Below, one piece after another: positions 1 through 64,000 of a stretch of 64,000 nt of DNA (position 1 is the stretch's first letter; the number at the start of each line of letters is the position of its first letter). The DNA is from Agapetus fuscipes (lineage: Eukaryota > Arthropoda > Insecta > Trichoptera > Glossosomatidae). The DNA is taken from the NCBI GenBank assembly GCA_951799405.1, contig OX637332.1, positions 29,736,832-29,800,831 on the forward strand, written 5' to 3'. The notes under the pieces are model-generated. The model saw only the letters and a program-made list of their open reading frames with translations, was not told the origin of the DNA and ran no database searches. The translations under genes were made by a program, and so were the position numbers.

Positions 1-151
1 CCCTTGTGGCCGATACAGACTACACACATGTTTAGTATCCTTCCTTTATTTACTTATGGCTTTCAATACCAGCTCCGACACGGAGTTGGAAGGAAATGTA
101 TTGTATTGATTTCAAGATAAAAAAAGGTTCCAGATTTATTTTTGATACGCA

Positions 152-379
152 ACTAAGCTGCACATGTAGCGTAACTTTTTGCCGCGTTATCCCTGATGTG
201 GCGAGTAGAACCTATTTATTTTTACAGGTAAGGGCCTTACGTCAACCACTTCAGTTGAAGTGAAGGATTTCCAGCTCCGTAGGGGGCTGGTACTCATTTA
301 TGGTGAAGGCTGAGTAAACCTTGAGATCGAACCCTTGCTTTCGGCATGGAATGCAAGCATTCTATGAGCTATCGACCTT
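152..379 (-). mobile_element. SINE B, internally deleted
   Basis: Read on the minus strand: a tRNA-like head with an A-box-like TAGCTCAtag segment, then the SINE B body and the TTGCGT end. The part between the B-box-like region and the body is missing, so the head runs almost directly into the segment before CTCAGCCTTCAC. Confidence 0.75.
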
Positions 380-615
380 TTACGAGCTTGATTGTTTTCC
401 TTGACTTATAAGTTGGTATGAGGCTGACCACCCATACTGTAAAAAATGGTTCACTTTGCCAATGTCACCCCTGTTTCAGGGAAGCTCGGCAAGAGTTGCA
501 GGGCTTATGTCCATTTGAGAATTGGGTTTTTATATTGCAGGTCCACATGCGGCATGTGTGAGCGCGAAATTATACGTGTCTGCTTGTGGGAATGCATTTA
601 ATATGAATCTTAAAT

Positions 616-775
616 ATATTTTGTATTGTTTGTGTATTAACCTTTTCTGTAATCAATAATCATACCTGATGATGACCTTCTAGGTCGAAAACGTTAGTAA
701 TTTGTTTAAAGATTTTAATCTTATTGAATAAATTTATCCGTGAAAATAAACAGTGTTTTTAATTAATCAAAAAAT
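616..775 (+). mobile_element. Repeat I element, 160 bp, with 14 bp target duplication
   Basis: Short AT-rich insertion inside repeat A, flanked by a perfect 14 bp duplication (TATGAATCTTAAAT, 602-615 and 776-789). It has no ORF. It carries GTGTATTAAC near the left end and AAACAGTGTTTTT near the right end, which recur in other copies (5196-5268, 25970-26015, 35935-36110). A hammerhead-like core lies at 666-699. Variable-length duplications and a ribozyme-like core are known from Penelope-like elements; that assignment is inference. Confidence 0.75.
666..699 (+). ncRNA. Hammerhead-ribozyme-like core
   Basis: CTGATGA (666-672), a 5 bp hairpin GACCT/AGGTC (674-678/682-686), then GAAA (687-690) and a palindromic AACGTT followed by A. 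This follows the hammerhead order CUGANGA, stem II, GAA, stem III, NUH. It departs from canon by one extra T (673) between the first core strand and stem II, and stem I is only about 3 bp. Activity is unproven. Confidence 0.45.
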
Positions 776-830
776 TATGAATCTTAAATGATACATATCC
801 TTGCAGCTTAGATTTAGATTTAGATTAGAT

Positions 831-1034
831 TGTCGTCGCTACAAAGCGCCAAGTCTCAAGCAAAAAACAGTTGCTGTAAGGCTGGATGGACCTTTGGTGA
901 CCGGTCATTGGTAAAGGTTTATGAATTTTTCAACCCAGCGAAGGGAAAATTTGAAAATATAAATGGTATATTTTTTGTGCTCCGCCGGGATTCGAACCCA
1001 CAACCGAAGTGTTACCACTGAAATACGGATCGGT
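831..1034 (-). mobile_element. SINE C copy lacking most of the tail
   Basis: On the minus strand: tRNA-like head with the B box GGGTTCGAATCCCGGCGGAGC, the spacer with GCTGGGTTGAAAAATTCATAAACC, and the GGTCCATCCAGCCTTACAGC body. It abuts the tail of the repeat A copy exactly. Confidence 0.8.
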
Positions 1035-1083
1035 CAAAAACTTCTATTCACTCATTTCACGATTTTTAATCTCAATACTATCC

Positions 1084-1261
1084 TATTTTTTAGTTTTGAT
1101 CTATTAACACAGTGAAAGTCCATTTTTAATTATTTAAAAATTCAAATGGGTAAGACCATTCTGCTCCTGAAGATGCCTCATTAGGCGAAAATTTTCGAGC
1201 ACAAAAAATAAATAAATAAGGGAATTAAAACTATGTTTTACCCACTTAAATTTTTAAATTT
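1084..1261 (+). mobile_element. Repeat I element, 178 bp, with 12 bp target duplication
   Basis: Flanked by a perfect 12 bp duplication TCAATACTATCC (1072-1083 and 1262-1273). Inside, a pair of inverted arms (about 1128-1155 and 1228-1258) brackets a hammerhead-like core at 1163-1200. It starts with a segment containing AACACAGTGAAAGTCC, which is shared with the copy near 7450. No ORF. Confidence 0.75.
1163..1200 (+). ncRNA. Hammerhead-ribozyme-like core with paired stem I
   Basis: Stem I GCTC (1163-1166) pairs with GAGC (1197-1200). CTGAAGA at 1167-1173, stem II GCCT/AGGC (1175-1178/1183-1186), GAA at 1187-1189, AATTTT as short stem III, and C at 1196 in the cleavage position (UUC). One extra T (1174) lies before stem II. 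This is the best folded example in the window. Confidence 0.5.
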
Positions 1262-1273
1262 TCAATACTATCC

Positions 1274-1679
1274 AATCATTGAATTATCAAAATAACAGAA
1301 AGGGAGAAAATGTTGAAAAAAGAAAAAACGTTGGAGTGCTAAAGGCATCCGCGATACAAAAACGTCTTTTTTCCTGTCTCTTCTAGGCTGTACATTTTTA
1401 ATGACGTTGAATGGAGGCTCAGAGATATAATCAGCATTTCAATGCATAGAAATCAAGCCAAATTGGACGTTACAAATCTCGCAATAATTTTAAACAGAAA
1501 TATTTATATTAACGTTATATATTTAAGGTAGGTTGCAGTGGCGAAGGGTGCCATCTAACTAGATTCCCATCGGTTTCCCGTTTAAAATGAGGTAAAAATG
1601 ATAATAAAGTAGACTGCATGGTTTCAATGGGGAAAAAATACGTATTGTTTCTTTGGTTTTTAATGTATTTGTTTACTTT
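1274..1679. other. AT-rich spacer, nothing recognised
   Basis: No ORF of note and no copy of the repeat families described elsewhere in this window. Confidence 0.5.
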
Positions 1680-2930
1680 GTGCCTATATTTACTTTCTTG
1701 CTATAGCCGAAGGCTATAAAGAAAGTTATGATTTGGTGTGAAAAAAAAATTTCGAGGTTTTCACGGAAATGAGTTGTCCTGGTGCAGGACATGCCAAAAA
1801 ACACTATCTTTTAAAAACGTCCGTCTGTATGTATGTATGTATGTATGTATGTATGTATGTATGTATGTATGTATGTATATGTGTGTGTCACTTTCCAAAG
1901 TATAAGACCTAGAGATTTTGGCTACATCAACTTTTTTGGACATGTATTAAGTATGAATAACATGGCATTACACCAACTTGAAAATTCAAGATGGCTGCCA
2001 TACAAAAAAAACATAAAATTGCACTTTTCTCATAAACGACTCCAAGAATTTTTCTTAAATTTTCAGAGTTGCCACTAATTAATTTTTAACTTAATAAATT
2101 AGTTATGACAACACTCTTACTAATCTGTGTCTATGGGCTGCCATATGAAAAAAACAAACGATTGTGATTTTCTCGAAAGTTAAGGGGTCAACAAAAATAT
2201 AATGTTCTACAATATTATGGACAACATAAATTTGCACAAATTTACAAAAAAAAATTTTTGAAAAAATAAATATAAAGCACCGTTTACACGACCTGAAATT
2301 TTAAATCGAAAATATTACAAAAACCTATTAAAATGCAAGATATTTAAATTTGTTTTAGATTTGATAGAAAGAACAAGCTTATTAATTTAATTCGTTATCA
2401 TTTTTTTTTTACTTTTTTGAGAATTCAAGATGGCTTCCGAAGAGCTGAAAATTTAAAATGCGATTTTCTCAAAAACGGCTCCGACGATTTTTCTTAAATT
2501 TTTTGTGAATCCATTTTTATAATAGTGCTATCTAATAATTATAATCATTTCTTCATCATAATCTCGGTTAAGGGAGTTGCCATATAAAAGAAAAAAATAA
2601 TGGAAAAATTCTCGGCAGTTAGAGGGTTGATAAAAAAATAATGTAGCACAAATGTAAAACAATAATAATAACCTATATATTGCCATCATTATTTTTTCCA
2701 AAAAGTGAATCAAAAGTATAGCCGCCATACAAAGTGAAAATTTTCCATACAAAATGTATTAGCAATTTTCTTGGTAGTCAAAGGGTTAAAAATAGATAAA
2801 AGGCTGCGATTCTTGAAATTTTATAAATACCAATAATAATCAGTCGTTACTTTTTCAAAATATAACTAAAAAGTGTACCCACCATACAAAGCCCTAGTTT
2901 GCATACAGAAGGGTTTAATGACCATCTATA
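1680..2930. repeat. Unclassified degenerate tandem repeat, unit about 440 bp
   Basis: TTCAAGATGG, a shared TTTTCTC-AAA-CG-CTCC stretch, TTTTTCTTAAATTTT, GGG(C/A)(G/T)TGCCATAT and AGGGGT(C/T)-type words recur in the same order starting near 1985 and near 2423, about 438 bp apart, with a fainter third echo near 2760. Around 1700 a short palindrome TATAGCCGAAGGCTATA precedes a GTAT microsatellite. No coding sequence is recognised. Confidence 0.5.
1827..1878. repeat. (GTAT)n microsatellite
   Basis: About 13 perfect tandem GTAT units. Confidence 0.95.
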
Positions 2931-3150
2931 ATAATCTAGAATATAAGTTGCAATGAAATATAAACATTCAAAACTAATATGAAATGCATGCCCACAAACA
3001 GGTACGTGTAAGTTCGCGCTTACGAATGCTGAATTTGTACTTACAAATTAAAACCAAATCTCAAATGAACATAAAACCTGCAACTCTTGCCGACCTTCCT
3101 TGAAACAGGGGTGACATTGACAAAGTGAATTATTTTTTACACTTTGGTAG

Positions 3151-3851
3151 GACTGAGAAATGCGAGAAAATTGAGATAAGACTGAATGAAAAAAGAGTGG
3201 AGGTCGTGAAAGAATTTGATTATCTGGGAAGCAAGTTTGAGTCGAATGCGAAATTGACGAAATAATTGGAAAAGCGCGCTAGTAGAGGAAGAAGTGTGAT
3301 GGAAACGATTGGAAGAATTGCAAGAAATAGGAAACTTACGAAGAATAAGAGATCGGCGGTCCACAATGGCATATTGGTTGGTGGAAGTGAGGCTTAATGA
3401 ATGTGAGCTGAGTAAAGTACGGTTGAAATGGCTTACCTGAGAGCAATGGCTGGAAAGACACTGAGTGATAGAGTACGTAATGCTTGAGTGATGAACGAGT
3501 GTGGTATAAAAGAGAATATGAGAATGAAAGTACAAAAAAGTACAATGAGATGGTTCAGACATCTTGAAAGAAAGGATGATGAACAACTAACGAAGAAAGT
3601 GTACAAAGGAAATGTCAGAGGAAAGCGCGGAAGGGGAAGGCTGAGGAAAGAATGGTTAGACCAAATAGGTGAGATTGCGAAAGAATGGATTCTGCAGAGT
3701 GAGAATAAGAGAAGAGTGTGTATGAAAAAGGTGATGAATATTGAGGAAATAAAAGTGGTTTGTTAGGGCAGAAAAAAGTGGAGGCGCATCTGCAGAGGTA
3801 CCGGTCACCCCTAGTGGAACGGCGGCAGGATACAGTACAGTACAGTACAGA
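3151..3851 (+). mobile_element. LINE D fragment, 5' truncated, (TACAG)n tail
   Basis: Encodes the C-terminal part of the LINE D polymerase in broken frames. Most readable is 3488-3766, with the RWF-HLER, GKRGRGRLRKEW and NKRRVCMKKVM blocks. The 3' end is the CCCTAGTGGAACGGCGGCAG type followed by TACAG repeats. It sits in repeat A at a TACAG-like site, so tail and target share the same word. Confidence 0.8.
3488..3766 (+). pseudogene. LINE D polymerase C-terminal fragment
   Basis: 92-residue open stretch matching residues about 375-470 of the longest LINE D ORF (52550-53998). It covers the region after the reverse transcriptase domain, with basic GRGR-RK and KKV motifs. It stops early at TTAGGG, where related copies read GTAAGG. 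Not a host gene. Confidence 0.75.
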
Positions 3852-3899
3852 GGTCAGCTTCATACCAACCTATAAGTCAAGGATCTTTCTTGTGTAATT

Positions 3900-3990
3900 G
3901 GCGCTTTTTCCAGAGAAGACCAACCTTGCAGAGGGCTCTTGAGTTGTGATTCACACAAAACGGCGCTCACCAAATAAATCATCCAAATAT
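3900..3990 (+). mobile_element. SINE C 3' fragment, tail type 1
   Basis: Ends with the CTCTTGAG...CACACAAAACGGCGCTCACC and AAATAAATCATCC tail that is also found after the CR1-like ORF end at 50742-50945. Confidence 0.7.
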
Positions 3991-4276
3991 TTTTTATTCA
4001 CTTAATAATTTTAATGGCTTTATCCATATTGTACGAGCATGCAGGTACACACCGCGGTGGAATAAAATTGATTTATTATCGATATATTATATTTTCATTG
4101 AAACTGCATAAGCTGGTAGATGATTCTAGCTTTACATACGTCATACAGTGGGTTAATTTTTGCAAGAAAGTCGAGTACAGATTCTGTGCAATTTATTTTT
4201 AACTACTTTGTTGCCTCATTTTAAAAGGGAAGCCGAAGGGAATCGAGTTGTATGGCACCCTTCACCACTGGCTAGG
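3991..4276. other. Spacer, nothing recognised
   Basis: AT-rich, with only short shadow ORFs. Confidence 0.4.
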
Positions 4277-4492
4277 TTGGTGAGGCTGACCACCCATACT
4301 GTACAAAATGACTCGCTTTATCAATGTCAACTCTGTTTCAGGGAAGGTGGACAAATGTTACAGGTTGAATTTGAGTTTTGGTTTAGTGAGCGCACATGCT
4401 GCATGTGTAAATATAATCTTACACTTGTCTTCTTGTAGGCGTGCATTTATGTGAATCTTAAAGGCAATTGTATCTTATTTTAACTTAGATTA
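4277..4492 (+). mobile_element. Repeat A, diverged
   Basis: GGCTGACCACCCATACTGTA start and TTAACTTAGATTATAAG end. The TTGACTTATAGG start is missing. Confidence 0.75.
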
Positions 4493-4558
4493 TAAGAAAC
4501 AAAAAAAAAACAAAAAAATATTGAAAAAATTCTGTTTATTACGCTGGTTCGGTGGATG

Positions 4559-4835
4559 TTCCTTGACTTATAGGTTTGTATGCAGCTGACCACCCATGCT
4601 GTAGAAAATGATTCACTTTGCCAATGTCACCCCTGTTTCAGGGAAGGAAGGCAAGAGTTGCAGGGTATAAGCCTATTTGAAATTTGTGTTTTTATGTTGT
4701 ATGTAGGTTCACATGTGGCATGTGCAAGCGCGAACTTGTACGTGTCTGCTTGTGAGAATACATATAATGTGAATCCCCAATTTAAAATATCTTTGCAACT
4801 TAGATTTGATTATATTAGACGCTGGAGTTTTCATA
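4559..4835 (+). mobile_element. Repeat A
   Basis: Full length from TTCCTTGACTTATAGG to GCAACTTAGATTTGATTATATTAGA. Confidence 0.85.
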
Positions 4836-5142
4836 ATTCAACGCCTTTGAGAGTATTTTGTAACACAAAAATTTTCAGAAAAAAAAATTGAAAACATTTT
4901 TTTTTTGTAAAAACAAAACACGGTGTTAAATGTCTGCAAGCTTTTCTATGCGATGAAATCCTAAAGCCGGCGTGGCGTATTTTTCATTCATAATCTTTCA
5001 TTTCAAGTTTTTTTTTCAAAACTCGTTTTTCGGGAGTGGAGATGGATTATTAGTGAAACGTCTTTTTATGCAAAGTGAAGCGAAATGATACTATTCTCTG
5101 AAATTGTGTTTTTTTTTAACCCCGTGAACAAATATGTATAAT
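4836..5142. other. Spacer, nothing recognised
   Basis: AT-rich with several poly-T and poly-A runs. No ORF or repeat assigned. Confidence 0.4.
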
Positions 5143-5500
5143 TGAAAGAAATCTATAATCCAAGTTGCAAAGATATATTAACATTTAAAATTCATGGTAT
5201 CTTTAACTAAATTATATAGTGAAAATAAACAGTGTTTTGTTTGAATTCATCCAAAAATTATAAAATGTTAAAATTTTAAATTCATATTAAATGCATGCCC
5301 ACAAACAGATACGTGTAAGTTCGCGCTTAAAAAACTCTACATGTGTGCTTGCAAATTAAATTCTAAACCTCAAATAGCAACAGAATTTTGCAACTCCTGC
5401 TGCCTTTTCTTGAAACCGGGGTGTCATTGGCAAAAATGAACCAATTTTATACAGCATTGGGGTCCTCCTCATACCAACCTTTTAGTCAAAGAACTGCCTT
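5143..5500 (-). mobile_element. Repeat A split by a repeat I fragment
   Basis: Minus-strand A, tail near 5155. It is interrupted at about 5196-5268 by a repeat I end; the sequence around TTTAAATTCAT is repeated on both sides with one mismatch. Confidence 0.75.
5196..5268 (+). mobile_element. Repeat I fragment (right end only)
   Basis: Contains GTGAAAATAAACAGTGTTTT and AATTCATCCAAAAATTAT, matching the right part of 616-775. The hammerhead-like core is absent, so the copy is truncated. An imperfect duplication of about 11 bp flanks it. Confidence 0.6.
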
Positions 5501-5529
5501 CTGATTACTCTTCTGAAGCTTTATCCACC

Positions 5530-5763
5530 TACATAGATCTATAATCAATAATCTTAGTTGCAAAAATATATTACATTTGAGATTCATATCAAATGTATTC
5601 CCATAAGCAGAAACTTATAAGTTCGCGCTTTCACATGCTGCATGTGGTCTTACAACATAAATGAACATTAGCCCAAATCCTGCCGATCTACTCTTAAACA
5701 GGCGTGACATTGGCAGAGTGATCCATTTTTTTAAGTAAAGGTGGTCAGCCTCATACCAACCAA
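5530..5763 (-). mobile_element. Repeat A, diverged
   Basis: From CTTAGTTGCAAAAATATATTAC to GGTCAGCCTCATACCAACC on the minus strand. Confidence 0.75.
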
Positions 5764-5811
5764 CCTTTGCTTGTTTTGTTTTATATACTTAAATGTAATT
5801 AATTGTTTGTA

Positions 5812-6075
5812 TTCCTTGACTTGTAGGTTGGTATGAGGCTGACCACCCATACTGTAAAAAATGGTTCACTTTGCCAATGTCACCCCTGTTTCAGGGAAGC
5901 TCGGCAAGAGTTGCAGGGCTTATGTTCATTTCAGATTGGGTTTTTATATTGTAGGTCCACATGCGGCATGTGTGAGCGCGAAATTATGCGTGTCTGCTTG
6001 TGGAAATGCATTTCATATGAACCTCAAACGATACATATCTTTGCAACTTAGATTTAGATTTAGATTTAGACTTAC
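5812..6075 (+). mobile_element. Repeat A
   Basis: Full length, TTCCTTGACTTGTAGG to a (TTTAGA)n tail. Confidence 0.85.
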
Positions 6076-7082
6076 AGTTTGATGACTGAACGTATGAAAT
6101 ATGAAGTCTAAAAAAACATTTTTTTGAAAGAGAAAAAAACGCAAGCTAAGCACTTTGTCACGTTATAGAAATAATGCAATCTAACATTCTGGATGCCACT
6201 AGGGAAATCAAACTCCGCTGTGCTAGTACATGAGACAACAGAAAAGTGACAGCGTCACAATAAAAAGTCGACGAAAGTTGTTTGTACCATTTGTGGTATT
6301 TTAAGCACAAAAATATATATTTACGATCTATGTTGCAAATATATTAGATTAAAATTAAAACTAGGCTGATTTATTTGGTGAGCGCTGTTTCTGCTCTGCT
6401 CAAAAAATTCAGCTTTTAAAGTAATTTAATGCAGTAGCTATTTCTCAACCATCAATTCATTTCATATTTTATTAATCTCTTATTTCATATTTTATTTATG
6501 AGCATTTGTTTTTGTTTTTTAAATAAAGTATTGACGGTGCTCTCTTTGACATGCCGAGTGGCTGTCCGATGCTGCAAGCAAAAATTCCCTGAATATCAGG
6601 AATTTGGCTATGTCTGACGTCACACAGCCGAGGGATATTTTGAATGTTCGCGCCTCATTCTTAATAATTCAAACTTGTGATATTTGTGTTTGAGGGTTTC
6701 CTTTGTTGAAATTTAGGCTGAATGTCAGTCTTGCGGGTGCTCCATGGAGCTGAGAGGGTCTCTTATACTTGACGGCTTGTTGGAAGTTCCTTCAAAGCCG
6801 GGGTCAAGTGTTGGAGCCCTTATTAGGGCGTCAACAGATATGTACCTACCCTCGGTAAGGCGTCGCCATGTTAGAATATCAGTCATTCGCTGAATGTTAC
6901 CTTAAAATTTTAAAAAAATGTCGACATTGCAAGAAAAAGAGGGTGAAAAATGTATATATATCTGACTTGTAAAATATCTGTTTGGTAGTCGTCAATTTTC
7001 AAGGGCTAACATCTTTTGTAACGAAGTGTATTTTTCTGATTTATGTAGGTATTATTTTATAATCTTGTCAACATTTTTTGGT
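6076..7082. other. Mostly unassigned sequence
   Basis: 6355-6400 carries a minus-strand scrap of SINE C tail type 1 (GATTTATTTGGTGAGCGCTG). A palindromic TGACGTCA lies at 6615-6622 and has no supporting context. The rest, including the moderately GC-rich part at 6700-6880, shows no convincing ORF or repeat. Confidence 0.4.
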
Positions 7083-7182
7083 AGACTCGTAACTGGAAGG
7101 TCGTGGGTTCGAATCCTGGCGGAGCACAAAAAAAAATACAGTTTATGTTTTAAAATATGCTCCTCGCTGGGTTGAAAACATT

Positions 7183-7489
7183 TTATAAATATTTAAAAAT
7201 ATAAATGGTTAAACATTGTTTTAATTCACTTTATTTTATTTGTTTATGCTCGAATATTTTCGCCTAATGAGGCATCTTCAAGAGCAGAATGGTTACAAAT
7301 ATATTTTTATAAAATAATTTTCAAAACCATGTAACCATTCTGCTCTTGAAGATGCCTCATTAGGCGAAAATATTCGAGCATAAACAAATAAAATAAAGTG
7401 AATTAAAACAATGTTTAACCATTTATATTTTTAAATATTTATAAAAATGGACTTTCACTGTGTTAACAGATCAACACTAAAAAATATTA
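7183..7489. mobile_element. Palindromic repeat I element, 307 bp, 11 bp target duplication
   Basis: Flanked by TTGAAAACATT at 7172-7182 and 7490-7500. Arms of about 120 bp around 7320 are near-perfect inverted repeats, so each strand carries a hammerhead-like motif (minus 7248-7285, plus 7342-7379). It looks like two head-to-head copies of the 1084-1261 element. The right end shares TGGACTTTCACTGTGTTAAC in inverted form with that copy. Confidence 0.7.
7342..7379 (+). ncRNA. Hammerhead-like core, one substitution
   Basis: GCTC/GAGC stem I, TTGAAGA in place of CTGAAGA, GCCT/AGGC stem II, GAA and AATATT with C in the cleavage position. An inverted copy lies at 7248-7285. The C-to-T change at the first core base should impair activity. 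Confidence 0.35.
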
Positions 7490-7621
7490 TTGAAAACATT
7501 ATTATATATTATATACCTTTACGAAAAACCCGGCCACCAAAGGTCCATCTAGCCTTACAACAGCTGTGTCTTACTTGAGAATTGGCGCTATCTAAAGCGA
7601 CAATCGAGCTCTCCAGATATA

Positions 7622-7818
7622 CTCAAGCAAAACCCAGTTGTTGTAAGGCTGGATGGACCTTTTAGTCCGGTCTTTGGTAAAGATTTATGAATTTTTAAAC
7701 CCAGCGAAGAGCAAATTTGAAAATATAAATGGTATATTCTTTGTGCTTGGCCGGGATTTGAACCCACAACTTTCCATTTACGAGTCCGAAGTGTTACCAC
7801 TGGACTACAGACCGGTTA
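7622..7818 (-). mobile_element. SINE C, no tail
   Basis: Minus-strand SINE C with tRNA-like head and spacer, lying in inverted orientation next to the copy ending at 7612. Confidence 0.8.
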
Positions 7819-8046
7819 TTCACAATTCTTCTAAACTCACAAGCAAAGGGGCGATCGCCTTATTTATTTACGTCAAAATGGGTGATCTTAAATGTTTTCA
7901 AATAGAGAAATGTTATTTTCGTATTTCATCATGGCGGTTGATGTGTAATATTGGCGGCTAGGGTTGATTAAAGTGAAATTTGTTTTATACTTTAATTTTT
8001 GATGTCCATATATATTATTATTTATTGATAAAAAAAAAGAAATTTG
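7819..8046. other. Spacer, nothing recognised
   Basis: Only short unsupported ORFs. Confidence 0.4.
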
Positions 8047-8735
8047 TCGTGTATGTTCCATGACTTATAGGTTGGTATGCGGCTGACCACCCATGCTGTA
8101 AAAATGGTTCACTTTGCCAATGTCACCCCTGTGTCAGGGAAGGTCGGCAATAGTTGTGGGGCTTATGTTCATTTGAGGTTTGGATTTTATTTGTAAGTAG
8201 ACATTCAGCATTTGTAAGCGTCAACTACACGTGTCTGGTTGTGAGAATGCATGTAATCTATAATAATCTATAATCTAAGTTGCAAGGATATATTCATTTA
8301 AAGCTCTCAGATGTAAGCCCACAAACCAACAAGTGTAGTTCGCGCTTACAAATGCTGAATGTGTACTTACAAATAAAATCCAAACCTCAAATGAACATAA
8401 GCCCCACAACTTTTGCCGACCTACCCTGAAACACGGGTGACATTGGCAAAGTGAACCATTTTTTACAGTATGGGTGGTCAGCCTCATACCAACCTATAAG
8501 TCAAGGAATATGAATAATAAATTACATTTAAATATAAAAAAGAACAAAACCTTACAAAGAAATCTATACAAAAAAAGTCAAAAATTTCCTATGCAAAAAT
8601 GTAGCAAATGAATACACCAACATTAGAAATCAACATTGCAGATTAGCCGCCACATCTTCCTGTCCTTGTACATAGTGTAAATCTCCAATTGAACATATCT
8701 TTGCAACTTAGATTAGATTAGATTAGATAAGATCT
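8047..8735 (+). mobile_element. Repeat A split by a minus-strand LINE D 3' copy
   Basis: Plus-strand A runs to GCATGTAATC near 8258 and resumes near 8673 with GTAAATCTCCAATTGAACAT, ending in GATTAGATTAGATTAGAT. A LINE D end was inserted into it. Confidence 0.75.
8256..8672 (-). mobile_element. LINE D 3' end: coding scrap, 3' UTR and repeat A
   Basis: Near-identical to 52183-52590. On the minus strand a few codons of the polymerase end (8640-8672) are followed by a 3' UTR of about 130 bp, then repeat A with a (TATAATC)n tail. This copy ties A to LINE D. Confidence 0.85.
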
Positions 8736-9574
8736 ATGATTTTTTTCATTTATAGATTTAGATTTAGAGCTATACAACAAAATCATTTTATTTTTTCTCT
8801 CTCTAACTTACAAAAATAATGTTAAAAATATGTAGGCTGAAATGCATTATGTTATTTTTCTGTTTACAAAAAAATTGAAATTCAATGTATGCACATGTGA
8901 AATCGGACGTATCAAAATGTGTCTGGACATGAAGCAAAATTCAATGTGTTTTCGGAAAAACTAGATGCTTGAAAATCAGAAAAAGATGGTGAACGACATT
9001 TTCCATTTTTTCATTTATTCACCGATGGTAGAACACAGATCTTCCATTTGGTTTTACATAAATCGTACATGACGTATATTGCAAGTATTTTGCATTTTCA
9101 TTTAAGGCGTGTTATAAAGCTAAATCTGCCGTTTTTGTTTCTTACACTTTATGGTCTTAGCAAAATAGTTACAGTAATGAAAGAAATCAAACATAAAAAA
9201 TTAAAATTAAAAATAAAAAACAAATTGTATAAGGCTACGGGGCGAGTTACAAAGTGAATGCCTCATCAATTAATAAAATCAAACATGTTTATTAATTTTC
9301 CACCACAAAAAAATATTAAAAAAAACGCGTTTTTTTTACATTTTTAGCGTTTTTTTCGTGTGTGCTATATTTTGGATTTTTTTTTTGCTTTTTACTTACA
9401 GAACTATACATTGCTTAGGTTCAATACTCAACATTTTTTCAATAATGTCAATAGTTTTTTACTTAATATGGAAAAAATGTGTTCTTTGATTTAATTAAAA
9501 TTTAATTCATTAAGTAGTTTCATTTTGCCATTTTGTCTTTAGCCTGAAGTCTATGCTCATTTAAGTGTAAGTAA
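8736..9574. other. AT-rich unassigned stretch
   Basis: Poly-A/T rich; no motif-bearing ORF. Nothing supported. Confidence 0.4.
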
Positions 9575-9645
9575 CGCAAAAAACGCAACTAAGCTACACA
9601 TATAGTGTAACTTCTTGCCTGCGTTATCCACGAAGGGGATATTTA
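9575..9645 (-). mobile_element. SINE B 3' end fragment
   Basis: Carries only the ACGCAACTAAGCTACACATATAGTG...GCGTTATCC part. Confidence 0.6.
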
Positions 9646-9761
9646 TACATTATGAATTATGAGTTAAAGTTGTTAGGCCAAGCAGTTAATATATGGCGAT
9701 CTCTTATTCATAAATTTTTGCTAGGTCGATCTCGTCAAGAAAAAGTTTGGGCACCCCTGAT

Positions 9762-10007
9762 ATAATCTATAATCTAAGTTGGTAGGATATATTCATTTAA
9801 AGTTCTCAGATGCATGCCCACAAACAAACACGTGTAGTTTGCGCTAACAAATGCTGAATGTGTACTTACAAATAAAATCTAAACCTCAAATGAACATAAG
9901 CCCCACAACTTTTGCCGACCTTCCCTGAAACAGGGGTGACATTGGCAAAGTGAACCATTTTTTACAGTATGGGTGGTCAGCCTCATATCAACCTATAAGT
10001 CAAGGAT
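9762..10007 (-). mobile_element. Repeat A
   Basis: Full-length minus copy of the subfamily with CTCAGATGCATGCCCAC and CCCCACAACTTTTGCC. Confidence 0.85.
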
Positions 10008-10011
10008 TACA

Positions 10012-10212
10012 ATCTAACCTAATCTAATCTAATCTAAGTTGCAAAGATATGTTACAATGGAGATTCACATTACATGCATTCTCACAACCAGACATGTACA
10101 AGTTTGCGCTTGCACATGCCTCATGTGAGCCTACAATAAAAACCAATCTCAAATGGACATACAATACACCCTGCAACTCTTTCCGTCCTTCCCTGTAACA
10201 GGGGTGAAGGAA
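10012..10212 (-). mobile_element. Repeat A, 5' truncated
   Basis: (TCTAA)n tail, ending at GGGGTGAAGG before the GACATTGGCAAAG part. Confidence 0.75.
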
Positions 10213-10589
10213 TACAAAATGTACGATAATGAATTATTTTAATAATTTGAGATAATTTCCAAAGTTTAGTACAACCAATGCTTCATTTTCGTATTTACTT
10301 TAAATATTGTAAGCGCTTTTGATGATTTTATTTATTTGTTATTTGTCTAAGGCTGCTTTGGGTATTTCTCTCTATTTGTTGATCGATACATAAATTTTGT
10401 ACGTGAGTTAGGAACGAGACCCAAATATTCTCCAAACAGACTACGTACGGTCAATACTCAACATACAGGGTATTTCAATAAAAACAAACGATCTAGAAAT
10501 GTGTTAAATATCCAATAATTTTATTTAAAAAAAAACAATATTTTGTTTCTCATCTTGTATCTATCTAGTTTTATTGCAACGAAAATATG
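10213..10589. other. Spacer, nothing recognised
   Basis: AT-rich, no repeat assigned. Confidence 0.4.
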
Positions 10590-10848
10590 ACGAATCTAAT
10601 CTAATCTTATTTGCAAAGATATATCACATTGAAGATTCAAATTACATGCATTCTCACAACCAGACACGTACAAGTTCGCGCTTGCACATGCCTCATGTGA
10701 ACTTACAACATAAAAACCAAATCTCAAATGGACATACACCCTGCAACTCTTGCCGTCCTTCACTGAGACAGGGATGACATTGGCAAATTGGACCATGTGT
10801 ACAGCATGGGTGGTCAGCCGCATAGCAACCTATAAGTCAAGGAACTAA
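10590..10848 (-). mobile_element. Repeat A
   Basis: Full-length minus copy from ATCTAATCTAATCTT to AAGTCAAGGAAC. Confidence 0.85.
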
Positions 10849-10867
10849 TAGAACGAATAGAAACCTG

Positions 10868-11180
10868 GAGCTTGATAGCTCAGTTGGTAGAGTGCTTGCA
10901 TTTCATGCCGAGAGCTCGTGTTTGAATTTCACCGAAGGTGTCAGAAATGATTTCCCATTGCGGTGTTCATTTGAAACCCCAAATAAAAATACCGGCAAGG
11001 TCTACAAGAGAAACACCCCCTTTGGGAAGTTCCAGCCCCCCAGGAGTCGGAGAACTTTCACTTCAACTGAAGTGGTTTGGCGTAAAGCCGGCTCCCTGAC
11101 CTATAAAAATAAAAAGGTTCCATTCGCTACATGCAACTCCTTCAAGGGAAACGTGGCAAATAGTTACACTATATGTAAGA
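10868..11180 (+). mobile_element. SINE B, near full length
   Basis: A box TAGCTCAGTTGGTAGAGTG at 10877-10895, a B-box-like GTGTTTGAATTTC, then the body with ACTTCAACTGAAGTGG. The TTGCGT end is missing. Confidence 0.85.
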
Positions 11181-11446
11181 TGAACGATTACAAAGTGAAT
11201 GCCTCTACAATCATCCAAATTAATAGATTATTATTGTTGTACTCTTACCTTACAAATGTTCGCTCAAAGACTATCTTTGTAAACACTTATCTTCTGGATC
11301 AAAAATAGATTTGCAGCATCATCAATAACAATTATTTTTCAGCAAGTCAAACTCACCTTACGAAACAAGGTTTTTTCCAGTCACAGCCAAGAATGCTGAA
11401 AAGCTATTCTGCTAAATTCCTTCCGACTTTCAGGTGACGAGCTGGT

Positions 11447-11712
11447 GATTCTAATCTAATCTTATCTAATCTAAGCTGCAAGGATATATATCATTTAAGA
11501 TTTATATTAAATGCATTCCCACAAGCAGACATGTATAATTTTGCGCTAACACATGCCGCATGTGGACCTTTATTATAAAAACCCAATCTCAAATGAACAT
11601 GAGCCCTGCAACTCTTGCCGTCCTTCCCTGAAACAGGGGTGACATTGGCAAAGTGAACCATTTTTTACAGTATGGGTGGTCAGCCGCATACCAACCTATA
11701 AGTCAAGGAACC
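11447..11712 (-). mobile_element. Repeat A
   Basis: Full-length minus copy with the TGTATAATTTTGCGC and ATGCCGCATGTGGACC variant. Confidence 0.85.
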
Positions 11713-12065
11713 TTCTAGTCCAAAAATTAGGTGTACTGTGATTTTTTATCTATGGAGTTCTTTTGCAAGCGTTAGCTGTCGCGACTTGTATGGATATCCA
11801 AAGTGTGAGGAATTTAGCAGAATAGCGTTTCTGAATAACCCTATAGCAACATAGATAGATGTGTTGCTTAGGATAGACGCATGAGGAAAACAGACTCCCT
11901 AGAGAGAAGGCAGTTTCCCTAAATACCCCTGAGCTAAAACAAATTAAGTCGAGCTTACACCACGGGAAGAACTATCAACTGATTATTGATTTTTAAATTA
12001 TTTAAAATTTTGTTTGCGCCTCTATCGGATAGCTTGTCGCGAGGCCTGAATTTTCGAAGCCCTTT
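11713..12065. other. Spacer, nothing recognised
   Basis: No ORF or repeat assigned. Confidence 0.4.
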
Positions 12066-12243
12066 TTTTTAGGGAAGGTTGGCAAAAATTGCAGGGTCTA
12101 TGTTCATTTGAATTTGGGTTTTATTTATAAGTATACATTCAGAATTTGTGAAGCGCGAACTTACACATGTCTGTTTGTGAGAATGCATCGGATATGAGTT
12201 TTGAATGTTAATATTTCTTTGCAACTTAGATTATAGATTATTC
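12066..12243 (+). mobile_element. Repeat A, 5' truncated
   Basis: Starts at AGGGAAGGTTGGC and ends TTAGATTATAGATTA. Confidence 0.75.
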
Positions 12244-12244
12244 T

Positions 12245-12475
12245 TATAGATGTTGTAGAAATGCTGTAGATGGTTCACGTTGCCAATGTCACCTCTGTTT
12301 CAGGGAAGGTCCGCAGGATTTGCGGGTGTATGTCCATTTGAGATTAGGTTTTTATTTCGTAGGTTCACATGCGGCATGCGCAAGCGCGAACTTGTACGTG
12401 TCTGCTTGTGAGAATACATGTAATGTGAATCCCCAATGTTACATAATTTTGCAACTTAAATTAAATTAGACATGT
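12245..12475 (+). mobile_element. Repeat A, 5' truncated
   Basis: Starts near ATGCTGTAGATGGTTCAC, directly behind the previous copy, and ends in AAATTAAATTAGA. Confidence 0.75.
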
Positions 12476-12477
12476 GT

Positions 12478-12790
12478 CCGGTGGGTAGCTAAGTTAGTAT
12501 ATCTCCTATGTCCAAAGCTTGGGTTCGAACCTACCGATGGTGTCAGAAATGATTTCTCATTTCAGTGTTTATTACAAAAAAATACCGGCAAGGTTTATTC
12601 AGCCGTCACAAGAAATCAGTACCAGTGCCCATGGAGCTGAGAAACCCTCACTTCAACTGAAGTGGTTAGTGTAAGGTCGATCCCTTACCTGCTAAAAGAA
12701 ATAGATTCAATTCGCCAGATGCGATCCTTTGGAGGAAAACGTGATAAGCAGTTACACTATGTGTGTATCTTAGAAGCGTTATGTGTAAAA
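12478..12790 (+). mobile_element. SINE B, near full length
   Basis: tRNA-like head with GGTAGCTAAGTTAGTA and GGTTCGAACCTACCGA, then the GGTGTCAGAAATGATTTC body and an eroded end. Confidence 0.8.
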
Positions 12791-12967
12791 TTTGTTTTCA
12801 TTATAAAGAATTTAACATATCGTCTCTATAAAACGTTAGTACCTACATCCTGAAGTCCCTACGTGAATTGACATCTACAAAATTGTGCAAAGCCTGAGTC
12901 AGTTCTTTTCATATAAATTTGAGTAAAAATAAACGATAATAAAGTTACACTGGCTTCATACTAACGA

Positions 12968-13205
12968 GGCTATTCTTAGACATTTTAGTCGTAGGCTGAA
13001 CCCACGCTTTGACAAACAAATGGTGCCTGAGCTGAAAGTTTCATCACCACGGTCATTTTAACCTACCGAATTTTGTAATATTTGTATGAAGACAAATCAG
13101 CTGTCCAGTTGCGGCCATCTTGGATTGACAGGTCTTCATACAAATGCAACATTAGTTTGTCAAAGCGTGGGCTCAACCGATGACTAAAATGTATAAGAAT
13201 AGCTC
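12968..13205. mobile_element. MITE G, copy 1
   Basis: About 240 bp with long inverted ends. GCTATTCTTAGACATTTTAG at the left returns inverted at the right, and the pairing continues through GCCCACGCTTTGACAAAC (about 50 bp). A second copy lies at 60803-61044. No transposase; non-autonomous DNA transposon. Confidence 0.8.
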
Positions 13206-13671
13206 CCTCAAGATTTAAAATTAAGCTGCAATAGGAGAGATTTTTCCGATCGAAAACATATTTTTTCCTTCTAATTTGGGAGGTCTATTAAAGAGGTCAT
13301 TGCTGGGAATTTAATACAACTCAGTAGAGTCCATAATCGCAAACAAAGTAAAAAAGTACACGTAAAACTTTTTAATTAAAACTGGATTTGCATAGAAAAC
13401 TTCCCCTATAGTTTCCATTCCCATCAACGTTTGCCTTGCAACATGCGAACAATAAAAAATAGTTTTTTCCATAGAAAACCTTCGAGGGATTTGAAAAATT
13501 CTAACTAGGGGAAATTCAATCAATTTCGATGGTCATACGAGTATATAGTACAATTAAACTTTTAACTGGAGAGTTCTGGTTTTAATTTTTTTTTTTAAAT
13601 TGCTGTTTTCGTTCAAAAGGTTTTTTCAAACTAATTAAATCTTTGAGGTGAAGAGGTATTCTCAAACCATT
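13206..13671. other. Spacer, nothing recognised
   Basis: A 70-codon minus-strand ORF (13311-13523) has no recognisable motif. Confidence 0.4.
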
Positions 13672-13882
13672 CCTTGACATATAGGTTGGGATGAGGCTGA
13701 CCACCCATAATGTAAAAATAGTTCACTTTGCTGATGTCACCCCTAAAGTTTTTCTGAACGAGTTGATTTATTCCTCGAGCGCTTTCGATGTTTTCAATAA
13801 ATCAAATCGAGACTAAAACCTTTTTTGAATTTTTACATTCTCATTATCGAATGTTAATAAAATTTTGCAACTTAGATTATAG
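13672..13882 (+). mobile_element. Repeat A with an internal replacement
   Basis: Left part to about 13744 (GATGTCACCCCT) and right end at 13849-13882. The middle, 13745-13848, holds a foreign segment with CTCGAGCGCTTTCGATG and an inverted GATTTATT/AATAAATC pair, like another segment near 26690. Confidence 0.6.
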
Positions 13883-14075
13883 TATGGATGACATCGCTAG
13901 CACGTTGGTGGTCGGTTTCGGGTAAGAACGCAAGAGCTGCAAGTTTTATGCCCATATTCGGTTTAATTTTTGCACATGTCTTCTTGTGGACGTGCATTGA
14001 GTATAACCCTTAAGTGTAAAATATTTATTTGCAAGTTAGGTTATAGATTATGGTCTATAGATTAAAAGGATGTAT
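13883..14075 (+). mobile_element. Repeat A, highly diverged
   Basis: Recognised by GGGTAAGAACGCAAGAGCTGCAAG, CTTCTTGTGGACGTGCAT and the TTGCAAGTTAGGTTATAGATTATGG tail. Confidence 0.55.
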
Positions 14076-14640
14076 AAATAAAAATATAGACAAGGATTTT
14101 TATTTTATTTTAATTTTTTCATGATTAAATTTGAACAAAAAACCTCTAACTTTTCAAATTTAATTAGTGATACACGGTGAAAGGAATTTAATGAACTTTT
14201 TGTAAAAAACTTTATTATAAAGTTCATAAAATTAAATATTTTTTTAATAAAATATTTAAAAAAAAAACCTACATTATCACCTTTGGTTTCACACGACTCA
14301 TGTTATATGCGAGCAATAAAATTATTTGCAAGAGGGTTTTCGCTATTCAGAATCTATTTTCATCCACGCATAGAGCGAGATAGGTTTTTTTCCTTTTGTC
14401 TATTCGCACAGACATGATTTCTGATCAAATAAAAGATAGCGTTATACTTTAGCGCGTCAGGAGAAAGGGATGAGCTGTCAATAACGGCGGGAAGAGAGAA
14501 TTTGCTTCAAAGAGAGAATTGAGCGGATAGAAACGGTTGGTAAAGGAGAAAGAAATCCTACTATGTAGAATAATCATCGCTTCGATAATATTCTTATTCA
14601 TCCATGCTCTACGGTTTTGTAAAAAAATAGAGCTTATTGT
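14076..14640. other. AT-rich unassigned stretch
   Basis: No supported feature. Confidence 0.4.
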
Positions 14641-14641
14641 A

Positions 14642-15087
14642 TCTATAATCTAAGTTGCAAGGATATCGCACGCTTAATCATAAAGAGCACAAACTCGAAA
14701 AATAAGAATGTTGGGAAATCACGTTTGAAGTTCAGACAACCAGTACAACTTGTATGGGATGAAAAAGGCGACCGATGCTTTATCTCGGTCATATTCGTCC
14801 AAATTGAACGGCTGTCGCATTCTACCTAGTCTTTTTGCATTGTTCTTGTGTTTTATTACAAAATCTCGATTTTCCCAATTTTTGAGTTATTTCTCTTTAT
14901 GATTAAACGTGCGATATATTCATTTAAAGTTCTCAAATGCATGCCCACAAACCAACAAGTGTAGTTCGCGCTTCCAAGTGCGGAATGTGTACTTACAAAT
15001 AAAATCCAAACCTTAAATGAACATAAGCCCTACAGCTTTTGCTGACCTTTCCTGACACAGGAGTGACATTGACAAAGTGAACCATTA
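14642..15087 (-). mobile_element. Repeat A split by MITE H
   Basis: Minus-strand A whose GGATATATTC site is interrupted by MITE H at 14667-14913. Confidence 0.85.
14667..14913. mobile_element. MITE H, copy 1
   Basis: 247 bp element with terminal inverted repeats of about 45 bp. CGCACGCTTAATCATAAAGA at the left pairs with TCTTTATGATTAAACGTGCG at the right. ATAT flanks both sides (14663-14666, 14914-14917), consistent with a TA or ATAT target duplication. A second copy is at 43188-43395. No ORF. Confidence 0.85.
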
Positions 15088-15399
15088 AAATTGTACCTTA
15101 AAAAGATGTCGATAACTCATTGCTATGTTTAAACTTGGGGCACTTTTGATTAAATTGCGATTTAAATTTATTTCACAAGATTTATTGTTCACAATAAAGG
15201 TCACAATGTTTACTCTTCAGTCTCTGCATATATGTATTCGCGTCACAATGGTCTAAGCGACTCTGTCTGTCCCACAGAATCTTTGCCCGTATTTATATGG
15301 GCGGTAAAGAGGATTCTTGTATGTTCTCGAGCATGGTAGATACTTCCACTAGGATTGTTCGACACTATACCAGAGACATCACACACACCAGTCAGCCAC
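15088..15399. other. Spacer, nothing recognised
   Basis: No supported feature. Confidence 0.4.
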
Positions 15400-15401
15400 C
15401 A

Positions 15402-15640
15402 GGTATGCGGCTGACCACCCATGCTGTAGAAAATGGTTCACTTTTCTAATGTCACCCCTGTTCTCAGGGAAGGTCGGCAAGAGTTGCAGGGTGTATGCCC
15501 ATGTGAGATTCGGGTTTTTATATTGTAGGACCACATGCGGCATGTTTGAGCGCGAACTTGTGCATGTCTGTTTGTGAAGGTGCATATAATGTAAATCTGT
15601 AATGTAACATATATTTTGCAACTTAGATTAGATTAGATGA
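15402..15640 (+). mobile_element. Repeat A
   Basis: From GGTATGCGGCTGACCACCC to TTAGATTAGATTAGATG; the TTCCTTGACTTATAG start is missing. Confidence 0.8.
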
Positions 15641-15649
15641 TTGGAAGGT

Positions 15650-15886
15650 CGTTAGAAACCTATTTACTTTTACAAGTAACGGCGCCGGCCTTACGCCAAC
15701 CATTTCATTTGAAGTGGGAGTTCTCCATCTACCGAGGGGGCTGGTACTCCTCTCTTGTGGAGGCTGAGTAAACCTTGCCGGTATGAAATTATGGATTTTG
15801 AACATCGAAACGGGAAATCATTTCTGACACCCTCGGTGGGATTCCTGAGCTGAATGCGAGCACTCTATCAACTGAGCTAGTAATAA
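15650..15886 (-). mobile_element. SINE B, 3' end truncated
   Basis: Minus-strand head (TAGCTCAGTTGATAGAGTG) and body up to AAATAGGTTTCTAACG; the TTGCGT end is absent. Confidence 0.8.
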
Positions 15887-16114
15887 TTTAATCATTAATA
15901 ACAAACAGCGCTACGGCTCGCACACAAAGGTATCCTCTGACCACTTGCTGCCACGTCACAATGCCGTTTATTTGCTCCACAGTTTCCTAACGCAAATTTC
16001 AGCAGGCCAAGTTTCGTCCCCGTGACGTCATAAATAGTTTATGAGGCAGACCTTGCGCTGCGTAAGACGACGCAAGAGCGGCGGGATACTTGAAATCTGA
16101 TAAATCCATTCTTC

Positions 16115-16200
16115 TTCCTCTTCTTCCTCAGCCTTTCCCAGTCCACTCCTGGACGTAGGCCTCCTCCAATCCTGCTCAAATCCTCTGATATTGTAACCAA
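16115..16200 (-). mobile_element. LINE 3' end scrap with (GAA)n tail
   Basis: On the minus strand it reads GGAGGCCTACGTCCAGGAGT followed by GAAGAAGAGGAAGAAG. The end of the reading frame plus a simple tail looks like the 3' end of an unidentified LINE. The same words recur at 16670-16722. Confidence 0.4.
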
Positions 16201-16258
16201 TCTTGACGAAATGTCTTGATGCAAGCTAGAGCTTACAAAATACACTTCTCGCAACTAA

Positions 16259-16577
16259 AAAAGGCAACTTAGCTAAACATATAGTGTATATTCTTGCTGC
16301 GTTGTCTTCGAAGGGTTCCGCATGTGAAAATTGAAACTTACTTACTTTTACAGGTCGGCCTTACGCCAACCACTTCAGTTGAAGTGGGGGATTTTCAGGT
16401 CTTGAGGGGGCTGGTACTCATTCCTTGTGAAGGCTGAATAAACCTTGCAGGCATTTTATTTTGAGGTTTGAAATAAACACCAAAACGGCAAATCATTTCT
16501 GACACCCTCTTTGGAGTGCGAACCCGAGCTCACGGCATGGAATGCAAGCACTCTACCAACTGAGTTACCGATCGGCA
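16259..16577 (-). mobile_element. SINE B, full length
   Basis: Complete minus copy. The 3' end lies near 16259; the tRNA-like head, with GGTAACTCAGTTGGTAGAGTG, ends at 16577. Confidence 0.85.
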
Positions 16578-16669
16578 TCTCAAATGTCAAATATTTGAAA
16601 AAAATTATGTTAGTCATTTACTGTCTGGGTAAAAATACTGTATTGTCCAATTGGCATTCTTTCTTCAAT

Positions 16670-16722
16670 CTTCGTGAGCTTGTTTCAGTCTTCTCCTGGA
16701 CGTAGGCCTCCTCCAATCCTCT
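16670..16722 (-). mobile_element. LINE 3' end scrap
   Basis: Shares CTCCTGGACGTAGGCCTCC with 16140-16165. Confidence 0.35.
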
Positions 16723-17237
16723 CAATTTTTGTATATTCACTGCTAGGTTCAATGTTCAGCCATCCTCTTACCTACAGTTCTAGCAGTATAAATCATCTCA
16801 ATATGAATCTGTTTTCATTTCGTACACTGAAACCAATGTATTTAAAAAAAAAGTATTTTTTATTAAATTGTTATTTGACTTACGAGTATAAGGCCCGGTA
16901 TTTTCAAGTTTAGTAAATTTAACTAAAATGTCACTTTAGCTAAATTAATAGAAGAATTTTTGTCCATGCTTTTTGAATGTGACTTATTTTGAAATGTAGC
17001 TCAAGACAAGAATGGGTTTTAGTTTTCAGAAAGAAGTTAAGGGGCGGCTCGTTAATTATTCAACATTTGTTTCCGCATTGGGAAGTCGCTTGCGCTCGTG
17101 GCGCTCCCTTAAGTGAGACACAACACTAACGATTTTTTTTTCAATTTAATATAAGTACTTGTTTTTCATTTGGAATAAACTTGTTTTGAAAACTACAGCG
17201 AGACGAAAATAAAACACAAACTTTCGGGAGACTATCA
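16723..17237. other. Spacer, nothing recognised
   Basis: AT-rich; no supported feature. Confidence 0.4.
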
Positions 17238-18058
17238 ACGGTGGAAATAAAGAATTTGAGAAGCATGACAGGAAAAACTCTGAAGGATAGTGTAAGGAAT
17301 GAATGGGCAAAGAAAGAATGTAAGTTGAAAGAGTATGTGTGAAAGTTAAGGTACAAAATAATGTGATGATGGTTTGGGCATGTGGAAAGAATGAATGATG
17401 ATAGACTAGAGAGATAAGTATGTATACCGTAGTGTTTTTGGGTTCGGAAAGTCTCTTAATTAAAACAACAGGTCTTCTTTCAGGATCTTTATTTTCACTT
17501 AATTTATTTTTACAATTTATATTTATTTTTAACACTTTTAGTAACTCTTTTTTTTTTCACAGTTCAGTATCGCTTACACTCTTCAATCAAAGGCAACTAT
17601 CTCACTGACTAGGTGCACTCAACATTACGCCTTATATACTTCACAGACAGAAGTCTCTAGTGACTAATTTGCAATCAAAGCTCTCGAACATTCTACCAAC
17701 TTCAAGATTACAAAAGGATCATTTAATTTTTAGATTTCTTAAGCCTATAATTATTGCTTCCTACGGTGTACACCTATATTAATCTACTTTTGACATAATA
17801 CTATAATAACTATCACTACCTACGATGTACACCTACTATATTAATCTACTATTTACATTACCATACAGAGGAAGTGTGAAAGGAAAAAAAGGTAAGGGAC
17901 GACCGAAAAAAGTACTAAGTGAGTGTAAAAGAAGAAAATGTTTGAAAAAGGTGATGGATATGAATGAATTGAAAGAGGTATGTAACGATAGGAAGAAAAT
18001 AAAGGCAGCCCTCCGGAGGCTCTGGCCCCCACTGGCAGTATGGCGACAGAGTTACAGT
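17238..18058 (+). mobile_element. LINE D fragment split by a 435 bp insert
   Basis: Polymerase C-terminal coding remnants at 17238-17427 (RSMTGKTL block) and 17863-18058 (GKKGKGRPKK, CLKKVMDMNELKEVC). It ends in the CCACTGGCAGTATGGCGACAG and GTTACAGTTAGAG tail type. Confidence 0.75.
17428..17862. mobile_element. Unidentified 435 bp insertion with 4 bp duplication
   Basis: Interrupts LINE D exactly, with ATAC at both edges (17424-17427 and 17863-17866). It contains an internal near-duplicate of about 55 bp (from CCTACGGTGTACACC at about 17761 and CCTACGATGTACACC at about 17820) and TATA-like CTTATATACTTC. A 4 bp duplication fits a solo LTR, but the ends are not TG...CA. Confidence 0.5.
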
Positions 18059-18117
18059 TAGAGTTTCTTTTCTCTCTTAAAATTCACAACGGTAAGTGCC
18101 TACTCCATTTTTTGTTC

Positions 18118-18306
18118 AAAAATAGGAACGTGCAAGTTCGCGTTTACAAATGCTGCATGAACACTTACAAATCCAAATCCAAACGTCAACTGAACATAAA
18201 CCCTGCTACTTTTGCCAACCTTCCCTGAAACAGAGGAGATATTGGCGAAGTGAACCATTTTTTTACAGTACATGGTGGTCAGCCTAATACCAACCTATAA
18301 GTCAAG
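18118..18306 (-). mobile_element. Repeat A, tail truncated
   Basis: Begins at AGGAACGTGCAAGTTCGCG and ends AAGTCAAGC. Confidence 0.75.
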
Positions 18307-18387
18307 CAACAGAAATAATTAATTAAATTTAACTATACAAAACAATCACTAAGTAAAATTAAAATGTTCAAAATATCTATAAAAAAT

Positions 18388-18510
18388 GAGAGGTCCACCC
18401 AGCCTTACAGCAACTGAGTCTTGCTTGAGTATTGGCGCTTTGTAGCGACGACCAAGCTCGTACACCTATGCGGCACTACAACAAATCCCGCACAGGAGTT
18501 CTTAAATTTT
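18388..18510 (+). mobile_element. SINE C 3' part, tail type 2
   Basis: GGTCCACCCAGCCTTACAGC to TGCGGCACTACAACAA, then TCCCGCACAGGAGTTCTTAAA. An internal stretch of the tail, including the TCTTTAGAATCTAGG palindrome, is deleted. Confidence 0.75.
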
Positions 18511-18931
18511 TTTAACCTAAAGCCGCTTACATTACAGATCAATCGCCAATAAAAATAAAAATAGTTGTTTTGCGATGATACAATCGACAGCAAACGAACC
18601 AAAGGTGGCTGTCTCAATAAAAACAAATGTACGGAAAAGACAATTTAGACGGATAAACCGGGGATTTACTAGTAATTCATTTATAACAAACGTTTGGGCC
18701 AAAATAAAACGCTCCGTGAGAGGAGATGGGAATAAATCTAAGTAATTGGATGAAACGACGGAAGTGTAGGAAGATTGAAAAATCGAGAGATTCGCTTCTG
18801 TGTGGCTTTGCGTCTTCAGAACGAATGATGTCGTTGAAAATAAAATTATGTCAAACTAAAAAATAAACACATTTTTTTTTGACTGATCATATGCAAATTT
18901 GCAAATCGAAAAAACGCAAATAAGCTGCACA
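18511..18931. other. Mostly unassigned sequence
   Basis: 18525-18560 holds a minus-strand LINE D scrap (GCCGCTTACATTACAGATCA). Nothing else is supported. Confidence 0.4.
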
Positions 18932-19173
18932 TCTAATCTAATCTAATCTAAGTTACATTGGAGATTCACATAACATGCATTCTCACAACCAGACACGTAC
19001 AAGTTCGCGCTTGCACATGCCTCATTTGAACCTGCAACATAAAAAGCAAATCTCAAATGGACATACACCCTGCAACTCTTGCCGTCCTTCCCTGAAACAG
19101 GGGTGATATTGGCAAAGTGAACCTTTTTTACAGCATGGGTGGTCAGCCGCATACCAACCTATAAATCAAGGTA
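18932..19173 (-). mobile_element. Repeat A
   Basis: Minus copy with a (TCTAA)n tail, ending AACCTATAAATCAAGG. Confidence 0.85.
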
Positions 19174-19219
19174 TAAGTCAAGGTACATAGTATAAGTCCA
19201 GGTAGTATAAGTTAAGGAA
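19157..19219. repeat. Short tandem of the repeat A start
   Basis: The terminal TATAAGTCAAGG word of the adjacent A copy is repeated four times with small changes (TATAAATCAAGG, TATAAGTCAAGG, TATAAGTCCAGG, TATAAGTTAAGG). Confidence 0.7.
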
Positions 19220-19248
19220 ATTACTACATGCAGTAGTAATTTCAAACC

Positions 19249-19278
19249 CTACCCGTACCCGTACCCGTACCCGTCCCA
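19249..19278. repeat. (CCCGTA)n short tandem repeat
   Basis: About five hexamer units with end variation; too short to call telomeric. Confidence 0.8.
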
Positions 19279-19374
19279 TAACTATGAGAGATATTCAGCA
19301 CATACATAGACGCTCATTTAATGCTATTGTCATGTTGTTAAGCGGGCTACAGTTTTTGAAAACTGCGGTTTAGT

Positions 19375-19592
19375 TTATTCACTTTGCCAATGTCACCCCT
19401 GTTTCAGGAAAGGTCGGCAAGAGTTGCAGGGCTTATGTTTATTTGAGATTGAAGTTTTTATATTGTAGGTCCACACGCGGCATGTGTGAGTGCGAAATTA
19501 TGCGTGTCTGCTTGTGGGAATGCATTTAATATGAATCTCAAATGATACATATCTTTGCAACTAAGATTTAGATTGATTTAGATTTGAGATTT
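19375..19592 (+). mobile_element. Repeat A, 5' truncated
   Basis: Starts at TTCACTTTGCCAATGTCACC and ends ACTAAGATTTAGATTGATTTAGATT. Confidence 0.8.
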
Positions 19593-19704
19593 TCGGTTAA
19601 AAGTTACATTTGCACAATATAGTACAACGGTTGATTCGCTTCTGAAGCTACATGGGATTTAATTTACACTTAGAATAAAGATCATCCACGAAACATGGAT
19701 AATT

Positions 19705-19768
19705 GCTAATCAAATCTAATCTAATCTAAGTTGGAAAGTAATGCCACATTGGAGATTCACATTATATG
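19705..19768 (-). mobile_element. Repeat A tail fragment
   Basis: AAATCTAATCTAATCTAAG to ATTATATGCATTCG only. Confidence 0.7.
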
Positions 19769-21539
19769 CATTCGCCCACTGGCAGCGTCGTTGGATCTTT
19801 GTATTGTTACGAATGCTTAAGTTCGTGCCTTCGTGTTTTTATGATTGTGTGTCTAGGTGAATCAATTGCTATATATATAAATATATATGTGTGAGTGCGT
19901 AGACGAAAGTGTTTGACACTTTGAACTGTTGGTAGTTCTGGTACTCACTAGAAACATCCATTCGAGAGGCGTCTCGTATGAACTGCAACACGCTAGATTA
20001 GGCCATTCGTCAAATGTAAATACGGGCGGTGCAGGTGGTTCTGTGAATGACCGTAATCCTTTGATACCCAAGCCGTAAAGCCGCCAATACAGAAGTGAAA
20101 GAGTGAACCATATGTTATCGAATTTGTTACAAATAAATTCAATTGCAATTTTAATAAAAGTGAACCCAAAATAAGTCGTAACGATATGGTAGATTTAACA
20201 TTGACTCTGGGTAAATGACGACGCAAACACTCATATATTTTTTACTCCCTGACGTGTGAGCGTACAATTTTTTTTTTTAAGCTAAAGGTACAAATAGTCA
20301 GTAATTATAAAACCACACGGTTGCTATTCAAGCGTCCGATTTTCCATCAGGGACGTTGAATTTTCATGAAAACATTTTAACACATTGCCGTTAGTTATTG
20401 GAAAAGATATTTGCATTTTGATTCTTTCATTTTGAAAATTTCCATATAAAATTACAATTCCAATTAAGAAAAAGTATTGTTTCATTGTATATTAATGATT
20501 TCACTGTTAATCTGGTTTCCACCTGTATAATTTATCAATTATTTAAATAAATTCAGAGATCTTATGTGAAATATTAGTTTTGATAAAATTGCTTTCATTT
20601 TAATGAAGAAACCTAGTTTTACTATTAATTTTATTTTTTTATTCAAATTTAATTATTTTACAGTAAGCATGTTTTTTTTCTTAGTACTCTTATGAAAACA
20701 AACAATCTTTTGCTCTAAAAAAAGTGAATAAATTTCAAATTTTAAAATTACAAAGTCAATTATACTTAAATAAATAAAAACATCTACAACAAAACGTATC
20801 TTACGACTGATCTAACTAAAAAGACAATACTAATTAAACGTGAACTAAATCTCATTCTTGCTAAGTTTTGTCTTCTCTAGAAGATTAATTTAATTTTTAT
20901 CCTGTGATTTCCAATATATCTCTAAAGTGCATCACACCATACAATTCTTTTTCACTCAGAAGTGTTTTTACCTTTCTGCTCTTTCGTTATTGAAAATCCT
21001 ACGATAATAAGATCATCAATTATTCAAAGGACTGAAGTCCTTTTGTTCACCTTAAGCAAGAAAGACTTATTGCATTTAGTTTATTAAAAAAAGTGAATCA
21101 TATTCTGCTGAAGTGCATCGAATCACTAAACAACTGCATTTACTAAATTTACCACCTGAACCAAACTAGACGAGTTCTAGACTTTTTAATTTGATACATA
21201 TTTACTTAAAGACCTGCATGTATTTGGTGTAAATTGTATGATCATTGAAAGTTCATCATATTATATCACAGCATTATTGGGATGAGAATATATCTCAGAA
21301 AACTGAACAGGGGAATAACGACTAATACGAGTACAAGCTTGACTCAAACAATCGTGACATTTGGATTCCTGATTGGACTTTTCATCCCTACAAATTAAAA
21401 AAAAATACATCGACAAGAGACATTGACAAATTTCTGAGTAGAAGAAAATCTGTGGATTGGCAGAACTCCAAGTACATTGGATTGATTGAAAATTGATCGG
21501 GGCTTATTAATTCGCCTCTTTGGGAACATTTTTTTTCTT
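19769..21539. other. Longest repeat-poor stretch
   Basis: No copy of A, B, C, E or LINE D in about 1.8 kb. It is AT-rich without a long ORF. Degenerate echoes of the downstream array (GAAGTGCATCGAATCACTAAA near 21110) appear toward the end. It may be host intron or intergenic DNA. Confidence 0.4.
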
Positions 21540-22394
21540 CAAACATTATCATCTTCTTGGATCACCTTGACTTTATTTAACATCAAAATCGAATCATTGG
21601 GTTTGTCAGGACTAAAAGTGTACCAATTGATCTATGGCAATTGCTAGGCACATCCATATCTGACTTAAAAGCATGACGCTAGTATTGAATCACTAAATAA
21701 AGTGGATTGGTCATTTGTTTGACATCGAAAGTGAATCAGTTTGATGGCTGTGAAGGTCTAACTCCATTTCAAAGGAAGATTTCATATCTTTTGGGCCACC
21801 AAATTGTGAAGTGCAGCGAATAGTTGATTTTGTCAAGACTCATAATCGATGTGTGGTAATTGCTAGTCACATCTTAATCTGATTTAAAAGCGTGACTCTA
21901 TTCTTGTATCACTAAATCAACTGCTCAAGCTCATCATCATGCATGACTTCAAAAGTGCATCAGTTTGATAGGTGTGAACTTCTAGCTCCGTTTCAAAGGT
22001 ACATTTCGTATTTTCATCCACCAAATTGTGAAGTGCTTCGAATCGTTAATTTTATCAACACCGAAATTCCATCAGTTGGTCATGAAGGTCTAGCTTCGTT
22101 TTAATGGATGATTTCGTATTTTTGAACCACCAAATTGTGAAGTGCATCGGATCGTTGGTTTCAGCACCTAAATTCCATCAGTTTGATGGTCTAACTTCGT
22201 TTCAAAGGTAGAATTTGTATTTTTCGACCACCAAATTTGGTAGTGCATCGAATCGTTGGTTTTATCGACACCAAAAATCCATCAGTTTGATGGCTATGAA
22301 GGTCTAACTCCGTTTCAAAGGTAGAATTTGTATTTTTTCGACCACCAAATTGTGAAGTGCAACGAATCGTTGGTTTTTTCGACACCGAAATCGC
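21540..22394. repeat. Degenerate tandem array, unit 104-112 bp
   Basis: The word ATCAGTTTGAT or its variants recurs with CAGT at 21737, 21961, 22073, 22179 and 22283 (spacing 224, 112, 106, 104). In each unit it is followed by GGTCTAACTCCGTTTCAAAGG, ACCACCAAATTGTGAAGTGC and CGAATCGTTGGTTTTATCGAC. The first spacing is twice the unit. The units are too diverged to be a young satellite. Confidence 0.8.
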
Positions 22395-22430
22395 AGTGGT
22401 CGATGCGCGTCATTCGCTAGACGCAGTTCG

Positions 22431-22618
22431 ATGTCTGTGTTTTTCTTTCGCCTGCACAACCTGCGTCGCGCCGAGCAAGGCAGACGCGGCCGGGGAGGCC
22501 GGGGGCGGGGGCGAGGCGGGGGACGCGCCCCGTTAACGCTGGCGCCCAGCCGCCTGTTCGAGCGGGCGCCGCTCCACCCCTCGGACAGCCTGGACGAGAT
22601 CGCCCAGAACATCCCGAG
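22431..22618 (+). CDS. Candidate host exon, Arg/Gly-rich then SRLFERAPLHPSDSLDEIAQ
   Basis: A sharply GC-rich block in AT-rich DNA. From 22431 the frame gives a short hydrophobic start, a low-complexity RG-rich run (about residues 17-34), then a normal-looking stretch ending near NIPR. In the second half nearly every codon ends in G or C, which suggests real coding bias. The frame meets CCGAG followed by GTAATAG at 22617-22625, a fair splice donor, so the in-frame TAA right after it need not be a true stop. The frame is open upstream of the ATG to at least 22386, so the 5' edge is undecided. I do not recognise the protein. GC richness also opens both minus-strand frames, which weakens the case. 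Confidence 0.4.
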
Positions 22619-22719
22619 GTAATAGAGACACACCATTTGTACCACATTTCATGAACTTGCTGTCTTATCTGTTTATTTGTTTAAATAAGAGTTTTAGGCT
22701 TACACGGCCGGCTGATGAT

Positions 22720-22917
22720 GCTGGAGTGATGATTTCCGGGATATGTTGCCGTGGTCTGTGGGAGCTGGAGCTTCCGGACGTTTCGCCCATTTCTACGATG
22801 GGCTTCTTCAGCGTGAAGTTTGATGAGGAAGATGACCTGGATGAGTACTGTGATGCAAGCGTGTACACTCGGGGTTTATATGTGGAAACTAAATACACTT
22901 TGCATACGAGTTTGTAG
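22720..22917 (-). mobile_element. Hairpin repeat (repeat I-like), copy in minus orientation
   Basis: On the minus strand: GTGTACACGCTTGCATCACAG, then CATCATCTTCC-type sequence, CTGAAGA, a 6 bp GCCCAT/ATGGGC hairpin, GAAACGTC and GGAAGCTCCAGCTCCCACAG. The same order is found on the plus strand at 23220-23392. Confidence 0.65.
22771..22818 (-). ncRNA. Hammerhead-like core
   Basis: Minus strand: CTGAAGA (22811-22805), hairpin GCCCAT/ATGGGC with an 8 nt loop, GAAA (22784-22781), palindromic ACGT and C as cleavage base (GUC). Flanks CTTCACG/CGGAAG can pair with one bulge. One extra A lies before stem II. Confidence 0.4.
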
Positions 22918-23009
22918 GGCTAGCAGCGACATCTGTGTATTTTTCGCAAGTGAAACTATGGGGTTTATCAGCAAACCATCTCTATCTACAAATTTGTTTG
23001 TCGTTTAAA

Positions 23010-23060
23010 AGTGGTAGTGTACACACACTTGCATCACAGTTCTCATCAAGATCATCTTCA
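23010..23060 (+). repeat. Partial hairpin repeat
   Basis: GTGTACACACACTTGCATCACAG and CTCATCAAGATCATCTTC, matching 22830-22880 in inverted orientation. It stops before the hairpin motif. Confidence 0.6.
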
Positions 23061-23067
23061 TCATAAA

Positions 23068-23215
23068 TATTTGATTAAAAAAATATTAATAAATCATTTT
23101 TAGAACACTTAAATGAAAAAACTTTGAAAAAATCCACTGTGAGTAGTGGATTAAAACAAAGTTTTTTCATTTAAGTGTTCTAAAAATTATTTATTAATAT
23201 TTTTTGAATCAAATA
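23068..23215. repeat. Long palindrome, arms about 65-70 bp
   Basis: AATATTTGATT...AAATCATTTTTAGAACACTT...AACTTTG...CCACT is mirrored on the other side of GTGAGT with few mismatches. It lies between the two inverted hairpin repeats. Confidence 0.85.
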
Positions 23216-23219
23216 TTTA

Positions 23220-23392
23220 AAATGGAATTCCACAATGTTTCACCAAAACAATTTGAAAAGTTATCTTCATCATCATACTTCAAGATGAAGAAGCCCATCG
23301 TAGAAATGGGCGAAACGTCCGAAAGCTCCAGCTCCCACAGACCACGGCAACAGATCCCGACAAACATCCCTCAAGCCTCTATTTGTTCCATT
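23220..23392 (+). mobile_element. Hairpin repeat (repeat I-like), plus orientation
   Basis: ATGAAGAAGCCCATCG, GAAATGGGCGAAACGTCCG and AGCTCCCACAGACCACGGCAAC, the inverted partner of 22720-22917. The core has ATGAAGA in place of CTGAAGA. Confidence 0.65.
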
Positions 23393-23399
23393 AATTATG

Positions 23400-23655
23400 G
23401 AGGTCGGTGTTATGGCCGAGAGGGCCAAGTGGGCTGATCATTCTAGCGTATTTGGAATAGAATAACGTTGGTTAGATCCCCGCTTGGGTCATTTGACCAT
23501 AACTTTGACCCTGGTTCAACAGATTTTATTGAGTAATTAATTCATTAAAATAAATAATAACGAATTATTTATTGATGATATTAATACCTGTTTCTGGCCA
23601 GGCAGAATAGCTTGGTGAATAGCTTTCCTCTTCATAAATCTATTCTAAAAAAACA
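23400..23655 (+). mobile_element. SINE E
   Basis: tRNA-like head GTCGGTGTTATGGCCGAG...GGCCAAGTGGGC with a long variable-arm spacing, B box GGTTAGATCCCCGC, then CATTTGACCATAACTTTGACC, GTTTCTGGCCAGGCAGAATAG and an A-rich end. Confidence 0.75.
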
Positions 23656-23708
23656 AGAGGATGTGAAATTTTAGAAATATATCGATACCTGACCGTCTAT
23701 ATATATAA

Positions 23709-23787
23709 AAACTGTCTCCTTCATCTTATCATACAGGGTAAGATTGAGGGGAGAAGATCTCAAGGACGCCGAAGGACATCATAATAC
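23709..23787 (+). mobile_element. LINE M fragment
   Basis: CTCCTTCATCTTATCATACAGG and GGGGAGAAGATCTCAAGGAC match the LINE M coding end at about 59800-59875 in inverted orientation (KIEGRRSQGRR frame). Confidence 0.65.
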
Positions 23788-24010
23788 CCTGTAACTCTTG
23801 CCGCAACTTCAAAGTGAAGCATTTTCTACAGCATGGGTGGTCAGCCGCATATCAACCTATAAGTCAAGGAACATACCTACATACACTACAAATTATATAT
23901 TTTTTTAAATCAATAAATAATAACACGTATGGCCATCAAAACTAAAACAGAAAACAAATTCCAATTTAATTTGATCATTGTAACTCAAACACCCATAAAA
24001 GTTTCAAGGT
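23788..24010 (-). mobile_element. LINE D 3' end: A plus 3' UTR
   Basis: Truncated A (tail missing) from CCCTGTAACTCTTGCC to AAGTCAAGGAAC. The UTR follows, with AAATCAATAAATAATAACACG, as in 50946-51030. Confidence 0.7.
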
Positions 24011-24371
24011 GGTTTTACAGTACAGTATTACGCATTACAACAAATAATTTATGTAGGAACCATAAAACGTTACGTGGCAATCGCTTTCATTATTAATGAG
24101 ATAATAGAGAGAGCCAAGGCACGGAGGCTTTCACAGCTGATTTGCTTAAACTATAATAATATATCCGAGTCATTTAGTACAATGAAGCGTGAATAATGCA
24201 TTTCTGTACGAGGCGAGCTCTCTGATTGCGCCCCTTGTAAGGCAAATAATTCAATCATCTGGAAGTTTAGTTTTCTCTGCACATAGAATAGCCTGGTTTC
24301 AGTTTTCATTCACATTTTTAACAATGTTTACTGCATACAAATTATGATGTCTGTAATATTTACTGTATATT
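24011..24371. other. Spacer, nothing recognised
   Basis: No supported feature. Confidence 0.4.
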
Positions 24372-24450
24372 CTATAATCTCAGTTGTAAAGATACATTAA
24401 GATTTATATTAAATGCATGCCCACAAACAGACACGTGTAAGTTCTTCCAT
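24372..24450 (-). mobile_element. Repeat A tail fragment
   Basis: TATAATCTCAGTTGTAAAG to CACGTGTAAGTTC. Confidence 0.7.
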
Positions 24451-24537
24451 CAAGGTTCGTCTAATATCCGAAAAGTTTCAGTACCTACCTGTTTAGTTAT
24501 TTTTTGTAAATATTATCTATTAACATTATGATAATTA

Positions 24538-24582
24538 ATCCGGTCGATAGCTCAACTGGTAGAGTGCTTGCATTCCATGCCG
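24538..24582 (+). mobile_element. SINE B head fragment
   Basis: Only CCGGTCGATAGCTCAACTGG and GTGCTTGCATTCCATGCCGAG. Confidence 0.7.
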
Positions 24583-24636
24583 AGTTTATTTCTCTACAAA
24601 AATATCAAAATCAATCAATATGACTTTCATATAACT

Positions 24637-24977
24637 TTTTTTTTTTTTAAGAAATCCTGTGCGGGAGACTCCCTAGATTCTAAAGACTCTAGGGGTCTAT
24701 GACACTTGTTGTAGTGCCGCAGAGGGGTACGAGTTTGGTCGTTGCTACAAAGCGCCAATACTCAAGCAAGACCCTAGTTGCTGTAAGGCTGGATTGACCT
24801 TTGGTGACCGGTCATTGGTAAAGGTTTTTATGAATTTTTCAACCCAGCGAAGAGCACATTCGAAATATAAATGGTATATTTTTGTGCTCCGCAGGGATCC
24901 ACATCCTTCCACAACAAATCCACAACCTTCCATTTACGAGTCCGAAGTGTTGCCACTACGGACTACGGACCGGTCCA
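24637..24977 (-). mobile_element. SINE C, full length with tail type 2
   Basis: Poly-T (3' poly-A) at 24637, then tail type 2 with AGATTCTAAAGACTCTAGG, the body, and the tRNA-like head ending at GGACCGGTCC. There is no 5S part here. Confidence 0.85.
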
Positions 24978-24984
24978 GTTATAT

Positions 24985-25240
24985 TCCTTGACTTATATGT
25001 AGGTTGGTATGAGGCTGACCACCCATACTGTAAAAAATGGTTCACTTTGCCAATGGCACCCCTGTTTCAGGGAATGTCGGCAAGAGTTGCAGGGCTTATG
25101 TTCATTTGAGGTTTGGATTTTATTTGTAAGTACACAATCAGCATTTGTAAGCGCGAAATACACGTGTTTGTTTGTGGGCATACATCTGAGAGCTTTGAAT
25201 GAATATATCCTTGCAACTTAGATTATAGATTATAGATTAG
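24985..25240 (+). mobile_element. Repeat A
   Basis: Full length with the CATACATCTGAGAGC variant and TTATAGATTATAGATTA tail. Confidence 0.85.
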
Positions 25241-26031
25241 TAATAATGAAGAGAATAATTGTATAAGAGAATGATTTCATTTAAATATTTCAAAAAATGA
25301 TTTTATTGTAGTTATAAATGCATGATAATTTTCTTTCGTTTTTTAATCCATCGGTAATTTATTAAATTCTGTAAATCTAATGTAAATTAAGCTTCTTTGA
25401 ATTTTTGTGTCAAGTTTTGGCATTTGGTGATTTGTTTCTAATTTCAATTTTTGTTTTTCTTTAAAAATTTGCAATATTAATTTTTTTGTGATATATTTAA
25501 ATATTATATTGTGTACAATAAAACTCATATTTCACATCTTGTTAAAAGCGAACATGTCGCTTGCAAATTGTACTTGACTTTATTTCTTTTGATGGGACAA
25601 CAACATAACATTGTTAGAGAGAGCACCTCAGGTTCATTATTAATACTTGTCAAAGAGGATTATTCCTGTGGGCACAAAATTCAATTATTGTCGTATCTTG
25701 TCGTTTCCTTTCTTCTGCTTTGTTTTTTTTTTTCAAAAAAGACTTTAAAAATAAGTCTGGCTGAAATTCCAATGACTCGAGTGTCCACTTGACACACTAG
25801 AGTACAAGGTTTGAGTATCTATCGGAATGAATATCAAAACGGCCTTAAATTTTTTTTTTTTTTTAAGATGAAAATATTCTCAAATCAAATATTTTTTTTA
25901 TATATTCAACGCAACTAAAATACACATTAATAATAATAATAATAAAAATTATAAATTGAAACAAAATGAATTTTCACAGTGTTAATACACAAACAATACA
26001 AAATATAATAATAATAATATAAGGATGATTT
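25241..26031. other. AT-rich stretch with a repeat I end
   Basis: 25970-26015 shows inverted repeat I end words (TTTTCACAGTGTTAATACAC). A 93-codon plus ORF (25511-25792) has a hydrophobic run near its end but no recognised motif, and I do not call it a gene. Confidence 0.4.
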
Positions 26032-26430
26032 ATTTGGTGAGCGCTGTTTTTGTGTGTATCACACCTCAAGAGCCCTCTGCGAGCTTGGTCATCGCTGTAG
26101 AAAGCGCCAATTCTCAAGCAAGACCCAGTTGTTGTAAGGTTGGACGGACCTTTCAGTGACCGGTTTTTGGTAAGGGTTTATGAATTTTTCAACTCAGCGA
26201 AGAGCACTTTCGACATATAAATGGTATATTTTGTGCTCCGCCGGGGTCCGAATCCACAACCTTCCATTTACGAGTCCGAAGTGTTGTCACTGGACTACGG
26301 ACCGGTCCAAGATGCCAACGACACGCGGTGTACCTGAGCGGTAACCCATCCAAGTACTATCCGCGCCCAATGTTGCTTAACTTCGGTGATCTATGGGAAC
26401 CGGTGCTTTCAACATGGTAACGTCGTTGAC
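26032..26430 (-). mobile_element. Compound SINE C with 5S rRNA head and tail type 1
   Basis: On the minus strand, in order: a 5S rRNA-like unit (26430-26314), linker ATCTTGG, the SINE C tRNA-like head (about 26310-26237), body, and tail type 1 ending near 26032. The same 5S/tRNA junction occurs at 63273-63281, so this is a family structure. 5S-headed SINEs are the SINE3 class. Confidence 0.85.
26314..26430 (-). rRNA. 5S rRNA-derived segment (SINE head, not a functional gene)
   Basis: 117 bp aligned end to end with insect-type 5S: a CAACGAC-like start, CACCGAAGTTAAGCAACATTGG, a CTTGGATGGGTTACCGCTCAGG-like C-box region, and CACCGCGTGTCGTTGGC at the end. It is fused to a SINE and is best read as an internal Pol III promoter donor. 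Confidence 0.85.
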
Positions 26431-26555
26431 CTGTGACTTCTATTCGATTAAGTGTGACTTCTTGCCGGGTTATACCCGTATGGTTTCGCATGTGGCGGTG
26501 GAACCTATTTATTTTTACAGGTAAAGGAGCCTGCCTTACGTTAACCACTTCAGTA
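26431..26555 (-). mobile_element. SINE B 3' part
   Basis: Runs from the eroded 3' end to ACTGAAGTGGTTAACG. It begins directly after the 5S segment. Confidence 0.65.
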
Positions 26556-26774
26556 TATTCAGGTTTATATCCTAGTTTTTTTTTTCACCTTCTGATCAGC
26601 TTGTTCGTAAAGAACTGACTGACAGTTTTCTTTTTTTATTTGAAAAGTCTGAAATTTTCTTGAAAAACGTTTTTTTCTTTCACGGTTTGAGTTTAATTTC
26701 TCGAGCGCTTTCAACGTAGTACTAGCAAGTCATTTTCAAGCGAACAACTTCTTTTGAAAATAACGTGTTGATTC
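26556..26774. other. Spacer with a CTCGAGCGCTTTC word
   Basis: 26690-26720 resembles 13772-13795. No other feature. Confidence 0.35.
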
Positions 26775-26910
26775 GTCGAAAGTGCGCCACTAAGCTACAC
26801 ATTTAGTGTAACTCTTTGCCACGTTTTACTCGAAGGAATCACATGTCGCAAATGGAAACTAATTTTTTTTACAGGTAAGGACCAGCAGGTAAGGAAGGCT
26901 TACGCCAGCT
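26775..26910 (-). mobile_element. SINE B 3' part, diverged
   Basis: GCCACTAAGCTACACATTTAGTG, GCCACGTTTTACTCGAAGG and TTTTTTACAGGTAAGG. Confidence 0.65.
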
Positions 26911-27644
26911 AAAGTCTGTGAAGAAATGAATCTCAAATCGTAGAGAAGAGATTTTGTTATTACTAGTTTATTTTTTCCCCCTTTTAATTGTCTGCAAATC
27001 TGCATAAATAAGATCGGTAAGTTCGATACAAGTGAAGCTTGAATCAATTTTTAGTTAATAAAATATACAGATGTATTGAGAATTGTGCATTTGAAAAGGT
27101 TCAAGGTGTTTTTTTATGGTCTTATCTAATGTGATGAAGAGGTAAACATACCTGTTTTACCGAATAAAAAAATGATTTCCTAACCAACACGCAGGAAGTA
27201 AAAAATCGGTGATTCCAGTAAATGGAAAATAAACTCGAGTACCAATGTAATTCCAGCATGAAAACCTGTAAAATTGATTTCAAACAATTTTGTTTGTTAT
27301 GATTTTTTTTTTTTTATGAAATGAAAGCAACGTGTGATAATTAAAAACTATTGTTTGCTTTTTTGAAGTTCACAAGAGCTTCCAATACGTAATTAATATT
27401 TTGAAATAAAGCGAAATAAAAATAACGAGCCTTAATTTGTAGAAATGCGTTTACTTTTATTAATTTACATTGTAAAATTTGATTAATATTTTTTTGAGTG
27501 TATTATTTTTTATTGTAAGTGAAAAATAACAAGTTTTAATGTTTTATATTTCCGTAAAGTGTTTGTTGTTTAAATTTTTTATTTTAATACTTATCTATCT
27601 GTACTTGAATTAAGTTTGTTTTTTTCCAAATTGTTATTTATTAT
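26911..27644. other. AT-rich unassigned stretch
   Basis: No ORF or repeat supported. Confidence 0.4.
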
Positions 27645-27895
27645 TTGTATTTCTTGACTTAAAGATTGGTATGAGGCTGACCCCCCATACTGTAAAAAAT
27701 GGCTCACTTTGCCAATGTCACCCCTGTGTCAGGGAAGGTCGTCAAAAGTTGTAGGGTTTATGTTCATTTGAGGTTTGGATTTTATTTGTAAGTACACATT
27801 CAGCATTTGTAAGCGCGAACTACACGTGTGTGTTTGTGGGCATGTATTTGAGAGCATTAAATGTTAATATATCTCTGCAACTATGATTAAAGATT
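27645..27895 (+). mobile_element. Repeat A
   Basis: Full length; TTTCTTGACTTAAAG start, AACTATGATTAAAGATTA end. Confidence 0.8.
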
Positions 27896-27984
27896 AATGT
27901 ATACATAGTTCAATCAATTAAGTTTGTTTAAAAAAAACCTGAAAAGCAGTAAGTTTTTTTTTGTTAAACTTCTTTTTTACACAT

Positions 27985-28470
27985 TAAACAATGAACTTAA
28001 ATTTACAATAATCTATAATCCTGAAATTCAAATTCCTGAAATGGCGTTTGAATGGGATATCCAGAGTCATAATAAAAAAAGAGCTTGTATGAAAACGGTT
28101 ATGACTCTGGATGCAATGAAAGAAGTATGAAAGGACCGAAAAAAATGGCGTTTGATCTATTAAGTTTTCAATGGTAATTTTTATATTAATATTTTGTAAA
28201 TTTTGTATTCTGTATTTTTTTAACTGTTTGCATTCCTTAACTTTTAGGTTGGTATGAGGCTGACCACCTTTATTGTAAAAAAAAATAGGTAACTTTTCTA
28301 ATGACATCGTTTCAGGGTAGGCAGGCAAGACTTTCAGTGTTTTTGTTTATTTGAGATTTGGTTTTTATCTTTGGGTAAGTGCGAACTTATGAACACGTGT
28401 CTGTTTATGGGCATGCATTAAATATTTATTTTAAATGTAATATATATTTGAAACTTAGATTATAAGTTAC
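27985..28470 (+). mobile_element. LINE D 3' end with its own repeat A
   Basis: 27985-28160 encodes the last part of LINE D polymerase (WDIQSHNKKRACMKTVMTLD, then a stop and RKKWRLIY). A short UTR and a diverged A copy from 28222 (CATTCCTTAACTTTTAGG) to about 28470 follow. Another copy showing that A is the LINE D 3' end. Confidence 0.8.
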
Positions 28471-28572
28471 TTCATTCAATGCACTTTTAACCCAGCAAAA
28501 CTATTTGCACTCGAAACGTAAATAAACATAAATTAGCTGTACGTTTTGAAATTGACAGAATTTTTTATGAAA

Positions 28573-28804
28573 TGACCGGTCCGTAGTTCAGTGGTAACAC
28601 TTCGGACTCTGAATGGAAGGTTGTGGGTTCGAATCCCGGCGGAGCACATAAAAAATACCATTTCTATTTTTAAATTTGCTCTTCCTGGGTTGAAGAATTC
28701 ATAAACGTGTACCAATAACCGGTCACCAAAGGTCCATCCAGCCTTACACCAACTGGGTCTTACTTGAGAATTGGCGCTTTGTAGTGACGACGACCAAACT
28801 CGTA
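28573..28804 (+). mobile_element. SINE C, no tail
   Basis: Head GGTCCGTAGTTCAGTGGTAAC with GGGTTCGAATCCCGGCGGAGC, spacer and body to CCAAACTCG. It abuts SINE B. Confidence 0.85.
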
Positions 28805-28806
28805 AA

Positions 28807-29061
28807 AAGGTCGATAGCTCAATTGGGAGAATGCTTGCATTCCATGCCGAAAGCCAGGGTTCGATCTCAAGGTTTGCTCAGCCTTCACAAGAAATAAGAA
28901 CCAGCCCACACGGGATCTGGGAAAACCCCGCTGAACTGAAAGTGGTTGGTGTGAGGCCGGCCCGTAAAAATAAATAGGTCCCGAATCGCCACATACGACC
29001 CCTGCGGGGATTACGCAGGCAAGAAGTTACACTACATGTGTAGCTTAGTTGCGTTTGCGTA
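28807..29061 (+). mobile_element. SINE B with internal deletion
   Basis: Head GGTCGATAGCTCAATTGGGAG, then a jump from GGTTCGATCTC to AAGGTTTGCTCAGCC; complete 3' end GTGTAGCTTAGTTGCG. Same deletion type as 152-379. Confidence 0.85.
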
Positions 29062-29359
29062 AATGTCCTACAACTGCACTGGGACAATTTGAAATAAAAA
29101 AGAAACACCTCTCGTGCTCATAATGAGTCTGCAGTCGAGAATTAAATACTAATACAACTACGGGGGAAATAAATTGCACGATTTAAAATACACCTTTTCT
29201 CATATAAATGGTGCAGGTGTCGCGAGTATGTAAGTACCTGCCACATGACTTAAGTTGGAATTCACATTTAATAATTCAAAGGTTTTACCTGGTGTGTCCC
29301 CCAGTGTTTGTTTGACTTATCTGTCATTCGATTAAAAGATGCCCTTTAAATGGAATTGT

Positions 29360-29574
29360 AAGAGCCCGGGCCAACATGCTGACCTGGGGATTTCTGGGAC
29401 GGGAGGACTCTACACTATGTGAGTGTGGAGCTCAGCAAACAATGGAGCACCTGCGGTGTTGTCCTTCCTGTCCGACAAGCTGCTCCATGGATGATCTCTT
29501 TGCGGGAAACCAAAGAGCTGTAGACATTGCTCGTTACTGGGCCAATACGGTGTGAAGCTGACACGAAGAAGAAG
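29360..29574 (+). pseudogene. Jockey-like LINE C-terminus, 5' truncated, 11 bp duplication
   Basis: Frame reads ...LCECGAQQTMEHLRCCPSC... and ends ARYWANTV at a TGA (29553-29555). C-x-C-G, then H and C-C, is the zinc-knuckle-like C-terminus usual in Jockey/R1-type polymerases. A (GAA)n tail follows. AATGGAATTGT flanks both sides (29349-29359, 29575-29585). Nearly identical to 43438-43640. Confidence 0.8.
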
Positions 29575-29585
29575 AATGGAATTGT

Positions 29586-29811
29586 CTCAAAAATCACATT
29601 CTAGACAATGTGAGAGTTGTTTTTAATACTTTAATGATCGATTTTCAGCTATTATAAGACACATTGATTCAGGATGTACATACAAAATTGCTTATGTTAA
29701 ATTAATTCTGTTGGAGATAAGACAAACAAGCACTTGGGTGAAGCTGTGTTACGTAAAGTTATATTTTAATTATAGTCTCTTAGTAATTACATACACTTAT
29801 GTGAGTACAAT
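29586..29811. other. Spacer, nothing recognised
   Basis: No supported feature. Confidence 0.4.
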
Positions 29812-30012
29812 CTATAATCTGAGCTGCAAATATATGTTGACTTTTAAGTTTCATATAACATGCATTCTAACAAGCTGACACGTATAAGTTTAGCTTACAC
29901 AAGCCGCATGTGGAGCTAAAACATAAAAACCCAATCTCAAATGATCATAAGTCCTGCAACTCTTGCCGTTCTTTCCTGAAACAGGGGTGGCATTGGGAAA
30001 GTGAACAATTTG
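29812..30012 (-). mobile_element. Repeat A, 5' truncated
   Basis: CTATAATCTGAGCTGCAAAT to CATTGGGAAAGTGAACAAT. Confidence 0.8.
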
Positions 30013-30183
30013 TAAATCAATGAATAGAAACGATAAATAACGTTTATGTATATAACAACAAAATAACCTTAAAAAGATATCTAAACATAAAATGTTAGTA
30101 TGCATGTGAATTGCATAAAAGTAAAAGTTATGAAAGAATGGGAATAAAAATAAGATGAAAAATTAAATTGAATCTTACCTATA

Positions 30184-30220
30184 CAAAATCTAAATCTAAT
30201 TTGCAAAGATATAGTTCTTA
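30184..30220 (-). mobile_element. Repeat A tail scrap
   Basis: AAATCTAAATCTAATTTGCAAAGATAT only. Confidence 0.55.
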
Positions 30221-30282
30221 CATACTTTTTATGTAGATTTTTTTATCGTTCTGTTATTTTAATGCAGATAAAAGTGAAACAT

Positions 30283-30485
30283 TATTTGTATTCTTTGACT
30301 TATAAGTTTGTATGAAGCTGACCCCTTACTCTTTTACCAATGCTACCCCGGATTCAGTGAAAATCTGTCCGAGTTATAAAGTTTATGTTCATGTGAAGTT
30401 TGGTTTATTTTTTTGTGTACACATGCAGCGTGTGTAAACGTAAACTTACATGAGCCTGCATGCGCACATGCATCAAATAATAACA
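30283..30485 (+). mobile_element. Repeat A, diverged
   Basis: TTCTTTGACTTATAAG start; TTACATGAGCCTGCATGCGCACATGCATC near the end; the TTAGATT tail is lost. Confidence 0.7.
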
Positions 30486-30784
30486 AAACCATTCATATAA
30501 AAATTAATTGACGACTTTCCCTGTAAATGTAGAATCAGTTTCTTTTCAGCGTTATTCACACACAGCAAATCCATGGCTCAACCGCCACCTTACGACATTT
30601 TTTCATCTAAAAAAAATTTGTACCACGGATCAGCTATGTATCAAATGTTTTGTGAATAACACTGTTTTTGAATCCTGAAAGAATCTACACGTGCGTGCTG
30701 ATCCTTTGTTTTGTTCTTCTTATTAGTTGTTTCTAAAAATATCCGAATCTCAGGATTTTATGATCAAGTTCTGTAGCTTCAGTT

Positions 30785-30860
30785 CAGTGGTTCCCAATCT
30801 GGGGTCGATGGAGCGATAGGGGGGTGATACCCTCAAAACAACCCCCCACCCCCTGTCGTT
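30785..30860 (+). mobile_element. hAT-like terminal fragment
   Basis: CAGTGGTTCCCAATCTGGGG matches the terminal CAGTGGTTC(C/T)CAAAC type of many hAT elements. A G/C-run follows. No matching inverted end was found nearby. Confidence 0.45.
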
Positions 30861-31096
30861 ACGATATTCATGTTATCTATTTACACATATAGAGGCTATG
30901 TACGACATATAAACTTACATTTTTATAAACACTAAGATAAACAATCAATCAAATATAGTGGATTTTATTTTTTTAATATAACAGTTTTATTATAACGAGG
31001 TTTAGCGGTTAGTATTGAAGATTCTAGTCTAATCAAAGTTGCAAAATATATGTAACATTAGAGATTCACATTATATGCGTTTTCACAAACAGACAC

Positions 31097-32376
31097 CGAT
31101 CACAGGGTCTCTGATATTCAATCTGGTTTTATGCCAGGACGAGGTTGTGTGGACCAAATCTTTACTCTCAGATAGATTGTTGAAAAACATCTGGCTGTGG
31201 GGAGGGTGGTCTACGCAGCCTTCGTGGATCTCGAGAGGGCCTTTGACTCGGTGGACAGATGTATGTTGTGGAATGTTCTCAGGAAGTACGGTGTGAATGA
31301 CAACCTTCTGAATGTGATACGTGCCATCTATGAAAATAGTTCGGCATGTGTAAGAGTGGATGGGAGATATAGTGACTGGTTTGATGTATATAAGGGAGTG
31401 AGGCAAGGCTGCGTGATGAGTCCATGGTTGTTTAATATAATCATGGACAGTTGCATAAAAGAAGCTGGAATATCAGAGAGCGGAGTGAAAGTGGGTGAAA
31501 CAAGAGTTGGAGTACTTCTTTATGCTGATGATGCTATAGTTTTAGCTGACTCGGCGGAGGAACTCCAAGCGATGTTAACCAAACTGAATGATGCATTTTG
31601 TAAAACTAGCTTGAAAGTGAATGCGAATAAGACAAAAATATTAGTTTTTGACAGGAATGAAGTATGTGAGGAACTTACAGTTAATTTGAATGGAAAAAAA
31701 GTTGAAGTACTTAGTGAATGAGTTTGACTATTTAGGAAGCAAGTTTGAGGCGAATGGTAAGATGACGAAGGAATTAGAGAAGCGTGCCAGCAAAGGAAGA
31801 TGCGTGATAGGAGCGTTTGGTAGAATAGCGAAGAATAAAAGGATACCAAAGAAAATGAAAATGGCGGTACACAATTGTATATTGTTGCCGACCCTGATGT
31901 ATGGAAGCGAGTCATGGACGGTGAATGAAAGAGAAGTAAATAAGGTATGCACCGTAGAAATGGCTCATTTAAGAAGTATGACAGGAAAAACACTGAAAGA
32001 TAGAGTGAGAAACGAATGGGTTCTGAATGAATGCGGAGTAAAAGAAAGCGTGAAAGTGAAAGTTCAAAGAAGTGTGATGCGATGGTTTGGACATATTGAA
32101 AGGATGAATGAAGACCGACTGACAAAAAGAGTGTATAAAGGGAATGTAATAGGTAAGCGTGGAAGGGGAAGACCTAGAAAAGAATGGATTGATCAGATAA
32201 GTGAGATTGCGAATGAATGGAATTTACAGAGTGGAAACAAGAGAAGAGCATGCATGAAAAGAGTGATGAAATTAGATGAGATGAAAGAAGTATGCAGGGA
32301 CAGAGTCAAGTGGAGGCACTTATGTGGAGGTACTGGCCCCCCCTAGAGGAATGGCGGCAGGATACAAGACAAGACA
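31097..32376 (+). mobile_element. LINE D copy, 1.28 kb, (AAGAC)n tail, 6 bp duplication
   Basis: Inserted in repeat A with AGACAC on both sides (31091-31096, 32377-32382). The tail GACAAGACAAGAC is of the same sequence type as the target, consistent with target-primed priming on a matching word. The 3' UTR has the CCCTAGAGGAATGGCGGCAG form, not the A form. Confidence 0.85.
31197..32346 (+). pseudogene. LINE D reverse transcriptase fragment, one frameshift
   Basis: First frame (31197-31721) holds FVDLERAFDSVD, RQGCVMSPWLFN and LLYADDAIVL, the reverse transcriptase palm blocks A to C with the YADD catalytic motif. After a +1 shift near 31710 the frame continues (31690-32346) with YLGSKFE, MYGSESWTV, RWFGHIERM and GKRGRGRPRK, ending at a stop before CCCTAGAGG. 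The N-terminal endonuclease and the first RT blocks are absent. Confidence 0.85.
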
Positions 32377-32752
32377 AGACACGTATATGTTTGCGCTTAA
32401 ACATGCCGCATGTTGTCCTATATTAAAAAAACCCGAATTTCAAATGAACATAAGCACTGCAACTCCTGCCGACCTTCCCTGAAACAGGGGTGCCATTGGC
32501 AAAGTGCACCATTTTCTACAGCATGGGTGGTCAGCCGCATAGGTACCAACCTATAAGTCAAGGAACATACCCAACAAATTACCATTTTTAATATCAACAA
32601 ATTATAACATGTATGGACATCAAAAACTAACTCAAAACAAATTCTAAAACTAAAAAACCCTAGCCGCCAACATCACAGATCAACCGCCATTTCTTTCTGT
32701 TCTTAGACACTTCTTTCATTTCCTCTAGAGTCATAACAAGATCATTCAGCAG

Positions 32753-33004
32753 TTTTGCCAATCTTTAGACATTTGTTTTTGTTTCATACTGATCTCTTAC
32801 TAATCAATGTATTTTTTCTTTTATTGCAGGTAAGCTGTCTATGAATTTGGTCTTACATACAACCCTGGATTTCATAAGGAATAAGGTAAGACGTTTTAAT
32901 AATTGTTAAAATATACAAAATAAACTTTTAAAAACTTGGGGCTGCCAATAAAGAAAAACTTCTTAACGCGTTGTTCCCGTAGGAGTCTATAGTATAAGGA
33001 TCAC
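32753..33004. other. Spacer, nothing recognised
   Basis: No supported feature. Confidence 0.4.
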
Positions 33005-33005
33005 T

Positions 33006-33140
33006 GTCAAGAATAATCTATCTATAATCTAACAAATGCTGCATGTCTAATTACAAATTAAAATCCAAGCCTCAATGAAACATAAGCCTTTCAACTTTTA
33101 CCGACCTTCCCTGAAACAAAGGTGACATTGGCAAAGAAAT
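33006..33140 (-). mobile_element. Repeat A with internal deletion
   Basis: Tail (TATCTATAATC) joined directly to AACAAATGCTGCATG; ends TTGGCAAAG. Confidence 0.7.
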
Positions 33141-33164
33141 AAAAAAAAAACAATTATTCTATAA

Positions 33165-33330
33165 TCTATAATCTAAGTTGCAAGGATATATTCATTTTTA
33201 AAGCTCTCAGATGCATGCCCACAAACAAACACGTGTACAAATAAAATCCGAACCTCAAATGAACATAAGCCCTACAACTTTTGCCGACCTTCCCTGACAC
33301 AGGGGTGACATTAGCAAAGTGAACCAAATT
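33165..33330 (-). mobile_element. Repeat A with internal deletion
   Basis: CTATAATCTATAATCTAAG to GCAAAGTGAACC, lacking the TTCGCGC...GTACTTA part. Confidence 0.75.
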
Positions 33331-33404
33331 AAAAAAATATTTTAAAAAAATCATACGATCTGAAAAGTGTATTTGTATACCGATTTTCTGAATGAGTAGC
33401 CAAA

Positions 33405-33640
33405 TTTGATACACGCAGCTTAACTTCATATGTACATAGATCACTTTCTTAAGAAATTGTATGATCCGAGTGGAATCATTTTTATTTTAACAGGTAAGGG
33501 TGTTAGTTTTACGTCAACCATTTCACTCTAACTGAGGTTTTACTTGCCATCGATCGTGTAGGATCTAATTTCTTGTGAAAGCTGAGTAAACCACGACTAT
33601 GATTTTTGTTCGAAATCAACACTGAAGCAACAAACCGTTA
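33405..33640 (-). mobile_element. SINE B, diverged, head missing
   Basis: TTTTAACAGGTAAGGGTG, ACGTCAACCATTTCACT and TTTCTTGTGAAAGCTGAGTAAACC. Confidence 0.6.
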
Positions 33641-33754
33641 CAGAACCGTTGGCCTTTTTCATACGACTCACACGACACTCTCACCTATGTCATACATTTT
33701 AATGAAAATTTTCGTTTAGAAAATCTATATCCTTCTCGCCAACATTACATATCT

Positions 33755-34228
33755 AATCTAATCTTATCTGAGTTGCAAAGATATGTAACATTATGGATTC
33801 ACATCTGTAACTGTAACTGTAACTCTGTCACCATTCCGCTAGGGGTGGCCAGAGCCTCTGCAGAGCTGCCTTCATTTCTTCCTATCCTTACATACCTCTT
33901 TCAATTCATTCGTATCCATCACCTTTTTCATGCATTTTCTTCTTTTGCGCTCGCTTTGTACATCCCATTCTTTCACAATCTCCTCAATCTGATCACTCCA
34001 TACTTTTCTCGGTCGTCCCTTACCTCTTTTTCCTTTCACACTATCTCTTTATACATACTTTGTCAGTCTATCATCATTCATTCTTTCCACATGCCCAAAC
34101 CATCTCATCACATTCTTTATATGCATTTTCACAAGCAGACACGTACAAGTTTGCGCTTAAACATGCCGCATGTGGACTTACAATATAAAAACCTAAATCT
34201 CAAATGAACATACTCCCTGCAACTCCCC
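33755..34228 (-). mobile_element. Repeat A split by minus-strand LINE D
   Basis: A tail to GGATTCACAT at 33806, and from ATATGCATTTTCAC (34116) to CTGCAACTC. Confidence 0.8.
33807..34115 (-). pseudogene. LINE D C-terminal fragment, (TTACAG)n tail
   Basis: Minus strand: RWFGHVERMND, RPRKVWSDQI and KRKKMHEKGDGY-like frames, then GGCCACCCCTAGCGGAATGG and the (TTACAG)n tail at 33807-33830. Shares this tail type with 39388 and 47970. Confidence 0.8.
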
Positions 34229-34248
34229 ACAATCGTGGTCTTTGTATA

Positions 34249-34440
34249 TAGAATACTTGAGCAAACATTCACACAACATCGAATAAATAAATGTACAATT
34301 ATTTTAACACTTACATCTAGAGACACAGACACACACAAACAAGCAAAAATACACAGACATACTCACACAAGCAGACACACTCACACAATCAAAAACACAC
34401 TGACACGCAATCACACATTATATATTTCTGTTCGAGTACA
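34249..34440. repeat. CA-rich repeat P, copy 1
   Basis: TTGAGCAAACATTCACAC...CATCTAGAGAC followed by degenerate CACA-rich sequence. The same order appears at 55975-56090. Confidence 0.55.
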
Positions 34441-34817
34441 TGCTATTTAATTCTAATTTAATAGCTAAGTTTCAAATTCAGCTACTTAATCCACGTAGGA
34501 GATGTATTGGCTGAGTGAAAAGCATTTATATATACATACATAGACCACAATCCCAAGTATAAACGATCTCAAGCATAACGTTTACCAAAAAAAATTATTG
34601 AAACCAAAACAGCGCCTCCAGTGAACGTTTAAACTTTTGTGCTTTTTGGTGAAACGCTAAGGTTGTGGTTGGAAAATATTTTTAATATGATTCATACTTT
34701 TGTAGACGTTTAAGACCTTCAATAATTGCGTTTACCAAAAACTAACCAAATCTAATACAGCGCCCTTAGTGAGAATTTTAGTTTAAATGAATTAGCGTAC
34801 AACGCTATTGAGTTTTT
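34441..34817. other. Spacer, nothing recognised
   Basis: No supported feature. GCGTTTACCAAAAA-type words occur twice (about 34579 and 34728), hinting at an old duplication. Confidence 0.35.
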
Positions 34818-35045
34818 AAGGATGATGATGATGATGATGAGTTGATGATTTCTTTATAGCGCCGTTTCGTGATGTAGTCACTCCAAGGGCGCTGGTGCAA
34901 ACGATGCCAGAAATTTGCTTGTCTTCAGTGCATTCCGGAACTTTCCATGGTCCTCTAGCTCTCTCACATGATGTGGCAGGTGGTTCCAGGCCAGAGGGCC
35001 AGCAACTGCAAATGCACGCTCTTCAATATTGTGTTAACTCTTCTT
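34818..35045 (-). pseudogene. CR1-like LINE N C-terminus, (ATC)n tail
   Basis: Minus strand reads EERAFAVAGPLAWNHLPHHV, then RNALKTSKFL and a stop. The RxFxxAGPxxWNxLPxxxR...F...LK pattern is the standard C-terminus of CR1/L2-type polymerases. A (ATC)n microsatellite forms the 3' tail at 34818-34838. Confidence 0.8.
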
Positions 35046-35681
35046 ATAGGTTCGTCAATCCTTGATTTGGCTCCAGTCTCAGGAATGTTTTATACTTTTT
35101 TTAGTCGTTGTAGACTTCAATCATTGCGTTAAAACGAATCTTCTAATTCAACGATTCCTTTATAGATTCTATTTCGGATGAACAATTTACCTGAGGCTAC
35201 AAAACTCATTGATGGAATTCGACATGTGCATAGAAGAAAATAAGCAAAATCTGAAAAGGATTTTGCCTATTTTTGAACAAGCGGTGAAATAAATATATAG
35301 TGACATTAGATGTGTGGTTAATTAAGTGTGTGGACTGTGTTCACAAAACAATCCTACAATTGGAATCTTTATTTAAAACCGTTTTTTCCAAGAATTGATA
35401 ACAGAAGCTTATTTTTTCCCATCGATGGATTGAAGGAAGAGATGAGAAAGGTTCTTTTATCGTATAGCATGACAAACGATTCCCAAGCGTCAGGTTCCAT
35501 TCAAGATGTATTTCAACTGAAATGGTCTTTGAAAGCAAAACTTGTTTTTGTGTAGGCATTCAAAAAAAGATTTGCTTTGTTAAAACAAACACGTGATTTA
35601 TACAAATTTAATTGAACATAATATTGCAGAAGGACTGCTCAAAGCATCGAAAAAGAAAGTTCTTAGAATGATCACAGGCTG
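35046..35681. other. Spacer, nothing recognised
   Basis: A 75-codon plus ORF (35328-35555) overlaps a 72-codon minus ORF; neither has motifs. Confidence 0.4.
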
Positions 35682-35925
35682 GTGTATTAGCCTGACCTCC
35701 CATGCTGTAAAAACTTGGTTCACTTTTGAGAATGCCACCCCAGTTTCAGGTAAAGGCGACAGGAGTTACAAAGTTTATGTTCATGTGAGGGTTTTTTTCC
35801 TTTGTATGTATACATGAAGCATGTGTAAGCTCGATCTTACACCTGCCTGCTTGTGGACATGCAGTCAATATGAATTTTAAATGTTTATATATCTTTGCAA
35901 CTTAGATTATAGATTATTATTAGAT
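35682..35925 (+). mobile_element. Repeat A, diverged
   Basis: GCCTGACCTCCCATGCTGTA to TTAGATTATAGATTATTATTAGATT. Confidence 0.75.
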
Positions 35926-35934
35926 TATTGTTAC

Positions 35935-36110
35935 AGAATTATTAATTATATATTGTATTGTTTGTGTATTAACACTGAAAATTTATGTTGATTAATAGAT
36001 TGTTTTTTTTTAAAGATTCGAATCAAACACTGTTTTATTTTTACTTCTATAATTTTTTTGATTTTTTTTTTCAAACGTTTTCGATTTACAATCATCGCCA
36101 GATAATAAAA
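35935..36110. mobile_element. Repeat I copy, degenerate core
   Basis: Starts TTGTATTGTTTGTGTATTAACAC like 616-640, has an inverted AACACTG/CAGTGTT-type pair, and on the minus strand ATCTGGCGATGATT...AATCGAAAACGTT, a decayed form of the hammerhead-like core. Confidence 0.55.
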
Positions 36111-36114
36111 TTGA

Positions 36115-36232
36115 AAATTGCCCAATGGCATCTGTTGAACCAGGATCAAAGTTATGGTCAAATGAGCGGGGATCGAACCAGCATTATTATCAGCCACCTG
36201 ACTCTCTCGGCTTTAACACCGGTAAATTAATT
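36115..36232 (-). mobile_element. SINE E, 3' truncated
   Basis: Minus strand: GGTGTTAAAGCCGAG head, GGTTCGATCCCCGC B box, then GACCATAACTTTGATCCTGG and GCATCTGTTG-side sequence. Confidence 0.7.
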
Positions 36233-36986
36233 GGAAAGAAAAAATAACTTATTTTTTCGATTAAAATATATATCATGACTCTTCATTATATTACCTGCCA
36301 TTAAATATCCAAACACCATTCCAGCTTATAGATTATATTATATATTATCACCATTTGTTGGTGACGTTTTAAATGTTTTATTACGGTGTGTACGCGTGCT
36401 AGCGCCAAAGGCTTGAGGCGTCGGGACGGCAAACTAAAAGCCTCAGTTTGCGGGAGGCTCTGCTTTGGGAGGCAGCCTTCGAAGCTCGCCTTGTCTATGA
36501 AAAAAACATTCGAAACTTGATACGAGTGAAAGTGATACTATAATAATTGTTTCGGCCAAATTGACGGCTTGAATTTCGCGTTAAAAGGTTGTGCTTTGCA
36601 ATCGGGATCCGTTAATTGAGATTGAAACGTATGTATGTTTGGAATTTCGTCTAAGTGATTAAAAAAAATATCCATAAATATGCATGTAATACGGAAAGAT
36701 GTTTTTGAGTTATGAAAAGTTTTAAATATTTTCAATTAAAATTAATTCAAGGATTTTTTTATTCATTTATATTGACGTGCTAATCAATTTTCTAAATGTT
36801 ATGCTTAAATATTTATTTGCAATTAATTATAGATAAACGACTACGTTTTTTTTATCATAATGTCAAAAAAATAACGTTATTTCCATTGACACGAATTTGA
36901 ATCTGAATTATAATGCAACAAAGAAATTTATTTTCTTTGAGACAATTTTTCATTTTCTGTTAAATTTTCCTTGCCTTATTATACTG
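36233..36986. other. Mostly unassigned sequence
   Basis: 36370-36500 is locally GC-richer with several CCTC/GAGG imperfect palindromes. No repeat or gene assigned. Confidence 0.35.
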
Positions 36987-37135
36987 TAAAAAATGGTTAA
37001 CCCCGTTTCAGGATATGTTCGCAAGAGTTGCAAGGCAAGGTGTTCATTTAAGATTGGGTTTTCGATGTTGTAGGTTCACATGCGGCATGTTTAAGCGCGA
37101 ACTTATACCCGTCTGCTTGTGGGATGGGATGTTAG
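36987..37135 (+). mobile_element. Repeat A, both ends truncated
   Basis: ACTGTAAAAAATGGTTAACC to CTGCTTGTGGGATGG; part of the CCAATGTCACC region is missing. Confidence 0.7.
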
Positions 37136-37183
37136 ATTATACATCATACACATGTCAGATTTTTTTCGTTTTACAAGATTATA

Positions 37184-37462
37184 CCGAGCGGTCCGTAGTC
37201 CAGTGGCTCGGAAATGGAAGGTTGTGGATTCGAATCCCGGCGGAGCACAAAAATATACCATTTATATTTCCAAATGTGCTCTTCGCTGGGTTGAAAAATT
37301 CATAAACTTTTACCAAAGACCGGTCACTGAAAGGTCCATCCAACCTTACAACAACTGGGTCTTGCTTGAGAATTGGCGCTTTCTACAGCGACGACCAAGC
37401 TCACAGAAGGCTTTTGAGGCGTGATACACACAAAAACAGCGCTCACCAAAAAAAGCATCCTA
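37184..37462 (+). mobile_element. SINE C, full length with tail type 1
   Basis: Head GCGGTCCGTAGTCCAGTGG (with a short gap before GGAAATGG), B box GGATTCGAATCCCGGCGG, body, and tail GGCTTTTGAGGCGTGATACAC...GCGCTCACC. Confidence 0.85.
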
Positions 37463-37729
37463 ATTTTATGATTATTATTATTATACTTATTCTTTTATAA
37501 GAGTGATGGTCATTTTTTTATAGAAAGCATTAGACGGGAGACAGACAGGGGCTGTGGGGCGGAGGAAGGTGTCATGTATCGGAAGTATTCAAAAATGGAC
37601 AGAAATCGATGTGGCCTGAGATTTCGTTCTCTTGGCAAGATATACGAGTAGAATAGAACGAACGGTTGCCGATATTCACTCAAGTGGGCAGTGAGAGAAC
37701 ATAAAAATGTATATATCTAGATTTTCAGC
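37463..37729. other. Spacer, nothing recognised
   Basis: No supported feature. Confidence 0.35.
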
Positions 37730-37978
37730 GAGAAATGATTTCCCATTTCGGTGTTTATTTCAAACCCCAAAATAAAAATACCGGCAAGGTTTACTCAGCC
37801 TTCACAAGAAATGAGTATCAGCTCTATCGGGAGCTGGGAAACCCCCACTTCAACTGAAGTGGTTGGCATAAGGCCGGCCCCCTTACCTGTAAAAATATAT
37901 AGGTTCAACTCGCCACATGCGACCCCTTCGGGGATAACGCGGCAAGAAGTTACACTATATGTGTAGCTTAGTTGCGTT
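37730..37978 (+). mobile_element. SINE B, head missing
   Basis: AGAAATGATTTCCCATTTCGG through ACTTCAACTGAAGTGG to GTGTAGCTTAGTTGCG. Confidence 0.85.
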
Positions 37979-38131
37979 CAGCAGTAACTTTGTGAAAGTT
38001 CATGTTAATAGATTACATAAAATAAACATCACTTTGTTTTTAATTCACATGATTTTATTTTTGGTCGTGTACAAATATAAACTCATGTGAATTGCAACAA
38101 AGCAATTTTTATTTTAATCTATAAAAATGTA

Positions 38132-38393
38132 TATTCCTTGACTGATAGGTTGGTATGCGGCAGACCACCCATACTGTAAAAAATGGTTCACTTTGCCAAT
38201 GTCACCCCTGCTTCAGGGAAGGTCGGCAAGAGTTGCAGGGCTTATGTTCATTTGAGATTGGGTTTTTTATATTTCAGGTCCACATGCGGCATGTGCAAGC
38301 GCAAAATTATGCGTGTCTGCTTGTGGGAATGCATTTAATATGAGTCTCAAATGATACATATCTTTACAGCTTAGATTTAGATTTAGATTTAGA
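38132..38393 (+). mobile_element. Repeat A
   Basis: Full length, TTCCTTGACTGATAGG to (TTTAGA)n. Confidence 0.85.
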
Positions 38394-38431
38394 AATACTT
38401 TTTTGACTTATAGTTTGGTATGAGGCTGACT

Positions 38432-38712
38432 ACCAGCAACGCAACAAAGCTTATCGTGTGACTTTTCACCGCGTTATCTCCGAAGGGTTCGCATGTGACG
38501 AGTGGTATCTATTTATATGAACAGGTAAGGGGGCTGACTTTACGCCAACCATTTCAGTTAAAGTGGGGCTTCTCAGCTTTCGAGAAGAGCTGCTACTCAT
38601 TTCTTGTGAAGGCTGAGTAAACCTTGCCAGTATTTTATATTGAGTTTTGAAATAAGCACTGAAACGGGAAATTATTTCTGACACCCTCGTTGGGATGCGA
38701 ACCCGAGCTCTC
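38432..38712 (-). mobile_element. SINE B, head truncated in the B box
   Basis: Minus strand 3' end at 38432. The copy breaks after GAGCTCGGGTTCGCATCCC, where A-derived sequence begins. Confidence 0.8.
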
Positions 38713-38714
38713 CC

Positions 38715-38930
38715 CTGTCTCAGCGAGCTCACCCCTGTCTCAGGGAAGGACGGCAAGACGTGCATGTCCATTTGAGATTTGGTTTTATGTTGTAGGTTCA
38801 CATGCGGCATGTGTAAGCGCGAACTTGTACGTGTCTGGTCATGAAAATGCATGTAATGTGAATCTCCAATGTATCTTAATCTTTGTATCTTTATCTTATC
38901 TTTGCCATTTAGATTAGATTAGATTAGATG
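38715..38930 (+). mobile_element. Repeat A, 5' truncated
   Basis: CACCCCTGTCTCAGGGAAGG to TTAGATTAGATTAGATTAGAT. Confidence 0.75.
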
Positions 38931-39031
38931 AAGGTACAAGAGAAAGAAACTATAAAAGTGTGAAAATCCTGTAGTTTAGAAGTTCATCATTAGTATTCTC
39001 TTATAATTAGTTCATTTACTATGAGAAGTCT

Positions 39032-39180
39032 AATCTAAATCTACATAAATCTAAGTTGCAAAGATATGTATCATTTGAGATTCATATTAAATGCATTCCC
39101 ACAAGCAGACACGCATAATTTCGCACTCACACATGGCGCATGTGGACCTACAATATAAAAAAAACCCAACCTCAAATGAA
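39032..39180 (-). mobile_element. Repeat A, 5' truncated
   Basis: CTAAATCTACATAAATCTAAG to CCCAACCTCAAATGA. Confidence 0.75.
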
Positions 39181-39387
39181 AGAAACAAACAAATAAGTTA
39201 TTCTCAATAAAATGTTTTATCTGCGATTTCTCAAATCAGCACTTATTCCGTTTCACCTTTAAGGTGGCGATCTGTCAATAACTTAAAAAGAAAGGTTTTT
39301 TTCTCAAATGATCATGTTGTTATTTTTTTTTTCGGAAGTTGGAGTAAACTTTACCGGTTCTTATGTTAGAAAGAGAATACATAAATA

Positions 39388-39948
39388 GTAACTGTAACTG
39401 TAACTGTAACTCTGTCGCCATTCCGCTAGGGGTGGCCAGAGCCTCTGCAGAGTTGCCTCCATTTTTTCCTATCCTGACATACCTCTTTCAATTCCTTCAT
39501 ATCCATCACCTTTTTCATGCATTGTCTTCTTTTACGCTCACTTTGTATATCCCATTCTTTCACAATCTCCACAATCTGATCACTCCATACTTTTCTCGGT
39601 CGTCCCTTCCCTCTTTTCCCTTTCACACTTTCTTTGTATACATATTTTGTCAGTCTATCATCATTCATTCTTTCCACATGCCCAAACCATCTCATCACAT
39701 TCTTTTGTACTCTAACTTTCACATCCTCTTTCAAATTACATTATTTCTTTACCCATTCATTCCTAACTCTATCCCTCAAAGTTTTTCCTGTCATGCTTCT
39801 CAAATGCTTCATTTCCACCGTACATACTTTACTCATTTCGCTATCATTCACTGTCCATGCTTCACTTCCATACATCAAAGTCGGTAACAATATGCCATTG
39901 TGTACCGCCATTCTCAGATCCATCTTCAGTCGCTTGTTTTTTGCTAAA
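39388..39948 (-). pseudogene. LINE D C-terminal fragment, (TTACAG)n tail
   Basis: Minus strand, two frames. MAVHNGILLPTLMYGSEAWT and the TVEMKHLRSMTGKTL block lie at 39741-39923. VRVQKNVMRWFGHVERM, GKRGKGRPRK and CMKKVMDMKELKEV lie at 39426-39734. One frameshift near 39740, then the tail at 39388-39412. Confidence 0.85.
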
Positions 39949-39974
39949 TAGGGATTCTACGAATTGCTTTTATT

Positions 39975-40026
39975 ATCGAACCCGAGCCTCCCACTCGGAA
40001 AGCTTTGTTAATTGAGCTGTCGATCC
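39975..40026 (-). mobile_element. SINE B head fragment
   Basis: Minus strand GGATCGACAGCTCAATT...CTCGGGTTCG. Confidence 0.6.
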
Positions 40027-40248
40027 AACTTGTTAGGTGGTACTTGTTTAGGATGGATTGTTTGCAGCCTGATGTTTAACTATTCCGGACCAATATCGGA
40101 AGTTATCTAGTTTGTTACAGGGTCGAATAAAACATTATGTAATATTCAAGATAAAGTAATGCTTTTTTTTGTACTGGAATTCATAAACTTAAATGGGACA
40201 AAGTTTAGCACGATGATATATCTGTGTATATTTTTACTTATGATTATT

Positions 40249-40500
40249 TATTCCTTGACTTATAGGTTGGTATGAGGGTGACCACCCATACTATAAAAAA
40301 TGGTTCACTTTGCCAATGTCACCCTTGTGTCAGGGAAGGTCGACCAAAGTTGTAGGGCTTATGTTAATTTGAGATTGTGTTTTTTGTACATGCGGCAAGT
40401 GTGAGCGCGAAATTATGCGTGTCTGCTTGTGGGAATGCATTTAATATGAATCTCGAATGATACATATCTTTGCAGCTTAGATTAAGATTTAGATTAAGAT
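40249..40500 (+). mobile_element. Repeat A
   Basis: Full length, TTCCTTGACTTATAGG to TTAGATTAAGATTTAGATTAAGAT; a small gap near TTTTTTGTACATGCGG. Confidence 0.85.
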
Positions 40501-40792
40501 AATAAAAAAATGCAGTTTTCTGTGTAGGTATACAATCAATTTGCTCGTCAGTATTTTGAAAAGATATTATTGAAATTAAAACTTTTAAAGTAAAAACCAA
40601 ATGTTGGTCTTCACTGCGTCCCCGTTTCGCAAGGTGCGGCCAACATTTTTGCTAATTCGGATTACCTCACTTCATCAAGAGGGCTGTTAGCGAAAGAAAT
40701 ATTTTCATTATGGTCTGCTCACGGTTATAAATAGAACAACTAATCTACTCTATCTAAAAAACACAAATATATACGCATTAAAAAAAAATTAG

Positions 40793-41070
40793 GCTGATTT
40801 ATTTGGTGAGCGCTATTTTTGTGTATATCACACCTCAAGAGCCCTCTGCGAGCTCGCTGTAGAAAGAGCCAATTCCCAATCAAGACCAAATTGCTGTAAA
40901 GCTGGCTGGACCTTTAGTGACCGGTCTTTGGTAAAGGCATATGATTTTTTTTTCACCAATCAAAGAGCATATTTGAAAATATAAATGGTATATTTTTTTG
41001 TGCTCCGCCGGAATTCGAACCCACAGCCTTCCATTTACGAGTTAGAAGTGGTAACCACTAGACTACGGAA
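40793..41070 (-). mobile_element. SINE C, full length with tail type 1
   Basis: Tail GGCTGATTTATTTGGTGAGCG...TCACACCTCAAGAGCC, body, spacer and tRNA-like head ending ACTACGGAATG. Confidence 0.85.
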
Positions 41071-41819
41071 TGTAGCGACCCATGAAGCATTAGAAAGCGT
41101 GAACCTACACTGTCTGTTGGCATGCTGAATTTGAAATTAATAATGTAAAAATAAAACACAAAGTTTTTGTACTTTTTGACATGGTGATTTTTTGCCATGC
41201 GTTGTTCTATCATATCGACGGTTAAAAGGCAATTGAGCATAACCGACAAAAACTAAATTGTTCAGGAGAGCGGTTTAAAGTTCGGCATTGCAGAAAAATG
41301 GCATAACTTTTTTATTTTTAATTATACCTTTAAAACAGTTCTAAAATAAATAAAAAAAAAACAAAGGCGTTTATTGGCATTTCTATTAATGTGGTTTTAG
41401 GATTTTTATATGATTTTTTTATTTCACAAGCGCCTTTAGGACAAAAAAGTCCAAAATCTTGTCGGTTACACAAAAACCATACTTTGAAAACGTAGTTGTT
41501 TGCTTGGGCATAAACAACAACAAAAATCATCGTAGAGCTATAGGAGTAAGCGCATTAGAAAGAGCGGAAAATTTCAAATAGGATAGCATTCATAACTTAT
41601 TTTTGATCAATTCGTGACCTATGCCATACTTCCTATTAACCGCAGCACATCCTTTGTGATTGGCACGAAGTAGTAAGAAGCGCATCTCGATGACATTGCA
41701 CCGAGTCAGTAACTTCGGGGTTTTGCTGTTTTCTCTAGTGGACGAACAGGTAAATCTAGAATCACTGCTGGGTCGGGTCACGACCATCGGGAAGGCCTTC
41801 CGCCACAAAAAATTATAGC
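41071..41819. other. Mostly unassigned sequence
   Basis: No motif-bearing ORF. 41600-41815 is less AT-rich, with no family match I can see. Confidence 0.35.
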
Positions 41820-42378
41820 ATAGGGAACGATTGGAAGAATTGCAAGAAATAGTAAACTTACGAAGAATATCACAATGGCATATTGGTTCCGACATTGATG
41901 TATGGACGTGAGGCGTAGACAGTTAATGAATGTGAGCTGAGTAAAGTATGTACGGTTGAAATGGCTTACCTGAGAGCAATTGTTGGAAAGACACTGAATG
42001 ATAGAGTACGTAATGATTGGGTGATGAACGAGTGTGGTACAAAAGAGAATATGAGAATGAAAGTACAGAAAAGTACGATGAAATGGTTCGGACATCTCGA
42101 AAGAATGGATGATGAACGACTAACGAAGAAAGTGTACAAAGGAAATGTCAGAGGAAAGCGCGGAAGGGGAAGGCCGAGAAAAGAATGGTTAGACCAAATA
42201 GGTGAGATTGCGAAAGAATGGAACCTGCAGAGTGAGAATAAGAGAAGAGTATGTATGAAAAAGGTGATGAATATTGAGGAAATGAAAGTGGTTTGTAAGG
42301 ACAAAAAAAAATGGAGGCGCATCTGCGGAGGTACCGGCCACCCCTAGTGGAACGGCGGCAGGATACAGTACAGTACAA
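41820..42378 (+). pseudogene. LINE D C-terminal fragment, (TACAG)n tail
   Basis: Frame 41961-42347 gives MAYLRAIVGKTLNDRV, KWFGHLERMDDERL, GKRGRGRPRKEW and CMKKVMNIEEMKVV, ending at the stop within CCCTAGTGG. It ends GGATACAGTACAGTAC. Close relative of 3151-3851, but with the frame intact to the stop. Confidence 0.85.
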
Positions 42379-42737
42379 TTGCATGAACGTTCTGTGATAC
42401 GCTTCCCCGGATGGATGTGTATAGACGGAATGGGTATGAGGTGGGTTTTCGCAATCTAACCGTCGATATGTTGTTTTGTCATGTGTCGTTTTGTCACTGA
42501 GCTGGTCTATCCTGTCACCTAGGAAAATGGCCGAGAACATTTTTTTCGCGTCTCTGAATGAGACTTAAAACTCTTGCTTTTAACGATGTACCCGCGGCTC
42601 TCCACGACATCGTTGTGGCGCACATTAGGGCATGTAAAACTGCATGCATTCGTACAAACTCACAAAAATTTAGTGAGAAAAAAAACTATTTGCAATAGTA
42701 ATAAGTTTATGTGATTGGAACAATTAAAATCGACTGG
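42379..42737. other. Unassigned sequence
   Basis: Moderate GC; TTTTGTCATGTGTCGTTTTGTCAC is a short direct repeat. Nothing else supported. Confidence 0.35.
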
Positions 42738-43012
42738 ATTCAAAAGGTGCAAACGAATGTGATGAGATGGTTTAGACACGTGGAAAGATTGAAAGATGAT
42801 AGACTGACAAAGTATATATACAAAAGAAAAAAGAGGTAAGGTACGACCGAGAAAAATATGGAGTTATCCGATTGAAGAGATTGTGAAAGAATGGCATATA
42901 CAAAGTGAGCGTAAACGAAGAAAATGCATGAAAAAGGTAATGGATATAAATAATTTGAAAGAGATATGTCAGGATTGAAAAAAATGGAGGCAGCTCTGAA
43001 GAGGCTTTGGCC
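42738..43012 (+). pseudogene. LINE D C-terminal fragment
   Basis: TNVMRWFRHVER, a gap, GKVRPRKIW, and KCMKKVMDINNLKEICQD with frameshifts; ends at GGCTTTGGCCAC. Confidence 0.75.
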
Positions 43013-43187
43013 ACAAAATATGTTTAAAGTATATTTTTCCTGAGAAGGCAAACGTCACAGGTTTATATAACTAAAGCCCTTAGGGTGCGTTTTTATATAT
43101 CAAAAAAGCACAGCGACTTTATACTGTATGAAAAGGGTGCCTTCATGTCAATCTTGTGGTTACTTTTTCTATTTGTTTGAAGTCACA

Positions 43188-43395
43188 TATCGCACGCTTT
43201 ATCATAAAAAGAAATAACTAAAAAAATAAGAATGTTGGGAAATCACGTTTGAAGTTCATACAACCAGTACAACTTGTATGAAAAAGGCGGCCGATGTTTT
43301 ATCTCGGTCATATTCGTCCAAATTGAACGGCTGTCGCATTCTACTTATTCTTCTCGCCTAGTTCTTGCGTTTTATTATAAAATCTCGATTTTCTA
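43188..43395. mobile_element. MITE H, copy 2, right end lost
   Basis: TATCGCACGCTTTATCATAAA start and the shared GGGAAATCACGTTTGAAGTTC and GTCATATTCGTCCAAATTG interior. It breaks off after AAATCTCGATTTTC, so the right inverted end is missing. Confidence 0.8.
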
Positions 43396-43437
43396 ACGTT
43401 TAAAATACCGCGCCTTAGTAACCAATAACAGATAATT

Positions 43438-43640
43438 TCACATGCTGGCCTGGGGATTTCTGGGACGGGAGGACTCTACACTATGTGAGTGTGGAGCTCA
43501 GCAAACAATGGAGCACCTGCGGTGTTGTCCCTCCTGTCCGACAAGCTGCTCCATGGATGATCTCTTTGCGGGAAACCAAAGAGCTGTAGACGTTGCTCGT
43601 TACTGGGCCAATACGGTGTGAAGCTGACACGAAGAAGAAG
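43438..43640 (+). pseudogene. Jockey-like LINE C-terminus, second copy
   Basis: Same frame as 29360-29574 (CECGAQQTMEHLRCCPSCPT) with only a few base differences. (GAA)n tail. Flanked by ACAGATAATT (43428-43437) and ACAGACAATT (43641-43650), one mismatch. Confidence 0.8.
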
Positions 43641-43734
43641 ACAGACAATTAGTTAGTCTTAGCTTTTGCGACTCGGCAGAGTGACGTGAATTTGTTTCTC
43701 TCTAAAACATCTTCAATTCAATAGTATATAATTT

Positions 43735-43800
43735 CTTGCCGCATTGCCCCCCAAGGGGTCACATTTCACAAAAACTATTTTCATAAGTAAGAATGACATC
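43735..43800 (-). mobile_element. SINE B fragment
   Basis: TTTCTTGCCGCATTGCCCC and GGGGTCACATTTC only. Confidence 0.5.
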
Positions 43801-44070
43801 TATAATCTATAATCTAAGTTGCAAAGATATATTTACATTTAAAATTTTGAACGTAGATATTTAGTGCATGCCCACAAACAGACACGTGTAAGTTTTCGCT
43901 TATAAATGCTGGATGTACACTTACAAATTAAAACCCAAACCTCAATTAATGAACGTCATCCCTGCAATTTTTAACGACCTTCTTTGAAACAGGGGTGACA
44001 TTGGTAAAGTGAAACATTTTTTACTGTATGCGTGATCACCCTCATGCCATCTTATAAGTCAAGGAATACA
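43801..44070 (-). mobile_element. Repeat A
   Basis: Full length, CTATAATCTATAATCTAAG to TATAAGTCAAGGAA; diverged in the middle. Confidence 0.8.
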
Positions 44071-44711
44071 AATAATAAATAACTTTGAGGGATGAAAAAT
44101 AAATCTTTACACGCAAAAAAAATAATAGGTACATGTATTAAAAACATATAATTATGAATGAATGTGCCGCCAACATTACAACCCGCACCACACACAAGAG
44201 CTTTGCCTCTTTTTGGTGAAGTACATACAGCTTGTAAAACTATTGACTTATTATGTAATAGAAATAAGTTTAAAAAAAAAAATTAAAATGTGTTAAATCA
44301 ATAAATATGTGTTATATTAAAAAAACAAAAACATTACACATAAGGCATCCTTACGCAAAATATCCACTTCAAAGTCAAATGAGAACTACATGCCTAAGGC
44401 AAATTGGACTTCTCTTTTAAGGTTCATTCATACGAATATATTTTTCGTTGATTCCATATCCTCGGTGTCAGAAACTATACACCTTAAGCCCTAAGTCACG
44501 GTCCATTGAATCCTGAAAACCCCTCCATTCCCACAGATGCCTGTCTGGCAAACGGCATCATTATTTTCCTCGAAGAATGTCACAGGTTCAATGTCACCCT
44601 TCTGTCAGATAAAAGAAAAAATCTAGAATACATACTATATACTGCTACAAATATGCAGGATATCGTGTAGTTGTGTTTGGTTAGTCTGTTTTAGTGCTAT
44701 TATAAGTAAAA
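44071..44711. other. Unassigned sequence
   Basis: No ORF or repeat supported. Confidence 0.4.
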
Positions 44712-45027
44712 AAAAACCGCAACTAAGCTGCGCATATAGTGTAACTTCTTGCCGCGTTATCCCCGAAGTGGTCGCATGTGGCGAGTTGAACCTATTTATT
44801 TGTACAGGTAAGGGGGCCGGCCTTACACCCACCACTTTTCCAGTTTTCCCAGCTCCCGAGAGGGCTGGTACTCATTTCTTGTGAAGGCTGAGTAAACCTT
44901 GCCGGTATTATATTTTTGAGTTTGAAATAAGCACCGAAACGGGAAATCATTTCTGACACCCTCCGGTGGGATTCGAACCCGAGCTCACGGCATGGAATGC
45001 AAGCACTCTACCAACTGAGCTAAAAGG
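44712..45027 (-). mobile_element. SINE B, full length
   Basis: The cleanest copy. Minus strand from TTTTAGCTCAGTTGGTAGAG and GGGTTCGAATCCCACCGG through the body to TAGCTTAGTTGCGGTTTTT. Confidence 0.9.
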
Positions 45028-45057
45028 CTCTTTGTGGTTCACTTACCATGATAAGTT

Positions 45058-45275
45058 ATAATCAATAATCCAAGATTCAAAGATATGTTAACATTTAAGA
45101 CTCATATTAAATACATGTCCACAGACAGGCACTTGCAGGTTGGCGCCTACACATTCTGATTCATTCATACAAATAAACATAGCCTCACACGAACATAAAA
45201 CTCCAGCCGCTTTTCTCCGAAACCGGAGTGGCATTGGAAAAAGTGAACCGGTTTTAACAGCATAAGGGGTCAGAA
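45058..45275 (-). mobile_element. Repeat A, old
   Basis: ATCAATAATCCAAGATTCAAAG to GGGGTCAG with many changes. Confidence 0.6.
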
Positions 45276-45870
45276 CACAAAAATATCATGTGTGTTTTAT
45301 CTATCTTGCACGTCATTTGAACAGGGTTTTAAACAGGTACCCCACAGTATTAAGACGAAAAAAGGCTTTTTTTTACAAACTATTTTGAAATTTGCCGTTT
45401 TTATATCTTCCGGAAATCAAAACGTAATTTCTGAGGTCGAAAAATCAGAGGAATTAACCTTTAACCTGCCAACCGGTTCGTATTATACAGTTGCAAAATA
45501 CTCGTCCGCAATTTCGCATTTCAATTCGAGCATTATTTTGATAATTAATTTTCGCGAATGAATAGACGTCAATTGATTATTAATCGGAAATAAATCTATT
45601 CCATTCATTAAACTTAATGAAACGATGCTAATTGAGGTCAAATTGGATAATCCACTTAGTTATTTTATGTGAGGTGGACCACATATTCAATTAAAAATAT
45701 GGCAATTTTACGTAACTTTTGCAACTATTTATTAGATTTAAAAAGCAAATTTATTTATTTTCATATGTTCAACTATGTTACCTAATATTTATGTAAAGAA
45801 TTAATGATGAAAAGAAACAGTTTTAGATTTCAGGAAATTAATATTACCTTGCAAAGGATTTTATTATTAT
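45276..45870. other. Unassigned sequence
   Basis: An 89-codon plus ORF (45292-45561) has no recognisable domain. I do not call it a gene. Confidence 0.4.
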
Positions 45871-46183
45871 TGTAACGAACGTAGGAGTTCATGGGGACGT
45901 AAACCTGAACACGTAGCCTGCTGGTGTGTGTGAAAAATTGCTCTGGTATAATTAATTTTGTAACCATCTTCGAGAACATGCAGTATCGTCTCTTTCGTAC
46001 CTATAAATACGAGCAAAGATTCTGTCAAAGACAAAGACGCTTAGATCATTGTAACGCGAATACCACTGTTAGCAGAGCGTGAAGAGTGTCCAGTATATTA
46101 TAAACGATTTTGTTAAAAATAAATCTTGGGAAATTCATTTAAATTGTAATTTAATTCAAAGAAACTGAAGTAAAATTATAACA
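45871..46183 (+). mobile_element. Putative solo LTR
   Basis: 313 bp, starts TGTAACGAACG and ends ATAACA. CTATAAATAC at 46001-46010 is TATA-like, and AATAAA at 46119-46124 is a polyadenylation signal about 110 bp on, in the order expected of an LTR. No clear duplication flanks it and no second copy lies in the window. Confidence 0.4.
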
Positions 46184-46192
46184 TTGTTATTC

Positions 46193-46257
46193 AAAGATCC
46201 ATCCAGCCTTACAGCGTCTTGCTTGAGAATCGGCGCTTTTTAGAAAAGACCAAGCTT
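46193..46257 (+). mobile_element. SINE C body fragment
   Basis: GATCCATCCAGCCTTACAGC to AGACCAAGCTTATAACAA. Confidence 0.7.
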
Positions 46258-46264
46258 ATAACAA

Positions 46265-46290
46265 ATCCGGTCGATAGCTCAGTTAGTAAT
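46265..46290 (+). mobile_element. SINE B head fragment
   Basis: CCGGTCGATAGCTCAGTTAG only. SINE C followed by SINE B repeats the order at 28573-29061. Confidence 0.6.
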
Positions 46291-46398
46291 GTTACAAAGT
46301 TAAAAGCATTTGGATTTTTACCGGCGCGTTTTTGGTTTTTGGTTTAAACAAGCCATGTTATTATTTGTATAATTCTAAAATGAAATGTGTTGTGCATG

Positions 46399-46665
46399 CT
46401 CCTTGACTTATAGGTTGGTATGCGGCTGACCTCCCATGCTTTAGAAAATGGTTCAATTTGCCAATGTCACCCCTGTTTCAGAGAAGGCCGGCAAGAGTTG
46501 CAGGGTGTATGTTCATTTTGAGATTCGTTTTTTTTATTGTAAGTCCACATGGCACATGTCTAAGCGCGAAATTATACGTATCTGTTTGTGAGAATTAATG
46601 TAATGTGAATCCTCAATGTTACATAAGTATCATTGCAACTTAGATTAGATTACATTAGATTTAAT
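46399..46665 (+). mobile_element. Repeat A
   Basis: CTCCTTGACTTATAGG to TTAGATTAGATTACATTAGATT. Confidence 0.85.
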
Positions 46666-47204
46666 TGTACATTGAAGCTTTCACGGTCAGTTTTTGTTAA
46701 CACAACAATCACTTTATTCGGGCTATGTAGCTGTGGTCTGGTTGATTCTATCCGTTGTTTCTAGTTTAGAAGATCCTGTAAGAAGATCACTAGCCAACCG
46801 CTGATAGATAAGATTTGTTTAGGATTTTTTTTCCAAAATTTATCTCCTCTCTGTGACTTATAAATTCCACATCGTTTGCTATAATAATTCAAAACGCTTG
46901 ATCTCTCTGAAATCCATTAGACAACTTGCTACACCGTTTCTCACAGCTGCATCACCTGAAGACTCACACTCGCCGGCTTTTCTTTGCGGGAACACTTCGC
47001 GCCGCCGCTCTGTGAACAGGCTAAAAGCAAATTTTCCCGCGTAATTTGCTTACTGTCGTCGTGGGGCGACAGGGCGTGCGGAGAGGTGTCACACTTTTGC
47101 GTTTCTTTTCTCATTTCCCATCTAATGCACCCGAGTGTGAAGCGAATGCATTTCAAAATCTACTGCCATGAGACCTTTTCAAATGTTCTCTCCATACCCA
47201 AAAG
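46666..47204. other. Unassigned sequence with a GC-richer block
   Basis: 46930-47120 is GC-richer (CGCGCCGCCGC, GTCGTCGTGGGGCGAC) and open in several frames, but no conserved motif is visible. Confidence 0.35.
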
Positions 47205-47690
47205 ATTTTTTTCTTCTTGCTCTTCTTCGTCTTTTTTTCTCCTTCTTCTTTTTTATCTTCTTCTTCCTCTTCCTCTTCTTCATCATAATCTTCTTCTTCT
47301 TCTTCATCATCTTTCTCTTCTTTATTTTCTTCCTCTTCTTCTTCTACTTCCTCTTCTTTATATTCATTTACTTCATCTTCATCTTCTTCTTCTTCTACTT
47401 CGTCTTCTTCATATTCTTCTTCTACGTTTCTTCTTCTTTTACTTCCTCTTCTTCATATTCATCTTGTCCTTTGTCTTCATAATAATAACAATAGTTTGAC
47501 AATATTTTTAGTGCCGTTGTGTATATGTTCATCTTCCTGTTCTTCATCCTCATCTTCCTCTTGTTCATCTTCCTCTTTTTCATCTTCCTCTGGTTCATGT
47601 TCCTCTTCTTCATCTTCCTCTTCTTCATGTTCGTCTTCATCATCTTCTTTTTCATCTTGTAATTCTTCTTCTTTTTTTACTTTTTCCCAT
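47205..47690. repeat. Long polypyrimidine (CTT)n tract
   Basis: Two CTT/TTC-rich blocks (47205-47480 and 47525-47690) separated by a normal segment. They open long Glu/Lys or Ser/Phe frames in several readings, which are artefacts of the simple repeat. Confidence 0.9.
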
Positions 47691-47756
47691 TTAATGAAGA
47701 GTGGCGACCATAATAGCAATTTTCACCTGACGACACCGTTTTTTGGAATTGTAGCT

Positions 47757-47845
47757 TTGTAGCACACATGCTGCATGTACAAACGCCAACTTTCACGTGC
47801 CCACCTGTGGATGTTCATTAAATATGAATCTTTAATTTGATTATT
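47757..47845 (+). mobile_element. Repeat A right-end fragment
   Basis: AGCACACATGCTGCATGTAC to AAATATGAATCTTTAAT. Confidence 0.65.
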
Positions 47846-47969
47846 TTGTACATATAAGACACATAATTTTGAAACAGATAATTTTACAAATAAATTTTGA
47901 AACAGAAAATTATACAATTGAATAGCAAGGGAATGTATAACTTACAAAGGAAATTGTTATCGAGTTATC

Positions 47970-48290
47970 TAGAACTGTTACTGTAACTCTGTCGCCATTC
48001 CACTAGGGGTGGCCAGAGCCTCTGCAGAGCTGCCTCCATTTTTTCTTATCCTAACATACATCTTTCAACTCATTCATATCCATTACCTTTTTCATGCATT
48101 TTCTTCTTTTACGTTCACTTTGTATATCCCATTCTTTCACAATATCGTCAATCTGATCACTCCATACTTTTCTCGGTCGTCCCTTCCCTCTTTTTCGTTT
48201 CACACTTTCTTTATATCTATATACTTTGTCAGTCTATCATCATTCATTCTTTCCACGTACCATCTCATCATATTCTTTTGTAAAAAGAAA
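47970..48290 (-). pseudogene. LINE D C-terminal fragment, (TTACAG)n tail
   Basis: Minus strand RPRKVWSDQ and KMHEKGNGYE-type frames, CCACCCCTAGTGGAATGG, tail at 47970-47990. Same subfamily as 33807 and 39388. Confidence 0.8.
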
Positions 48291-48637
48291 AGAACAAGCC
48301 TTTAATTTTCAGAAGTTCTACTGCAACCATAAGTTCTTATAAATCGATGATAAGTTATACAGATCTTTTTTATATCGGCTTCAATGAAGTTTTATCTATG
48401 CTGAATGAATTTATGAAATTTCCTGTTTCATACAAGACTCATGTTTATGAATACTTGATGTGAGTTTTACAAACTTTCCGTGTCTGCCTTGTACAAAATA
48501 CATAAATACTTCAAAGCAACGCAATCACTACTTAAGTTTTGCTTTTGGAAAAAACAAGATAAAATATTTCCAGAATCACACTTTTAAATAATATATTTAT
48601 TCCACAACTGCATTTTTAAATATTTATATAGATAGGT
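48291..48637. other. Spacer, nothing recognised
   Basis: No supported feature. Confidence 0.4.
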
Positions 48638-48890
48638 CTTCAATCTAAATCTAAATCTAAGTTGCAAAGATATATATCATTTGAGATTCATATTAAATGC
48701 CACAAGCAGACACGCATAATTTAACGCTCACACATGCAGCATGTGGACCTACAATATAAAAACCCAATCTCAAAAGAACATAAGCCCTGCAACTCTTGCC
48801 GAACTTCTCTGAAACATGGGTGACATTAGCAAAGTGAACCATTTTTTCCAGTATGGGAGGTCAACCTCATACCAACCTATCAGGGAAGGA
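48638..48890 (-). mobile_element. Repeat A
   Basis: AATCTAAATCTAAATCTAAG to CCAACCTATCAGGGAAGG. Confidence 0.85.
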
Positions 48891-48950
48891 ATAATATGAT
48901 AATAATAATGTCATAAGATGAAAATAGTTTAGACATATTTCTGCTATCAT

Positions 48951-49013
48951 TTTTTTTTTTAAATAGATTTGTGGAAAGGAATGCAATCCACCAAATTATT
49001 TTGCCAGAACACA
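48951..49013 (-). mobile_element. SINE E 3' fragment
   Basis: Poly-T then TTTGTGGAAAGGAATGCAATCC, joined directly to repeat A. Confidence 0.65.
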
Positions 49014-49112
49014 TTCAGCATTTGTAAGCGCGAACTACACGAGCTGGTTTGTGGGCATACATCTGAGAGCTTTAAATGAATATATCCTTGCAACTTAGAT
49101 TATAGATTATTA
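49014..49112 (+). mobile_element. Repeat A right half
   Basis: CACATTCAGCATTTGTAAGCG to TTAGATTATAGATTATT. Confidence 0.8.
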
Positions 49113-49159
49113 TTTACATGGAAATTCTTAGGCTAATAGAAGTGTCCAAAGACACACAC

Positions 49160-49446
49160 GATGATGGATGATTTCTTTCCTGTGGCGCCATTTAATGGTC
49201 CAGGACCATCTCAAGGGCGTCATGGCTTCTGGAAAAAAACAGTTTCTTCAATCCCTTTCTGAAGGTGGTGGTAGGCTGGTTCGTGCGAACACCGACGGGC
49301 AAATTGTTCCAGGCAACCGGCCCGGCCACCGCAAAGCTCCTGTCTGCAAAATTTGATGTGTTCGCACTTTTGGGCACTATGACCTTGTTGGCAGCAGTGA
49401 GGGCAGAGCGTAGTGGTCGTGTTGAAGGCTTATAGAGTAGAGACAT
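49160..49446 (-). pseudogene. CR1-like LINE N C-terminus
   Basis: Minus strand 49446-49192, 84 residues. It has STRPLRSALTAANKVIVPKS, then FADRSFAVAGPVAWNNLPVG and FRKGLKKLFF, the classic CR1/L2 C-terminal pattern. The 3' side ends with CATCGTGTGTG. A different subfamily from 34818-35045. Confidence 0.8.
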
Positions 49447-49674
49447 CTAATCTTATCTAATCTAAGCTGCAAAAATATTAAATGCATTCCCACAAGCAGA
49501 TATGTATAATTTCGCGCTAGCACATGCCGCATGTGGACCTACAATATAAAAACCCAATCTCAAATGAACATAAGCCTTGCAATTCTTGCCATCCTTCCCT
49601 GAAACAGGGGTGACATTGGCAAAGTGAACCATTTTTTTACAGTATGGGTGGTCAGCCGCATAACAACCTATAAG

Positions 49675-50722
49675 TAGGGACTGGAAAATTTCGCGATCGC
49701 GATAAAACGAATTTATTCGCGAATTTTGATGTTTTTACGCGAATAACGCGAAATTTGAGGTTTTACGCAAATATCGCGAATTTTCGTACTTTTGGTAGAA
49801 ATTGTGCGAAAAAGTTGTTATGTGTCGCTTCTGCAACGCAACTATTTTGTGGGAAAGAAAAGATTCCTGTGAAAACCCTTTGCAAGGTGCAAAGCACAGA
49901 AAAAATGGTCGGTGTTATAGCCGAGGGGGCCAAGTGGGCTGATCTTTCAACGTTGAAACACGCTAGAACGCTAGACGCGGGGTTCGATCCCCGCCTGGGT
50001 CATTTGACCATAAATTTGATCCTGGTTCAACAAATGTAATTGGGTAATTATAAATGAATAATTAATTAAAATGAACAATACTCGTAATGAATTTTTCATT
50101 AATGATATTAATACCTGTTTCTGGCCAGGCAGAGTAGGTTGGTGAATTGCATTCCTATTCACAAATCTATTTTATTTAAAAAATAAATGATAAGCAGAAC
50201 TGTCCTGGACATCCAAACAGACTTGAATCGTGACATCAATGAAATAGGAAATACATCAAGGAGTGAAGCTGCTGCTGGATTAGCCAAGAGCACAACTTGA
50301 GGCTTTCATAAAAGCCAAAATCCCTCGAAAAAATTAGATAAGCCTCATCTAGAGAGACTAAATTTAATATTTTAAAAGGATATTGCAGGGTATTCGGAGT
50401 GTCATTCAAATATTAATACTTTTTTCATTTAATGGTTTTTTGTAAGTTGTAACTCGTATTGATTCAGATGTGGTTTATTCATTGTTTTTTAATGTACATA
50501 TTGTTGTTTATATGATAAATTGTAAATATTAGTAAAATCTAGAGTTTTGCAATTACATAAACCTTTATTTCGATCAAATCAACCCTAAAAATTACACCGA
50601 ATCTCTCCGTTTATCATAAAAAATAACGCGAATTTCCCTGTTTTTGATCAAAAATAACGCGAATTTCCCAAAAAAATAACGCGAATTTCGCAAAAAATAA
50701 CACCACTTTTTTCCAGTCCCTA
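49675..50722. mobile_element. hAT-like non-autonomous transposon, 1,048 bp
   Basis: Terminal TAGGGACTGGAAAA and its inverse TTTTCCAGTCCCTA, with the 8 bp duplication CCTATAAG at 49667-49674 and 50723-50730. An 8 bp duplication and TAGGG-type ends fit the hAT superfamily. CGCGAA words crowd both subterminal regions (about 49690-49785 and 50630-50695). No transposase frame is visible; a SINE E copy sits inside. Confidence 0.85.
49907..50185 (+). mobile_element. SINE E nested in the hAT element
   Basis: Head GGTCGGTGTTATAGCCGAGG and GGGTTCGATCCCCGCCTGGG, then GTTTCTGGCCAGGCAGAG and AAATCTATTTTATTTAAA. Most complete E copy. Confidence 0.85.
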
Positions 50723-50741
50723 CCTATAAGTCAAGGAACAT

Positions 50742-50945
50742 GGTTTGCGGGCCCAATGGAGTGGAACAGACTACCACCTAATGTGAGGAAGGCAGAAACT
50801 GTTGGTGTCTTTAAAGGAGCACTAAAGACGCATCTTTACAAAAAATCTTATCCGTGATTTGAGAGGGCCCTTGAGGTGTGACACACACAAAAACGGCGCT
50901 CTTCAATTATGTGTACCTTATAAATAAATTATCCTTGTATATATA
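50742..50945 (+). pseudogene. CR1-like LINE N end carrying the SINE C type 1 tail
   Basis: Frame FAGPMEWNRLPPNVRKAETV then FKGALKTHLY and a TGA near 50857, a CR1/L2-type C-terminus. Downstream, GAGGGCCCTTGAGGTGTGAC, CACACAAAAACGGCGCTC and AAATAAATTATCC match SINE C tail type 1. ACATG on both sides (about 50738 and 50945) may be a short duplication. Confidence 0.75.
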
Positions 50946-51039
50946 CATGACAATTTTTTTTTTTTTTTTAAATCAATAAATAACAATATATACATGGACA
51001 TAAAAAAAAATCATAAAACCAATTTCACTTTAACAAACC

Positions 51040-51486
51040 CTAGCCGCCAACATCACAGATCAACCGCCATTTCTTTCTATCCTTACATACTTCTTTCATA
51101 TCTTCCAGAGTCATAACCTTCTTCATACAAGCTCTTTTTTTATTATGACTCTGGATATTCCATTCATTCGCAATTTCGGATATTTGGTCCATCCATACCT
51201 TTCTCGGTCTTCCTCTACCACGACATCCATCTATTCTACCAACATATACTTTCTTCGTCAGTCTTTCCTCATTCATTCTCTCCATATGCCCAAACCATCT
51301 TAACAAACTTCTTTTAATCTTCACTTTCACACTTTCTCTTGCACCACATTCTTCTCTTACAAAATCATTCCTCACCCTGTCACTCCGTTTTTTCCCAATC
51401 ATACTTCTTAGAAAGGTCATTTCAACTGTATGGATTTTACTTATTTCACTTTCATTCACCGTCCAGGCCTCGCTTCCATACATCAA
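51040..51486 (-). pseudogene. LINE D polymerase C-terminal fragment
   Basis: 148 residues open to the stop: MMYGSEAWTVNESEISK, LRSMIGKKRSDRVRND, RWFGHMERMNEERL, GCRGRGRPRKVW, KWRLICDVGG. Close to the 52550-53998 ORF, so from the same subfamily. Confidence 0.85.
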
Positions 51487-51490
51487 GGTG

Positions 51491-51900
51491 GGTAAAAGTA
51501 TGCCACTGCGTACCGCCCACGTACCGACACTTCAACGGATATACTGATCACCCTCAACAGAATGGCAGCATGATACAATAAGAGCAAGAAGACGGGCCAC
51601 CACAAGGGGTGGCAGGGTACAACTAGTTGCAAAATAAAATGTATTGCACTAGTTGGCGCAATGTTGCGAACTGGGTCTCCTTGCGGCCATTTCGAGCACA
51701 AAGCCCTCGCGACAAATAACACTCGGAAACCTGAAATTTACAGTGCTCCGTGCCGAGAACAAGAAACCAACAAGTGTCATGAGAGCTTTACGCTCCAACT
51801 TCACACCTGGGAGATGTGGGTGTTTACTTGAATCACTATTTACAAGAGATTCCGTATACGTCACGAATCTTAGGCACTATAATGTAGCTCTTTAATTTTA
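51491..51900. other. Unassigned sequence
   Basis: Overlapping 70-80 codon frames on both strands without motifs. Confidence 0.35.
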
Positions 51901-51901
51901 C

Positions 51902-51994
51902 CGCCTTTCCCTGAAACAAGGTTGATACTAGCAAATTGAAACAATTTTAACAGTATGGGATTTTAGCCTCAAACTTATTTTTAAGTCAAGGACA
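51902..51994 (-). mobile_element. Repeat A, 5' part, host of the hAT insertion
   Basis: CCTTTCCCTGAAACAAGG to TTTTTAAGTCAAGGACA. Confidence 0.65.
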
Positions 51995-52182
51995 CAAATA
52001 ATTAGGAATGGGCCGAATATGTTTTGAACCGAATACGAACTTTGGCCGAAAATTCGGTTAAAATAAAAAAAATCGGCCGAATTTCGGTTTGGAAAAAAAA
52101 GGAAAAAAATTACGCAGTATAGTTTTTTGTTACTGTTATTTATAAGAAGAATACTAAATTTATTTAATTTTTGTTTCAATAT

Positions 52183-53950
52183 AATCTATAATCTATAATC
52201 TAAGTTGCAAGGATATATTCATTTAAAGCTCTCAGATGTATGCCCACAAACCAACAAGTGTAGTTCGCGCTTACAAATGCTGAATGTGTACTTACAAATA
52301 AAATCCAAACCTCAAATGAACATAAGCCCCACAACTTTTGCCGACCTTCCCTGAAACAGGGGTGACATTGGCAAAGTGAACCATTTTTTACAGTATGGGT
52401 GGTCAGCCTCATACCAACCTATAAGTCAAGGAATATGAATAATAAATTACATTTAAATATAAAAAAGAACAAAACCTTACAAAGAAATCTATACAAAAAA
52501 AAGTCAAAAATTTCCTATGCAAAAAATGTAGCAAATGAATACACCAACATTAGAAATCAACATTGCAGATTAGCCGCCACTTCTTCCTGTCCTTGCATAC
52601 TTCTTTCATTTCATCCAGAGTCATAACCTTTTTCATACAAGTCCTCCTTTTATTATGACTCTGGATATCCCAGTCATTCGCTATTTCAGAGATTTGATCC
52701 TTCCATACTTTTCTCGGTCTTCCTCTACCACGACATCCATCTATTCTAGCAACATATACTTTCTTCGTCAATCTTTCATCACTCATTCTCTCCAAATGCC
52801 CGAACCATCTTAACATACTTCTTTTAATCTTCACTTTCACACTTTCCCTTACACCACATTCTTCTCTTACAAAATCATTTCTCACCCTGTCACTTCGTTT
52901 TTTCCCAATCATACTTCTTAGATAGTCCATTTCTACTGTATGGACTTTACTAATTTCCCTTTCACTCACCGTCCAGGCTTCACTTCCATACATCAAGGTT
53001 GGCACTAGTATACCACCGTGCACCGCCAATCTAACATTTTTTGAGAGATTTTGGTTCCTGGCGATGCAAGCGGTCGCACCCAGTACACACCTGCCTTTCA
53101 TTATTCTTCTTTCAAATTCACCGGCCATTCTTCCATCTTTTTCAAACTTACTTCCCAAATATACAAACTCATTTACGACATCAACATTCATTCCATTAAT
53201 TTTAAATTCATAATTCATATTTTCATCATCTCTTTCAAAAATCAAAACTTTCGTCTTTCTTGCATTCAACTTCAAATTATTACCTTTCAAAGCTTCGTTC
53301 AATCTAGAGAGCATCATTTGCAATTCCACTGCTGAATCAGATACAAGGACTGCATCATCCGCATACAGTAGAACGCTTACTTTGCTCTCTCCTATCATTA
53401 ATCCACAATCATCAAGTCTAGCATCTCGAACACACTTGTCCATGACTATGTTAAATAGCCATGGGCTCATCACACATCCTTGCCTTACACCCTTAAAAAC
53501 TTCAAACCATTCACTATACTCACCATCAATACGAATGCAAGCCATACTATTCTCATAGTTCGCATGCACCGCATTGAGTAGAGCTCCATTCACTACGTAT
53601 GCTTTCAAAACATCCCACAACATACCTCTGTCCACTGAGTCAAAAGCCTTTTCCAGATCCACAAAGGCCGTGAATAGTTTCCCCCTCACCGACAATTGTT
53701 TTTCAACAAGTTGTCGTAGAGTGAAAATCTGATCAACACAGCCTCTACCGGCCATAAAGCCGGACTGTATATCGGAAACCCTTTTGCTAGTAGTCAGAAT
53801 CACATTTTTTATAATCACCTTACAGAAGACTTTTCCTGGTATACTGAGTAGACTGATTGGTCTGAAGTTCTGACAGTCTTTTTTGTCCCCTTTACCTTTG
53901 TAAATGGGAACAATGACTGCCTTCCTCCAATCCATCGGTACCACTATAAT
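52183..53950 (-). mobile_element. LINE D, longest copy, with repeat A as its 3' end
   Basis: Minus strand: ORF, UTR of about 130 bp, repeat A (52435-52200) and (TATAATC)n tail (52200-52183). The 5' edge is near 53950, where the reverse transcriptase frame begins abruptly. This copy defines the relation between A and LINE D. Confidence 0.85.
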
Positions 53951-53998
53951 ATCTATGTAAATATCTATGTAACGGAGAAATTGAACGTTAATGTTCAC
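52550..53998 (-). CDS. LINE D reverse transcriptase, 482-residue open frame, 5' truncated
   Basis: RNA-directed DNA polymerase of an RTE-like LINE, which would copy element RNA at a nicked target. Visible blocks: NFRPISLL (44-51), FVDLEKAFDSVD (112-123), RQGCVMSPWLFN (172-183), catalytic YADD (212-215), LGSKFE (281-286), MYGSEAWT (336-343), RWFGHLERM (397-405), GRGRPRK (424-430). The N-terminal endonuclease is missing; the first 20 or so residues are probably fused flanking sequence. No stop or frameshift in the rest, so the insertion is fairly young. Clade assignment is by motif style only. Confidence 0.85.
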   Translation of the reverse strand: MNINVQFLRYIDIYIDIIVVPMDWRKAVIVPIYKGKGDKKDCQNFRPISLLSIPGKVFCKVIIKNVILTTSKRVSDIQSGFMAGRGCVDQIFTLRQLVEKQLSVRGKLFTAFVDLEKAFDSVDRGMLWDVLKAYVVNGALLNAVHANYENSMACIRIDGEYSEWFEVFKGVRQGCVMSPWLFNIVMDKCVRDARLDDCGLMIGESKVSVLLYADDAVLVSDSAVELQMMLSRLNEALKGNNLKLNARKTKVLIFERDDENMNYEFKINGMNVDVVNEFVYLGSKFEKDGRMAGEFERRIMKGRCVLGATACIARNQNLSKNVRLAVHGGILVPTLMYGSEAWTVSEREISKVHTVEMDYLRSMIGKKRSDRVRNDFVREECGVRESVKVKIKRSMLRWFGHLERMSDERLTKKVYVARIDGCRGRGRPRKVWKDQISEIANDWDIQSHNKRRTCMKKVMTLDEMKEVCKDRKKWRLICNVDF

Positions 53999-54265
53999 TT
54001 GTTCCCACTAAAATAATGGCCATGAGTGAGTATATAAAGGCCTAATTTTTATTTTACGGTTATAAAAGATACTATGACATCCAATGACAACAGTCAAAAT
54101 CTGTGGTCAAAATGGTGCAAGGGGGTATTTTGTTTTACTGTTTCTTACACCAAATGTTCGGCATTTGAACCGAATTTAAGCCCAATTCCGAAATTAGGTT
54201 CAAGCTGCCGAAATTCGGTTTTAAACCGAATGTTAAACGAATTTCGGCCCATCCCTACAAATAAT

Positions 54266-54914
54266 TAATTGCATTTGACTAGTAGGTAAATTAAACGAAC
54301 GATACATAGATTTAAAAAAAAACTTCATGTATAACTTGAAAACGTTTTGAATTAAAGAAATCTAAAAATATTCATTGATATTGGTTATTTACTTACCCTC
54401 TAATTAAAATATACTTACATAGATAAATAAGCCACTTTTGCAAGTACCTGCTATGAGCCGTGTTCCAAGATTTTTTGGTCCTTACATACTTCTTTCATTT
54501 CATCCAGAGTCATAACCTTTTTCATTGATATTTCATTGATATACGAGTATATCATTGGTTATTTACTTACCCTCTTATTAAAATGTATTTATGTACATAA
54601 AGAAGCCACTTTCACAAGTACCTGCTACAGGCAATGTTTCGAGACCAAGTCGATAATATTTAGTTTTGATTCTCTTGTGCATATTAAAATTTGTAACAAC
54701 TTGAAAGTACAAAGGGTTTCAGCGGGAAATTTGTAGTGCCAGACTGAAGAGGCGTTTGCCGACCAGTAAATCACAATGCTATAACTATCAACACTATGAT
54801 TATATATCAGGTAAAAATGGTTCGCTTTTGTCAATGCTATTCATCCTTTAAATGGAAACATTTATTTGGTCATTAGAGTTATTTATTATTTACTAGAGTT
54901 ATTTAAAGTATAAT
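54266..54914. other. Mostly unassigned sequence
   Basis: 54479-54527 is a minus-strand LINE D scrap (ACTTCTTTCATTTCATCCAG). A stretch at 54370-54450 recurs at 54540-54640 (GGTTATTTACTTACCCTC, AAAATGTA, CACTTT-CAAGTACCTGCTA), a tandem duplication of about 170 bp. Confidence 0.5.
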
Positions 54915-54984
54915 CTTTGTTCTGTGACCAAAAGGTTGGTAAAGCGTTGACCACTTAAAGTAAATAAACTGGAAAATCTTTTTT

Positions 54985-55672
54985 CTCAATGCTCGTGTGA
55001 CCTCATTTAGGGATCTGGGAGTTGTCTTTGATCCCGGACTGAAGTTCTCAGACCATATGACGCAATTGACGACCGAATGCTATCAGCTTTTGGGTTTTGT
55101 TATTAGACTCTGTAAACAGTTTACAGAGCCCAGGGCTATAGCGGATGTCTTCAGCTGCGTCGTTTGGTCTAAATTAGAGTACGCTGTTGAGGTGTGGACA
55201 CTTTACCAGCGGAAGTACATTAATATGTTAGAACTGCTCCAGAAAAAGTTCCTGAGGTACCTCCTCACGAGGACGCAGGGAAATTACCCTCAGTTCATGC
55301 ACCATGAGGACCTGCTTCAGGAAACTGGCTTCAGGAGCTTAGAAACTAGGCGCAACGGGACCCTGATGGTGCTCACTTATAAAATCATCAATGGTTTAAT
55401 AGACAGTCCCACCTTATTGAAGGGCTTTAGGTTGTTTGTACCAAATTATTATAATCGGGGGCGAGGTCATGATCTTTTTCATGTACCAATGAGCCGCACC
55501 GATGTCTTGGCACAGCATTCTTTAACTCGGAGTGTCAAACTCATTAACGAGTCAAAAATAGACATATCTCAATATAATTTAGACACCTTCAAAAGTATGG
55601 TGAAAGAGTTCCTCCCAGCATGTTGATAGCTGTGAGGGTGCACTGTAATTAAGGCAACCTGTTGTGCAAAAA
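54985..55672 (+). mobile_element. Jockey-superfamily LINE 3' end
   Basis: 5'-truncated copy with a short 3' UTR and an A-run near 55665. Confidence 0.75.
54997..55626 (+). pseudogene. LINE reverse transcriptase C-terminal region, 209 residues
   Basis: Begins at FRDLGVVFDPGLKFSDHM, the block just after the palm domain in Jockey/CR1-group polymerases. SKLEYAVEVW, LLQKKFLRYL and DTFKSMVKEFL follow, with no internal stop. The catalytic YxDD part lies upstream and is lost. It has no Cys/His knuckle, unlike 29360-29574, so it is another family. Confidence 0.8.
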
Positions 55673-55974
55673 AAAATCCCTGTTTCAGAGAATGGCGGCA
55701 AAAATTGAGAAGCATTTATCCACATACAGCATGTGTAAACGCAAATTTATACCATTCTTTAATTTGTACACACACTTTATTTTAAGATTTCTTTCAAATT
55801 TGATTCATTGACAGAGTAACTATTCCACGGTCGCTTGACTACTTATTATCTCGACAGCTCCGATACAAGTCAAACGTTACAGACGCTCTTTTTATAGCAT
55901 GGCATAACGATGGTTCTTGAAACATTGGGTATTGGAACATGCAAGATTTTGCAAGAATATTCTATTTAGAATAT

Positions 55975-56090
55975 TCGAGCGAATACTCACATCATCGAAC
56001 AAATACAAGTGCAATTATGTAAACACCTACATCTAGAGACCGCGACACACTCACACAAGTAAAAAGACACAATCACACATTCGTAACTAT
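55975..56090. repeat. CA-rich repeat P, copy 2
   Basis: ATTCGAGCGAATACTCACATC, CAATTATGTAAACACCTACATC, TAGAGAC then CACACTCACACAAG, paralleling 34249-34400. Confidence 0.55.
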
Positions 56091-56886
56091 ATCTTGCGAC
56101 TTAGATTATAGATAGACAAAGAAGTGCATAATTGAATATTTTGGAACTTCGCCTTATTTGATAAAACCGGTCGTTTAATTTAGTATTATATTTGGTAAAA
56201 GGTACATGATTTATTAATTATTCCTTGTTTGTTTTCACAGCCGATGTTTTCCAACCACGTCCAACGTCTTAAGCAAACTCCTCATTAAGCTCTGTATTGT
56301 TATACTCCTTAGGTTTTTGTGACGCTCTGGGTTTTTTTTATAGTGTTACGTTTTCTGTTGGAATTTTAAAAATTAAAATGCCAGAATTTATTTTTTTAAG
56401 AATTTATTTTTCACAATTTACAATTTATTTCACCAGTTGAGAGTCACTGGTTATATGTGCTGCTTAGCAAAGTGCTTTCTTGCGACTGCTGCTGTCTTAC
56501 CATTTTGACTTCTTCTGTAGTAAACCGGAGGGGTCTTTCTCGCAATTTCTGGATTATTCTACCACATTTACTATATCATTCTACACACACAACCAGGGAC
56601 TGCTAGATGATTCCATACTACGTGCATTGGTTTGTGTAGTCATTAGAACATTTACGCACACACAATCACTAGAATGTCATTCCAAGGCACGAATTCTCCT
56701 AGATGGTTCTGTATTACGTGTTTCAGTGTGTGTAATCATATTGATGTATGTGTGTATAGGCGCATGTATTTCAAGTTCGCAACAATAGCAATGAATCAAA
56801 TTGTATAAAAATATAAGAATACAATTAAAAAATACATCATAAAGGTTAATTCAGTATAAATGTCCTTTGACTTTTAGGTTGAAATT
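56091..56886. other. Unassigned stretch with a local duplication
   Basis: CTAGATG(A/G)TTC...TA(C/T)TACGTG...TTGTGTAGTCAT-like sequence at 56597-56642 recurs at 56693-56738. No gene assigned. Confidence 0.4.
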
Positions 56887-57128
56887 CCTTGACTTATAGG
56901 TTGGTTTAAGGATGACCAGTGACCACCCATGCTCTAAGAAATTATTCACTTTACCAACCTCACCCTTGTTTCAGGGAAGGTCGGCAAAAGTTGCAGGGTT
57001 TATGTTCATTTGAGGATTGATTTTTAATTTGTAAGTGCACATGCAGCATTTGCTAACGCGAATTTATGCGTGTCTGTTTGTGGGCATGCATTTAAATCAG
57101 TTTGAAATGATATTATATTTGCACAACT
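56887..57128 (+). mobile_element. Repeat A
   Basis: TTCCTTGACTTATAGG to TTTGCACAACTTTC; tail lost. Confidence 0.8.
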
Positions 57129-57142
57129 TTCAATTCAACAAT

Positions 57143-57398
57143 TCCTTGACTTATAGGTTGGTATGAGGCTGACCATCCATGCTGTGAAAAATGGTTCACT
57201 TTGGCAATGTCACCGCTGTGTCAGGGAAGGTCGGCAAATGTTGTAGGGCTTATGTTCATTTGAGTTTTGGATTTTATTTGTAAGTACACATTCAGCATTT
57301 GTAAGCGCGAACTACAAGTGTTTGTTTGTAGACATGCATCTGAGAGCTTTAAATGAATATATCCTTGTAACTTAGATTACAGATAATTATAGATTGTA
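57143..57398 (+). mobile_element. Repeat A
   Basis: Full length directly behind the previous copy, ending TTAGATTACAGATAATTATAGATT. Confidence 0.85.
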
Positions 57399-58378
57399 GT
57401 TATACATATCATGGATGATTGTGGAAACTTGATTCCGTATTTGTGTCGTTTAGTAGGTCATACATTTCAATATTGGTGTTTTCCGAGCCATGATATTGTG
57501 AAAACACCACTCTCACCAAAAATGTATGAAGCGTAAAATCAATCGACGACTTGAAATAATTGAATTGACAAAAGGAAAAAGCAATTAACGGAAAAATGTA
57601 AAAAAAATACTGATAATGGTACAAAGGATATTAAAAATTTCAAAATCATTTAAACCTTTACATTTTTATTCCTAAAATAACTCAGCATTATACAATGACT
57701 TAGTACCTCTGAATTGTTAATGAAAAAACGTATTAATTTTCATGAAATACAATGAAAAATATATAATTTTTTCCACGTTAAGATTCTAAATATGTATGAA
57801 AAATCCTAATTTTTCAATAATTTTGTTAAATCAACTACAGGTTGGTCATTCGGTAAGAAGAAATTCAGTCAATGGACTCTGAACGGATGCTCTGACTTGA
57901 TTTTTTATACTGTTACGAACAATGAAATAAAAGTACCTACGCGCACATTTACATGTATGATAGGGTGAGTAGAACAATCGGGAAGTGGTCCATGATGGTG
58001 GTAGTGCATATAACGGCGTTTTCTGGTGTGAGCGAGTAATCGAAGAATGATCTGGAATATTTATTTATTTATTTATTTATTTATAAATTCACGACACTTA
58101 GTGCCTTTTACAATACATACTAAAAATAGTGTTATAAATACAAGAGTAAGTAAAAAGTATAAAATGAAACAACAAATATATCAGAACTACAATTGAAAAC
58201 TATCCGGGATAAAAAGTAACATAAAACAAAATAATGATTACATAAGTAGGTATTAATACTTTAAAAAAAAAAAAAAAAATAGAGAGATGAGATAAAAAAA
58301 CAAGAGAAAAGACAGTTTATGAATGTATAAATAGTAAGCAGACATTAGAAGTAAGTAGCTGAGTAGAGAAGTAAGTAG
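57399..58378. other. AT-rich unassigned stretch
   Basis: Contains (TTTA)n at 58058-58087 followed by AATTCACGACACTTAGTGCC, which may be the end of another retroelement. No gene. Confidence 0.4.
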
Positions 58379-58546
58379 TGAGTACCAGCCCCCTCGGGAG
58401 CTGGGAAATTCCCACTTCAACTGAAGTGGTTGGCGTAAGGCCGGCCCCCTTACCTGTAAAAATAAATAGGTTCAACTCGCCACATGCGACCCCTTCGGGG
58501 ATAAAGCGGCAAGAAGTTACACTATATGTGTAGCTTAGTTGCGTTT
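58379..58546 (+). mobile_element. SINE B 3' half
   Basis: GAGTACCAGCCCCCTCGGG through ACTTCAACTGAAGTGG to GTGTAGCTTAGTTGCG. Confidence 0.85.
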
Positions 58547-59437
58547 TTGCGAGCTGAATATAAAAACACAATTAAAAATAGATTGAAAAAGATTATAAAT
58601 ACCTATATATGAAAGTAAAATGAAACAAATAAACACAATAACAAAAACTATATAAAAATAAGAATAAAAATCAAAGTTACTATTTAGAGAAAAAATATAA
58701 ATCAAAAATCAAAAGAAATATACAAGCAACAGAAATAAAAACATTATTATTAAAAAATATTAATATGCGAGAAAGATCTCTTTTGTACCTCTATATAGGG
58801 ACTTCAATGGTGCGGAGGACGATTAGTCGCTCCAAGCATTTTCCCGTAAAGACCAATAATTAAGCGGAGATAATTAATTGTTTAAATTGTGAACTAAACC
58901 AAACCGTGTAAATTAAATTATGTTAAAATAAATAATTGCAGTTTAATTAAAAGAGAAACCCAGTAAAATCGTAACAATACTTTCATTGTTCCTGAAGTTT
59001 CGTTGGTGTCGTAAACCACGAATAATAAAACAGTGGAGATAAGACAAACTTTTTAATAATAAAAAATCACTTGTTCTCCTGATTCTCATTTTTTCTCACA
59101 TTTTTTTTTCTGCTAAATAAAGGTGAAATAAAATAGAAAAAAAGAATATAAATGAAATTTTCTTAGTCTGTTTGTTCCCTCAGTGCTTGTTTGTCTTATA
59201 TCCATCAGAGGTAATTTCAAATGAGCAATGTATGTACGTGTACCGGACCAATATGCCTTATGAAAACTGGAAATTTATTTTACAAATATTTAAAACAACC
59301 TTCACATTGTCGTGATTCACGTTTTTTTCTTAGCTCAGATTACGTAGAATGTGATTCATAAAACAATTTATTGAAAAGTCATCTTTCAATTAAATGGTGG
59401 ATAAGCCAAACAAGAATTTGGGGGGTGGAAGACGGGG
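58547..59437. other. AT-rich unassigned stretch
   Basis: No ORF or repeat supported. Confidence 0.4.
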
Positions 59438-59665
59438 CGAGATGTAAGCGCGAACTTACACGTGTCTGTTTGTGGGCATGCATTTAATGTGATTTTTTTT
59501 TTATAAACTCAATAGAAAAAAAAAGTTTTCATTCACTTTTATTTATTTTGTAGCTCAAACATATTCGCAAAATAAGGCATCTTCAGAAGAATAATTGTTA
59601 CAAATATTTTTACTTTAGTTTTGAATTTTAAATGTTCATGTATCTTTGCAACTTAGATTATAGAA
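59438..59665 (+). mobile_element. Repeat A right half split by a repeat I fragment
   Basis: TGTAAGCGCGAACTTACACG to GCATTTAATG, then a repeat I piece (about 59495-59620). That piece carries, on the minus strand, CTGAAGATGCCTTATTTTGCG, a decayed hammerhead-like core. A resumes with AATTTTAAATGTTCATG. Confidence 0.65.
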
Positions 59666-59679
59666 ATATCCTTCTTATT

Positions 59680-60355
59680 TTTCTTTTTGTGCCACTTCTA
59701 TTGAAGATCGGCGATCATCATGGCTATTTTGACTTTAGATGCTGCGGCTCGAAACAGGGACTTGGTACTTCTGCCGAACCACTGTCCCAGGTTTTTCAGC
59801 CACGATGTCTTTCGGCGTCCCTGAGATCTTCTCCCCTCAATCTTTCCCTGTATAATAAGATGAAGGAGACGTACTTCTCATTTCTCAAATTGTGACCAAA
59901 GTACAAAAGCTTTCTCTGCTTAATGGTTGGCAGGAGCTCCTTTGTAGTGCGCATTCGTTGGAGGACTCATTGTTGACTCGATCACGCCAAGAGATCCGAC
60001 GCATTTTTCGGGAGACACATCTCGAACGCATAAATTCGTCTCTCCAGTGCCTGCGTGAGTGTCCATCCCTCCATACCATACAGAGCGAATGAGAAGACAA
60101 AGCACCTCACTATGCGCTTCCGGAGTTCAAGGATCAAATTTCGGCACAGCAATACTTTACTCATTTTAGCGAAGACATTTCGGGCTTGCTCTAGTCTGCT
60201 TCTGACTTCTTGACACATGTCACACTTTTTGTTGACCACACATCCCAGGTACCTGTAGCTAGTGCATCTTTCTACATGTACGGAGGCGTTTGTGTTTCTG
60301 CTGATAGCCATGACCTTGGTTTTCTTGAAGTTAATGTTAATGCCAGCTTCTTTGC
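59680..60355 (-). pseudogene. LINE M (RTE-like) C-terminal region, frameshifted
   Basis: Minus strand in order: KTKVMAISRN, YRYLGCVVNKKCDMCQEVRS, LYGMEGWTLTQALERRIYAF, RISWRDRVNNE (after a shift near 59990), and KIEGRRSQGRRKTSWL near 59850. This series is typical of RTE-type polymerases after the palm domain. At least two frame breaks. A fragment is repeated at 23709-23787. Confidence 0.8.
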
Positions 60356-60802
60356 TAGCGATATATCCATATAGATATATCCAGATATCTCAATCCCTTT
60401 TCGCTGCTCAGTGTTAAAGTTTTACTGAAAACGAACAGTTTTAATCTTTGGCAGCAATTTTTTTTAAAGGTCATCATTGAATCAGATGGCAGATGAGCCA
60501 AACAAGCAACGGGGAGACGTGCTGTTACATGCCGTCTTTCCATCGAATCGATGCTTCAAAACCAAAATAGCTTATCGATATAATCCCGGGAATCCCGGTT
60601 TCTCTTCTGCCCGCAGACTCCTGGGAGCAAACCTCCCCGCAGACTGCCGGTATTCAGCTGTCAAATGAAATGGATGCTTGCTTTATTACCAAATCTACTT
60701 ACATTCCAAATCTACCTACCTCAAAATAAAACGTTACATCGTGCTTCGAAATTTGAATGAAAAAAAAATCGAAACAAAACTTATTCACGAGTGAATACAT
60801 TC
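60356..60802. other. Spacer, nothing recognised
   Basis: No supported feature. Confidence 0.4.
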
Positions 60803-61044
60803 GGAGCTATTCTTAGACATTTTAGTTGTCGGTTGAGCCCACGCTTTGACAAACTAATGATGCCTGGGCTGGAAGTTTCATAACCACGGTCGTTCTTACC
60901 TATCGAATTTTGGTAATATTTGTACGAAGACTAATCAGCTGTTAACTTGCGGCCATCTTGGATTGATAGGTCTTCATACAAATGCATCATAACTTTGTCA
61001 AAGCGTGGCCTCAACGGACGACTTAAATGTCTAAGAATAGCACC
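60803..61044. mobile_element. MITE G, copy 2
   Basis: Inverted ends GAGCTATTCTTAGACATTTT and AATGTCTAAGAATAGC, same interior as 12968-13205 (GCGGCCATCTTGGATTGA, GGTCTTCATACAAATGCA). Confidence 0.8.
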
Positions 61045-61150
61045 GATTGAGTCTGACCAACAATACTGTAAAAAATGTCAATGTCATTCCTGATTCAGAG
61101 ACAATCGGCAGGAGTTGCACGGCTTATGTTCATTAGAGATTTGGGTCTAG
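61045..61150 (+). mobile_element. Repeat A left half, diverged
   Basis: GTCTGACCAACAATACTGTA to GTTCATTAGAGATTTGGG. Confidence 0.65.
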
Positions 61151-61410
61151 TGTCGATAATCTATTAACTTAGTCGCAAATATATATTACATGTAAGATTC
61201 ATATTGAATGCATTCCCATAAGCAAGCACGTTATAGTTCGCGTACACACATCCTGCATGTAGATTTGCAACATAAAAACCCAATCTCAAATGAACATCAG
61301 CCCTGCAACTCTTACCGACCTTCCCTGAAACAGGGGTGACATTGGCAAAGTGAACCATTTTTCACAGCATGGATGGTCAGCCTCATACCAACCTATTAGT
61401 CAAGGAAGGA
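61151..61410 (-). mobile_element. Repeat A
   Basis: GATAATCTATTAACTTAGTCG to CCTATTAGTCAAGGAAGG. Confidence 0.85.
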
Positions 61411-61920
61411 AGGTGTGCTTATTCGAATTAATGTAATATGAATCTACAATGAAAAATATCCTTCCATCGTATATTATATATTACGAGACATTAAATCAGT
61501 CACATTTCAAAAAACTTATGAACTCGGAAACGCTACTGTATATATGTTTATAATATTTTTTTGTACAAAATATACATGTAATTTTATTTTGCTTTCGTTT
61601 GGTTGGATACGTCTTCCGTCTTCGAATAAGAAAGGTGTAAAAGTTTAATATTGAGGTAAAACATTGTACAGAGGGAAAACAGACGTTTATCGAAATAGAA
61701 TTTTACGAGGGATTTCAAAAAATATACCTCAGCTAATTGACAAGGCACGAAAAGGTGAGAGGTACTAGTGGCTTAGCTGGGCCAAAATATCACAAATTCT
61801 TTATATCCAAGAAAATACGTGATTTTTATCATGAAACCTATAATTGAGTGTAATAGAACCAAGGGTGGAATTTCGTTTTTTTTTTCGAAAATAAACTGTT
61901 ACAGTGAAGATGACCGGAAA
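61411..61920. other. Spacer, nothing recognised
   Basis: No supported feature. Confidence 0.4.
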
Positions 61921-62140
61921 GTTTTTTTTTTTTTTTTTTTTTTTTTTTTGTGGAAAGGAATGCAATCCACCAACCTATTTTACCTGGCCAGTTGCCTTTA
62001 TGCGAAAGCAGAAGCTTGTGTGCATGCAACGGCATCTGTTGAACCAGGGTCGAAGTTATCGTCGCGGGACTCGAACCAGCGTTATCCGGTTCCAAATAAC
62101 CTGTCTTGATCCCCGCGGCTATAACACCGACAAATAAATA
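61921..62140 (-). mobile_element. SINE E, full length with poly-A tail
   Basis: Long poly-T at 61921-61949 (tail), GTGGAAAGGAATGCAATCC, CATCTGTTGAACCAGGG, GGACTCGAACCAGC in the B-box position, and the head ending CGGCTATAACACCGAC. Confidence 0.85.
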
Positions 62141-62147
62141 AATATAA

Positions 62148-62236
62148 ATTTACATATCTGCTTGTGGGAATGCATTTAATATAAATCTTAAATGATAAAT
62201 ATCTTTGCAGCTTATAGATTAGATTAGATTAGATTA
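62148..62236 (+). mobile_element. Repeat A right end
   Basis: CATATCTGCTTGTGGGAATGC to (GATTA)n. Confidence 0.8.
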
Positions 62237-62480
62237 AAGTTGGTGTGTGGCTGACCACCCATACTGTAAAAAATGGTTCACTTTGCCAATGTCACCCCTG
62301 TGTCAGGGAAGGTTGGCAAAAAGTTGTAGGGATTATGTTCATTTGAGGCTTGGATTTTATATGTAAGTACACATTCAGTATTTTAACGCGCGAACTACAC
62401 GTGTTTGTTTGTGGGCATGCATCTGAGAACTTTAATTGGATATATCCTTGCAACTTAGGTTATAGGTTATAGATTAAAAA
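62237..62480 (+). mobile_element. Repeat A
   Basis: GTTGGTGTGTGGCTGACCACC to TTAGGTTATAGGTTATAGATTA; it starts inside the tail of the previous copy. Confidence 0.85.
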
Positions 62481-62714
62481 AACAATAAAAAATATACACA
62501 TGCAAAAATAAAAAAGTAATAAAAATTTAGAATGATTAAAAGTCAGTGAAAAAATATATTCAATGGTATTTCAATTTTATCATGAAATAGATGAAAACCA
62601 GTAATATATGTATTGTATGTGTGGCATCTAAGATTTATGAAATAATTACGAATGTACCGATATTTGTATTCATCTTTTAAAAATACAAATAAACTATATT
62701 GTGGCCATTGGTTG

Positions 62715-62910
62715 GCTACCAGAAGAATACCGAGGAACGTGTGGATGGATCATATTTCTGAAATAGTGAAAGAATTGGATACTAAGAGCCATAACAAAAG
62801 GAGAGAATGAATGGAGAAAGTTGTGATTCTGTATGAAATGAAAGAAGTATACGAGGACCGAAATAAAAAGTGGTTGATCTGTAATGTTGGCGGATATGGC
62901 TCCTAGCATT
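62715..62910 (+). pseudogene. LINE D C-terminal scrap, decayed
   Basis: RRIPRNVWMDHISEIVKELD, SHNKRRE, a stop, EMKEVYEDR and KWLICNVGGYGS, matching the last 60 or so residues of the LINE D polymerase, with frame breaks. Confidence 0.7.
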
Positions 62911-63029
62911 ATCATTTTGATTTTATATTTTTTTCAGTTATATTAATTTCATTTCATGCATTTTTAATATTTTTTTGTAAGCTTCTACATACTTCACTTC
63001 TGTGCATATTTTTTTGTATAAACCTGATT

Positions 63030-63142
63030 CCATGCTGTACAAACTTGGTTCAATTCTGCCGAATTCCAACCTGGATTTAGGGAAAGGCGGCAGGAGTTGC
63101 AAGGTTTATATTCATCTGAATTTTTTTTTTTTTTTTGTAAGT
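63030..63142 (+). mobile_element. Repeat A left half, diverged
   Basis: TTCCATGCTGTACAAACTTGG to ATATTCATCTGAATTTTTT. Confidence 0.6.
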
Positions 63143-63155
63143 CAACGTTTTGTTT

Positions 63156-63273
63156 GTCAACGACGTTAGCCATGTTGAAAGCACCGGTTCCCATAGATCA
63201 CCGAAGTTAAGCAACATTGGGCGTGGTCAGTGCTTGGATGGGTAACCGCTCAGGTACACCGCGTGTCGTTGGC
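63156..63273 (+). rRNA. 5S rRNA-derived segment (SINE head, not a functional gene)
   Basis: 118 bp covering the whole 5S length. It has CACCGAAGTTAAGCAACATT (A-box and loop region), GTGCTTGGATGGGTAACCGC (C box) and ACCGCGTGTCGTTGGC (3' end), with complementary ends. It reads straight into the SINE head without a T-run terminator. Confidence 0.88.
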
Positions 63274-63598
63274 ATCTTGGACCGGTCCGTAGTCCGTAGT
63301 GGCAACACTTCGGACTCGTAAATGGAAGGTTGTGGATTCGGATCCCGGCGGAGCACAAAAATATACCATTCATATTTCGAATGTGCTCTTCGCTGGGTTG
63401 AAAAATTCATAAACCTTTACCAATGACCAGTCACCAAAGGTCCATCCAGCCTTACAGCAACTGGGTCTTGCTTGAGTATTGGCGCTTTGTAGCGACGACC
63501 AAGCTCGTACACCTCTGCGGCACTACAACAAGTGTCATAGACCCCTAGAGTCTTTAGAATCTAGGGAGTCTCCCGCACAGGATTTCTTAAAAAAAAAA
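63156..63598 (+). mobile_element. Compound SINE C with 5S rRNA head and tail type 2
   Basis: In order: 5S-like unit (63156-63273), linker ATCTTGG, tRNA-like head with GGATTCGGATCCCGGCGGAGC (about 63281-63356), spacer, body, tail type 2 with AGTCTTTAGAATCTAGGGAG, and poly-A at 63588-63604. It has the same junction as 26314-26310 on the minus strand but a different tail. Confidence 0.9.
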
Positions 63599-63603
63599 AA
63601 AAA

Positions 63604-63650
63604 AGTGCAGCATGTGTATCATTATATATTTGTAACTTAGATTATAGATT
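63604..63650 (+). mobile_element. Repeat A right-end scrap
   Basis: GTGCAGCATGTGTATC, then TTTGTAACTTAGATTATAGATTG. Confidence 0.6.
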
Positions 63651-63852
63651 GATAGCCTTAGATTGAATGATGAATACATCGAAAATCTATCCAACATCAC
63701 TAATATAAAACGAACATTCCCAATTGCTTTGGAAAGGTGGAGCGACAAACCGAATTATTGTTCACAGATTTTATAATATTGAAGAGGAAGCGCTGAGGTA
63801 AAAATGTTCAAACAATTTAGCCAGGGAGCTCGCATACTTCTATTTTTTAGAA
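63651..63852. other. Spacer, nothing recognised
   Basis: No supported feature. Confidence 0.35.
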
Positions 63853-64000
63853 AAAAACACCGCTACCAAGCTACACATATAATGTGACTTATTGCCGCAT
63901 TTTCTCTGAAGGAGTCACCTGGGGCGAATGGAACCTATTTATTTTTAAAGATAAGGGGTCTAGCCTCCCGCCGACTTTTTACATAAAACTTATTTTCACC
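63853..64000 (-). mobile_element. SINE B 3' part, runs off the window
   Basis: AAACACCGCTACCAAGCTACAC, GCCGCATTTTCTCTGAAGG and TATTTTTAAAGATAAGGGG. Confidence 0.75.

Follow-up and report, generated by a model that had tools for sequence, protein, structure and literature searches.

Results

Organization of the short insertions

The window, by which we mean the whole stretch of 64,000 nt analysed here, looks like animal-type DNA with many SINEs and retroelement fragments. Two short insertions, elements A and B, lie near its beginning and are organized as follows:

602..615, no strand: left copy of the 14-bp target duplication of A, TATGAATCTTAAAT (empty sites in other SINE copies)
616..775, plus strand: element A, a probable 5′-truncated end of Penelope-like element (PLE) type, with the hammerhead in sense on the plus strand
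616..642, minus strand: left end of A, an inverted AC-rich tail of 27 nt (BLAST)
776..789, no strand: right copy of the 14-bp target duplication of A (repeat search)
1072..1083, no strand: left copy of the 12-bp target duplication of B, TCAATACTATCC (both-strand search)
1084..1261, plus strand: element B, composed of an inverted tail, an inverted 3′-end piece and then a direct hammerhead arm
1084..1130, minus strand: left end of B, an inverted AC-rich tail (BLAST)
1132..1156, minus strand: inverted copy of B's own 3′ end, pairing with 1235-1259 (88% over 25 nt)
1262..1273, no strand: right copy of the 12-bp target duplication of B (both-strand search)

The preliminary description had placed both insertions at these positions, each between perfect flanking repeats, and both placements hold. 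For A, TATGAATCTTAAAT was confined to 602-615 and 776-789 when both strands of the window were searched, and a 14-bp pair at a spacing of 140-330 bp is expected by chance 0.05 times per 64 kb. After joining the SINE flanks of A, 35 of 60 BLAST pieces ran across the site, and because such uninterrupted SINE copies (empty sites) occur elsewhere in the window, A is a genuine insertion flanked by a 14-bp target duplication. Its inverted arm is reduced to 27 nt, and BLAST found the tail again in two places, with 615-641 identical to 26007-25981 (27/27) and 610-641 matching 35942-35973 at 93.75% identity. For B, TCAATACTATCC was likewise confined to 1072-1083 and 1262-1273 on both strands of the window, this pair being missing from the repeat-finder list that contained the 14-bp pair of A. 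Pairs of 12 bp at a spacing of 140-330 bp are expected 2.6 times per 64 kb and were observed 126 times in this repeat-rich window, so the duplication of B alone proves nothing. The boundaries of B are nevertheless credible, because a third insertion, element D, starts and stops at the corresponding element positions beside its own 11-bp duplication. BLAST of the joined flanks gave no empty site for B in the window, since the lone crossing piece was the right flank of B itself. BLAST further matched 1084-1153 of B to 7486-7415, within D, at 88.9% identity, and 1076-1126 to 26013-25963 at 76.5%.

Element D has the most complete two-armed structure:

7172-7182 and 7490-7500, no strand: 11-bp target duplication of D, TTGAAAACATT (flank search)
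7183..7489, minus strand: element D, a head-to-head pair of B-type arms inside a second SINE family
7181..7296, minus strand: direct arm of D, with a motif from 7281 (core TTGAAGA), stopping at the proximal end point
7331..7446, plus strand: inverted arm of D, with a motif from 7346 (core TTGAAGA; alignment to the other arm)
7447..7489, plus strand: tail of D, 43 nt, on the inverted arm only (arm alignment)

The two arms agree at 116 of 116 nt, beyond which the inverted arm alone runs on for the 43 nt of the tail, and the final 2 nt of the direct arm overlap the target duplication. D thus forms an almost perfect palindrome, with 34 nt left unpaired at its centre, and its empty site is represented by 8 of 12 BLAST pieces that cross the joined flanks of the second SINE family. 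Matches to microRNA families at 7236-7391 stayed below their gathering scores and were rejected, as they arise from this long palindrome.

Further relatives were recognized at five loci:

5197..5272, plus strand: element H, an A-type 3′-end fragment of 76 nt without a core, at A's SINE position
22717..22836, minus strand: arm of element C with a minimal hammerhead-like motif (CTGAAGA, A, a 6-bp stem, GAA, ACGT, C)
23260-23379, inverted: inverted partner of the C arm, 89% over 120 nt (BLAST)
25957..26009, plus strand: element E, the tail region of a further copy (BLAST to the tails of A, B and D)
35946..36108, minus strand: element F, A-type, its core decayed to CTGGCGA, with its end at the distal (tail) point
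59502..59619, minus strand: element G, B-type, with a decayed motif, at A's SINE position

According to BLAST, the B-type group comprises B, both arms of D, and G (1155-1239 against 59598-59517, 77.6%, E 2.2e-12). In the A-type group, A matches H (729-788 against 5208-5272, 80%, E 1.5e-8), and the tail of A links F and E. Profile searches agree with these groupings, but the profiles derive from these very copies, which makes the scores of the copies circular, and BLAST was relied upon; a borderline profile match at 26654-26746 (E 0.022) looked unrelated on inspection. The tail of F was placed by BLAST and its arm, with no BLAST match among those listed, was assigned to the A-type through alignment and motif; by eye, F has no convincing target duplication. 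The boundaries of G were fixed by the SINE register within a T-rich stretch. For C, a search for a target duplication found none, and its arms gave no match to A or B among the BLAST matches listed in the window self-comparison; the palindrome situated between the C arms shows a weak match to D (75% over 64 nt, E 0.001). This palindrome, separate from the arms, measures 156 nt and lies at 23064-23219.

Arms, tails and end points

Read in the sense of the hammerhead, a direct arm consists of an upstream piece, the motif and about 60-80 nt leading to the proximal end point. In all three two-armed insertions (A, B and D), the inverted arm with its AC-rich tail reaches a distal point, and the direct arm stops at the proximal one. 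In the alignment, A, B, D, E and F reach the same distal end to within a few nt; the proximal ends are looser, with A, B, D and G agreeing to about 10 nt by eye. Among the remaining copies, F and E end at the distal point, and an inverted arm is absent from G, H and F. The tail is common to A, B, D, E and F and measures about 35-50 nt overall by eye. A 4-bp hairpin appeared in the four tails folded, weak in comparison with shuffled sequences (z -0.18, -1.60, 0.60 and -1.22). An ATG is present at the tail in D, B and E, with too few codons to be judged as the start of an ORF.

A shared position within one SINE

Elements A, H and G are inserted at the identical position in independent copies of one SINE, whose span is about 263 bp as measured in one copy. 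Their flanking duplications are:

602-615/776-789: A, 14/14 matching
5183-5196/5273-5286: H, 12/14 matching
59488-59501/59620-59633: G, 9/14 matching

These matches were counted by eye. Relative to the SINE, A is in sense orientation and H and G are antisense. When the SINE halves were paired separately, 46 left halves were found, of which 25 were empty, with the right half 9-24 nt off, and 3 were occupied by PLE-type pieces (A, H and G); the other 18, in which the right half was absent or distant, were assigned to neither class. Eight of the 25 empty copies carry a shorter variant of the site, resembling GAGCTTTAAA. Element F lies near the 3′ end of another SINE copy, so the site is not used by every insertion near this SINE. 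In the one copy examined, 94 of 250 14-bp SINE windows were at least as AT-rich as the site, which was itself spotted after the fact; therefore, AT content alone does not single it out.

At 26313-26430 (minus strand) and 63156-63274 (plus strand), 5S rRNA-like matches exceed the Rfam gathering score. Both are situated immediately upstream of, and collinear with, a copy of the second SINE family (832-1005 type), and possibly represent a 5S-derived SINE head.

The hammerhead-like motif

The motifs of A and B were parsed as follows:

660..702, plus strand: motif of A, with stem I of 3 bp, CTGATGA at 666-672, extra T at 673, stem II at 674-678/682-686, GAA at 687-689, AACGTT at 690-695 and predicted cleavage at 696/697
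1161..1202, plus strand: motif of B, with stem I at 1162-1166/1197-1201, CTGAAGA at 1167-1173, extra T at 1174, stem II at 1175-1178/1183-1186, GAA at 1187-1189, AATTTT at 1190-1195 and predicted cleavage at 1196/1197

The cores thus read CTGATGA+T+GACCT/AGGTC+GAA+AACGTT+A (666-696) and CTGAAGA+T+GCCT/AGGC+GAA+AATTTT+C (1167-1196). Initially, both elements had been described as carrying CTGANGA, a hairpin, GAA and a palindromic stem III; the cores are indeed there in both, and the palindrome exists in A but not in B. Stem I of B, first given as GCTC/GAGC, measures 5 bp as parsed. Markov simulations (30 runs) put the expectation for a pattern of [C/T]TGANGA followed by 0-2 bases, a stem of at least 4 pairs and GAA at 0.1 per strand per 64 kb, and the pattern was observed five times on the two strands, at four loci, namely A, B, the two arms of D, and C.

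The parse covered seven motif copies, from A, B, D (the identical arms counted as one), F, G, and the right and left arms of C. Four of them (A, B, G and C right) have an unaltered core, stem II of G being only 2 bp long; D has C3 changed to U (a U-G pair remains), F has A6 changed to G, and C left has C3 changed to A. CTGANGA, GAA and a stem II of at least 4 pairs are kept together in three of the seven (A, B and C right). Unbroken stem I at the core amounts to 5 bp in B and D, 3 in A and G, 2 in C right, and 1 in F and C left, and stem III is palindromic in A, D (AATATT), F and C, G resembling B in lacking the palindrome. The placement of the motif is similar in the A-type and B-type groups. 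Stem II pairs in the same way with differing sequences in five groups (GACCT/AGGTC, GCCT/AGGC, GAT/ATC, GC/GC and GCCCAT/ATGGGC), but a formal covariation test, as proposed at the outset, would require more groups, and less closely related ones. Another of the proposed checks, with the Rfam hammerhead models, matched no hammerhead family, either in the whole window at E up to 1 or in 560-1300 at E up to 10. In the minimum-energy folds of the monomers, stem II forms in both A and B, and stem I also in B, and the core pairs with the stem III stretch; 3 of 200 shuffled sequences folded as well as B, and 32 of 200 as well as A.

One extra base stands between the CUGANGA box and stem II in all seven copies, as the preliminary description had noted, being T in A, B, D, F and G and A in both C arms. 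It had been put forward as a caveat, and its weight as an objection is eased by the plus hammerhead of Chrysanthemum chlorotic mottle viroid, for which PMC3705267 describes an extra A10 between A9 and G10.1. There, A10 moderately slows the trans-cleaving form, U at the same position speeds it 3-4 fold, and C or G is strongly harmful (PMC3705267). The extra bases in the window occupy this A10 position and are only U or A, the identities tolerated in the viroid, so the earlier caveat becomes a point mildly in favour; the difference is that the viroid has a full hammerhead, whereas the motif described here belongs to a retroelement.

Among viral contigs, a pattern scan matched 25 loci, all scored for stem II, which reached 4-7 pairs in four (L002, L004, L017 and L019); ORFs of at least 150 aa were listed for those four. 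In L002, L004 and L019, which read by eye as phage contigs, the match falls inside or at the edge of a reading frame, and in L017 no ORF of at least 150 aa lies at the match. These matches were taken as chance, and further scans of viral contigs and prokaryote genomes yielded no recognisable relative.

Reverse transcriptase reading frames

Ten of the 35 window ORFs (at least 110 aa) were scanned for domains. The GIY-YIG endonuclease, which in PLEs accompanies a telomerase-like reverse transcriptase, was absent from these ten, no PLE polymerase was recognized among them, and two matched RVT_1, a general reverse transcriptase family:

31176-31718, plus strand: RVT_1 reading frame (domain scan)
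52553-54007, minus strand: RVT_1 reading frame, open over 485 aa (domain scan)

Discussion

The anatomy described above makes it highly probable (roughly 0.85) that A and B are short 5′-truncated PLE insertions, holding the end with the minimal hammerhead and little else. This identity is based on the minimal hammerhead motif, the inverted, head-to-head arms (seen in D, B and C), the one-sided AC-rich tail, and the duplications of 14 bp in A, 12 bp in B and 11 bp in D, all at AT-rich sites. Counting against it are the ten scanned ORFs with neither a PLE polymerase nor a GIY-YIG domain, the negative Rfam result for hammerheads, the small share of motif copies (three of seven) combining intact core, GAA and a stem II of at least 4 pairs, the monomer folds in which the core is paired, and the weak tail hairpins. 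Of the two origins suggested in the preliminary description, solo PLE ends are thus favoured by comparison with published elements (PMC3846280, PMC11167929), and a new ribozyme-bearing family of SINE size, though it keeps some probability, is not needed.

In regard to known systems, PMC3846280 describes Pen2a/Pen2 Penelope elements of Adineta vaga with direct and inverted pLTRs, palindromes at the inverted junctions, duplications of 9 and 10 bp in some copies and none in others, and an optional 31-bp tail at the 3′ end of one inverted pLTR. The insertions in our window share the head-to-head pLTRs, the short duplications, the one-sided tail and the 5′ truncation. They differ in consisting of ends only, without an ORF, in having the tail on the inverted arm in 3/3 two-armed cases, and in the length of the duplications (11-14 bp). 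A second comparison is offered by Poseidon of Anolis carolinensis (PAc), for which PMC11167929 reports that reverse transcription begins inside the RNA, at an AC-rich stem-loop, that the two reverse transcription start sites delimit the tail, and that the enzyme cuts and extends both target strands at AT-rich DNA. The PAc hammerhead is located at the pLTR/ORF junction, requires protein for its cleavage and is dispensable for insertion in vitro (PMC11167929). The AC-rich tail, the two proposed start points, the AT-rich cut site and the hammerhead near the pLTR end are all paralleled here; unlike PAc, where the ORF begins at stem II, the stem II ATG of A and B reaches TAG after two more codons. 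Finally, the motif resembles the small PLE hammerhead variants, minimal type I motifs with little or palindromic stem III, which are present in thousands of dispersed copies in animals and may cleave as dimers (Cervera and de la Pena 2014; Lunse et al. 2017, via PMC7761336, PMC6466107).

Within the PLE reading, a variant with overlapping odds would be a SINE-like, non-autonomous family that descends from a PLE end and propagates as its own short unit, moved in trans. As such a family would have it, the copies delimited in the window are small, from 76 to about 307 nt, and the 10 of 35 window ORFs scanned gave no PLE reading frame next to them. However, the starts of the direct arms and the internal junctions vary by eye among A, B and D, as truncation would produce and a fixed unit would not, which leaves this variant improbable, if worth keeping in mind.

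Another process within the PLE reading is the formation of inverted arms by snap-back self-priming of one template, which the authors of PMC3846280 prefer for bdelloid Penelope. The near-perfect palindrome of D with its short unpaired centre is what such a process could leave behind, and palindromes at PLE junctions have been published (PMC3846280). Yet an arm copied from itself should have the same outer end as its template, whereas the outer ends are unequal in 3/3 insertions, with the tail on the inverted arm only, and cluster at two discrete regions common to both groups. We consequently regard snap-back as a minority possibility, and the unequal arm ends of A, B and D suggest two separate reverse-transcription starts.

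Two readings outside PLE transposition fare far worse. Animal non-LTR retrozymes, which are non-autonomous, carry type I hammerheads and spread in the form of circular RNAs, are similarly small, AT-rich and hammerhead-bearing, and 150-450 bp repeats of low GC content with duplications of more than 4 bp have been reported (PMC7229834). Nevertheless, they are described there as tandem direct repeats with canonical hammerheads, features not seen in the window, where no head-to-tail tandem of A or B occurs among the self-comparison matches listed, the arms face each other in inverted orientation, the motif is a minimal one that lacks a stable helix III, and the element ends lie away from the predicted cleavage site, making such an origin very improbable. 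Slimmer still is the chance that the motif arose by accident in AT-rich, MITE-like inverted-repeat DNA elements with no hammerhead history, to which the inverted arms of B and D, the missing Rfam match and the several mutated cores could point, but against which stand five core matches at four loci versus 0.2 expected on both strands, the similar motif position in both groups, and termini that form no inverted repeat and carry an extra tail on one arm.

Returning to PLE insertion, A, B and D could have been made by two-ended priming with two start points, a mechanism to which, taken as a whole, we give about even odds. A PLE protein would cut an AT-rich site with a stagger of 11-14 bp, whereupon one target strand would prime reverse transcription at the proximal start, producing the direct arm, and the other strand would prime at the distal start, about 35-50 nt further, producing the inverted arm with its tail. 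The two cDNAs, extended to variable lengths, would then be joined head to head. The hammerhead motif would be carried along with the template RNA and may act as a dimer in the processing of tandem transcripts. Insertion does not appear to depend on intact cleavage: since both D arms have C3 changed to U, either the template was already changed or the arms were homogenised by conversion.

A stricter version can also be proposed, more tentatively. It sees the two-armed insertions as frozen records of two-ended target-primed reverse transcription by a PLE, with strand-specific starts placing the tail always on the inverted arm, with an enzyme preferring one 14-bp SINE sequence, hit three times independently, and with a core already broken in the template of D, so that cleavage would be dispensable in vivo. 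All of these points holding together is rather doubtful; against a strict strand rule, there are only three two-armed insertions, and the start site did not differ between strands in PMC11167929.

Dispersed minimal hammerheads and PLE ends are widespread in animals (PMC7761336), and A and B are ordinary in kind; what is of interest is the asymmetry of the end points, the position-10 base and the hot spot within the SINE. The restriction of the position-10 base to A or U provides a testable reason why such cores could work even though standard models miss them, and if the template of D already carried the C3 to U change, an intact core was not required for insertion. The way in which PLE insertions are completed is unsettled, self-priming (PMC3846280) and internal initiation (PMC11167929) both having been proposed. 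Short copies that preserve both ends, empty sites and differing arm end points make these models separable by counting copies in one genome.
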